Source: a virus. Taken from it: a stretch of DNA of 37,083 nt. The notes under the pieces are model-generated. The model was not told the DNA's origin and did no database searches. It saw only the letters and a program-made list of their open reading frames with translations. The DNA lies in the IMG/VR virus record IMGVR_UViG_3300042923_001835, positions 1 through 37,083 of that record; one strand, given 5' to 3'. Position 1 is the first letter of the stretch, and every line of letters begins with the position of its first letter. This document shows positions 1 through 37,083 of this stretch, in pieces. Position numbers and translations under genes: made by a program.

Positions 1-1395
1 TCAAAAATTCCACTCTATTTTTATATCATCATTATCTATAAAGATTTGTTTAATCAGAACGCTTAACATCTGCTGGCGTTCACCTAAATCTGAGTATTCC
101 CATATCACAGGCAGCTCTGCTAATAAGTCTTCTATTCCGGATATATCTGCGACCTCTCGAGGTTTTTCGTCTGTAATCTGTGACAATTCTTTTTTTTCAT
201 TATGCAATTTATCAATTTTATTACTAAGCTGCTCAATGGGTATTTTGTCAAATTGATATAATTCCATAAGCTTTTCGATTTGCTTCTCTATTTCAACAAG
301 GCGCTTTTGTATGCCTTTATTATCTCGTTCTTCTGCAGGCTTCTCCACACAAGAATAAAAATAATCCTTATCAGCAGCAAGCTTAAATATTTCAGCCTCT
401 ACATATTCATCCATCTCTGCCAAAGACCATATTTTGTTTTTACAGTTAGGATCCTTAATCATATGAGGTCTATTTTTAGCCCTGGAATAACATGTATAAT
501 ATTTATGGTCTGAGCTTTTGGACCTTAGAAAATATCTACCACCACAGTGTTTACAAAAAATAAAACCAGATAGTAGAGCTTGACGCTTAAAAGCCTTCTG
601 ATTTATTTCTTTATTTTGAATCCTTTTTGTTTGAGCTGCAGCAAATAATTCACTCGAGATAATAGCATCATGTTGACCTGGAGAAATTTTATCCTTAAAT
701 ACTATTACTCCAGTATACAATTGATTCTCCAATACATTTGTAATAGAAGTGTGGCTAGTCCATCCTGAGTGCTTATTGTCATATTTGATTTCAAGTTCTT
801 GTCTAACTCGTTCTATGCCAAATCCCTTGTTGACATACATATCAAATATATCTTTGATTTGCAAAGCTTCAAATTCATTTATAACAAGCTGTCCATCGAT
901 GTAATCATATCCAATAGGTACAAAGCCGCCACCGTGGAATAATCCTTCCTTGGCTCGCTCTACCCTGCCCATCAGCATACGTTCTTTTATCTGCTCTCTC
1001 TCAAGCTGAGCAAAAACTGAAAGTATACCTATCATTGCCCTGCCAAATGGAGAAGATGTATCAAAACTCTCGTTCATTGATACAAAATCTACCCTATTAC
1101 GCAGTATAACATCCTCTATAAGGTATAGGGTATCCTTTTGACTTCTGCTCAGTCTATCGAGCTTGTAGACAAGCACAACATCAAATTTATTCGTCTTAGC
1201 ATCCCTTATAAGTTTCTGCATGCCAGGGCGGTCAAGATTGCTTCCTGAATATCCACCATCCACTAATATATCTACTATATTCCACTCTCTCGCCGTGCAG
1301 TATGCTATTAGTCTATCCTTTTGTGCTTGGATGGAATAACCTTCTACAACTTGCTCTTGGGTGGAAACTCTAACATAGATCACAGCTCTTTTCAA
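1..1395 (-). CDS. int: Large serine recombinase (integrase)
   Basis: Site-specific integrase of the large serine recombinase family, expected to join attP to attB and, with a directionality factor, to excise the element. The 464-residue protein starts with a resolvase catalytic domain (about 1-140) with the nucleophile Ser11 in YVRVSTQEQ. A Recombinase domain follows (about 150-265), then a zinc ribbon with CKHC at 281-284 and further Cys in YTC and PNCKN, and a coiled coil (about 360-400). Length is normal for the family. The start is TTG at 1395 behind GGAGAG; no in-frame ATG fits. Its stop is the first base triplet of the window, so the flanking att site, if any, lies to the left. It is probably co-transcribed with the 46-aa ORF behind it and controlled by the LexA box at 1566-1579. 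Confidence 0.95.
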   Translation of the reverse strand: MKRAVIYVRVSTQEQVVEGYSIQAQKDRLIAYCTAREWNIVDILVDGGYSGSNLDRPGMQKLIRDAKTNKFDVVLVYKLDRLSRSQKDTLYLIEDVILRNRVDFVSMNESFDTSSPFGRAMIGILSVFAQLEREQIKERMLMGRVERAKEGLFHGGGFVPIGYDYIDGQLVINEFEALQIKDIFDMYVNKGFGIERVRQELEIKYDNKHSGWTSHTSITNVLENQLYTGVIVFKDKISPGQHDAIISSELFAAAQTKRIQNKEINQKAFKRQALLSGFIFCKHCGGRYFLRSKSSDHKYYTCYSRAKNRPHMIKDPNCKNKIWSLAEMDEYVEAEIFKLAADKDYFYSCVEKPAEERDNKGIQKRLVEIEKQIEKLMELYQFDKIPIEQLSNKIDKLHNEKKELSQITDEKPREVADISGIEDLLAELPVIWEYSDLGERQQMLSVLIKQIFIDNDDIKIEWNF

Positions 1396-1397
1396 TT

Positions 1398-1538
1398 TTA
1401 ATCACTCTCCTGATCTAAGTTTACGTCAGATTCAGGCGGAGTAGTGGAGGTATATTGTTCCATGTCGGAAGTACCGAGATGTAAATTTTGGTATACAATA
1501 GCTCCATCAATCTTTATAATTCCAGTTTCATGCAACAA
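1398..1538 (-). CDS. Small ORF coupled to integrase (46 aa)
   Basis: Unrecognised 46-residue protein. It starts at TTG 1538, ten bases after a GAGGGGG ribosome-binding site, and stops two bases before the integrase start, so the two are very likely translationally coupled. The sequence opens LHETGIIKIDGAIVYQNLHL; the C-terminal half is acidic and rich in Thr, Pro and Ser. It is the first gene after the LexA box. A role as an accessory or directionality factor for the serine recombinase is conceivable from position only; nothing in the sequence proves it. Confidence 0.6.
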   Translation of the reverse strand: MLHETGIIKIDGAIVYQNLHLGTSDMEQYTSTTPPESDVNLDQESD

Positions 1539-1561
1539 TATTTGTGCACCCCCTCAAGATT

Positions 1562-1583
1562 AATACGAACAAGTGTTCGTATT
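1562..1583. promoter_or_regulatory. LexA (SOS) box upstream of integrase operon
   Basis: The core CGAACAAGTGTTCG (1566-1579) matches every position of the Bacillus/Firmicutes LexA consensus CGAACRNRYGTTYG, and the palindrome extends to 22 bases (1562-1583) with only the central pair unmatched. It lies about 25-45 bases upstream of the 46-aa ORF, the leader of the integrase gene. Host LexA would repress and DNA damage would release integrase expression. Confidence 0.85.
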
Positions 1584-1692
1584 TTGTTCTTTTATCTTAA
1601 CACCTTTTAGTAAAATTTACTATACAATAATATGTAATATTTTGTTTTATAGTATCTATTCTTCTTGTAAATTGTAATACCTTCCCGTGTAT

Positions 1693-1726
1693 TATCAATG
1701 TGTCGGACATACTCGACATATTGATA
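1693..1726. repeat. 34-bp inverted repeat between integrase and repressor
   Basis: Arms TATCAATGTGTCG (1693-1705) and CGACATATTGATA (1714-1726) are inverted repeats with one mismatch around the 8-base spacer GACATACT. It is not followed by a T-run on either strand, so it is not an obvious terminator. It could be an operator, or the imperfect inverted repeat of a serine-recombinase attP if the element is in circular form. No function can be assigned from sequence alone. Confidence 0.5.
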
Positions 1727-1762
1727 AATAAATCGTTAGATAATAAATGACAAAAAGCGACA

Positions 1763-1793
1763 TAAAAAAATAAGCCTAATAATTTAGGCTTAT
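1763..1793 (-). terminator. Rho-independent terminator after repressor gene
   Basis: Perfect 10-bp stem ATAAGCCTAA (1770-1779) / TTAGGCTTAT (1784-1793) with a 4-base loop; on the minus strand it is followed by a run of seven T. It lies 28 bases after the repressor stop and would insulate the repressor transcript from the SOS-controlled integrase operon. Confidence 0.85.
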
Positions 1794-1820
1794 CAATTAT
1801 AGCTATATCTCACACTAGTA

Positions 1821-2186
1821 TTAATCCTTCTTAAACTTGCTAAAATCCATTCCCATTTCCTTGAGCTGCTCCAAGAGTTTTAAAACTTCCTCATGGTTTA
1901 GTCCATCAGGGTATTTATCTTTATCTAATGAATACTCTACTTCGTGCCCTTCAACATTGTCTTTATGCATAACGAAGGTACGCTGCTCGACTCTGCCAAG
2001 GAGGTAGTCAACTGATACATTGAAATATTCAGCTATTTTAATAAGCATATCTTGGTCAGGAAATCTATCAGATTTTTCATAATGACTTATTGTGCCTTTA
2101 TGAACATTAAGTATATTGGCTAATTCTTGCTGTGTTAAAGTTGCTTCATTTCTCAGTTCTTTCATGATATTCCCAAAAGTTTTCAT
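1821..2186 (-). CDS. CI-like phage repressor (short, HTH only)
   Basis: Lysogeny repressor, 121 residues. An Xre/HTH_3 domain occupies about residues 5-65 (LTQQELANILNVHKGTISHYE contains the turn and recognition helix), followed by SVDYLLGR, the usual end of this domain, and a short acidic-helical tail that may dimerise. There is no S24 self-cleavage domain, so it cannot be inactivated by RecA in the lambda manner, and no ImmA-type metalloprotease gene is next to it. ATG at 2186 with AAGGAGGGA in front. It reads leftward from a promoter whose spacer holds one operator copy, which suggests autoregulation. Confidence 0.88.
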   Translation of the reverse strand: MKTFGNIMKELRNEATLTQQELANILNVHKGTISHYEKSDRFPDQDMLIKIAEYFNVSVDYLLGRVEQRTFVMHKDNVEGHEVEYSLDKDKYPDGLNHEEVLKLLEQLKEMGMDFSKFKKD

Positions 2187-2207
2187 TGTATCCCTCCTTG
2201 ATAATTT

Positions 2208-2236
2208 ATTATATACAATACGGCGATAAGTTTAAA
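2208..2236 (-). promoter_or_regulatory. Leftward repressor promoter (PRM-like)
   Basis: On the minus strand TTTAAA (2236-2231) and TATAAT (2213-2208) are 17 bases apart. The spacer (2214-2230) is filled by operator copy 1. The -10 is perfect and the -35 is weak, as expected for a maintenance promoter. It is divergent from the rightward promoter at 2286-2314. Confidence 0.65.
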
Positions 2237-2341
2237 GTTGTATCGCCATAATGTATATTTTTTAATAAAAAGTTTAAAATATATATTGACAGTCGCCACA
2301 TTGTAGACTATTATAAAAATATAACTTGTCGCCACATTGTA
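2214..2341. promoter_or_regulatory. Four-copy operator array of the lysogeny switch
   Basis: A 15-base element with the consensus TRTCGCCAYATTGTA appears four times: minus-strand TATCGCCGTATTGTA (2228-2214), and plus-strand TATCGCCATAATGTA (2241-2255), AGTCGCCACATTGTA (2291-2305) and TGTCGCCACATTGTA (2327-2341). Copies 3 and 4 are followed by GAC and are identical over 14 bases. Copy 1 fills the spacer of the leftward promoter, copy 3 fills the spacer of the rightward promoter, and copy 4 abuts the Cro-like gene's ribosome-binding site. Probable binding sites for the repressor and/or the Cro-like protein. Confidence 0.8.
2286..2314 (+). promoter_or_regulatory. Rightward early promoter (PR-like)
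   Basis: Consensus TTGACA (2286-2291), a 17-base spacer and TATTAT (2309-2314). The spacer contains operator copy 3 exactly, so a bound repressor would block RNA polymerase directly. It drives the Cro-like gene and probably the whole early operon. Confidence 0.85.
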
Positions 2342-2360
2342 GACCGAGGAGGTGGATAAT

Positions 2361-2567
2361 ATGTCAAATAGATATTTAAAAAGTTTAAGGATGTTAGAAG
2401 GACTTACTCAACAAGATATGGCAAACCTGTTGAAAATAAGCATCCAAAGCTACAATAAAAAAGAAAATGGTAGAGTGTCTTTTACAGCTAATGAACTTGA
2501 ATTCATAGCTACTTTATTTGGAGTCCCAATGGAAAATTTTTTTGCGAAGCAAGTCGCCAATGCGTAG
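2361..2567 (+). CDS. Cro-like HTH regulator
   Basis: 68-residue Xre-family DNA-binding protein made up almost entirely of a helix-turn-helix (LTQQDMANLLKISIQSYNKK, about residues 15-34). It is the first gene of the rightward early operon, opposite the repressor, the classic place for Cro. ATG 2361 is chosen because GAGGAGG lies eight bases upstream; the in-frame GTG at 2352 overlaps that site. It is likely to compete for the TCGCCAC operators and so favour lytic growth (inference). Confidence 0.8.
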   Translation: MSNRYLKSLRMLEGLTQQDMANLLKISIQSYNKKENGRVSFTANELEFIATLFGVPMENFFAKQVANA

Positions 2568-2642
2568 ATTTAGTTTAGCTTAACAATAGTATCTCACTAA
2601 AAGCAACAAATCCACTGGAAGTTTATGAGAGGAGGTAAATAT

Positions 2643-2840
2643 ATGAGCTTAAGGCTCAGAGAAGTGAGAATGGCAAGGCACCAAAGCCAATTGACACTGG
2701 GCAAGTCAACCGGCATCTCCAGAAGTTATATTAGCGAAATGGAAAATGGACGATACGATCCCACAACTGGAACTATATGCAGATTATGCAAAGCTTTGAA
2801 TTGCACACCAAATGACCTAATTGACTGTGGAGATGAATAA
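2643..2840 (+). CDS. Xre-family HTH regulator
   Basis: 65-residue helix-turn-helix protein (SQLTLGKSTGISRSYISEME carries the turn and recognition helix; then DPTTGTICRLCKALNCTPNDL, typical of the HTH_3 end). ATG 2643 follows GAGAGGAGGT; the in-frame ATG at 2625 lies upstream of that site and is not used. Second regulator of the early operon. Its target is unknown. Confidence 0.8.
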   Translation: MSLRLREVRMARHQSQLTLGKSTGISRSYISEMENGRYDPTTGTICRLCKALNCTPNDLIDCGDE

Positions 2841-2856
2841 GAAAGGAGGTAGCAGC

Positions 2857-2991
2857 TTGGTTATTAACCCAATTGCACCTGGCACGAAGATGCCAAAAGA
2901 AATTCAAAAGGCTTTATACAACATCATGCTGCCGATTGCAAAAAGAATCATAGAAGACAGAAAGAAAGCAGCTAATGAAGCAAAATCATAA
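2857..2991 (+). CDS. Small early protein (44 aa)
   Basis: TTG start at 2857 behind AAAGGAGGT. It encodes 44 residues with an N-terminal INPIAPGTKMPKEIQKALYN stretch and a basic C-terminal helix (KRIIEDRKKAANEAKS). No family recognised. Its good ribosome-binding site and tight fit between two early genes support translation. Confidence 0.6.
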   Translation: MVINPIAPGTKMPKEIQKALYNIMLPIAKRIIEDRKKAANEAKS

Positions 2992-3033
2992 ACACTTAGA
3001 GTAAAGGGGATCTCTTCTTAGGAAGGTGATCAA

Positions 3034-3540
3034 ATGAACTATATCAAGGAAATTAACTTCTTTTATGATTGGCTTGAGACAAACACCATATCAGATTCTG
3101 CAATTGCTTTGTGGCATGCTTTGATGCACATAAACAATAAGGCAGGATGGATACCAGAGTTTTCGGTAGCCATATCAACCCTAGAAGCTAAGACAGGGTT
3201 AAAGAAGGATGCAATTTTAAGAGCTAGAAATAGGCTGCAGCAAATGGAGAGAATTGGTTTTAGAAGCAGAGCTGGACAGCAGTCAGCAATATACACTATT
3301 TATTCTTTTGAGACGCAAAACGCGACGCTAAGTGCAACGCTAAGTGCGACTCTAACCGCGACACTAACTACAACGCAACCTGCAACACAAACAGCTTCTA
3401 TTACTAAACTAAACAAAACTAAACAATTTAATAAATCAGCTCCCAAGCCCAGCTTTAATAATTTTGCAAATCGAGAGTACGATGCAGATAAGCTTGAAGA
3501 AATATTGCTAGCTAGGAGCAGATGCGATTTTGATAATTAG
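3034..3540 (+). CDS. DnaD-like winged-helix replication protein
   Basis: 168 residues. Residues about 3-95 match the N-terminal winged-helix region of phage DnaD/replisome-organiser proteins (FFYDWLETN, ALWHALMHINN, FSVAISTLEAKTGLKKDAI, RARNRLQQMERIGF). In this family the domain binds DNA or tethers the replisome. A low-complexity Ala-Thr-Leu linker follows (about 96-122, near-repeats of SATL), then a short basic tail. The usual C-terminal DnaD domain that binds the helicase loader is absent and no DnaC-like gene follows, so it may act more as a regulator or as a helper of the HUH Rep downstream. Confidence 0.7.
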   Translation: MNYIKEINFFYDWLETNTISDSAIALWHALMHINNKAGWIPEFSVAISTLEAKTGLKKDAILRARNRLQQMERIGFRSRAGQQSAIYTIYSFETQNATLSATLSATLTATLTTTQPATQTASITKLNKTKQFNKSAPKPSFNNFANREYDADKLEEILLARSRCDFDN

Positions 3541-3572
3541 GGTGTCTCAATGAAATTGTGGAGGTGTAATCA

Positions 3573-3746
3573 ATGGCCAAGGTAGGTAAAGCTCGCATAG
3601 ATGTAGTCTATGTAAAAACAAGAATTAAACTCGGATTCAAAAGAAAGAATCATAAGTTAGGGTTTGAAGTTCGAAGGGAGTACCTATCAGAAAACAAAAA
3701 GGTGGTTTTAAATGAGGTCTTATACAACATCGGTTGGGGAAATTAA
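3573..3746 (+). CDS. Small basic protein (57 aa)
   Basis: ATG 3573 with GGAGGTG upstream; 57 residues, strongly basic (MAKVGKARIDVVYVKTRIKL, then KRKNHKLGFEVRREYL). No family recognised. A DNA- or RNA-binding role would fit the charge but is not shown. It lies in the early operon between the DnaD-like and AbrB genes. Confidence 0.6.
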   Translation: MAKVGKARIDVVYVKTRIKLGFKRKNHKLGFEVRREYLSENKKVVLNEVLYNIGWGN

Positions 3747-3768
3747 GTAAAAAAAAGGAGGAGTACAA

Positions 3769-4008
3769 ATGAAATCAACAGGCATAGTAAGAAAGGTTGA
3801 TGAACTCGGAAGGGTAGTAATACCAAAAGAGCTCAGAAGAACCTTAGGAATTGAGGAAAAGGGTGGATTAGAGATCTTCACGGAAGGCAGCCATATTATC
3901 CTCAGAAAGTACGAACCAGCTTGTGTATTCTGTGGACAAGCAGATGGCGTAACTGTCCACAAGGGCAAGAACATCTGCAAACCATGCAGAACTGAATTAA
4001 GAAAATAA
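3769..4008 (+). CDS. AbrB/SpoVT-type regulator with zinc ribbon
   Basis: 79 residues. Residues 1-48 are a SpoVT_AbrB swapped-hairpin DNA-binding domain (TGIVRKVDELGRVVIPKELR is near the family consensus). Residues 52-77 form a zinc ribbon with CVFC and CKPC. AbrB-fold proteins repress transition-state and phage genes; the ribbon is a common extra in clostridial versions. ATG 3769 with AAAAAGGAGGAG. Confidence 0.88.
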   Translation: MKSTGIVRKVDELGRVVIPKELRRTLGIEEKGGLEIFTEGSHIILRKYEPACVFCGQADGVTVHKGKNICKPCRTELRK

Positions 4009-4021
4009 GGGGATGAGGTGA

Positions 4022-4726
4022 ATGTACGCCAGCCAAGAAACTGATAAAGGCCAAGGAATAAAACCTACAATGTTTGGTTTAATGCCTGGCGATAAAATTG
4101 AGGTCACTCAGTGGTACAAGAAGAAAGTAAAATCGTATGTTTGCACAGTGATCCAGGAGCAAAAGAACTTTATAACAGTAGACCGTGGCAATTATAAAGA
4201 CACCGTAGACAAGCTCTTAATACTACAAAAGCAAATAAAAATTGAAAGGATTGAGGATATGAAGAAAATTGAGGTACCACCAAAAGAAAAACTTTTGGAG
4301 ATGGCACAAGGTCCTTCTACTAGATCAAAAACAATGAAAGATATTGCTAAGGCTTTTAATGTTTCTCCTGCTACTGTATATGGTTGGTTTAAGGATTATG
4401 AAATTGATAATTGGTCAAGCAAAGAGGCAATTACGGAGCCTGTTAACTTAGCAGTTGAAAAGATTGTTGATACCAGTACTATTGATCAGAATGAATCTTC
4501 TACAGTCAAACCAGAACAAGTAAAAGTCAGCACAAAAAGTGTACAGGCTTCAATGGTCATGGTTAAGCAACTACTGTTTGAACACTTGATAATTGACATC
4601 AAAAGAAAAGACGGAACTGTAGTCCTGGTAGATGAAGCGACATGTAATGAAATAGCATTCAGTTTTAGTCAGTTAGGGGCACTTGCTGAAGTAATAATAG
4701 GGGTCAAGGAATTAATTGAGAAATAA
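4022..4726 (+). CDS. HTH protein of early operon (234 aa)
   Basis: Three parts are visible: a small beta-rich N-terminal region (about 20-75, MPGDKIEVTQWYKKKVKSY), a helix-turn-helix resembling Homeodomain/Hin recombinase types (about 104-128, MKDIAKAFNVSPATVYGWFK), and a C-terminal part (about 170-234) with the pattern IDIKRKDGTVVLVDEATCNE. The HTH resembles those of transcription regulators and small terminases, but the position far from the packaging genes argues for regulation. No exact family recognised. Confidence 0.65.
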   Translation: MYASQETDKGQGIKPTMFGLMPGDKIEVTQWYKKKVKSYVCTVIQEQKNFITVDRGNYKDTVDKLLILQKQIKIERIEDMKKIEVPPKEKLLEMAQGPSTRSKTMKDIAKAFNVSPATVYGWFKDYEIDNWSSKEAITEPVNLAVEKIVDTSTIDQNESSTVKPEQVKVSTKSVQASMVMVKQLLFEHLIIDIKRKDGTVVLVDEATCNEIAFSFSQLGALAEVIIGVKELIEK

Positions 4727-4747
4727 ATCTAGTAAGGAGACAAGCAT

Positions 4748-4963
4748 ATGAGAAAGTTCAAAATAAAGAAGGCCATCCCTTACATAATAGCTTTAGTTTT
4801 GGGCCTTATGATTTTACCATTCGCTATCAAAGCGGCCTTCGTAGAACGCGGATACATAGCTGTAGGTGGAGAGATGCTGCTACCCTTATTGTTTGTTTTA
4901 ATAGTAGCTATAAAGTCTGAAATCAAAGAGGTTATAAATGAAATAAAGGGGGTCTGGAATTGA
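4748..4963 (+). CDS. Small membrane protein
   Basis: 71 residues with two hydrophobic segments (about 11-29 and 41-57) and positively charged ends. Ribosome-binding site AAGGAGA. Its last codons overlap the next gene (TTGA junction), so it is part of the same operon. Function unknown. Confidence 0.7.
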   Translation: MRKFKIKKAIPYIIALVLGLMILPFAIKAAFVERGYIAVGGEMLLPLLFVLIVAIKSEIKEVINEIKGVWN

Positions 4964-5115
4964 AGCACGGGAAGCGGCCAAGAGTAAAGCAAAAAATCTT
5001 CATAGAAGGTCATAAGCTGGATCCTGATAATTGGCTAGTCGTTAAGGACACAACTGAGTTCATGGAAGTGGTAAATCGGAAGTCTAGAAGAAGAAAGATA
5101 TTAGATAAAATCTAA
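4960..5115 (+). CDS. DUF6906 family protein
   Basis: 51 residues from TTG 4960, overlapping the previous stop by four bases, with GGGGGT upstream. The sequence (KHGKRPRVKQKIFIEGHKL, then DPDNWLVVKDT) matches my memory of the DUF6906 pattern, a small protein frequent in Firmicutes phages. Its role is unknown. Confidence 0.75.
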   Translation: MKHGKRPRVKQKIFIEGHKLDPDNWLVVKDTTEFMEVVNRKSRRRKILDKI

Positions 5116-5180
5116 GACAACAATGAAGCAGCTCAATCATATACGAATCAGGTTAATTGTATTTTAAAGGAGGTATAAAG

Positions 5181-5297
5181 TTGTATAAATGTAAAAAATG
5201 CGGAGCAAACCTTGATGCAGGTGAAAAATGCGATTGTGAAGAGGGAGCTGAGATAGTTGTACAGGAGACTCGTTCCTTTAACAGTGAAAATGAGTAA
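5181..5297 (+). CDS. Small zinc-ribbon protein
   Basis: 38 residues from TTG 5181, five bases after AAAGGAGGT. It starts YKCKKCGANL and continues with CDC, a likely metal site of four Cys, then an acidic tail. No family assigned. It is the last gene before the structured region upstream of the HUH Rep. Confidence 0.6.
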   Translation: MYKCKKCGANLDAGEKCDCEEGAEIVVQETRSFNSENE

Positions 5298-5532
5298 AGA
5301 AAATAGGGTAAATAAAAAGCACCTTGTATCTACCAAATACAAGGTGCTTACGACTAAAGACTTTGTTAAAACCGCTATAAACTCTAATAAAAGTATAGCA
5401 GTTTTACGGCATAAAGTCAATTGAAATGCGCTACTTGAGGGCGTATTCCGAGCTTGTAATGGGTATTAACTTATCAACGTAAAGATACCCTTAACCCTTA
5501 ATTTTAAATATGTAAGGGGGAATGAAAATAGA
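5298..5532. other. Structured non-coding region before Rep (candidate origin)
   Basis: No convincing gene in 235 bases, but four inverted repeats. (1) A perfect 13-bp stem at 5317-5329/5337-5349; on the minus strand it is followed by TTTTTATTT, so it could terminate leftward transcripts. (2) AAAACCGCTATA (5368-5379) / TATAGCAGTTTT (5394-5405), one mismatch, inside outer arms GACTTT (5359-5364) / AAAGTC (5413-5418). (3) GGGTAT (5461-5466) / ATACCC (5485-5490). (4) CCCTTA (5495-5500) / TAAGGG (5513-5518), which covers the Rep ribosome-binding site. Cruciform-forming DNA next to an HUH Rep is typical of a double-strand origin; that role here is inference. Confidence 0.5.
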
Positions 5533-6399
5533 ATGCCGTTTAGCAGTGAAAATTATCTAGATATTTTCGAAAAAACATTTGAGGATAGTGAAGAGGAAAA
5601 ATTTGAGAGTTTAAGAAGTAAGGATGTTTTTACATATAGGGTCAAAACAATTAAATCAGGAAAAATGCTTGAAAGTGAAATTTACCCATTATGGAAAAGT
5701 AAAGGTGAAGTTTCAAAAGCAAAAAAAATAATGGAAACCCGAAAAGCTCAAAAAAACTTAAATGATAAAAATGCCAAGAAAAATATTATTCGGAAGATCA
5801 ATACGAATTTTACTGAAGAAGATTTAGCAATTGACCTTACCTATAAGGGAAAACCTCCCGATGAAGAGCAGGCCAGGAAGGATATTCAAAATTATATACG
5901 TAGGGTCAGGGAATACCGTCGAAAAAATAAATTGCCCGAACTCAAATATATATATGTAATTGAGTTTGATGTAGAGGGAAAGGGAAAAAAGAGAATCCAC
6001 AATCATATGCTTATGAATTCGATGGACAGGGATGTTGCAGAAAAGCTCTGGAATAAAGGATATGCAAATTGCCGCCGTCTTCAGCCTGATGAATTTGGTT
6101 TAGAAGGAATTGCTAGGTACATAACCAAGGACCCAAAGGGAGCAAAGAGGTGGTGTGCAAGCAGAAATCTAGAAGAACCCAAAATAACAATAGCAGATCA
6201 CAAGATAACCAAGAGGCAAGCAGAAAAAATAGCCAAGAATGAGATTGATGCAGCCGCCATTTTTGAAAAGATTTATAAAGGCTATAAATTCAATGACATA
6301 AAGATTAGTTATAGTGATTTTGTTTCAGGCACATATCTTTACGCCAGGATGAGAGCAAATAAAGCCATTGAAAATAAGAAGAGGAGGAAGCGGGAATGA
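5533..6399 (+). CDS. rep: HUH-type rolling-circle Rep protein
   Basis: 288-residue HUH endonuclease-like replication initiator. Motif 1 is IDLTY (Asp101-Tyr104), the HUH metal motif is RIHNHMLMN (His156 and His158), and the catalytic motif is ARYITK (Tyr196, Lys199). The stretch around LQPDEFGLEGIARY resembles the rolling-circle-associated REP_ORF2/G2P-type proteins seen in Firmicutes phages. Such enzymes nick one strand at an origin, attach through tyrosine and start rolling-circle replication. A charged helical N-terminus (1-95) precedes the nuclease. ATG 5533 lies 12 bases after AAGGGGG, which is sequestered in a hairpin. Overlaps the nuclease gene by four bases. A relaxase-like role is possible but less likely. 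Confidence 0.78.
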   Translation: MPFSSENYLDIFEKTFEDSEEEKFESLRSKDVFTYRVKTIKSGKMLESEIYPLWKSKGEVSKAKKIMETRKAQKNLNDKNAKKNIIRKINTNFTEEDLAIDLTYKGKPPDEEQARKDIQNYIRRVREYRRKNKLPELKYIYVIEFDVEGKGKKRIHNHMLMNSMDRDVAEKLWNKGYANCRRLQPDEFGLEGIARYITKDPKGAKRWCASRNLEEPKITIADHKITKRQAEKIAKNEIDAAAIFEKIYKGYKFNDIKISYSDFVSGTYLYARMRANKAIENKKRRKRE

Positions 6400-6785
6400 A
6401 AAAGAGCAATCTAAAACTGCCAGTACCAAGCGAGAGTGTTGAACAAATATGCCTTTTTAGATGGGCAGCATATTCAGAAGCATCTCATCCAGAATTGAAA
6501 TTGATGTATCACATACCCAATGGTGGGAAGCGGAATATAACAACTGCAAAAAGGTTAAAAGCTGAAGGTGTAAAAGCAGGTGTGCCAGATATTCATTTAC
6601 CAGTACCACGGGGAGGGTATCACGGATTATATATTGAGCTTAAAAAGCAAAAGGGCAATACCACAACGGAGAATCAAGAATTTTGGTTGGCAGCATTGAA
6701 AGAGCAAGGATATTGTTCAGTAGTTTGCAAAGGCTGGGAAGCGGCAACAAAAGTGATATTAGAATATTTGGAGATGAAAAATTGA
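6396..6785 (+). CDS. VRR-NUC domain nuclease
   Basis: 129-residue PD-(D/E)XK nuclease of the VRR-NUC type. The core is HIPNGGKR, GVPDIHLP (Asp65) and YIELKKQKG (Glu81, Lys83), followed by the helix NQEFWLAALKEQGY. Single-domain phage VRR-NUC proteins are thought to cut branched or structured DNA. The ATGA overlap with rep suggests coupled synthesis and a joint role in resolving replication intermediates (inference). Confidence 0.92.
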   Translation: MKKSNLKLPVPSESVEQICLFRWAAYSEASHPELKLMYHIPNGGKRNITTAKRLKAEGVKAGVPDIHLPVPRGGYHGLYIELKKQKGNTTTENQEFWLAALKEQGYCSVVCKGWEAATKVILEYLEMKN

Positions 6786-6799
6786 GGGAGGTAATCTAA

Positions 6800-7186
6800 A
6801 TGCTTAATAAAGCACTAGAAAAGATAAACAATGAAATGAGCCAAAGCAACAAGGATCCTTATATTCAGACTGTAGGAAGATTCTTATTACAGCATATTAA
6901 TGCTAATCATGAAGATGCAGAGAAAATACTTACAGCAGATAAGTCCATAGCTAAAAGTCTTGATATTATGAGGCAAGAAGCACAGAAAAAACAAGTTAAC
7001 CGATGTGGCATGTTTACTCCTGAGGAAGGTTTTAACATTGTTTTGAAATATTTTGGCATAGATAAAACTGGTACAAGTCTAGAACAAATTAATCAAACAG
7101 CAGTAAAAGCACAGCCGATTATTACTAAAATTAAGCAGCAAGATATTAGTTTTGATGTGAATCTGGAGGAGCTGCTAAATGGATAA
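6800..7186 (+). CDS. PcfK-like / AcrIIA9-family protein
   Basis: 128 residues resembling PcfK, named from the conjugative plasmid pCF10: DKSIAKSLDIMRQEAQKK followed by FTPEEGFNIVLKYFGID and an acidic end NLEELLNG. PcfK-like proteins of Firmicutes phages include AcrIIA9, an inhibitor of type II-A Cas9, so an anti-CRISPR activity is possible but not shown. It overlaps the PcfJ gene by eight bases; this pairing is conserved in many phages and plasmids. Family assignment is from remembered pattern. Confidence 0.7.
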   Translation: MLNKALEKINNEMSQSNKDPYIQTVGRFLLQHINANHEDAEKILTADKSIAKSLDIMRQEAQKKQVNRCGMFTPEEGFNIVLKYFGIDKTGTSLEQINQTAVKAQPIITKIKQQDISFDVNLEELLNG

Positions 7187-8807
7187 GAAGGTTGAAGAAT
7201 ATCTTAAACATTTCAGTTCGGAATTTAGTAAAGAAATTATTGATTATGCTACAAATGCGATGCTATTAGAGAGTCGGTACATATTTGTTACAACAATCAA
7301 AAAACAGCAGTACGGTTACTGTACTCATTGTAATAGTGAATTTAAAACACACCTGCAAAAGCCTACTGAAAAACAAACAGCTGAAATGGAGCAATGTGGA
7401 TGCCATGCAGCGTATTATATGCAGTCTGAGTACGAAAAACAGAAACATGGCGAAAAGTCCGAATGCCCAGTATGCAAAAGTACATGTACAGTGAGATATT
7501 CAGGCCTTGGACACAGCAGACTTCTTGACAGTGCATACTTCGTATACTATGAGAAATCTGTATTGGATCCAAAGGTGATTGTTGCTAGAGGTATTTTAGC
7601 TTGGAGAGACTATACCACTGATTATAAAAATATCAAGACTAAATTGCACACAGATTACTATTACATTTTCGAGTATGAAAAAGGTGGCAAGATGGTCAAA
7701 TGGATTGACAGGTGGCAGACTCCATCCGGTTGGGGGTTCACTAAGACCGTATATTCCAGAATTCGAAATCAGGCTCCAAGCACTAATGCTGGATATTCAA
7801 GAGAAAGTATTAAGGAAGCAGTTAAGAATACACCCTTTGCATGGAGTGGATGGGAACGGCATGAGACTGATGACATGGTCACCTATTTTGATTTATGTGC
7901 TAGATATCCAGTTGTAGAATACCTCAACAAACTGGGGTATGGAAAGTTAATAAAAGACAAGCTTAATCAGGCTAACACATTCAACACAATAAACTGGCGA
8001 GGCAAAACACTTTTGAAAGTGTTCAGACTCACGGAAGAAGAGTATCAGGTAATTAAGCAGCAAAAGATCATCCCTAGCTTCTGGTTTCTGCATCTGATAA
8101 AGCAGTGCAAGGACAAAGAATTTGGGCTAGGAATTCAGGAGGTAAGTGAGTTATCTGAAATAACTTATGGGTTAGGGGAGCTTGATACCATAAATATGAT
8201 GACATCAAAAAGCTTCACATTCAAAGATGCATTTAAGTACATAACCAAGCAAATACGTAAAAGCAAGAACATTTACAGTAGTGCATCAAGGGTAGCGAGA
8301 GACTGGCTCGACTATAAACAGGAATGTATAAAACTGAACATGGATATCAGCGAAATGAAAGTGATTTATCCAAATGATTTGCATGCAGCACACCAAATGA
8401 CCTCAGCACAAATAAAATACGCAGAAGATAAGGCTTTGACCGAAAAAATCAAACAGAGATTGCCTGAAATGAAAAAATACTTATTTAAATATAACGACCT
8501 ATTCATTAGACCAGCAGAAAGCTCAAAAGAGTTAGTCGAAGAGGGTAAAGCCCTAAGTCATTGCGTGGGACGTTACAGTAAAGATTACGCAGAAGGTAAG
8601 ACAAATATTCTTCTAATAAGAAAAGAGTCTGAACCAGACAAGCCTTATTATACAATGGAAGTTAAAAATAATCAGATATTCCAAACAAGGGGCTTAAAAA
8701 ATTGCATTCCGGATAAAGAGGTTGCAGCATTTGTTAAAGCTTTTGAAGATACAAAACTGAAGAAAGCGAAGAGCAAGGATAAGACAAAAGTAGCCAAATC
8801 AGCTTAA
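7179..8807 (+). CDS. PcfJ-like protein
   Basis: 542 residues. The C-terminal third has the PcfJ signature: FIRPAESSKELVEEGKALSHC, GRYSKDYAEGKTNILLIRK, DKPYYTMEV and QTRGLKN (about residues 445-515). The N-terminal part has a zinc-ribbon-like arrangement of Cys (YCTHC, CGCH and CPVCKSTC, about 48-105). PcfJ was named in the pCF10 conjugation region and is common next to PcfK in phages; its biochemical function is unknown. A very basic C-terminal tail suggests nucleic-acid contact. Start ATG 7179 with GGAGGAG. Confidence 0.88.
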   Translation: MDKKVEEYLKHFSSEFSKEIIDYATNAMLLESRYIFVTTIKKQQYGYCTHCNSEFKTHLQKPTEKQTAEMEQCGCHAAYYMQSEYEKQKHGEKSECPVCKSTCTVRYSGLGHSRLLDSAYFVYYEKSVLDPKVIVARGILAWRDYTTDYKNIKTKLHTDYYYIFEYEKGGKMVKWIDRWQTPSGWGFTKTVYSRIRNQAPSTNAGYSRESIKEAVKNTPFAWSGWERHETDDMVTYFDLCARYPVVEYLNKLGYGKLIKDKLNQANTFNTINWRGKTLLKVFRLTEEEYQVIKQQKIIPSFWFLHLIKQCKDKEFGLGIQEVSELSEITYGLGELDTINMMTSKSFTFKDAFKYITKQIRKSKNIYSSASRVARDWLDYKQECIKLNMDISEMKVIYPNDLHAAHQMTSAQIKYAEDKALTEKIKQRLPEMKKYLFKYNDLFIRPAESSKELVEEGKALSHCVGRYSKDYAEGKTNILLIRKESEPDKPYYTMEVKNNQIFQTRGLKNCIPDKEVAAFVKAFEDTKLKKAKSKDKTKVAKSA

Positions 8808-8823
8808 TAAGAGGAGGAAACCC

Positions 8824-9879
8824 ATGGAAACTATATCAAAATATAATTCTTCAATGCCTATAGGCAGATCACCTGAGCTAATAGCAGCTGAGATTAACAA
8901 TATAAAGAATCAAACTAGAAAGATGATGCTTTATAACAGTATTGAAATAGGTCGCAGACTGATAGAAGCAAAGACACTGGTAGCTCATGGAGAGTGGGGA
9001 AAGTGGTTAGTAGAATCAGTTGATTACTCTCAGAGAACTGCAACTAACCTAATGAGGATATTTGAAGAATACGGAGCGGAGCAATTATCACTTTTAGGGG
9101 AAAATGCAAAATCGCAAGCGCTTGCCAATTTGAGCTACACACAAGCAATTTCACTGCTTGGACTGCCTGAAGAGGAGAGAGAAAAGTTCGTAGAAAACAA
9201 TGATTTGGATAGTATGTCCACTAGGGAGCTGCAACAAGCTATCAAAGAGAGGGATGAAGCCCTTAATAAGATAGAAAGTTTCAAGCAAATAGCTAATGAC
9301 AAGTCTGAGGAAGCTCTAAAGCACTTAGAAGAAAAGCAAAAGGTTGAAGCGGAAAATAGGATTAGTGAAAAAGTTCTCCTGGAGACACAAGCAGATGTGA
9401 AGAAACTGCAGGATGCACTTCAAAAAGAGCGTGAGCGCTCGGTTATTGAGATTAAAAGATTGAGTCAGTCTATAGAAGACATGAAAAGCAAAATTACAGA
9501 TGCTGAGGGTTCTGGGGATGACTCTGAGGTTGAACGATTAAATGTTTCACTTGGAGAGGCTGAAAAAGAACTAATAAGTGCAAATACAAAGATTATTGAA
9601 CTTGAAAAGCAACTTAATGAAAAACCAATTGAAGCTGCTGTAGCAACTATAGAAAGTATACCTGAGGAAGTGGAGCGGGAACTGGAGGACCTTAGAAGAA
9701 AAGCACAGATGGGTGGTGCAGCTGAAAAGTTCTCGATTTATTTTGATGAGTTGGTTAAAGATTTTCAGAAGCTTCTTGGAGTGCTATCAGAAATAGAGGG
9801 CACTGACCAAGAGACACATAGTAAATATAAGAATGTTATTAATACACTGATTATCAAGATGAGTGAGAAAATCAGCTAA
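8824..9879 (+). CDS. DUF3102 coiled-coil protein
   Basis: 351 residues. The N-terminal 140 residues match DUF3102 (NSIEIGRRLIEAKTLVAHGE, WGKWLVESVDYSQRTATNLM), a helical ParB/KorB-like domain common in Firmicutes phages and plasmids. A long coiled coil follows (about 135-290), then a helical end. Ribosome-binding site AGAGGAGG. DNA binding is plausible from the family; the target is unknown. Confidence 0.85.
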   Translation: METISKYNSSMPIGRSPELIAAEINNIKNQTRKMMLYNSIEIGRRLIEAKTLVAHGEWGKWLVESVDYSQRTATNLMRIFEEYGAEQLSLLGENAKSQALANLSYTQAISLLGLPEEEREKFVENNDLDSMSTRELQQAIKERDEALNKIESFKQIANDKSEEALKHLEEKQKVEAENRISEKVLLETQADVKKLQDALQKERERSVIEIKRLSQSIEDMKSKITDAEGSGDDSEVERLNVSLGEAEKELISANTKIIELEKQLNEKPIEAAVATIESIPEEVERELEDLRRKAQMGGAAEKFSIYFDELVKDFQKLLGVLSEIEGTDQETHSKYKNVINTLIIKMSEKIS

Positions 9880-9912
9880 TCAGAATTTAAAAAGTATAGG
9901 AGGGTGTAATAA

Positions 9913-10296
9913 ATGCAAGAGATTAAATACATTTCAAGAGAAAAGGTAATACTACTGTGTTTATTGATGGCTATAGTTGTACTCGTTGGGTTAATTTCAA
10001 TAGAGCAAGTAAAGATAGAAAAGCTCGAGGAAGAATTAGCAAGTATACCGCTAGAGGAAGCACCGAAGATCATATTTGGGAAATATACACTTATTCATTA
10101 TCCTAACGGTGGCTGGACTAATGCAATCTATATAACAGAATACTATAAAATTGGACAAGACCTATATTACAAAGAAAAAGGAAGTACAGTTTTTAAGCCG
10201 ATTTGGTTCCCAAGTGTTCTTCCAGTAGATGGATGGGTAGCAGAAGCACAGCTTGATGACTATGGGTATTGGATACCAGAACTAAATTTTGAGTAG
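9913..10296 (+). CDS. Membrane-anchored hypothetical protein
   Basis: 127 residues: one transmembrane helix (about 13-32, VILLCLLMAIVVLVGLIS), a short heptad stretch (VKIEKLEEEL) and an extracytoplasmic-looking domain rich in aromatic residues (YPNGGWTNAIYITEYYKIG, later VDGWVAEAQLDDYGYW). Ribosome-binding site AGGAGGG. No family recognised. Confidence 0.65.
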   Translation: MQEIKYISREKVILLCLLMAIVVLVGLISIEQVKIEKLEEELASIPLEEAPKIIFGKYTLIHYPNGGWTNAIYITEYYKIGQDLYYKEKGSTVFKPIWFPSVLPVDGWVAEAQLDDYGYWIPELNFE

Positions 10297-10403
10297 GGAT
10301 AGGCAAATGAATAAAAGCAAACCGGAGTATCAGTATTTCTTAAAAACAATTTGAAATGGCCAGAGAAAATACAAGATCAAATATAAGTATGGGAGGTATT
10401 AAT

Positions 10404-10583
10404 ATGAGTCCTACAGTGAAAACGCTAGTTGGGCAGGCAGTGGTACAGTATTTGGATGGTGATATAGAGAAGTTTAACAAGTGGCTAAAACAAGCGTTGG
10501 AGATACATCAGAGGCAGACTAGGTTGCATGCAACGATAAGAGAGATCCTTGAGGCAAAAGGTGTGCATTATGAAGCAAATTAA
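10404..10583 (+). CDS. Small hypothetical protein (59 aa)
   Basis: ATG 10404 is preceded by GGGAGGT; the in-frame ATG at 10356 has no ribosome-binding site. 59 residues, helical (VGQAVVQYLDGDIEKFNKWL). It overlaps the next Cys-rich gene. A 15-codon ORF at 10308-10355 just upstream is too short to support. Confidence 0.6.
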   Translation: MSPTVKTLVGQAVVQYLDGDIEKFNKWLKQALEIHQRQTRLHATIREILEAKGVHYEAN

Positions 10584-10707
10584 GTGTGATAGAAAATGCC
10601 AAAGCAATAAGGATGGTTTCTGTATAGGGATGCCGTGTTATCTTGGGAAAGAAGTTGAGGACGATAAGACACGGGAAAAAATTATAACTGAGTCAAAAAT
10701 CAAGTGA
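10570..10707 (+). CDS. Small Cys-rich protein (45 aa)
   Basis: 45 residues starting MKQIKCDRKCQSNKDGFCIG with a fourth Cys in MPCYLG, a probable metal or disulfide site. ATG 10570 overlaps the preceding gene by 14 bases and lacks a strong separate ribosome-binding site, so translation by coupling is likely. No family recognised. Confidence 0.55.
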   Translation: MKQIKCDRKCQSNKDGFCIGMPCYLGKEVEDDKTREKIITESKIK

Positions 10708-10734
10708 TAGTCAAGGTATTAAGGAGGGCTAACG

Positions 10735-10965
10735 GTGGGTTGTGGTTGCTACGGATATGACGACTTATATAGAAATTACATTAGGATAGAAAGAATGTGC
10801 AATAGACTAGTTTGGAATGACATTAAAGGGTATCTCCTACAGATACTACCTAAATGCAAAGACGTATCTGTAAAGCTAAAGATTAAATCATCATACATAA
10901 AGCTTATTAGTAGAATGGATAGGCTGTTGCTGGTAGGTCATAGATGGCGCGGTGATGTTACATAG
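10735..10965 (+). CDS. Hypothetical protein (76 aa)
   Basis: GTG 10735 follows AAGGAGGG. The N-terminus is Cys-Gly rich (MGCGCYGY), the rest helical and basic. No family recognised; possibly a small DNA-binding phage protein by charge only. Confidence 0.55.
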   Translation: MGCGCYGYDDLYRNYIRIERMCNRLVWNDIKGYLLQILPKCKDVSVKLKIKSSYIKLISRMDRLLLVGHRWRGDVT

Positions 10966-11003
10966 CTTGACTAAAATGTGAATTAAGAAAGCGAGGAATA
11001 AAA

Positions 11004-11411
11004 ATGGAAAATAGTATTATTGGCAAATGGTCATATAACAAAAATGAAGATGGATACTGGAGTAATGAGACGTTTGACTCAAAGGAAGAGGCTATAAAAT
11101 ATGGCGCTGAATTTGCATTAGAAGAAGAAATAGAAACATATTATGTAGGTCAATTCTACCCTGTGTCTTTAAATGTTCATATCGGCGTTGATGACATTAT
11201 AGAACGCACAGCAGAATCACTTGACGATGATTTTGGCAGTGAGTTTGAACATGGTGACCAGTGGCAAGGAAAATTACCGGATGAAAAAATTGAGGAACTG
11301 GAAAAAATGCTAGAGGAAACATTTATGGCATGGGCAGATAAAAACGATCTTCATCCGACATCTTGTACTGTAATAGAAATAAGTCGACACAAAGTTGAAA
11401 AAGTCGCATAG
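11004..11411 (+). CDS. Acidic hypothetical phage protein (135 aa)
   Basis: Strongly acidic 135-residue protein. It begins with a beta-rich part (WSYNKNEDGYWSNETFDSKE) followed by long acidic helices (DEKIEELEKMLEETFMAWAD). Phages often carry such proteins of unknown role; DNA mimicry is a possibility suggested by charge only. Weak ribosome-binding site (GCGAGGA). Confidence 0.65.
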   Translation: MENSIIGKWSYNKNEDGYWSNETFDSKEEAIKYGAEFALEEEIETYYVGQFYPVSLNVHIGVDDIIERTAESLDDDFGSEFEHGDQWQGKLPDEKIEELEKMLEETFMAWADKNDLHPTSCTVIEISRHKVEKVA

Positions 11412-11429
11412 CAACAAGGAGGGAATGCA

Positions 11430-11741
11430 GTGAAACAGCATTTAGCATTTGAAGATTTAGAAAAGTTCAGTAGGAAAGAGCAGATAGATATAGCAACTTT
11501 GTTTGGACAATATGGCAACTGCTGCAATACTGGCGGCGAATCGATTAATATTGGTTTGCTTCGAGGGAAAATAACTATAGGCGCGATGATAGATGTGCTA
11601 ACAAAGCAGAAAGATTATATTGAAATATCTGGACCGTATGATGAAGGATTTTTTCCATGGGCAGTGACTACACCATCCCGCGAGTATGTCGGCAATGAGC
11701 TTTGCGATACACTATGGGATGCTGTTTTGGATTTACGTTAA
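11430..11741 (+). CDS. Hypothetical protein (103 aa)
   Basis: GTG 11430 follows AAGGAGGG. 103 residues with conserved-looking aromatic and Gly positions (ATLFGQYGNCCNTGGESINI, ISGPYDEGFFPWAV). Start and end are well defined, but no family is recognised. Confidence 0.6.
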   Translation: MKQHLAFEDLEKFSRKEQIDIATLFGQYGNCCNTGGESINIGLLRGKITIGAMIDVLTKQKDYIEISGPYDEGFFPWAVTTPSREYVGNELCDTLWDAVLDLR

Positions 11742-11784
11742 GACGCATTTCAAGAAAAATACGTAACAGTGAGGAGGTGTGACA

Positions 11785-12297
11785 TTGAAAGTACAAGGCA
11801 ATATACTTTATAGATTCTATTATGAAAACTCTGTTGTATATTTGGGCAGAACTAAACAGCCATTGCAAGACAGGATACGAGGTCATTTGTTTAAAAAGCC
11901 TATGCACAGAGCAATTGATATTAACCTTGTTACGAAGATTGAGTACGCGACTTTTCCCACCGAAGCAGATATGAACATATATGAAATTTACTTAATCAAT
12001 AAGCTAAAGCCTATGTTGAATGTTGATGATAAGACTAGCGACGAAGTGACAGTAACGCTTCCGGAGGTAGAATTTAAAACATTTGAATGTCACTTGTGGG
12101 AGAAGTGGAAACAAGAAATTAATGCTAAAAATGATGAGTTTTCTTTGAAGAAGGATAGATATTATTCCATTCATCAGGAGTTTCGTATTGTTAGAGATAA
12201 ATATAAAATGGGACAGATTACAAAAGACGAGTGCTATGAACAATTAGACAAACTCAAAGAAGATGAAAACTCATTAAGAAAGTATCTATATGGTTAA
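11785..12297 (+). CDS. GIY-YIG nuclease family protein
   Basis: 170 residues. The N-terminal 85 residues have the GIY-YIG fold pattern: ILYRFYYENSVVYLGRTKQP, RIRGHL (the family Arg), and IYEIYLINKLKPMLN (catalytic Glu). The C-terminal half is helical and charged. Start TTG 11785 is preferred because GAGGAGGTG lies just upstream; the in-frame GTG at 11779 overlaps that site. A free-standing homing or structure-specific nuclease is likely. Confidence 0.85.
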   Translation: MKVQGNILYRFYYENSVVYLGRTKQPLQDRIRGHLFKKPMHRAIDINLVTKIEYATFPTEADMNIYEIYLINKLKPMLNVDDKTSDEVTVTLPEVEFKTFECHLWEKWKQEINAKNDEFSLKKDRYYSIHQEFRIVRDKYKMGQITKDECYEQLDKLKEDENSLRKYLYG

Positions 12298-12334
12298 GTT
12301 GAATTTCAAGAATGATATGAAGGGAAGTGCCATC

Positions 12335-12394
12335 ATGAGAAAAATAAAATTCTGGCTAAAATGTATCAATATATTCTGGAAGGACCGTGACTAA
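12335..12394 (+). CDS. Tiny basic peptide (19 aa), tentative
   Basis: ATG 12335 follows GAAGGGAAG; 19 residues (MRKIKFWLKCINIFWKDRD), amphipathic and basic. It lies in the 204-base stretch 12298-12501, where a second tiny frame (GTG 12387, 23 codons) is also possible. Neither can be firmly supported. Confidence 0.25.
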   Translation: MRKIKFWLKCINIFWKDRD

Positions 12395-12501
12395 AAATCT
12401 TGTCGAGCTAAATGGAGAAGGCTTTCAAGAGAGTTTCAAAAGGCAAGCGATAGTTTAGGGTTATAACATGCATCCATTAAGTATGTTAAGGGGGATTACT
12501 G

Positions 12502-12684
12502 ATGATAGATGAAAATCTTCGGAAGCGGATGGGCCTAGCTTATATATCAAGTGATGCAGACCTAGCATTGGAACTAAGTCAAGAGCTAGATAAGCAAGTG
12601 GTCGAGGAGCAATTGAGTCGGATAAAGGAACAAGGAAGAAATAAACTGGGTTCATGTAAAAGTGAAGTGCAGGGGTTAAAGTGA
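12502..12684 (+). CDS. Small hypothetical protein (60 aa)
   Basis: ATG 12502 behind AAGGGGG. 60 residues, helical and charged (SSDADLALELSQELDKQVVE). Overlaps the next frame at a GTGA junction. No family recognised. Confidence 0.5.
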   Translation: MIDENLRKRMGLAYISSDADLALELSQELDKQVVEEQLSRIKEQGRNKLGSCKSEVQGLK

Positions 12685-12863
12685 AAAACCAAAGCATAGT
12701 AGTTATTCCAGTCATAAATCATTCAGTGAGAAATTCGTGTGTCAAGCCATATACAGGGCATCCAAAAGGGTGCCCAAACTTCAATAAGAATATTGCGAAG
12801 GAGGAATTATGGATAATTTCGATTGTTCCTATCATAACTCGGAAAACGTACAAGCTTTTTTAA
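12681..12863 (+). pseudogene. Truncated Cys-rich protein (CxxPY..GHPKGCPNF type)
   Basis: From GTG 12681 the reading frame encodes VINHSVRNSCVKPYTGHPKG followed by CPNF. This resembles the N-terminus of longer Cys-rich metal-binding phage/clostridial proteins, which I remember continuing with a CPP motif. Here the frame instead turns into IAKEELWIISIVPIITRK and stops at residue 60, and it overlaps the next real gene by 55 bases. A deletion that fused the start of one gene to the start of the next would explain this. It may still be expressed as a short protein. Confidence 0.45.
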
Positions 12864-12985
12864 AGCATAGTGAAGGAGTTGAGTCATGCAAGCAAGTCTG
12901 TCCTGTTAACAAAGGCAAGATATGTTACCGCTGGGCAATCTGTTTCATGGCAAAGAATAGAGGAAATCAGAGCAAGGAGGGTTAA
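12809..12985 (+). CDS. Small Cys-rich protein (58 aa)
   Basis: ATG 12809 has an ideal AAGGAGG site six bases upstream. 58 residues with Cys at DCSYH, SCKQVC, KICYRW and ICF, consistent with a metal site. It stops two bases before the J-domain gene, and the ribosome-binding site of that gene lies inside its last codons. No family recognised. Confidence 0.6.
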   Translation: MDNFDCSYHNSENVQAFLKHSEGVESCKQVCPVNKGKICYRWAICFMAKNRGNQSKEG

Positions 12986-12986
12986 C

Positions 12987-13490
12987 GTGGCAAAGCAATA
13001 TGCAGAAGCGGCTTTCTATGAATCAAAGTTAAAAAAGGTAATGGAACGCTTCAACATCAAAGAATTCAATTATGATTGGAGTAGGCATGGAGCTTGGGTT
13101 GAGTTTAGATACAAAGGTGAACTTTACAGATTTGACCATGGTGTCGAGAAAGCAAAGTCAAGAGGTGTAAATCTAACTTATGGCTCAGATGCATTTGCTC
13201 AAATCGTGTTAGCTCTGGAGGACCTTGCTAGGATGGTGGAGCGAGGAATATATGATCTGCAGACATGGGTAAGTGGAATGAAGTATTTACCGCCTGTTTT
13301 AGAAGTTCCAAGTTTCTTTAGATTACTAGGTTTCGAACAAATACCATCATCTGAAGAAGATATAAAAACTAGGTACCGCACGCTAGCGAAGCAGATGCAC
13401 CCTGATGGTGGTGGGGAAAATGATGACTTCATAAATCTTGCAAAAGCTTCAGAGGATGCAATTAAATATCTAAAAACGACAGGAAAATAA
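12987..13490 (+). CDS. J-domain (DnaJ-like) phage protein
   Basis: 167 residues from GTG 12987, chosen because AAGGAGG precedes it; longer in-frame starts overlap the Cys-rich gene. The C-terminal 60 residues form a J-domain with the HPD motif at 138-140 (KTRYRTLAKQMHPDGGGEND). The J-domain stimulates Hsp70 ATPase activity, so this protein probably recruits host DnaK to a phage target. The N-terminal 100 residues are of unknown fold. Probably middle-to-late expressed, next to the late regulator. Confidence 0.85.
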   Translation: MAKQYAEAAFYESKLKKVMERFNIKEFNYDWSRHGAWVEFRYKGELYRFDHGVEKAKSRGVNLTYGSDAFAQIVLALEDLARMVERGIYDLQTWVSGMKYLPPVLEVPSFFRLLGFEQIPSSEEDIKTRYRTLAKQMHPDGGGENDDFINLAKASEDAIKYLKTTGK

Positions 13491-13524
13491 ATTAGTCGCA
13501 ATAGTGATGGAAAGGTGGGACTGT

Positions 13525-14094
13525 ATGACCAAGAATAAAGTACCAGAGTCAGAACGGAAGTTAATAGATATAGCAAAGATAGCAGCAAGTGAAGTCTTAA
13601 AAGAATATGCTAAAGAACAGAACCGGAAGGACCGTAATTATTGGTTTGGTAGAACTAAGCTGCTTCTTGAAAACTATGATGACTTAAAGAATCATATAGC
13701 AAAGGCTAAGGATTGTGCAATGGATGTAATAAATTCTACAGATGATGTTGACCTACAAGGTGCAGATCCTTACTTTGATAATGAATACGATATTGACATG
13801 CTTGCATCAGCACCTGATATATTCATCAGCTCGATAAAGAGAAACAGAGTTGCAACAATTGTAATCATGTCGCATATAGATACCAACTTGAAGCTGTTAT
13901 CGCTTAAGTCCTCTAAGGATGGCGGCTATGATAAGTATAGACTAATGAAACAGATATACTTCCATGGTGAAGAGTTCCCGATAGTCGCTGATCAGTTCCA
14001 TATTAGCGAGGCAACTGCAAGAAGGTGGGCAAATGATATGATAAGGCAATTAAGTGTCCTAATGTTTGGTATGTCTGGGATACAGCTTCGTTAG
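13525..14094 (+). CDS. ArpU/RinA-like late gene regulator
   Basis: 189 residues from ATG 13525 (GAAAGGTGG upstream). The C-terminal part has a sigma region 4-like helix-turn-helix (IVADQFHISEATARRWANDM). A protein of this type just before the HNH-terminase genes is the hallmark of ArpU/RinA late activators in Gram-positive phages. The family is divergent and this assignment rests on position plus HTH. The strong promoter and terminator immediately downstream (14126-14219) are its likely target. Confidence 0.68.
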   Translation: MTKNKVPESERKLIDIAKIAASEVLKEYAKEQNRKDRNYWFGRTKLLLENYDDLKNHIAKAKDCAMDVINSTDDVDLQGADPYFDNEYDIDMLASAPDIFISSIKRNRVATIVIMSHIDTNLKLLSLKSSKDGGYDKYRLMKQIYFHGEEFPIVADQFHISEATARRWANDMIRQLSVLMFGMSGIQLR

Positions 14095-14125
14095 GTGCTT
14101 GACAATATATTGCGAAAAAGATGAT

Positions 14126-14154
14126 TTTACACCGATTTTATAGCATAGTATAAT
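14126..14154 (+). promoter_or_regulatory. Late promoter (pR'-like)
   Basis: TTTACA (14126-14131), 17-base spacer, TATAAT (14149-14154), predicting transcription from about 14161. A TTGACA further upstream (14099-14104) has no good -10 at the right distance but could be an activator-proximal element. It lies just after the late regulator gene and before the whole packaging and structural operon. Confidence 0.75.
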
Positions 14155-14191
14155 GATAGTATTGAAAGCTGTATAGATAACAAACAGGAGA

Positions 14192-14219
14192 AAGCTCGTC
14201 TTAATTGACGGGCTTTTTA
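14192..14219 (+). terminator. Leader terminator (tR'-like)
   Basis: Stem AAGCTCGTC (14192-14200) / GACGGGCTT (14207-14215), one G-U pair, loop TTAATT, followed by TTTTAT. It begins about 30 bases and ends about 55 bases after the predicted late transcription start, so by default it would release a short RNA of about 60 nt and reduce late transcription. Confidence 0.8.
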
Positions 14220-14244
14220 TATTGTAAAGGAGAGTGTGGTAATC

Positions 14245-14457
14245 ATGAGGGAACTAAAGGTTAAGGTACAGTTGAATGATGAAGATAAGATAGTATTCAT
14301 GCAACCGGTATGTAGAGCAACAGGTAAGACAGTAGATATTGTAGTGATGACAGCAAGGTTACTCACTCAAGAGGATATAGACAGAGAGATTAAAGAACTT
14401 ATGGAAGAGGGTCGAACCTATCGGAAGGTAGGTAGAAGGATAAGAGAGTTGAGGTAA
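14245..14457 (+). CDS. Small hypothetical late protein (70 aa)
   Basis: ATG 14245 is preferred over the in-frame GTG 14236 because AAGGAGAG lies about ten bases upstream of the ATG. 70 residues, beta-rich start (ELKVKVQLNDEDKIVFMQPV) and basic helical end (RTYRKVGRRIREL). First gene after the late leader. No family recognised. Confidence 0.6.
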   Translation: MRELKVKVQLNDEDKIVFMQPVCRATGKTVDIVVMTARLLTQEDIDREIKELMEEGRTYRKVGRRIRELR

Positions 14458-14478
14458 TAGTATGGCAATGCGAGAAGC

Positions 14479-14817
14479 ATGAATGAAGTAGAACAATGGA
14501 TAAGAAAGCTAATAGCTGAAGATAATCTGCATGAGTTTTATACATCAAGTAAGTGGTTAAGACTAAGGGAAGATGTATTAGTAGAGTATAAGAGCGAATG
14601 TCAGCATTGCAAAGCTAATGGGTTCTATACAAAATCAAATACTGTGCATCATGTGCAATATGTTAAGAAGCATCCTGAGTTGGCGCTGAGCAAAGTTTAT
14701 ATATACATGGGCAAAGAGTATAAGAACTTGATACCTTTATGCCATGACTGCCATGAGCGAACGCATGGATATAGAGTAAGTAAGAAGACTAAACCTTTGA
14801 CTGAGGAGAGATGGTAA
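14479..14817 (+). CDS. HNH endonuclease
   Basis: 112 residues with the HNH/zinc pattern: FYTSSKWLRLREDVL, CQHC, NTVHHVQYVKKHPELAL, NLIPLCHDCHERTH. In HK97-type cos phages an HNH protein next to the small terminase assists terminase in cutting cos. Start ATG 14479 has only a weak ribosome-binding site. Confidence 0.92.
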   Translation: MNEVEQWIRKLIAEDNLHEFYTSSKWLRLREDVLVEYKSECQHCKANGFYTKSNTVHHVQYVKKHPELALSKVYIYMGKEYKNLIPLCHDCHERTHGYRVSKKTKPLTEERW

Positions 14818-14928
14818 CATATACCCCCCGGTCGAAAAAAAACCCATTTTAATATAGCATAGCTTGACTCGGGTGGGTTGTAGACAGAAGAGATTTTCGC
14901 AAATATCACATGAGGGGGGGGTGGTGTT
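14818..14928. other. Probable cos (packaging) region
   Basis: 111-base gap between the HNH gene and the small terminase. It contains CCCCCCGGTC at 14825-14834, a C/G-rich block typical of Gram-positive 3'-overhang cos sites, followed by an A-run, an inverted motif pair AACCCA/TGGGTT (about 14843-14880), and GAGGGGGGGGTGG (about 14913-14925), which also serves as the terminase ribosome-binding site. Placement is exactly where cos lies in related phages. The cut position cannot be read from sequence. Confidence 0.55.
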
Positions 14929-15279
14929 ATGGCAGCGAATGCAAAAACTAGAAAATATTTAGAATCTAATTTGTATGTCGAGTTGAAACAAGATTTACTT
15001 GATCAGCTCGACAGAAATTGCACAACAGGAAAATATTATACGGACCTTGTTGGTGACTATATGGATATGTGGGTTACTAAATGTTTACTTGTAGACGATA
15101 TCCAGCAGCGCGGAGTTCTCGTAAAATATGATAATGGCGGCGGTCAAAAGGGTAAAAAGAAAAATGATTCCGTTGAATTAAGGATAAAAGTAAATGCGCA
15201 GATGCTAAAGCTTTTATCTGAGCTAGGAATAAAACCGTCTCAATCGGATGGTGATGGAAATGAACCAGAGGAAATGTAG
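14929..15279 (+). CDS. terS: Terminase small subunit (P27 family)
   Basis: 116 residues resembling P27-type small terminases: helical DNA-binding protein with YTDLVGDYMDMWVTKCLLV and a C-terminal helix KVNAQMLKLLSELGIKP. It recognises the packaging site and feeds DNA to the large subunit. It overlaps the large terminase gene by about 30 bases. Confidence 0.82.
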   Translation: MAANAKTRKYLESNLYVELKQDLLDQLDRNCTTGKYYTDLVGDYMDMWVTKCLLVDDIQQRGVLVKYDNGGGQKGKKKNDSVELRIKVNAQMLKLLSELGIKPSQSDGDGNEPEEM

Positions 15280-16936
15280 TTATCATCCATATATCGATTC
15301 TTACATGGATGGGTGCCGAGATGGAAGTATCGTAGTTGGTAAAGATATTCTTGATGCTATGGATTATATTGAGTTTAAGTTAGCAGATCCAGATGTGTTT
15401 ATAGATCATGAAAAGATTGATAAAGCCGTTGAGCTAATGGAGCGGTATTTTGAAATCAAACTATTCGATTGGGAGTTATTTGTAACTGCATTAATACATT
15501 GCTTTTATAAGTCTAGTGATACAGTAGTTTTTAGTACAATATTCATCATGATGGGTAGGGGTAATGGAAAGAATGGTTTTATATCTCCGATATCCTGGTA
15601 TCTTACTACTCACTATCATGGAATTACGGGATACAATGTTGATATTGTTGCAAATGCAGAAGACCAAGCAAAGACATCATTTGATGATATATTTGAAATG
15701 CTTGAAAGAACATGGAAAAAGTCAAAGAAGTTTTTCTATAAATCAAAAGAACTTATCAAAAATCTAATAACTAAATCTTATATAAGGTTCAATACATCCA
15801 ATGCAAAAACGAAAGATAGTAAAAGAACCGGATGTCTTATATTTGATGAGGTCCATGGTTATGAAAATTATGATAGCATAAAAGTATTTACATCCAGCTT
15901 TGGAAAGCGCAAGCATTCCAGAGCTTTTTATATTACAACAAACGGGAATATTCGTGAAGGTGTTCTTGATGACATGCTTGCCATCTCTAGGGATATTTTA
16001 AATGGCACAATAAAAGACCTTAGATGGCTGCCATTAATATATCGTATTGACATTGAGGAAGAAGCTCTTAATCCTGAAATGTGGAATAAGCCTAACCCGT
16101 CCTTAAAATATCTTCCTGAACTTATGCAAGAGATGGAACAGGAATTTATAGAAATGAAGTACAAGCCTGCAATCGAAGAAGAGTTTTTCACAAAACGCAT
16201 GAACTGGCCAAAGGGAAACAAAGAGCTACAAGTTACAGAATGGGATAACATCCTAGCAACAAACAAAGAAATTCCCGACCTCTGCGGCAGATCTGCTGTT
16301 GTTGGAACAGACTATGCTAAAATTACTGACTTTGCATCTGCAGTTATCCACTTCAGAGAGGGAGACATACGATATGACATTGCGCATTCATGGTTATGCT
16401 TGAAATCAGCAGACTTGTCTAGATTAAAGATACCTTGGAGGCAATGGGCAGACGAGGAGCACTTAATAACACTTGTTGATGACGTGGAAATTAGCCCAGA
16501 CTTAATAGCTGATTGGATAGCAGAGCAAGCTGTAAAGTATAATCTTGTAAAACTAGCCTTAGACAACTATCGATATGCATTGCTAGCAAATTCTCTTAAG
16601 AAAGTTGGTTTTGATGCCAAAGATTATAAAAACGTGAAGCTAGTTAGACCATCTGACATTATGACAGTTGTGCCAATAATAGACAGCTGCTTTGTTAATC
16701 ATTACTTTGTATGGGGAGATAATCCATTGTTAAGGTGGGCTGCTAATAATACTAAGTTAATTAGATCAGGTAAAAAGCAAGGCACTGATACGGGTAACTA
16801 CTACTATGGGAAGATTGAAGCCAAGAGTAGAAAGACTGACCCATTTATGGCGGTAGTAGCGGCAATGACAATAGAGGGAGAGCTTGGTGATGGTTGTAAC
16901 TGCGCAACACCTGACATCGATGTCCATACATATTAG
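15248..16936 (+). CDS. terL: Terminase large subunit
   Basis: 562-residue packaging ATPase-nuclease of the Terminase_1/HK97 type. A Walker A variant is seen as GRGNGKN (103-109), Walker B as LIFDEVHG (Asp200, Glu201), and the nuclease core starts with GTDYAKITDFA (Asp355). A second acidic cluster is LALDNYRY (about 437). Start is uncertain among ATG 15248, 15254 and 15260. Length is typical of the family. Confidence 0.96.
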   Translation: MVMEMNQRKCSYHPYIDSYMDGCRDGSIVVGKDILDAMDYIEFKLADPDVFIDHEKIDKAVELMERYFEIKLFDWELFVTALIHCFYKSSDTVVFSTIFIMMGRGNGKNGFISPISWYLTTHYHGITGYNVDIVANAEDQAKTSFDDIFEMLERTWKKSKKFFYKSKELIKNLITKSYIRFNTSNAKTKDSKRTGCLIFDEVHGYENYDSIKVFTSSFGKRKHSRAFYITTNGNIREGVLDDMLAISRDILNGTIKDLRWLPLIYRIDIEEEALNPEMWNKPNPSLKYLPELMQEMEQEFIEMKYKPAIEEEFFTKRMNWPKGNKELQVTEWDNILATNKEIPDLCGRSAVVGTDYAKITDFASAVIHFREGDIRYDIAHSWLCLKSADLSRLKIPWRQWADEEHLITLVDDVEISPDLIADWIAEQAVKYNLVKLALDNYRYALLANSLKKVGFDAKDYKNVKLVRPSDIMTVVPIIDSCFVNHYFVWGDNPLLRWAANNTKLIRSGKKQGTDTGNYYYGKIEAKSRKTDPFMAVVAAMTIEGELGDGCNCATPDIDVHTY

Positions 16937-16951
16937 AAGGGAGGTGAGACA

Positions 16952-18136
16952 TTGGGATTATTAACATGGATTAGGGAACGACTCAGCAATGGTGAAATGA
17001 CGATAACCGCCACAGATGCAAATGAGTTTTTCAGCCTAGCTTCAGAAACATATATCAGGGAACTAGCTTTTCAATCGGCGGTAAATCTCATAGCAAACTC
17101 AATCAGCAAGTGTGAATTTAAAACCTACTTGAAGGGAAAGGAGGTGAAGGATAAAGAGTATTATCTGTTCAATGTAGAGCCTAACAAAAACCAAAATTCA
17201 AGTGTTTTTATTCATAAATTAATCTCAAAACTCTACGAAGACAATGAATGCTTGATAATTGAAAATGGTGGTCAACTACTTGTAGCAGATAGTTTTATTA
17301 TAGACGAATATGCGTTGTTTGATTACAAATTCACGCAGGTTACAGTAAATAACTTTTCATTCAACAAAACATTCGTAATGAGTGATGTGCTGTACTTCAA
17401 GCTAAACAATAGTGATATGCGGAAAGTAATCAACGGACTCCATGAAAGTTATAACAAATTAATGGTTTATGCAATGAAAAGCTATCAAAAATCAAGGGGT
17501 AACCGTGGCATATTGAACATATCAACTATTGCACAAGGCAAGATTGATTTTAAAGAAACGGTCGAAAAGCTTCTAAATGAACGCTTCAAGACCTTTTTTA
17601 ATGCTGATAATGCCGTACTGCCCTTATTTGATGGCTACAAATACGAAGACATAGGCTCAAAAACTTACAGCAATGAAGGAACCCGAGATATAAAAGCTAT
17701 GGCAGATGATATATTTGACTTTACTGCAAGGGCCTTAAATATTCCTCCGGCATTGTTAAGGGGTGATATATCCGACACTGAGAAGGCTGTTAACAACTTC
17801 CTAACTTTCTGTATTGACCCTTTAACAGATATGCTCCAGGAGGAAATAAACCGCAAGCGGTCAGGCTATGCAGGATTCAAGCAAAAGACATATGTAAAAA
17901 TTGATACAAAGCGCATAAAGCATGTAGATTTGCTAAATGTAGCAACCGCAATCGACAAGCTTATTTCAAGCGGTGCATTCTGTATTAATGATATTCGTTT
18001 ACTTGTCGGCGATGAACCAATAGAAGAAGAATTTGCTAAACAACATTTTATGACCAAAAATTATGCTACTGTTGCTGACATAATGTTGGCACTTGAAGGA
18101 GGTGGGAAAATTGAAGAAACAAATGTGGGAACTTAA
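16952..18136 (+). CDS. Portal protein (HK97 family)
   Basis: 394-residue Phage_portal-type protein. The family pattern is visible in LAFQSAVNLIANSISKCEFK, DVLYFKLNN, LNIPPALLRGDISDTEKAVN and FLTFCIDPLTDMLQEEINRK. It forms the dodecameric vertex for DNA passage. Start TTG 16952 behind AAGGGAGGTGAG. The end overlaps the protease gene. Confidence 0.95.
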   Translation: MGLLTWIRERLSNGEMTITATDANEFFSLASETYIRELAFQSAVNLIANSISKCEFKTYLKGKEVKDKEYYLFNVEPNKNQNSSVFIHKLISKLYEDNECLIIENGGQLLVADSFIIDEYALFDYKFTQVTVNNFSFNKTFVMSDVLYFKLNNSDMRKVINGLHESYNKLMVYAMKSYQKSRGNRGILNISTIAQGKIDFKETVEKLLNERFKTFFNADNAVLPLFDGYKYEDIGSKTYSNEGTRDIKAMADDIFDFTARALNIPPALLRGDISDTEKAVNNFLTFCIDPLTDMLQEEINRKRSGYAGFKQKTYVKIDTKRIKHVDLLNVATAIDKLISSGAFCINDIRLLVGDEPIEEEFAKQHFMTKNYATVADIMLALEGGGKIEETNVGT

Positions 18137-18887
18137 ACAAGCGGCAAATGGCAACGATGTTGAAATGTATATTTACGGCGATGTAGAAGGCGACTATTTT
18201 GATTGGTGGACATGGGAAATGAAAGAAAGTGAAACCTCTGCCAATTATTTTAGATCTGAACTTGCCAAGTTCCCGAACGCACAAAACATTAACATCTATA
18301 TCAATTCTTACGGTGGAAGTGTGTTTGAAGGTACTGCAGTTTATAGCCAATTAAAAAGGCATCCAGCACAAAAGACTGTATATGTTGATGGCTTTGCTTG
18401 TTCTGTAGCCTCTGTTATTGCCATGGCAGGAGATAAAATCATAATGCCTAAAAATGCAATGATGATGATACACAATATGTGGAATGTTGTTGCAGGTAAT
18501 TCAAAGCAACTTAGGAAAGCGGCTGACGATCTCGACACAATAATGTCAGGCAATATGCAAGCATACATGGTGAAGTCGGGCGGCAAGCTCACAGAGAAAA
18601 AACTTATACAAATGCTGGATGCTGAAACATGGCTTACGGCTGAACAGTGTATTGAGTATGGTTTAGCTGATGAATATGCAGAAAAAGAAGCCGATTTAAG
18701 CGGTGCTCAACAACTACTGCAAAAAGCAAATCTGACAATGACACAACAAATTCAATTCAATAAAAACTTTGCTGCACAGCTTAAGGAAATGACAGCACCG
18801 CCCAAAGCAAAAGAACCAATACCCGAACCACCAAAGGAAACCAAATTAAAATTATTTGCAGCATTTAACTGCAAGAAAGAGGTGTAA
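18111..18887 (+). CDS. ClpP-like head maturation protease
   Basis: 258 residues from TTG 18111, seven bases after AAGGAGGT. ClpP-fold protease: NIYINSYGGSVFEGTAVYSQ, FACSVASVIAMAG (nucleophile Ser98), MMIHNMW (His121) and LTAEQCIEYGLADE. It cleaves the capsid delta domain during prohead maturation. The C-terminal tail is Pro-rich and ends in a KLKLFAAF motif, similar to the LQLFA motif at the capsid N-terminus, a possible scaffold contact. Confidence 0.94.
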   Translation: MKKQMWELKQAANGNDVEMYIYGDVEGDYFDWWTWEMKESETSANYFRSELAKFPNAQNINIYINSYGGSVFEGTAVYSQLKRHPAQKTVYVDGFACSVASVIAMAGDKIIMPKNAMMMIHNMWNVVAGNSKQLRKAADDLDTIMSGNMQAYMVKSGGKLTEKKLIQMLDAETWLTAEQCIEYGLADEYAEKEADLSGAQQLLQKANLTMTQQIQFNKNFAAQLKEMTAPPKAKEPIPEPPKETKLKLFAAFNCKKEV

Positions 18888-18889
18888 GT

Positions 18890-20137
18890 ATGAAAAAAAT
18901 ATTTAACACACTATTCCAAATGGATCTTCAATTATTTGCAATGAAAAACCTTGATGTATTACAAGCGAAGAAAGCTGAGATCATGCAAAAACTTAACGCT
19001 GCTATAAAAGAGGGCAACGAAGAAAACTTTGCTCAAGCATTCACAGAATTAACCGACACAATCCAAGAAGCTGTAATGGAAGAAGCAAAAGGCCTTGTTC
19101 AAGCTGCAGACACAAGCGTATTAGTTGGAAGAGGCGTAAGACAACTTACTTCCGAAGAAAACAAGTACTACCAAAACGTTATTACTGCTATGCGTTCATC
19201 CAATCCTAAACAGGCACTTACTGATTTACCCGAAGTTATGCCAAAGACTGTTATTGATTCAGTATTTGAGGATTTAACAACTTCACATCCACTGCTTGAG
19301 GCTATAAACTTCCAAAACACAAGCGGCTTAGTTGAGTTCCTTGTAAATACAAACGGAACTGAACTTGCATCATGGGGTGCTTTGACTGCTACAATTGTAA
19401 AACAGCTTACTTCAGGCTTCAAGAAAATCAATCTAGCACTTTTCAAATTATCTGCATTCTTGCCAGTTGCAAAAGCAATGTTGGATTTAGGTCCTACATG
19501 GTTAGATAGATATGTAAGGTCAATACTAGGTGAAGCTCTTGCTTATGGACTAGAAGAAGCTATTATAAACGGTACCGGCAAAGATATGCCAATCGGCATG
19601 AATCGCCAAGTTGGCGAGGGTGTAACCGTTACTGATGGTGTTTATCCTTTAAAGGCTACTGTGCCAGTTATAAGCCTTGACCCTGTAACATACGGCACCT
19701 TGATTTCAGGCATGGCAGTAGGACCCAACAACAAAACAAGAGTTATAAAAGCAGTTCTTCTTGTTGTTAATCCTGTTGACTACCTGCAAAAGGTTATGCC
19801 AGCAACAACTATCCGTGGTGCTGACGGAACATATGTAAATAATGTATTCCCATTCCCAACTATAATTGTTCAGTCTACACAAGTGCCAATAGGCAAAGCA
19901 ATCTTCGGACTTGCAAGCAGGTACTTCATGGGAATAGGTACCGCAAAGAGTGGTAAGGTTGAATACTCTGATGAATACCACTTCTTAGAAGATGAAAGAG
20001 TGTATCTTGTTAAGCTATACGGCTACGGCGAACCTCTAGATAACACAGCATTTGTTTATGCTGATATATCCGGTTTAGTTCCTGCAGTACAAAAGGTAAC
20101 AGTTGAAGGAATAGTTAGCACTGAAGAGGTGGTATAA
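18890..20137 (+). CDS. Major capsid protein (HK97 fold)
   Basis: 415 residues. The N-terminal delta/scaffold domain (about 1-95) starts MKKIFNTLFQMDLQLFAMKN and is helical. The HK97 core follows: VMPKTVIDSVFEDLTTSHPL, LDLGPTWLDRYVRSILGEAL, AIINGTGKDMPIGM and a C-terminal beta region. ATG 18890 has GAGGTG in front; the internal ATG 18920 (MDLQLFA) lacks one. Codon use is richer in C than neighbouring genes, as usual for highly expressed capsid genes. Confidence 0.95.
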   Translation: MKKIFNTLFQMDLQLFAMKNLDVLQAKKAEIMQKLNAAIKEGNEENFAQAFTELTDTIQEAVMEEAKGLVQAADTSVLVGRGVRQLTSEENKYYQNVITAMRSSNPKQALTDLPEVMPKTVIDSVFEDLTTSHPLLEAINFQNTSGLVEFLVNTNGTELASWGALTATIVKQLTSGFKKINLALFKLSAFLPVAKAMLDLGPTWLDRYVRSILGEALAYGLEEAIINGTGKDMPIGMNRQVGEGVTVTDGVYPLKATVPVISLDPVTYGTLISGMAVGPNNKTRVIKAVLLVVNPVDYLQKVMPATTIRGADGTYVNNVFPFPTIIVQSTQVPIGKAIFGLASRYFMGIGTAKSGKVEYSDEYHFLEDERVYLVKLYGYGEPLDNTAFVYADISGLVPAVQKVTVEGIVSTEEVV

Positions 20138-20140
20138 TCT

Positions 20141-20386
20141 ATGAAAGTTAAAGTAATTAGAAGATTTACTGATAAATACACCATGAAATCCATACCCAAA
20201 GATTCCGAAATAGAAATAACAGAAGCGAGGTTCAGTGAATTAACCACTGGACCTCGTGGTATTTTTGTAGAAGAAGTAGTCGAGAAACCTCAAATATATA
20301 AATGCAAGAAATGTGATTTTGAAACAATCAATAAGGGCGAGTTAGGGCCACACTATAAAACAATGCATCCTAAACCTAAGGAGTAG
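20141..20386 (+). CDS. Head-region protein with C2H2 zinc finger
   Basis: 81 residues. The N-terminal part is a small beta domain (MKVKVIRRFTDKYTMKSIPK), as in many short proteins between capsid and connector. The C-terminus reads YKCKKCDFETINKGELGPHY then KTMHPK, a classical C2H2 zinc-finger pattern (C-x2-C-x12-H-x4-H). This is uncommon for a bacterial virion-region protein. Confidence 0.7.
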   Translation: MKVKVIRRFTDKYTMKSIPKDSEIEITEARFSELTTGPRGIFVEEVVEKPQIYKCKKCDFETINKGELGPHYKTMHPKPKE

Positions 20387-20394
20387 GTGATTAG

Positions 20395-20697
20395 ATGTTA
20401 CCTGAAGGATTACTTGAGGCAGTCCGTACCTATCTTGATATAACTTGGGTTGATGCGAAAACGGATGAAAAGGTGTCCGGCATAATCGCCCGAGGCATAA
20501 AGTACATTGACGGCATAGCAGGCTCTGAAATGGATTACACCGTTGAGGATAAACCAAGAGAACTATTGCTTGACTATTGCCGTTATGTTCGCTCAAATGC
20601 CTTAGAAGCTTTCCAAAAGAATTACCTGCATGAGTTGCTATCCCTCCAATTAACACAGGAGGTGACAGCCTATGAAGCAGCTAACCCAATCGTATAA
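20395..20697 (+). CDS. Head-tail connector (gp6-like)
   Basis: 100-residue helical protein of the HK97 gp6/YqbG-like connector type (GLLEAVRTYLDITWVDAKTD, GIIARGIKYIDGIAGSEM, ELLLDYCRYVRSNALEAF). It attaches below the portal. Overlaps the next gene by 26 bases. Confidence 0.85.
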   Translation: MLPEGLLEAVRTYLDITWVDAKTDEKVSGIIARGIKYIDGIAGSEMDYTVEDKPRELLLDYCRYVRSNALEAFQKNYLHELLSLQLTQEVTAYEAANPIV

Positions 20698-21019
20698 CGA
20701 TGGCATAGTAAATATCCACACAGTAGGAAACATAGCGCAAACTGGCAATATGCCGAAAGAAGGACTGACCTTTAAGGTTGGTCCTTTGCGTTATGCTGAA
20801 AGAACTGTAGGCATGGGTAGATTTTGGACAGCTCAACAATTGCAAGTGAAAATTGATAGGCTTATAAGGACTCCACGACTTAATATAGTTTCTTCACAAG
20901 ATGTGGCTGTATTATCAGATGGTCAATATAAAATCAAGCAAGTACAATATCCTGAAGATGCGAGAGAATCCATGGACTTGTCATTAGAAAGGTTGGTGCA
21001 AAGTTATGACATTAGTTAA
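20672..21019 (+). CDS. Head closure protein (SPP1 gp16-like)
   Basis: 115 residues, beta-rich, with the family pattern YAERTVGMGRFWTAQQLQVK, ISSQD-like VSSQDVAVLSDGQYKIKQVQ and a C-terminal SLERLV. It forms the stopper ring between connector and tail. Overlaps both neighbours, so translation is coupled. Confidence 0.8.
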   Translation: MKQLTQSYNDGIVNIHTVGNIAQTGNMPKEGLTFKVGPLRYAERTVGMGRFWTAQQLQVKIDRLIRTPRLNIVSSQDVAVLSDGQYKIKQVQYPEDARESMDLSLERLVQSYDIS

Positions 21020-21335
21020 TTTGCGCGACCTTTTAATTTCCACAGGCATTCCTATACACCATTACGAAGCCCACAAAGCCACAGGCAATTATATTGTATG
21101 GGCAGAGGATGGGCAGGCAGGAGCAGGACACGGTGACAATCACATGAAAACTCAAATCATCGGTGGCACTATTGACTATTTCACCAAAACAGAGTTTGAT
21201 CCTGCATTTGACACGATTCAAGCAAAACTAAATTCTGCTGACTTAGCATGGAAACTTAACTCCATTCAGTATGAAAAAGAAACTGGCTACATCCATTATG
21301 AGTGGGTGTTTGGGGTGGTGAGTACTGTTGGCTAA
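21006..21335 (+). CDS. Tail terminator-like protein
   Basis: 109 residues: LRDLLISTGIPIHHYEAHKA, IIGGTIDYFTKTEFDPAFDT and a beta-rich end, matching the general layout of gp17/DUF3168-like tail-terminator proteins. The order here (terminator before HK97-gp10) differs from the most common order, so the exact role is inferred from position. Confidence 0.65.
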   Translation: MTLVNLRDLLISTGIPIHHYEAHKATGNYIVWAEDGQAGAGHGDNHMKTQIIGGTIDYFTKTEFDPAFDTIQAKLNSADLAWKLNSIQYEKETGYIHYEWVFGVVSTVG

Positions 21336-21798
21336 AATGAAAGTCAATGCAGGCAAGGAATATTCGTTCAAACTTGATAAGTTCGGCAAAGATGCACCTG
21401 AGATTGCAAAAAAAGTAGTCATGGCAGGAGCGGCACCGATTGCCGATGAAATCCGCAAAGGACTTGTTGAAAATCTTCAAGATCCTGAGTATGTCGGACT
21501 AGGTGACGGTGGCTTATTCGGTGGCAAACAAAATACTCCAACAGGTGACTTGCTTGACTCGTTCGGCATAGCTCCACCTGGACCCGATAAAAACGGCAAC
21601 ACCAACACCAAAATAGGCTTTGAAGGCTATGACAGCAAAGGAACACCCAACGCATTAAAAGCACGCGCGATGGAATCAGGCACAAGCTCATTGAGGAAAA
21701 GACCCTTTGTCCGTCCCGCAGTAAACAAGATGAAAGGGAAAGCAATAGATGCAATGGGTAAGAAATTAGACGATGAAATGAAAATTTATTCATTATAA
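21328..21798 (+). CDS. HK97 gp10-like protein
   Basis: 156 residues from TTG 21328 (GGGTGGTGAG upstream). Family pattern: APEIAKKVVMAGAAPIADEI, RKGLVENL, GDLLDSFGIAPPGPDKNGNT, and SSLRKRPFVRPAVNKMKGKA. HK97-gp10-like proteins take part in head-tail joining or tail completion. The Gly/Lys-rich middle is typical. Confidence 0.9.
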   Translation: MAKMKVNAGKEYSFKLDKFGKDAPEIAKKVVMAGAAPIADEIRKGLVENLQDPEYVGLGDGGLFGGKQNTPTGDLLDSFGIAPPGPDKNGNTNTKIGFEGYDSKGTPNALKARAMESGTSSLRKRPFVRPAVNKMKGKAIDAMGKKLDDEMKIYSL

Positions 21799-21810
21799 GG
21801 AGGTAATTAT

Positions 21811-22716
21811 ATGCCAAATGAATATGGCGAATTTGTAGGTGTAGACAATCTACACTATGCTCCGATAACAATAGATACAGTTGTAGACTATGCAGTAGGC
21901 GCACCTGTTTATCTTGCTCCAGCGGCTGAAATAGCAGGGGAGCCAGAGATAGCAAACAAAACAACCTACTACGACAACAAAGCTGCAAACAACTATGTTA
22001 CCGAGGGTAAAACAGAACTTAAAATAATTGTATCAAATGTTCCAGCGAAAAGAGCAGCCTTCCTACTTGGCAAAGCTTACGATGCAGCAAGTGGTAGAGT
22101 ATATGATGCAGGCAAGGCAAATCCACCTAACCTTGCAATAGGATTTAGGTATGACATGGGTTCTGATGGCTTTAGATATTATTGGTATCTTAAAGGTACA
22201 TTTAGCGCAGGTGCTGAAGAAGCTGCAAGTAAATCTAACGATGTAGATGTAAAGACCTACACATTAACATTTACAGCAGTTACAACTACCCACGAGTGGA
22301 CAATCGATGATGTATTGAAGTCACTTAAAAGAATATTTGCTGACACAGCAGATTCAGCCTTTGACCCAACAGGTTGGTTTGACCAAGTTCAAACACCTGA
22401 CACAGCAGGATCACCAACAGCATTAACATTAGCAAGTAGCGTACCTGCTGACGGCGGCACAGGAGTAGTAGTCGGTGCAAATCAAACTCTTATTTTTAGC
22501 AATGCGGTCGAAAGCTATGCTGTAACACTGATTAATGTAACAACATTAGCAGTAATACCTGCAGCTTATACACTTGATGCAACCAAGAAGATACTAACAA
22601 TCAATCCAACTACTGACCTTGGAGCGGCTGCAGAATACGCAATAATTGCTTCAAAAGTAACTGATATATACGGTCAAGAATTGGCTGATACAGTAATAAA
22701 CTTCACAACAGCATAA
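21811..22716 (+). CDS. Major tail protein with Ig-like (Big_5) domain
   Basis: 301 residues. Residues 1-190 are a phi13-type major tail (tube) protein (NEYGEFVGVDNLHYAPITID, GAPVYLAPAAEIAGEP, KTYTLTFTAVTTTHEW). Residues about 197-301 look like a Big_5/SbsA-type Ig domain (SSVPADGGTGVVVGANQTLI, LTINPTTDLGAAAEYAI, ITDIYGQEL-like KVTDIYGQELADTVINFTT). Ig domains on tail tubes decorate the tail surface and may bind host carbohydrate weakly. Ribosome-binding site AAGGAGG. Confidence 0.88.
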   Translation: MPNEYGEFVGVDNLHYAPITIDTVVDYAVGAPVYLAPAAEIAGEPEIANKTTYYDNKAANNYVTEGKTELKIIVSNVPAKRAAFLLGKAYDAASGRVYDAGKANPPNLAIGFRYDMGSDGFRYYWYLKGTFSAGAEEAASKSNDVDVKTYTLTFTAVTTTHEWTIDDVLKSLKRIFADTADSAFDPTGWFDQVQTPDTAGSPTALTLASSVPADGGTGVVVGANQTLIFSNAVESYAVTLINVTTLAVIPAAYTLDATKKILTINPTTDLGAAAEYAIIASKVTDIYGQELADTVINFTTA

Positions 22717-22721
22717 TAAAA

Positions 22722-22752
22722 GGGGCGGTGTAAAAACCGCCTTCTTATTTTT
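22722..22752 (+). terminator. Terminator after major tail gene
   Basis: Stem GGGGCGGT (22722-22729) / ACCGCCTT (22736-22743), six Watson-Crick pairs plus two G-U, then CTTATTTTT. It probably causes partial termination, so that the abundant tail-tube transcript is made in excess over tail-assembly genes. The ribosome-binding site of the next gene lies just after. Confidence 0.75.
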
Positions 22753-22762
22753 AGGAGGAATT

Positions 22763-23098
22763 ATGAAAGTATTAATATTAAATCTCAACGAAAAGAATTA
22801 CACAACTGGGAAAATTACGACTTACTTATCCAAGGAAGCGTTAAAAATACAAAAAGATGCTCTTGCTCTAGGCAAAAAAGGGAATGAAGTTCAGAAAGAT
22901 ACTGAAAACCTTGAAGCAATAGACGAACTATTAACCGCATTGGTTGACCTCAAAGACCGTAAAACATGGCTTATATGCGAAATGTACGGCAATAAATTTA
23001 CAGCAGATGAACTTGAAAAGGCACTTGATGATGATGAGATTGACAGTCAAATTAACTCTATTATCTCAGGCATCTGTGGGGTAATAACAAAAAACTAA
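22763..23098 (+). CDS. Tail assembly chaperone, short form (gpG-like)
   Basis: 111 residues, helical (YLSKEALKIQKDALALGKKG, LEAIDELLTALVDLKDRKTW, MYGNKFTADELEKAL). Same position and size as gpG-type tail chaperones that coat the tape measure. It ends with codons ACA AAA AAC TAA, so its stop follows a canonical slippery heptamer. Ribosome-binding site AGGAGG. Confidence 0.85.
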   Translation: MKVLILNLNEKNYTTGKITTYLSKEALKIQKDALALGKKGNEVQKDTENLEAIDELLTALVDLKDRKTWLICEMYGNKFTADELEKALDDDEIDSQINSIISGICGVITKN

Positions 23099-23124
23099 CT
23101 GCGGGCGAGGGTAATCTATCGCCC
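23089..23124 (+). promoter_or_regulatory. Programmed -1 frameshift site
   Basis: Slippery heptamer A AAA AAC (23089-23095) in the correct phase of the upstream frame, followed seven bases later by the hairpin GGGCGA (23103-23108) / TCGCCC (23119-23124). Both parts of a classical -1 frameshift signal are present, between the two tail chaperone frames. Confidence 0.88.
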
Positions 23125-23331
23125 GACGATGAAATAGATATTGAAAGTACCCTAATGTCATTATATAAAAAGTGTTCTAAAGAATGGGGATGGATGCCCC
23201 GAGATATTGACGAAACAAACCTAGAAACCCTCATGGACTTCTTATTTTATAAAGAATCAGCAGATCCGAACACAAGAGTAATAAACGGCAAGACCTACCA
23301 ACGAGCAACAAAGCCCCCATCATGGTTATAA
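23095..23331 (+). CDS. Tail assembly chaperone extension (gpGT-type, by -1 frameshift)
   Basis: Frame -1 relative to the upstream chaperone, open from the slippery site to TAA at 23329; no own ribosome-binding site at its start. It adds 78 residues to give a 189-residue fusion. The part MSLYKKCSKEWGWMPRDIDE followed by LETLMDFLFYKE is the usual T-domain pattern that binds tail-tube subunits in lambda-like gpGT proteins. Confidence 0.85.
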   Translation, partial: LTAGEGNLSPDDEIDIESTLMSLYKKCSKEWGWMPRDIDETNLETLMDFLFYKESADPNTRVINGKTYQRATKPPSWL

Positions 23332-23343
23332 GGTGGTGAAAAC

Positions 23344-25404
23344 ATGGCATACGATATAGGTCCAAGAATCGGCATAGAAGGTGAAGCCGCCTTCAGAAGT
23401 GCAATCAATCAAATAAATACAAATCTAAAAACCCTCGGTACCGAAATGACTTCCGTAGCTTCAAAGTTTGACAAGGGTGACCAAAGCGCAGAGAACCTAA
23501 CAGCACAAAATGTTGTACTTAATAAGCAGATTGATGCACAAAAGCAAAAGTTATCTGAGTTAGCAAAAGGACTTGCTGCATCTGCTGACAAGTATGGCGA
23601 AAATGATAAAGTTACTCAAGGTTGGCAACAAGCAGTAAACAAGGCTACTGCTGAATTAAATGGCATGGAGAGAGAACTAAGTCAGAATAATAAAGCGCTT
23701 GGTAATTTCGGCAACGAAATGCAAGATGCGGCAGAAAAAACAAAGCGACTCGAACAGGCGCAAAAGAATTTAGATGCTGCAATGTCTAGCGTGAAAAATT
23801 CAGCAGGAAATGCGGTTAAAGTAGTTAGAAATACGGCTTTAGGTTTTATCGGTGCGGCTACTGCTGTTTTGGGTTTTACGATGAAGGCATCTGAAAATGC
23901 AGATGAAATACAAAGGTTATCTGATGTAACAGGCTTATCAGCTGAAAGAGTACAAGAACTTAAATATGCAGGCGGTCAACTAGGAGTTGAACTCGACACC
24001 ATAACAGGCGTGCAAGCTAAACTAACTAAATCAATGTCAGCAGCTAAAGATGGAACAGGTACGCAAGCTGATGCATTTAAAGCTTTAAAAATTAATGTTT
24101 TAGATGCCAACGGACAGCTTAAAGATAGCAAGCAAGTAATGACTGAAGCATTAAGCGCACTTGGAAATGTAGGAAACGAAACAGAACGTGATGCTTTGGC
24201 AATGGATCTATTCGGTAAATCCGCAATGGAATTAAACCCACTTATAAAAGCCGGCGGCGATGAACTCAATAGATTATCTGAAGAAGCTAGAAAGTCAGGC
24301 ACAGTATTATCAGGCGATACAGTGGCATCGCTTGATGCCTTTGGTGATACGGTTGAAGGAATTAAAGCAAGCGCAATAGGGTTAGCAGGAAATTTAGCTG
24401 AAAAGCTATTGCCAGCTATTCAACCATTAATTGAAAAGGTTAAAAACTTTGACACCAAGCCTATAGTTGATGGTTTCCAATGGCTAATAGATAACGCAGG
24501 GAATATAGCGGCAGGAGCAGTTGCAATCGGCGCAGGAATGGTGGCATGGAATGTGGCGCAAATGATTAACGGAGTAGTTAAAGGTATAAAAGCCTATCAA
24601 CTAGCAAATGAAGGCGCAACAATAGCACAATGGGCTTTAAATGTTGCTATGGATGCAAACCCCATAGGTATTGTAATAGCTGTTATCGTGGCACTTGTAG
24701 CAGGTATAATCTACTTATGGAAAACCAATGAAGGCTTTAGAAATGCTGTTATAAGTATATGGGAAGGCATAAAAAATGCTATACAGACAGCTATAAACGC
24801 AGTTCGGGCGGCATTTGATGCGGTAGTTGCTTTCTTCAAGAACAATTGGAGAGAAATACTATTGTTTATTACTAACCCGATTGCTGGAGCATTAGCTTTT
24901 TTATACAAACTAAACCCTAAGTTTAAAGAATGGGTTGATGGAGTTTTATCGTCTATCATTAAGGCATTTAAAGAACTACCTGGAAAGATGGTTGAAATAG
25001 GCTCAAACATAATCAATGGTATTATAGATGGAGTCAAAAACGCAGCCAAAAACCTTGCAAATGCCGTAGTAAATGTTGCTAAAAATGCCCTAGGTGGAGT
25101 TAAAAAGTTCCTCGGCATACAATCACCATCAACAGTTATGCGTGACCAAGTAGGTAAAATGATAGGCGCAGGCATGGCAGAGGGTATTACGGACAGCGCA
25201 CGTAAGGTCAATTTAGCTATGAACGGACTAAACAGGCAAATAGAAACAGATGTTAATATAAACAGTTCAAGAACCTCAACAGGCAATAACATAATCGTAA
25301 ATGTACCCCTAAACATGGATGGTCAAGTAGTTACAAAATCCACAGGAAGGGTACAAGTCAGAAAAAATCAAACTTATAGCAGGTCAATAGGGGTGATGGC
25401 ATGA
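23344..25404 (+). CDS. Tail tape measure protein
   Basis: 686 residues. Coiled coil at 20-145, hydrophobic and amphipathic segments (about 160-180, 385-460), a [20 protein letters not shown] motif typical of phage tape-measure proteins (about 285), and a C-terminal [20 protein letters not shown] motif shared by this family. It sets tail length and is probably ejected with DNA. The short length predicts a comparatively short siphovirus tail (about 100 nm by the usual 0.15 nm per residue rule). Confidence 0.94.
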
Positions 25405-27152
25405 GAATAAAAATATGGGATTCGACCCTTGTTGATGATTTAGGCACAATAGAAGATACAACAAGCGCAGCCGAAAGAGAAGGTTTAAACTCATTCAAAG
25501 AACTACAGTTTCAAACCTTCTTAACCCCTACAACCTCGACACTTATAGCAGATGGCAATATAGCTGAGGTAAACGGCGATTATTATGACCTAGCATATTA
25601 TCAGAAAGACCAAGCAGAAAACGGCGAGCTCAATGTATCAGCAGAATTTGAACATGTTTCTTATCGCTTAAATGACACTGTTTATGATATGGAATACTTT
25701 ACATCAACAGGCACACCAACGGCAGTTTTAACGGTATTGTTGGCAGGCACAGGCTTTACAGTAGGCACAGTTGAGTTTTCCGAAGCGGTAACCTATTCTA
25801 TCCAGGAGAAATCATCTCGCCGTAAAATGTTGATGGAGTTTGTATCTTTGCTAGGGGGTGAAGTAGATTTTGATAAATTTGAAATATCTATCTTGGCTCA
25901 GCGAGGATCTGCGACACCAAAAAACATAACCGAAGGTAGAAATTTTACAGTGATAGCAGTATCATTCAATGCTCGCCAAAGGGATGCGACAGGAAATCCT
26001 CTTGTAGCATATTCGTGCAAGCTCATTAATCCAATGGAAATTAATTTAGGCGATGTTGTTACTATGCAATATGGTACTTTGGGCATAGACACATCGCTTA
26101 GAGTCGTTTCAATCACAAAGAACCCATATAACTCACATGATATTGAGTTTGAGATAGGCAACTTTAACCCTACACTTGAGAATGATATTTATAGAATTGA
26201 AACTTCTGCAGTAATCAAAGATAAACTGTATAACGGTACAAGAATTGGTCCTGAATACGGATTTGAAGCGGTAAGAAATGACAGGAAAGCTAGGGCATAT
26301 TTGAATAGTACAAATCTAGCTTTGCAATCAGGTGATGGCTTGGGAAGTTGGGTAAATAAGCTTTATTATGATTTCGATTCTGAGACAGGCAATGCGGAGT
26401 TATACTTTGATGGAAAACTAACAGTTCAAGCCATAGAAGCTATAAAGGCAGATATCGATATAGTAATATCCAATACAATCATTGTGCAGAACTTATACTC
26501 GGAATATGGCAGAATTGCAAACCTTACTGTTTCGGAACTTGATACAAGCTGGAAGAAGATAACCAACTACCTGGCTAGCAACACAGCTGATGTGTATTAT
26601 ACTCACGACTATGAACAATATAAGACCTGGGTAGTTGCTGAAACAGATGGACTTGCAACAGAGCAGCTCCAGGATAAGGACGGCGATCTACTTTATTGGG
26701 TGGATGAAACCCACACAGGAATGACCAAAACAGTTAATGCTTTCCCGGTGACAATATACGTATACGAGGAGACTATAAAAGCAGAAATGTCCTTTCGTGA
26801 GGTTGATGGATTCATAAGGCCAAGGATCATAATGGGTGCCGGCTATGGGATACCGGGCTATCCCGAGAGAGGGAAATTTGTTATAGACAAGAATACCGAC
26901 GGTGGTCTTTTGGAGTACGTGACTGCAGACGGGACCAAGTACAGTATAGAAATTGGTGAAAACGGCATATTGCAAAATGGTGTGGAGCTCCTCTCGGCAA
27001 TAGATTTCTATACCAATGGATTTACTGCAGAGTACAGCGGCACAATAGTTGGTTATAGATGGACCAAGGATGTTGACGGCAAAATAACGGAGCTTGAGAA
27101 TATTCATACGAGCGAGATTGTGCCTGTCACATGGGGAGGTGGAGTCCTTTGA
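25401..27152 (+). CDS. Tail tip / tail-associated protein
   Basis: 583 residues. The N-terminal 290 residues fit Gp37-like/prophage tail endopeptidase hub domains ([74 protein letters not shown]). The C-terminal half is beta-rich with an [20 protein letters not shown]-type tail. It forms the hub at the tail tip. ATGA overlap with the tape measure. No separate distal tail (Dit) gene precedes it, so this protein may combine functions. Confidence 0.8.
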
Positions 27153-27724
27153 GTACTGAGATTGATTTTCAAAATGGCTTTATCTGCGGTATGGCTACCA
27201 AGGGACTAATTAAAGGCTCTAGATATGAACCTATTATATGGAATGACAGCGGAGTGTATGACTACTTTTATATCGATTTTAAACAACGTATGTCTCTCTT
27301 TTCACTAGGTATGTTTAAAGAAAGCATCATCGTATACGACTCGGAGCAAATCGAGGTAACGGCTATTGAAAAAGTTTCAGCAGGTGTATATAAAATCTTT
27401 GCAAATATTGAAGGAAAAGATAAAGGTGTAACGGTTATTAATAAAGCTGCTACGTTATTAAGTTATTTATCTGGTGCAAAACTTCCATCATTTTCAGTAA
27501 TGTTTATGGTAGCAGGACTTGATCCTATTGTAAGAAAAGCATATGCATATGACAGCGATGATATAAGAGATTTATACATACCTATGATTTCAACGGAAGA
27601 AATTGCAACAATTTTTCCAAATTATATATTAATTAATACAATTTATGAAACAGAAGTATTGACGGATTTACACATAAATATGAACGTAACTGAAAACACA
27701 ATAATCAGTTATTGGTCAGTGTAA
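27149..27724 (+). CDS. Tail protein of unknown function (191 aa)
   Basis: TTG 27149 follows GGGGAGGTGG; the in-frame ATG at 27131 lies upstream of that site. 191 residues, mixed beta ([40 protein letters not shown]). Its place between the hub and the receptor-binding candidate suggests a baseplate or fibre-adaptor role. No family recognised. Confidence 0.6.
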   Translation: MSTEIDFQNGFICGMATKGLIKGSRYEPIIWNDSGVYDYFYIDFKQRMSLFSLGMFKESIIVYDSEQIEVTAIEKVSAGVYKIFANIEGKDKGVTVINKAATLLSYLSGAKLPSFSVMFMVAGLDPIVRKAYAYDSDDIRDLYIPMISTEEIATIFPNYILINTIYETEVLTDLHINMNVTENTIISYWSV

Positions 27725-27735
27725 AGGAGGATAAG

Positions 27736-28983
27736 ATGAAGGATATAACAAAGATGTTGGGACTAGATTGTCAGGCAGAGGGAAGGGTTTGTATAAACTA
27801 TACCGATCCCATAACCCAAAAGATAAAGGAGCAGATAAAAGGAAAGAACCACATCTACCGAGATGCATTGTTTAGTGGTTGGTATAGCAATGTAACAAAT
27901 GCAACCATGGTATTATCTATGGGTACGAGAGCAATAGATCCTGACATACCTTATATATTGGGAGATACTATAGGGTATGGGATGCCGTTGACAGGTAGCT
28001 TAGGTACAGTTAGGGGTGCATATAACGCAGCTAGTAGTTATTTAGAGTTAAAAACATTAGAAAATATTTCATGGAAGTTTGTATACGATTTTACACCTAT
28101 GCAAGTACCATATCCTGTGAAAACCATAGCTATGACTAATCAATTTTCTACTAAGGGTGGGTCTCATTTTAGCAAATTTGGATTAATTACTGGTAGTGCT
28201 GCTGGTAATGGAGGTTGTACTAGTGATGGAAGATATACTTACAGAATAAATGCCGATGGTATTATAACTAAATATGATGCTTATTTTAACACAACAACAA
28301 CTATAGACATTGTTGGTATTGTTGGTGCTGTGTTTAATAAAATATTGTTATACGAGCCTCTAACTGGATATTATTATGTATGGAGTGCAAGTAAAAAAAT
28401 GTTTAGGTTTGACGATGATACATTTTCTGTAAGTACTGCAGAATGGCTTTGTCCTAATTTAGCTCTAAACCTTAATGGCGGACTTGGTGATGTAGGTGGG
28501 TATGTTTACAATGGCATTGCTTATGTTTTTAATGGCACCAATATCTACAAACTACCTTTTGTGGCAAATATAGCACAACCCAATGTACCACTTCCACCAA
28601 CTTCAACTATAGGTATACCTCAAAGTACATCAGTAACTACTTTTAGTAGTAGTCAAAATAGTATTACCTCAACACAATCCCCACTTAAAGATACTCTAAT
28701 TGTTTTCGGAGGAGGTACAGCTGGCTCCTCTACTATTATAGGATATATATGGGATTTAGCGACAGAAAGTGTGGTGGGTTATTTATCTAATAGTAGTAAC
28801 GCAGTTAGTTCAAAAATACCAAGTTTTATAATGCCTACAGCTACAAATAAAATTTTAGGGTTAGTTAATGATCAAGGAAATGTAAATTGTGCTATTGCAC
28901 AATATGTATTACCAGTAGATGCTCCTGAAAGGCCTGCAGGGTATGGTATGACAGTATCTTATGAAATAGAAGTAACTTGGTAA
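27736..28983 (+). CDS. Probable receptor-binding / tail fibre protein
   Basis: 415 residues from ATG 27736 (AAAGGAGG). After a short N-terminal part, repeated aromatic-Gly beta segments (GLITGSAAGNGGCTSDGRYT, GGLGDVGGYVYNGIAYVFNG, IVFGGGTAGSSTIIGYIWDL) suggest a beta-propeller or beta-rich fibre. Low charge and high Ser/Thr/Gly fit an exposed host-recognition protein. Its base composition is more AT-rich and Thr/Ser-heavy than the capsid genes, which would fit exchange between phages. Specific receptor unknown. Confidence 0.65.
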   Translation: MKDITKMLGLDCQAEGRVCINYTDPITQKIKEQIKGKNHIYRDALFSGWYSNVTNATMVLSMGTRAIDPDIPYILGDTIGYGMPLTGSLGTVRGAYNAASSYLELKTLENISWKFVYDFTPMQVPYPVKTIAMTNQFSTKGGSHFSKFGLITGSAAGNGGCTSDGRYTYRINADGIITKYDAYFNTTTTIDIVGIVGAVFNKILLYEPLTGYYYVWSASKKMFRFDDDTFSVSTAEWLCPNLALNLNGGLGDVGGYVYNGIAYVFNGTNIYKLPFVANIAQPNVPLPPTSTIGIPQSTSVTTFSSSQNSITSTQSPLKDTLIVFGGGTAGSSTIIGYIWDLATESVVGYLSNSSNAVSSKIPSFIMPTATNKILGLVNDQGNVNCAIAQYVLPVDAPERPAGYGMTVSYEIEVTW

Positions 28984-28999
28984 AGGAGGGATATTGGCA

Positions 29000-29254
29000 A
29001 TGATTAGAGTGGAACTTGAAACAGGTGGTTATGAATTAATCGCTGATAAGGGCAAAGAATTAATCATATGTGATGAATCAGGCATTGAAGTTGCACGAAC
29101 AAAGAGTGTACAAATACCAGCTGTGGGTACACTTAATAATTGGGTTGAAGTAGATGAAGTTGTAAAAATAGAACCAAAGACAGAAGTATCAGTTGCTGAA
29201 AGAATTGCAGAATTGGAAAGAGAATTAGCTGTTTTAAAAGGGGAGTTAACTTAA
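29000..29254 (+). CDS. Small tail-region protein (84 aa)
   Basis: ATG 29000 lies about ten bases after AAAGGAGGG; an in-frame TTG at 28994 is too close. Beta-rich start (IRVELETGGYELIADKGKEL) and a C-terminal heptad helix (VAERIAELERELAVLKGEL) that may trimerise. Position fits a fibre accessory protein. Confidence 0.6.
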   Translation: MIRVELETGGYELIADKGKELIICDESGIEVARTKSVQIPAVGTLNNWVEVDEVVKIEPKTEVSVAERIAELERELAVLKGELT

Positions 29255-29352
29255 ATAAATAGATATTCATATCACAACTTATATCTCTACGTCTTTGCAT
29301 AAAACGCAGTTTGGATTGTAGCACTAATAAAATTTACGTAGGGGGTAGCCTA

Positions 29353-29871
29353 ATGAATGAATTTCAACACTTTATTCGACAGCTGTGGGACAACGTAAGC
29401 CCGATACTTGCATGTATCTGGGCATTTTTCTTTTGGATGATGTTTCCTGATGCGGCATATATACCGGCTGCTATTGCTGTAGGTTTAGCTATTGCATTTG
29501 ATATCTTAACTAAGCTAAATGCACTTGCTAAAAAGAATGGTGGATATTACAATGCTATTCATGAAAAGATTATTCTATCTGACACTCTTTGGAGAGGAAC
29601 AATCATAAAGTTATACTCATACTTAATAATATTCATTCTGGCCGGATTATCTGCTAGAGTGACACCATTAGAAATAGTAGGTGCAGGAGTTGCAACGTTA
29701 GCCTACTCGATTATTTTCATTCGGGAGTTTCAAAGCAATTTAGAAAACCTTATTGAGGCTGGAGCTGATTGGCTTAAGCCTTTTTTATTGTGGTCGAAGC
29801 AAAAAGAGAAAGACATATATAATCAAGCTGGCATAGAGCCGATAGAAAATAATAAAAATTTGGAGGAATAA
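29353..29871 (+). CDS. Phage holin family protein
   Basis: 172 residues with several hydrophobic segments (about 17-33, 34-58, 85-103, 108-125) and a charged C-terminal tail, matching toxin-secretion/lysis holins (DILTKLNALAKKNGGYYNAI, ILSDTLWRGTIIKLYSYLII). It would form pores to release the endolysin. ATG 29353 behind GGGGGT. Confidence 0.85.
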   Translation: MNEFQHFIRQLWDNVSPILACIWAFFFWMMFPDAAYIPAAIAVGLAIAFDILTKLNALAKKNGGYYNAIHEKIILSDTLWRGTIIKLYSYLIIFILAGLSARVTPLEIVGAGVATLAYSIIFIREFQSNLENLIEAGADWLKPFLLWSKQKEKDIYNQAGIEPIENNKNLEE

Positions 29872-29874
29872 ACA

Positions 29875-30201
29875 ATGAATTGGGAGATAATTTTAGAGTA
29901 CATTAGACCGGAGCTCTTTATACTAGTTGCATTTCTGTGGTGCATAGGATTATTTTTAAAGCTGGCACCATGGTTTAAGCAGGACTGGCAGATACCTTAT
30001 ATACTTCTGCTGATCAGCATCATCTTCACTATCCTTTATATTTCTATCGTTAACGGTCAAGGATTTGCTGCCGCCGTGATAATAGCAGCTATTATACAAG
30101 CAGTATTGATTGCTGCTTTAGCTGTCTTTGGCAACGAATTATTAAAACAAGCGATTCAAAAACGTATTGATGATAAGTACCCTAAGGTGGGTGATGATTA
30201 A
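29875..30201 (+). CDS. Second holin-like protein (Hol44/Phage_holin_5_2 type)
   Basis: 108 residues, three hydrophobic segments (about 14-29, 40-58, 66-90) and a basic C-terminus. MNWEIILEYIRPELFILVAF matches the start of Phage_holin_5_2-type holins. It stops on the first base of the amidase gene (TAATG). Two different holin types in tandem suggest holin plus antiholin or regulated lysis timing. Confidence 0.8.
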   Translation: MNWEIILEYIRPELFILVAFLWCIGLFLKLAPWFKQDWQIPYILLLISIIFTILYISIVNGQGFAAAVIIAAIIQAVLIAALAVFGNELLKQAIQKRIDDKYPKVGDD

Positions 30202-30977
30202 TGGCTATAAATAAATTAACGGTCATTAATGGTATCATCCAGGATAAGTATATTGATGGTATACCAGTTAAAATTCAGATTGTAGAGCCAAAGGGTGCAA
30301 AGAATGTAAGAACACTAATAAAAATGAAAGAGTGTATTGGTATTACAAACCACAATACAGGCAATTCAGCGCCAACAGCAAGTGATGAGATGCATGCTAA
30401 ATGGATGCAGAATGTAGAGAATGCAGATAAACTGTATGTATCAGTTCATTTATATGTGGATCATGATTCCATCACACAGACAGTGCCTTTGGATGAAGTT
30501 TGTTATCATGCAGGAGATGGCAAGGGTAACGGAAATTACAAGACCATTGGCGTAGAAATCTGTGAAAATGTAAACATCACAAGAGCAGAAGTAAATGCAA
30601 AGAAGCTGAATGCGGCTTTGATTCTTACATATCAAAAGTTAATGATATTTAAGCACCAGGATTGGTCAGGCAAGTTTTGTCCAAGAATTATTTTAGGCAG
30701 AAATGGCTGGAACAAGTTTGTTGAGGACATTAAAGCCTATGCAAAAGGTCCTACTGTGATAGAGAAAAAGCTCACAGTTACACTGAGGCGTGGAATGGTC
30801 AATAAAGATGTAAAGACTCTCCAGGAGCGGCTTAATAATATTGGGTATAAGCTTACAGCTGATGGTGACTTTGGTGCATTAACTGAAAAAGCTGTGAGAG
30901 ATTTTCAGCTGACCAATAGACTTTTAGCTGATGGTATTGTGGGTCAAAAGACTTGGGATAAACTTTATAACGTATAA
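30201..30977 (+). CDS. Endolysin: N-acetylmuramoyl-L-alanine amidase with PG-binding domain
   Basis: 258 residues. Amidase_2 domain (about 20-175) with zinc ligands His51 (TNHNTGN), His103 (CYHAGDG) and a site around His152/Cys160 (HQDWSGKFCP). A peptidoglycan_binding_1 domain covers about 190-258 (DVKTLQERLNNIGYKLTADG, AVRDFQLTNRLLADGIVGQK). It cuts the lactam bond between MurNAc and the peptide to release virions. No signal peptide, so holin-dependent. Confidence 0.95.
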   Translation: MAINKLTVINGIIQDKYIDGIPVKIQIVEPKGAKNVRTLIKMKECIGITNHNTGNSAPTASDEMHAKWMQNVENADKLYVSVHLYVDHDSITQTVPLDEVCYHAGDGKGNGNYKTIGVEICENVNITRAEVNAKKLNAALILTYQKLMIFKHQDWSGKFCPRIILGRNGWNKFVEDIKAYAKGPTVIEKKLTVTLRRGMVNKDVKTLQERLNNIGYKLTADGDFGALTEKAVRDFQLTNRLLADGIVGQKTWDKLYNV

Positions 30978-30978
30978 T

Positions 30979-31015
30979 AAAAAGCGCAGCTTCGGTTGCG
31001 CTTTTTTTATTTTTT
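30979..31015 (+). terminator. Terminator of the late operon
   Basis: GCGCAGC-TTCG-GTTGCGC stem-loop preceded by an A-run and followed by TTTTTTTATTTTTT. It ends the lysis cassette. Almost the same UUCG-loop design is used at 31957-31976. Confidence 0.92.
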
Positions 31016-31056
31016 GACATCCAACATTAGAAAATACTAAATAAAAAAAGTTAAAT

Positions 31057-31085
31057 AATAGTTAAACAATAGTTGCATAACTATT
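31057..31085. promoter_or_regulatory. Phased operator for ribbon-helix-helix gene
   Basis: Half-site AATAGTT occurs at 31057-31063 and 31068-31074 and, inverted, as AACTATT at 31079-31085. The starts are 11 bases apart each, one helical turn, so all three face the same side. The last two form a perfect palindrome AATAGTT-GCAT-AACTATT that overlaps the -35 of the promoter at 31073-31101. Confidence 0.7.
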
Positions 31086-31101
31086 GGACATGTGTTATAT
31101 T
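31073..31101 (+). promoter_or_regulatory. Promoter of ribbon-helix-helix gene
   Basis: TTGCAT (31073-31078), 17-base spacer, TATATT (31096-31101). The operator repeats cover the -35, consistent with repression by the encoded regulator or a related phage protein. Confidence 0.65.
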
Positions 31102-31122
31102 GTAAATGGGAGGTGGGACAAA

Positions 31123-31290
31123 TTGACAATAAACAAACAAGAGAAAAAGACGATACCTATAACCGTTCCATTAAAACGTCTAGAAGATACAGATATGATT
31201 GCCAAAGAAAGTGAAAAAAGCCGTTCGGCATTAATAAACGAATGGATGAAGGAAGGCATCGAAAGATACAAAGAGACAAAAAATAAATAG
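31123..31290 (+). CDS. Small ribbon-helix-helix (CopG/Arc-like) regulator
   Basis: 55 residues from TTG 31123, chosen because GGGAGGTGG precedes it. The pattern KTIPITVPLKRLEDTDMIAK ESEKSRSALINEWMKEGI fits a ribbon (beta strand) followed by two helices of the CopG/Arc class. It is a monocistronic unit with its own operator and promoter after the lysis cassette, so possibly expressed in the lysogen. Confidence 0.78.
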   Translation: MTINKQEKKTIPITVPLKRLEDTDMIAKESEKSRSALINEWMKEGIERYKETKNK

Positions 31291-31448
31291 AGAGCTGTCA
31301 TCCTGCGAAGACTATCAGCTCTCCATCACTCAACATACACCCGAGGGGTGCTGTCAATTTCATTGTAGCACGATATTAAAATCGTTGCAATACGTTGGCA
31401 AGCCCCCATGCTAGTACTATTTTAAAATAAATTTATGGGGGTATAGTA
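31291..31448. other. Structured intergenic region
   Basis: No gene seen. Three inverted repeats: GAGAGCTG (31290-31297) / CAGCTCTC (31316-31323); GTGCT plus CAAT (31348-31358) / ATTG plus AGCAC (about 31362-31371); and CCCCCAT (31403-31409) / ATGGGGG (31435-31441), the last covering the ribosome-binding site of the next gene. A possible promoter TTGGCA (31395-31400)-17-TATTTT (31418-31423) lies within it. A small RNA or translational control is conceivable. Confidence 0.4.
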
Positions 31449-31769
31449 ATGAATAAAATTGAAACAAATAAATTCACAGAACTACTAACTGAGGAAAATA
31501 TGGATATAGTTGTATCAGCTTTATCTATTGTAGAAACTGAAGAAGTACATAAGTTTAACCTTATCGAGTCAATAGCAAATGTTGTTTACTGTTCCCAAGA
31601 TTATTTCAACACATTTTCAATAGATGAAAAAATTGATGTCATGGCCATGATCGCAATTACTTTTGACACACTTCTCGACGTGAAAATTAACCCACTTGCT
31701 GCAAAGCACATTAAAATTGCTTTAGGTGCTTTCAACAATAACATCTATTCAGCCATCGGAGGTAAATAA
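31449..31769 (+). CDS. Hypothetical helical protein (106 aa)
   Basis: 106 residues, mainly helical (FTELLTEENMDIVVSALSIV, FSIDEKIDVMAMIAITFDTL, AAKHIKIALGAFNNNIYSAI). Ribosome-binding site GGGGGTA lies in an inverted repeat. First gene of a three-gene unit ending at the terminator 31954-31981. No family recognised. Confidence 0.65.
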   Translation: MNKIETNKFTELLTEENMDIVVSALSIVETEEVHKFNLIESIANVVYCSQDYFNTFSIDEKIDVMAMIAITFDTLLDVKINPLAAKHIKIALGAFNNNIYSAIGGK

Positions 31770-31770
31770 A

Positions 31771-31857
31771 ATGGAAATCAATTGTGAATTTGGTTGTGAG
31801 TTTTATGATGAATATAATCAATGCTGTATGTTTAACCGTGTGGAGGTAATACAATGA
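31771..31857 (+). CDS. Tiny Cys-rich peptide (28 aa)
   Basis: 28 residues (MEINCEFGCEFYDEYNQCCM, then a short tail) with four Cys, starting one base after the previous stop and overlapping the next gene by four bases. Acidic. Weak ribosome-binding site (GGAGG inside the previous gene's end). Confidence 0.5.
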   Translation: MEINCEFGCEFYDEYNQCCMFNRVEVIQ

Positions 31858-31955
31858 TGAAATGGTTAGTAAGGAACTGCAGGGATAGTGATGTGTTCGC
31901 ATGGAGTTTCGCGATTCTTGGTATAGTATTAATGATAGTAATAGCTTTATGGTAA
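31854..31955 (+). CDS. Small single-pass membrane peptide (33 aa)
   Basis: 33 residues from ATG 31854 (or 31857), GGAGG upstream. A basic-aromatic start (MMKWLVRNCRDS) precedes one transmembrane helix (FAWSFAILGIVLMIVIALW). The size and layout recall small membrane regulators or type I toxin-like peptides; no direct evidence. The terminator follows at once. Confidence 0.55.
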   Translation: MMKWLVRNCRDSDVFAWSFAILGIVLMIVIALW

Positions 31956-31981
31956 AGGGCAGCTTCGGCTGCCTTTTTTAT
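31954..31981 (+). terminator. Terminator with UUCG loop
   Basis: GGCAGC (31958-31963) TTCG GCTGCC (31968-31973), preceded by AAAG and followed by TTTTTTATTTTTT. Closes the three-gene unit 31449-31955. Confidence 0.92.
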
Positions 31982-31990
31982 TTTTTGTAG

Positions 31991-32019
31991 TTTTAATACA
32001 AACATATGTTTGGTATAAT
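31991..32019 (+). promoter_or_regulatory. Promoter with LexA-like palindrome
   Basis: The perfect palindrome CAAACATATGTTTG (31999-32012) differs from the LexA consensus CGAACRNRYGTTYG only at the second base. A perfect TATAAT (32014-32019) follows directly, and a weak TTTTAA (31991-31996) sits 17 bases upstream, so a protein bound to the palindrome would block the promoter. Either a weak SOS box or the operator of another regulator. Confidence 0.6.
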
Positions 32020-32046
32020 ATATAAAAATACGTGTGGGGGTATATC

Positions 32047-32328
32047 ATGGCCGGAGAGAAATATCTTATTGAGTGCATAGCTACGTTTGATCAAAAAGGT
32101 GGTATCAGACCTAATAGAGTAAAATTTGAAGATGAAGAAGGAGTCCATGTTATTAAGGTCGATAAGGTTATTAACCAAGATGTAAATAATACATTTGGTA
32201 CAAGGAATGGTAATCAAAATAAAGCTTATACATTTAATTGTCAATCAATAATTGAGGATACATTAGTATCTTTTAAATTACAGTATGATCAGCAATCATG
32301 TAAATGGCATATGCTTAAAGTGAGTTAG
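32047..32328 (+). CDS. Small beta-barrel-like protein (93 aa)
   Basis: ATG 32047 behind GGGGG. 93 residues. The pattern IATFDQKGGIRPNRVKFEDE, VIKVDKVINQD, AYTFNCQSI, CKWHMLKV recalls small beta-barrel proteins (DUF6504-like) that in Clostridia and Actinobacteria sit next to Y-family polymerase or mutasome genes. If right, the LexA-like box upstream fits an SOS-linked role. No polymerase gene is next to it here. Assignment is tentative. Confidence 0.5.
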   Translation: MAGEKYLIECIATFDQKGGIRPNRVKFEDEEGVHVIKVDKVINQDVNNTFGTRNGNQNKAYTFNCQSIIEDTLVSFKLQYDQQSCKWHMLKVS

Positions 32329-32350
32329 AGCTTGTAGAAATAATTAATAT

Positions 32351-32539
32351 AGAAGGATTTCCCACTTCTCCATAGAATATCATCTTAAAATAGTATTATG
32401 AGGTGATATATTTGAGAGAGTATATTGAGTTACCTGAAGGTCCAGTAGTGCTTGGTGATATAAAAATCAAGGGTAAGTAAAAAGGATTTATTTATATATT
32501 ACAGAATATTACCATAAAATACTAATGATGAGGTGGTAT
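32351..32539 (+). repeat. Duplicated leader, two copies 129-130 bases apart
   Basis: Copy A (32351-32409) and copy B (32481-32539) share AAGGATTT, then AGAATAT, TAAAATA and a GAGGTGRTAT ribosome-binding region at nearly constant spacing. Copy A leads into a 22-codon ORF, copy B into the HTH gene at 32541. An ancestral duplication of a regulatory leader and start is the simplest reading. Confidence 0.6.
32412..32480 (+). CDS. Tiny peptide ORF (22 aa) behind duplicated leader
   Basis: TTG 32412 follows GAGGTGATA in leader copy A. 22 residues starting REYIELPEGPVVLGDIKIKG. Too short for a family. It could be a remnant of a duplicated gene, a leader peptide or a signalling peptide for the HTH regulator behind it; none is proven. 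Confidence 0.4.
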   Translation: MREYIELPEGPVVLGDIKIKGK

Positions 32540-32540
32540 T

Positions 32541-32744
32541 GTGGAAGAAATCAAGTGTAATTTGAAAGAGATTCGATTGAAAGAATATCTAATAGATAGT
32601 AAAAAAGAATTTGCAAGCATGCTTGAGGTTGAGGAACACAGGTATGGGAGTTGGGAGCGGGAGGAAAGTTTCCCTAATCTAAAGACGGCTTTGCAAATTG
32701 CAAATAAATTGAATAAAAAGTTAGAAGAGGTATGGCATCTATAG
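32541..32744 (+). CDS. Xre-family HTH regulator (67 aa)
   Basis: GTG 32541 behind GAGGTGG. Helix-turn-helix with IRLKEYLIDSKKEFASMLEV, EEHRYGSWERE and FPNLKTALQIANKLNKKLEE VWHL, the usual HTH_3 pattern (about residues 8-65). It lies just upstream of the parM region and could control the 22-aa unit or the partition operon. Its last codons are part of the terminator hairpin. Confidence 0.82.
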   Translation: MEEIKCNLKEIRLKEYLIDSKKEFASMLEVEEHRYGSWEREESFPNLKTALQIANKLNKKLEEVWHL

Positions 32745-32758
32745 GATGTCATTTTTTT
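32732..32758 (+). terminator. Terminator overlapping HTH gene stop
   Basis: ATGGCATC (32732-32739) / GATGTCAT (32745-32752) with one G-U pair, followed by TTTTTT. It insulates the HTH unit from the partition operon. Confidence 0.75.
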
Positions 32759-32759
32759 A

Positions 32760-32897
32760 CTATTACAAGAAAATTAATTATACTTTTATGAATACGGACA
32801 TACATAAATATATAAAAATATTAATAAATATATACAAATACCACCTAAATCAAAATGAAAAGTATAAACAAATATATAAAAGGAGGTAGAAGTATAT
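32760..32897. other. AT-rich repeat region upstream of parM (candidate parC centromere)
   Basis: 138 very AT-rich bases without a gene. AAATATATA occurs at 32806-32814, 32826-32834 (exactly 20 bases later) and 32870-32878, with further variants (AAATATTAATA, TACAAATACC). ParMRC systems carry such direct repeats just upstream of parM, where ParR binds and represses. It ends with the strong ribosome-binding site AAAAGGAGGTAG of parM. Confidence 0.5.
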
Positions 32898-33788
32898 ATG
32901 ATTATCGGATTAGACCAAGGATATGGTTACACAAAGACATCAGAAGGTATTATTTTTCCTTCAAAGATAAGCACTCAAGAGGATATCATGGGAGAGGGAA
33001 CACGATTATTGCTTGAAAATAAGACTTTTATAGTCGGTGAAGGCAATGTGGAAGTAGACCTTAACAGAATAAACAAGGAACTCACAAGAGTATGCCTGTT
33101 GGCAGCTCTCGCAAAGTCGAGTAACCAAAGTGATTTCCAAGTAGTAGCAGGACTCCCGTTAGGGCTTTTTAACTCACAAAAAGAACAAATGAAGCAAATG
33201 CTATTAAGCAACAAATATGTAGAGCTTGAAATCAATAAACAAAAGAGAGTAATATCAATCACTAGGGCTGAGGTATTTCCACAATGCCTTGGAGCTCATT
33301 ACTCACTTGATGCGATAGATGATACTGAAGATAGAGTTTACATTGATATAGGAGGGCGCACCGTTATCATTGCATTGCTGCAGATGGTTAATGGGAAAAG
33401 AAAAGTAACACAGCACTCAACTATATATGAAGGTACTCTTACCTTATTCTCCAAGATGGTTGCAGCAATCAACTCTAAATATGAGACACTTTTTGAGATT
33501 GAGGATGGAGAGAGAATTCTTAAGAATGGATTGAGTATATATGGAGAAAGACAAGACACAGGCTTTATAAGATGCATTATTGAAGAGCATACAGATAAGA
33601 TACTAAAGGAGCTGCTACTTAAATATCCGGTAAAGACAGCAAAAGTTATTTTGGTAGGTGGTGGAGCTTACGTATTGAAGCAGTTGTTTGATAAGCGGAT
33701 CCCGGGAATCAGTATTATGCCAAATGCACAATTTGCAAATGCTACAGGTTTTAAGAAGATAGGGGTGAGTTTATGGCAAAGGTATTAG
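32898..33788 (+). CDS. parM: ParM-like actin-type plasmid segregation protein
   Basis: 296 residues of the actin/StbA fold. Phosphate-1 motif GLDQGYGYTK (Asp6), phosphate-2 motif YIDIGGRTV (Asp150, Gly152, Gly153), adenosine motif LVGGGAYVL (Gly254-256). It would polymerise with ATP to push replicon copies apart. Length is slightly short compared with R1 ParM (320). Overlaps the next RHH gene by 16 bases, the usual parM-parR order. Its presence implies that the replicon carrying it is at some stage a low-copy plasmid. Confidence 0.9.
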   Translation: MIIGLDQGYGYTKTSEGIIFPSKISTQEDIMGEGTRLLLENKTFIVGEGNVEVDLNRINKELTRVCLLAALAKSSNQSDFQVVAGLPLGLFNSQKEQMKQMLLSNKYVELEINKQKRVISITRAEVFPQCLGAHYSLDAIDDTEDRVYIDIGGRTVIIALLQMVNGKRKVTQHSTIYEGTLTLFSKMVAAINSKYETLFEIEDGERILKNGLSIYGERQDTGFIRCIIEEHTDKILKELLLKYPVKTAKVILVGGGAYVLKQLFDKRIPGISIMPNAQFANATGFKKIGVSLWQRY

Positions 33789-33970
33789 TAAGCTTTAAGA
33801 AAAAGGAAACAGAGCTATACGATAAGGTGGTAGAACAGGGAGATAAAAGTAATTTTATAAAGGATGCATTGAAGTTCTACCTCAAGCACAAAGAGCAAAA
33901 AATAAATATTACCCCAGCTGTAACTGAGGTAAAGAGTGAGGAAATTATAGATATTCTTGGAAACATATAG
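33773..33970 (+). CDS. parR: ParR-like adaptor protein
   Basis: 65 residues. N-terminal ribbon-helix-helix pattern (KVLVSFKKKETELYDKVVEQ, GDKSNFIKDALKFYL) and a C-terminal acidic tail SEEIIDILGNI. In ParR proteins the RHH binds parC and the C-terminal helix caps ParM filaments. It is much shorter than R1 ParR (117) but similar to small Gram-positive versions. Assignment rests on RHH plus overlap with parM. Confidence 0.78.
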   Translation: MAKVLVSFKKKETELYDKVVEQGDKSNFIKDALKFYLKHKEQKINITPAVTEVKSEEIIDILGNI

Positions 33971-33975
33971 TATGC

Positions 33976-34040
33976 CCATAGCCGCGTATACTGCAGCTCC
34001 GCTCGCTTCGCTCACTTGCGCTACGCAATATAGCGTATGA
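33976..34040. other. GC-rich block between parR and next genes
   Basis: About 60 bases clearly richer in G and C than surroundings, containing GCGTATAC, CTGCAG, several GCTCGC/GCTCAC units and a small inverted repeat CGCTA / TAGCG (about 34018-34034). No reading frame. It might be a terminator-like structure, a recombination scar or a protein-binding site. Confidence 0.3.
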
Positions 34041-34079
34041 TTGAAATTTTCAAATTATGCAAGTACACATCTAATAATT

Positions 34080-34157
34080 CTAATGATAAGCCATTTCTAT
34101 AAGATAAAGCACTCCTGAAGCTGCTAGACAGCAACCACCAAATATTATAAATCCCAT
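34080..34157 (-). CDS. Reverse-strand hydrophobic peptide (25 aa)
   Basis: Minus-strand ATG at 34157 is preceded by GAGGTGA at seven bases. The 25-residue product (MGFIIFGGCCLAASGVLYLI, then EMAYH) is almost one transmembrane helix. It is the only leftward frame with a good ribosome-binding site in this module and sits between the partition genes and the T4SS-like genes. Small hydrophobic peptides beside partition genes are sometimes type I toxins; no antisense RNA promoter could be confirmed. Confidence 0.45.
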   Translation of the reverse strand: MGFIIFGGCCLAASGVLYLIEMAYH

Positions 34158-34200
34158 TAATTTCACCTCGTTTATATTATTCACAATAAGGAGGGTTTTT

Positions 34201-34482
34201 ATGTATAAAAAAATATTAGTGTTCTTACTAATTGCTATATTATTATTAACCGTGACTGTTAGTGCTGCCAGTGGAGATAGTGACTTCTGGAAGCTCCTAG
34301 TTGCTTTTAGAAAAGGTCTATTTTGGGTAGGGATATTCACCAGTTTTTATGGACTCTATTTACAAATGCTGAAGCATGATGATTTTGGGAAGAAGATTGT
34401 CATAGGCAGTGTATTAACTTATCTAGCAAGTTATATCGTACCAAATGTATTTGTAATGATTGATAAGACTTTTGGAGGGTAG
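34201..34482 (+). CDS. Signal peptide plus two-TM protein (VirB2/pilin-like)
   Basis: 93 residues: a signal peptide (1-23, cleavage near VSAAS), TM helix about 32-54 and TM helix about 64-86 separated by a short charged loop (KHDDFGKK). This is the layout of VirB2/TrbC-type pilins in type IV secretion, though sequence similarity cannot be checked here. AAGGAGGG upstream. First gene of a three-gene unit ending in an ATPase. Confidence 0.6.
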   Translation: MYKKILVFLLIAILLLTVTVSAASGDSDFWKLLVAFRKGLFWVGIFTSFYGLYLQMLKHDDFGKKIVIGSVLTYLASYIVPNVFVMIDKTFGG

Positions 34483-34490
34483 GTATTAAT

Positions 34491-34763
34491 ATGTGGGATA
34501 TATTAGATAATTTAAAAAAGTTCAATGAGTCTACCCAGGAGTACTTCACAATCATTAAGACTTTCTTCTATTATATTACCCATCCAAAGGAACTGCTTAT
34601 CTGGGTATGGAGTACTGCAGTTAATCTTAGTTTTTATGTATGTTTATCAATATTCTGTATTTGCTTAGTACTTCACCTGCTTGGTGTAAAAAAAGCAAGG
34701 TTATACGCTCAAATGGCATTCTTTGTATACCTGACAATTATGATATTTAATAGGGTGATGTAA
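34491..34763 (+). CDS. Two-TM membrane protein (VirB3-like by position)
   Basis: 90 residues with an amphipathic N-terminus (1-33) and two TM helices (about 36-64 and 70-88) separated by GVKKAR. Eight bases after the previous gene, one base before the ATPase gene. VirB3/TcpE-type proteins are of similar size and lie directly before VirB4. No sequence motif proves this. Confidence 0.55.
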   Translation: MWDILDNLKKFNESTQEYFTIIKTFFYYITHPKELLIWVWSTAVNLSFYVCLSIFCICLVLHLLGVKKARLYAQMAFFVYLTIMIFNRVM

Positions 34764-34764
34764 T

Positions 34765-37083
34765 ATGAAGTGGATGAAAGCAAGTGAGTTCTTTAAGATA
34801 TACAATCCAAAGTACAGCATACTAAAGATAATCCCTGATACTTCAATAAGAAACTATGACAGCGAGAATGTTGCTAGGGTGATCTGCAATATGTATAACC
34901 TTCCTATAGATAGACTAAAGTTTAAGAGTCACCAACTCACCTATAGGCTGCCAAATAAAACAGCGTTTTTTATTGATATAAGCTTGAAGGGTGTAAACTT
35001 TTATATAATCACTCCTGAAGAGTTTGAAAAGCTGATAATAGAGAAGTGTAGTAGTACATGGCCAAAAGCTACAATACAGAGAGTTGCATTAGTACCAATG
35101 TTCACTAGTAAAGCTATTAAGCATGAGCTGGTATATCGTAAAGAGGATGCCTTGAGCCTTAAAGTGGATAAAAAGAGCAATGAGCCGCTGAATAGCATAC
35201 TTAATGTAATTGATATTATGGAGCAGGATGATAGGGTAGGGGTGCTATATAACTTTATGCCAACTAATCAATCCTCCTGGTACAATAAACACCGTGACAC
35301 CATGGAGAAGATAAAGAAGAATACTCCTATAGATAAGCAAAAGCTTAATATTGGATATATAGTAATGTTTCTAATAGATGAGTTGATGAAAATATTCATT
35401 ATGACCTTTGAAGAAATGTCTAACTTTATAGGTGAAGGAAAGAATATTACTGAAGGACGCAAGGAAGAGGGTCCTGGCATGCAACTTTACAAGATGCTTT
35501 CGGCAACCACATTAAGAAAGGCTGACCGCAATATCTTGGATACACAGGTACTTGTGATCAGTGACAGCCAAAGTGAAACAAGAGCAAAGAACAATGCTGC
35601 AGCTGTATGTGAAAGCTATAAGACTATTTCGGAAGATAATAGCTTTTCATACAGAACTGCAAAGTGCAGTTTTGATTATGAGAGTTTCAAAATCAAAGGT
35701 GTAGCCATTAACATAGTTAGTACCGAGGAAGCTGCTAACCTAATCCAAATACCCGGTAGAACATTGTTGCAGCAGCATCCCAATATTGAGAAAGTTGATG
35801 TACTTGAAAGTCCCATACCTGTGGAAATAAGTAGCGGATATATATCCCTTGGAGATGCAACATACAAAGGTCATGAATACCACGCATTCCTTCCGGATGA
35901 ATATAACCTTGGCAACTTACCTTTGACGATTGTAGGTCCGCCAGGAAGCGGAAAAACCACTTATATTGCAAACTATGTAAAATACGCAAGACAGCGTAAA
36001 GAAGCTGTTATATCAATAGACTTCATAAAAAATTGTGAGTTATCAGATGATATTGAAAAAGTAGTGCCAAAGGAAGAACTCATTATTATTGATTGCTCCA
36101 ATGAAGATCAACTGCAGGGTCTTGGATATAATGAAATTAAACGTACTAACAAAAGTGATTTTGAAAGACTTAAGGCTTCTAATCTTATGGCTGAGCAGAC
36201 ACTAGCTTTGGTTGATAGCATTAACAGCGAAGGACTTCCACTTACATCGAAAATGCGTAGATATTTATCAGCTGCCTGCAATGTGGCTTTTCTATTTGAT
36301 ATAAATATTAAATCTGCAATAATGTGTTTGCAGGATTACAGGAAGAGGCAGGAATATATTAAAGCAATACCAGAGTCTATGAGGAACTTGCTGGAAGAAG
36401 AAATAGGAGCGTTAGAAGAACTGAACGAATATACCCTTGCGAAGGATCCTAATACAAAAGAAGTTTTATCAGAACTAACAGGAACTAGAGATAGTAAGAT
36501 AGATGGGATATTGGACCGTATAAACCTTATCAGAGAAAATATATATTTAAAGTATATGTATAGTAAAGGATGCTCCAACAATATAGACTTCGTTCAGGCT
36601 ATGGAGCAGGGCAAAGTGATACTAATAAAAATGCCAGAAGACACCTTTGGAAGCAAGATGGTTAAGAACGTATTAGTGACATACTTCTGCAGTAAGATTA
36701 TATTAGCAACCAAGATCAGAGGATCTATGCATAATCAGCCCACACGCTGCCATGAAATCATTGATGAACTATACCAAGCGCCAACTGCAGCGAGGCTTAT
36801 TAAAGAAACTATAAACCAGGTACGTAAGTTCGGAAACAAATATGTATTCAGTTGCCACTACTTGAATCAGATAGGTACCTTAAAGGAAGAGCTCAAAAGT
36901 GGAAATAGTTCGTATATGTTGCTACATGGAAGTGATAAGACTATCTACAAGGAACTAGAGGATGAATTGAAGCCATATGAAGTTGAGGATTTGTTGAACC
37001 TGAAAAGGTTTACTTCTCTTAATCTTATTAAGTATCAAAAGGGTTATGCAAAATTTATTTCAAAGTTGCCAAAGCCTGTTTAA
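34765..37083 (+). CDS. HerA/VirB4-superfamily ATPase (772 aa)
   Basis: 772 residues. The N-terminal 385 residues have no motif I recognise; the C-terminal half is a RecA-like motor with Walker A GPPGSGKTT (391-399), Walker B CHEIIDELYQ (Asp667, Glu668), and a following RKFGNKYVFSCHYLNQIGTL segment in the place where VirB4/VirD4 proteins have their Q-motif helix. The large helical insertion between Walker A and B (about 430-600) also fits DNA- or protein-pumping ATPases. It ends at the last base of the window. Type IV secretion motor, coupling protein or DNA translocase are the options. Confidence 0.78.
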   Translation: MKWMKASEFFKIYNPKYSILKIIPDTSIRNYDSENVARVICNMYNLPIDRLKFKSHQLTYRLPNKTAFFIDISLKGVNFYIITPEEFEKLIIEKCSSTWPKATIQRVALVPMFTSKAIKHELVYRKEDALSLKVDKKSNEPLNSILNVIDIMEQDDRVGVLYNFMPTNQSSWYNKHRDTMEKIKKNTPIDKQKLNIGYIVMFLIDELMKIFIMTFEEMSNFIGEGKNITEGRKEEGPGMQLYKMLSATTLRKADRNILDTQVLVISDSQSETRAKNNAAAVCESYKTISEDNSFSYRTAKCSFDYESFKIKGVAINIVSTEEAANLIQIPGRTLLQQHPNIEKVDVLESPIPVEISSGYISLGDATYKGHEYHAFLPDEYNLGNLPLTIVGPPGSGKTTYIANYVKYARQRKEAVISIDFIKNCELSDDIEKVVPKEELIIIDCSNEDQLQGLGYNEIKRTNKSDFERLKASNLMAEQTLALVDSINSEGLPLTSKMRRYLSAACNVAFLFDINIKSAIMCLQDYRKRQEYIKAIPESMRNLLEEEIGALEELNEYTLAKDPNTKEVLSELTGTRDSKIDGILDRINLIRENIYLKYMYSKGCSNNIDFVQAMEQGKVILIKMPEDTFGSKMVKNVLVTYFCSKIILATKIRGSMHNQPTRCHEIIDELYQAPTAARLIKETINQVRKFGNKYVFSCHYLNQIGTLKEELKSGNSSYMLLHGSDKTIYKELEDELKPYEVEDLLNLKRFTSLNLIKYQKGYAKFISKLPKPV

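Follow-up and report, generated by a model that had tools for sequence, protein, structure and literature searches.

A phage gene cassette with an actin-like protein, a DNA adaptor and a VirB4-like ATPase: a possible type IV secretion-derived DNA translocation module

Actin-like proteins have been linked both to conjugation and to phage DNA: ParM of plasmid R1 binds TraD, TraC and TraI and helps transfer (PMC4949242), and in the Corynebacterium prophage CGP3 AlpA connects the actin AlpC to phage DNA (PMC4446434). Gene blocks in the phages Novomoskovsk/Bolokhovo and in Tyrovirus (gp11-18) bring together TrbC/VirB2, Replic_Relax, FtsK and RHH proteins, or ParM, RHH, a T4SS protein and Replic_Relax (PMC9658697, PMC9703825), and the entrapment of phage genomes in spores is a known process (summarised in PMC9429907). 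In the literature searched we found no unified description of a module of this kind, its parts having been reported piecemeal in papers on single phages.

Here we describe such a gene set in a temperate phage, at the right end of a viral DNA stretch of 37,083 nucleotides (IMG/VR record IMGVR_UViG_3300042923_001835, positions 1 to 37,083; hereafter the window). A preliminary description had read it as a ParMRC partition system with a separate virB2-virB3-virB4-like cassette, together making a phage-plasmid. The open reading frames and Walker motifs lie where that description placed them, and the gene products are confirmed as ParM, an adaptor, a pair of small membrane proteins and an ATPase of 772 aa; the interpretation has changed.

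Position of the cassette in the phage genome

The window begins with a large serine integrase gene (1..1395, minus strand; Pfam Resolvase 5.8e-42, PHROG integrase 5.3e-127) and ends with the ATPase gene, and the stop codons of these two genes coincide with the record ends at 1 and 37083. Such ends are to be expected where a prophage has been trimmed to gene boundaries, and position 37083 is accordingly a cut and not a biological end. In the closest relative, G001, which has both attL-like and attP-like junctions, the ATPase gene is followed by 114 bp, an att core and the integrase gene; on this evidence the circular form of the phage carries the integrase directly beyond the ATPase with attP between them. 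The integrase likewise adjoins the ATPase in the isolated phages TPDSL_ph2 and D6E, and in relatives integrated in chromosomes host genes start directly after the ATPase.

In the closest relatives the cassette is flanked by lysis genes and integrase, at attP, and it is therefore phage DNA; single contigs of two of them (L016 and L003) run through lysis genes, cassette, integrase, repressor and early genes. No attR or host gene was found between 31 and 32.8 kb, nor did ParM and the ATPase prove to be conserved in phage-free genomes while never adjoining the phage, and the assignment of the module to the phage stands. Fusion of a plasmid or ICE onto the phage end is ruled out by relatives' contigs that run through the junction, and an assembly artefact by the similar gene order of isolated phages. 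Just upstream of the cassette is a gene for a 67-aa XRE-type HTH protein (32541..32744, plus strand; HTH_3 0.0005), with homologs in the same spot in several relatives (L005-L006, L008-L009, L014, L019, L021 and L023).

The window encodes a terminase, for packaging, and an HUH-type Rep, a nicking replication initiator (5533..6399, plus strand; Pfam REP_ORF2-G2P 2.5e-11) whose homolog in TPDSL_ph2 is named 'replication initiation protein'. This is the only nickase-like protein among the window proteins scanned and may be a nickase partner of the cassette. Among these scanned proteins, which take in part of the small ORFs, we could recognise neither a classical relaxase nor VirB6 or VirB8, and no window ORF has the more than three predicted TM segments of a VirB6-type polytopic protein. 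No RNA or tRNA features of known type were found.

Gene products of the cassette

The ParM/Alp-type actin-like ATPase (296 aa; 32898..33788, plus strand) matches Pfam ALP_N (6.4e-23) and the 'partition protein' family phrog_691 (8.3e-48), and so supplies the actin-like motor of a ParMRC system. Its gene is overlapped by that of a 65-aa ribbon-helix-helix-like DNA adaptor (33773..33970, plus strand; phrog_18533 8.9e-12, family alignment A4), whose position and size fit ParR, although the Pfam RHH profile gives no significant match to it. Upstream of ParM are three direct iterons (32804..32882, plus strand), a candidate parC centromere, with copies of a ATAAATATATA(A/C)AA-like repeat at 32804, 32824 and 32868. 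These parC-like repeats exceed the expectation from dinucleotide shuffles (P 0.0005, for a motif picked post hoc, after inspection); they are partly conserved in the relatives L003 and L004.

A conserved stretch of 230 bp separates the adaptor from the next gene, so that the description of the genes as having almost no gaps applies to the last three alone. The first of these encodes a 93-aa pilin-like membrane protein of a VirB2/TrbC-like family (34201..34482, plus strand; family A2), with a signal-like helix at residue 5 and hydrophobic segments at 39 and 66. The TrbC Pfam profile matches 5 of 29 family members, at best at 4.4e-6 (27.3 bits against a cut-off of 27.9), and has no significant match to the window's own protein; the pilin likeness is one of the family, whose phage members approach TrbC/VirB2 pilins. 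Conserved stretches are scarce in this family. The following gene, directly upstream of the ATPase, encodes a 90-aa 2-TM protein with hydrophobic segments at 48 and 71 (34491..34763, plus strand; family A3), likely a membrane partner of the motor. Its place is that of VirB3, but none of 21 family members gives a profile match and the identification as VirB3 is not supported; in vB_BboS-125 a TM-like tail of an M23 peptidase occupies its position.

The last gene encodes a motor ATPase of the VirB4/VirD4/HerA superfamily (772 aa; 34765..37083, plus strand) with a full-length match, over residues 2-760, to PHROG 5156 (phrog_5156, 2.5e-101). Walker A (GPPGSGKT) is at residue 391 and a DE pair at 667-668, and the key catalytic residues are invariant across 18 relatives. 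A VirB4 sequence profile covers the motor only, to which VirB4 and VirD4 profiles are equally near; hhalign with the 18 close ATPases alone aligned the Walker region only, and distant phages had to be added. A search of PDB sequences gave no informative match. The AF2 model (pLDDT 82.9) matches TrwK/VirB4, TrwB and HerA in Foldseek, and for the N-terminal domain alone TrwK/VirB4 are the only matches below E 0.02, at low TM-scores of 0.28-0.37. The predicted structure thus supports the VirB4-like architecture proposed earlier, with a VirB4-like N-terminal domain joined to a VirB4/VirD4/HerA motor.

Related gene sets in other phages

Among 41 loci the adaptor lies upstream of the ATPase in 37 and the pilin-like protein in about 38, and ParM is nearby in about 20, being lacking near the ATPase in roughly half; the adaptor is thus the more constant companion. 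ParM and adaptor recur with PHROG 5156-type ATPases in other phages. This recurrence extends to lytic phages, which have no plasmid state (related sets of ParM, adaptor, membrane protein and ATPase occur in SPO1, PJN02 and vB_BboS-125), and it speaks against a partition system merely adjoining a separate virB cassette.

In one phage lineage, that of Grass and Eldridge, the ParM, adaptor, pilin-like protein and N-domain are kept and the motor is exchanged for one of the FtsK/SpoIIIE type (PF01580, 2.8e-47 and 1.1e-49); hhalign with the N-domain alone gives E 1.2e-5, and the best value among 40 shuffles is 0.013. Silence and 276BB001 have an FtsK-like motor with Replic_Relax and a pilin-like protein. 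Envelope parts in relatives include M23 peptidases and VirB6-like proteins: both are extra genes in Grass and Eldridge, VirB6-like proteins are present in Bastillevirinae relatives, and phage G has VirB6, VirB4 and TrbL, of which VirB6 and VirB4 adjoin its PHROG 5156 ATPase. Recorded hosts of the carriers are spore-formers almost without exception. SpoIVA is present in 14 of 14 carrier genomes versus 336 of 398 in a sample of the phylum (P ~0.09), and this sporulation marker therefore does not discriminate carriers.

Interpretation and comparison with known systems

Many phages that infect spore-formers carry related sets, strictly lytic phages among them, and the cassette is therefore probably a device common among phages, so far little studied, that carries phage DNA through a membrane. 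The reading we favour, with a probability of about 0.52, is that the cassette is a minimal module for DNA translocation that derives from type IV secretion and belongs to the phage. That DNA is the substrate is suggested by Grass and Eldridge, which keep the gene set but carry a motor of the FtsK/SpoIIIE family of dsDNA pumps. Weighing against this reading are the failure to recognise VirB6, VirB8 or a classical relaxase among the scanned window proteins, the missing TrbC match of the window's own 93-aa protein, the loci that lack ParM near the ATPase and the low TM-scores of the N-domain; VirB4 proteins of known systems, moreover, also act in pilin handling and protein secretion. We infer that the RHH-like adaptor would bind the iterons on circular phage DNA, excised or replicating, and that ParM filaments would grow from this complex and carry the DNA to the membrane, where the ATPase would dock on the 2-TM protein and act as a hexameric DNA motor. 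The pilin-like protein would make up the structure that spans the membrane or projects from it, and ATP hydrolysis would push the DNA through a membrane or septum towards a forespore or a neighbouring cell, a replication site being a further candidate destination. The fuller proposal, that this conjugation-derived machine serves many phages of spore-forming Bacillota, virulent phages among them, for active, virion-independent export of their DNA to the forespore, giving phage-carrying spores, or to neighbouring cells, is tentative and on balance unlikely; the cassette may give the phage a second route of spread.

The VirB4-like N-domain and the TrbC-like family of the 93-aa protein would also suit a pilus or surface-filament device, in which the ATPase as a VirB4 pilin motor extracts the pilin-like protein and polymerises it, as a filament or as a layer associated with the virion, with no movement of DNA and with ParM and adaptor acting separately. 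TP84_47, the homolog of the 93-aa protein, was indeed found in purified TP-84 particles (at least two peptides), TP84_48 (ATPase) and TP84_45 (adaptor) being given as 'not determined' (PMC5889276). This reading is rather improbable, since FtsK/SpoIIIE motors replace the ATPase in Grass, Eldridge, Silence and 276BB001 and a DNA-binding type of adaptor is a steadier partner of the ATPase than is ParM. Plasmid-style maintenance, as first proposed, would have ParMRC segregate a prophage kept outside the chromosome, with the virB-like genes left over from a conjugative plasmid; it draws on the ParM-adaptor-iteron layout, on the conjugative plasmid pNCI002 and an Exiguobacterium plasmid with ParM upstream of VirB4, M23 and TrbL genes, and on the published reading of the similar Novomoskovsk/Bolokhovo and Tyrovirus genes (PMC9658697, PMC9703825). 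A phage-plasmid has extrachromosomal, non-integrating lysogeny, but this phage has a serine integrase, its relatives integrate, with host genes right after the ATPase, and G001 shows both att-like junctions, so the term is unsupported here. Retention of the set by lytic SPO1-like phages and catalytic residues free of decay also make the remnant view quite improbable.

A lysogenic-conversion block beside attR, for superinfection exclusion or defence, would account for the cassette's place at the prophage edge, and there is a weak match to a MADS defence ATPase. That PADLOC match spans the ATPase motor only, which is too little to indicate a defence system, and with virulent phages retaining the cassette, DNA-positioning partners constant, and no defence effector or nuclease partner, we regard this reading as very improbable. 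We think it just as doubtful that ParM, adaptor and ATPase only tether replicating phage DNA to the membrane, organising replication or packaging without transport. In CGP3, efficient phage DNA replication needs the actin-like protein (PMC4446434); a pilin-like protein, M23 peptidases and VirB6-like proteins nonetheless make little sense for anchoring alone, and packaging is already served by the terminase.

If the translocation module does move DNA, phages would have a capsid-free route of transfer or persistence, and there would be a candidate machine, encoded by the phage itself, for spore entrapment. The exchange of VirB4-like and FtsK/SpoIIIE motors in one gene context is informative on the evolution of DNA pumps, and since tractable B. 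subtilis phages (SPO1, 049ML001 and Grass) carry the module, laboratory tests of the question are already feasible.

Among described systems, CGP3 AlpAC likewise places an actin-like protein and a DNA adaptor on circular phage DNA, but the abstract and outline of that report mention no membrane ATPase or pilin-like protein (PMC4446434). The Novomoskovsk/Bolokhovo and Tyrovirus blocks were published as genes of plasmid origin or as remnants belonging to individual phages and not as one recurrent module (PMC9658697, PMC9703825). Gram-positive conjugative plasmids such as pNCI002 (MOBQ, MPF_T) share the placing of ParM upstream of VirB4, M23 peptidase and TrbL, but also have relaxase, VirD4, TrbL and topoisomerase, none of which lies beside the phage cassette. 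The window ATPase has its motor fold in common with VirB4/TrwK and VirD4/TrwB of R388 and the HerA/FtsK superfamily, and TrwK is the sole structural likeness of its N-terminal domain; its sequence is nevertheless far from both R388 proteins, its motor is equidistant from VirB4 and VirD4, and it is found in a phage where the full VirB set is absent. Full-length homology, with similar small-gene neighbours, is found in the PHROG 5156 ATPases of SPO1 (gp27.4), GBK2, 049ML001, TP-84 (TP84_48) and phage G (gp156). The window differs from them in that it falls into a Clostridia branch, where the cassette sits at attP and has ParM joined directly to it.

Gene content of the cassette

The genes that the preliminary description had placed in a cassette of ParM, ParR and virB2-virB3-virB4-like functions are all present in the window on the plus strand: ParM (32898-33788), which is a firm assignment; a 65-residue ribbon-helix-helix-like protein in the ParR position, here the adaptor (33773-33970), whose gene overlaps that of ParM by 16 bases; two membrane proteins of 93 and 90 residues, here the pilin-like (34201-34482) and 2-TM (34491-34763) proteins; and an ATPase (34765-37083) whose Walker motifs are intact and do not vary across 18 relatives. 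Upstream of ParM, where parC-like repeats had been proposed, there are three iterons, more than in shuffled sequences, of a motif picked after inspection.

Positions 33971-34040, following the adaptor gene, are GC-rich, partly palindromic, conserved and non-coding, and have no match in Rfam; a terminator or RNA structure is possible. Antisense between the adaptor and pilin-like genes is a 25-residue membrane-type micro-ORF (MGFIIFGGCCLAASGVLYLIEMAYH; 34157-34080, minus strand) with a good Shine-Dalgarno sequence, which is kept with conservative changes in the related loci L002, L003 and L004.

The PHROG 5156 match spans the whole length of the ATPase, and tblastn recovers 54 phage records versus only four plasmids, all non-mobilizable. 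With an AlphaFold2 model (pLDDT 82.9), the top Foldseek match in the PDB is R388 TrwK/VirB4 (E 7.5e-14, ~890 columns, TM ~0.33, rmsd ~14), the low TM and high rmsd probably reflecting differing domain orientation, followed by TrwB (TM 0.55-0.60 of target), HerA and Thermoanaerobacter VirB4 (0.64). For the N-terminal 372 residues, modeled separately (pLDDT 84.4), every match below E 0.02 is a chain of a TrwK/VirB4 system. By profile comparison the motor is as near VirB4 (2.7e-11) as VirD4 (1.7e-10), and on these models we would call the ATPase a third branch with VirB4-like architecture. In a Clostridium akagii locus the ATPase matches are separated by ~9 kb, which suggests an insertion inside the gene.

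The commonest Pfam match of the 93-residue family is TrbC/VirB2 (5 of 29 members), the best being that of phage 035JT001 at 4.4e-6, just short of the cut-off. Its TP-84 member, TP84_47, has been detected in purified particles by mass spectrometry, in a listing that gives the TP-84 adaptor (TP84_45) and ATPase (TP84_48) as "not determined" (PMC5889276); this fits either a pilin-like protein leaving the cell or a virion component. Profile searches gave no identity for the 90-residue family, and in vB_BboS-125 its place is occupied by the TM-like tail of an M23 peptidase, with a weak profile match (1e-3).

Position of the cassette in the phage genome

The record's first and last bases fall exactly at stop codons, and the placement of the cassette is therefore settled through relatives. 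In the related loci L016/L003 (ATPase 91% identical to the window's) the order is lysis genes, cassette, tyrosine integrase, repressor, AbrB-like gene and then rep genes that align colinearly with 5.2-7 kb of the window. The related contig G001 (ATPase 92% identical) has the same serine integrase as the window; its ATPase stop is followed by 114 bases, next by CTTATCAAGAGACATAG... and next by the integrase end, and at its opposite end the same 126 bases are preceded by 48 unrelated bases. Most simply, one end would represent attP, from a circular form, and the other attL, from an integrated form. In three chromosomal relatives (L018, L020, L021) ordinary bacterial genes lie immediately 3' of the ATPase. 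Because of these arrangements, we conclude that the cassette is phage DNA adjoining attP.

The slot next to the cassette is filled by different integrases: beside a constant cassette, close relatives carry a tyrosine integrase (L016 8883-9920) and the window a large serine integrase (1-1395, minus strand). Elsewhere the window encodes an AbrB/MazE-type regulator with a zinc ribbon (3769-4008), kept in several relatives, and a PcfJ-domain protein (7179-8807; 8.2e-37), a family named from a conjugative plasmid gene.

Recurrence and hosts

Upstream of the ATPase, profile searches over 41 loci detected the adaptor in 37, the pilin-like protein in ~38, the 2-TM protein in ~31 and ParM in ~20, counts that are descriptive rather than independent tests, since several loci are closely related and most fed profile building. 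SPO1 has an actin-like gene (27.9), 27.8 at the adaptor position, small membrane genes, the ATPase (27.4) and Replic_Relax (27.3); PJN02 has ParM, a ParG-like protein, two membrane proteins, the ATPase and Replic_Relax. Grass and Eldridge encode ParM and the adaptor, an M23 peptidase, the pilin-like protein, a TrbL relative with six TM segments (58.6%, E 9.5e-5 versus 0.011 for the best shuffle) and an ATPase joining the N-domain of the window family to an FtsK/SpoIIIE motor, and Silence and 276BB001 combine an FtsK-like motor with Replic_Relax and the pilin-like protein. In Bacillus phage G (L080 758-3829), TrbL/VirB6 (1.8e-11) and VirB4 (TraG P-loop, 1.6e-15) precede and adjoin a window-type ATPase. 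A Spo0E-like ORF lies shortly downstream of the ATPase in vB_BpsM-61 (L078 4996-5139).

Parts of this set have been remarked on previously: FtsK/SpoIIIE and ParM in Grass, their role called unknown by the authors (PMC3853049), SpoIIIE homologs in 21 Bastille-group members (PMC4528723), and T4SS-like as well as plasmid-like genes in the Novomoskovsk/Bolokhovo and Tyrovirus papers (PMC9658697, PMC9703825). In the literature searched, which covered few subscription papers, we found none treating them as one module.

Of the 68 records with the SPO1-type ATPase, every one carries a spore-former genus name apart from a single Microcystis phage, if the two labelled 'Deep-sea' are counted as phage D6E, a Geobacillus phage; for the SPO1-type ParM such names occur in 100 of 102 records, the other two having no name. 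S. aureus is the recorded host in two related records, f2b1 and MVC_VPHSA1; f2b1 is classed in the Bastillevirinae, with many gene names taken from Bacillus megaterium phages. A sporulation-marker test of genomes did not discriminate carriers. The data hint at a connection to sporulation, one that is confounded by taxonomy. Phage genomes are known to become entrapped in spores (PMC9429907).

A possible DNA-handling machine

That a dsDNA pump can replace the VirB4-like motor with the partner genes left in place, and that DNA-adaptor and nickase-like genes neighbour the motor, argues that the substrate of the machine is DNA. ParM and the adaptor would dock phage DNA onto a putative membrane translocase. 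The ParM of plasmid R1 promotes transfer and binds three of its components, TraD (the coupling protein), TraC (VirB4-like) and the relaxase (PMC4949242); in prophage CGP3 an adaptor links an actin-like protein to phage DNA, and the actin-like protein is required for efficient replication (PMC4446434).
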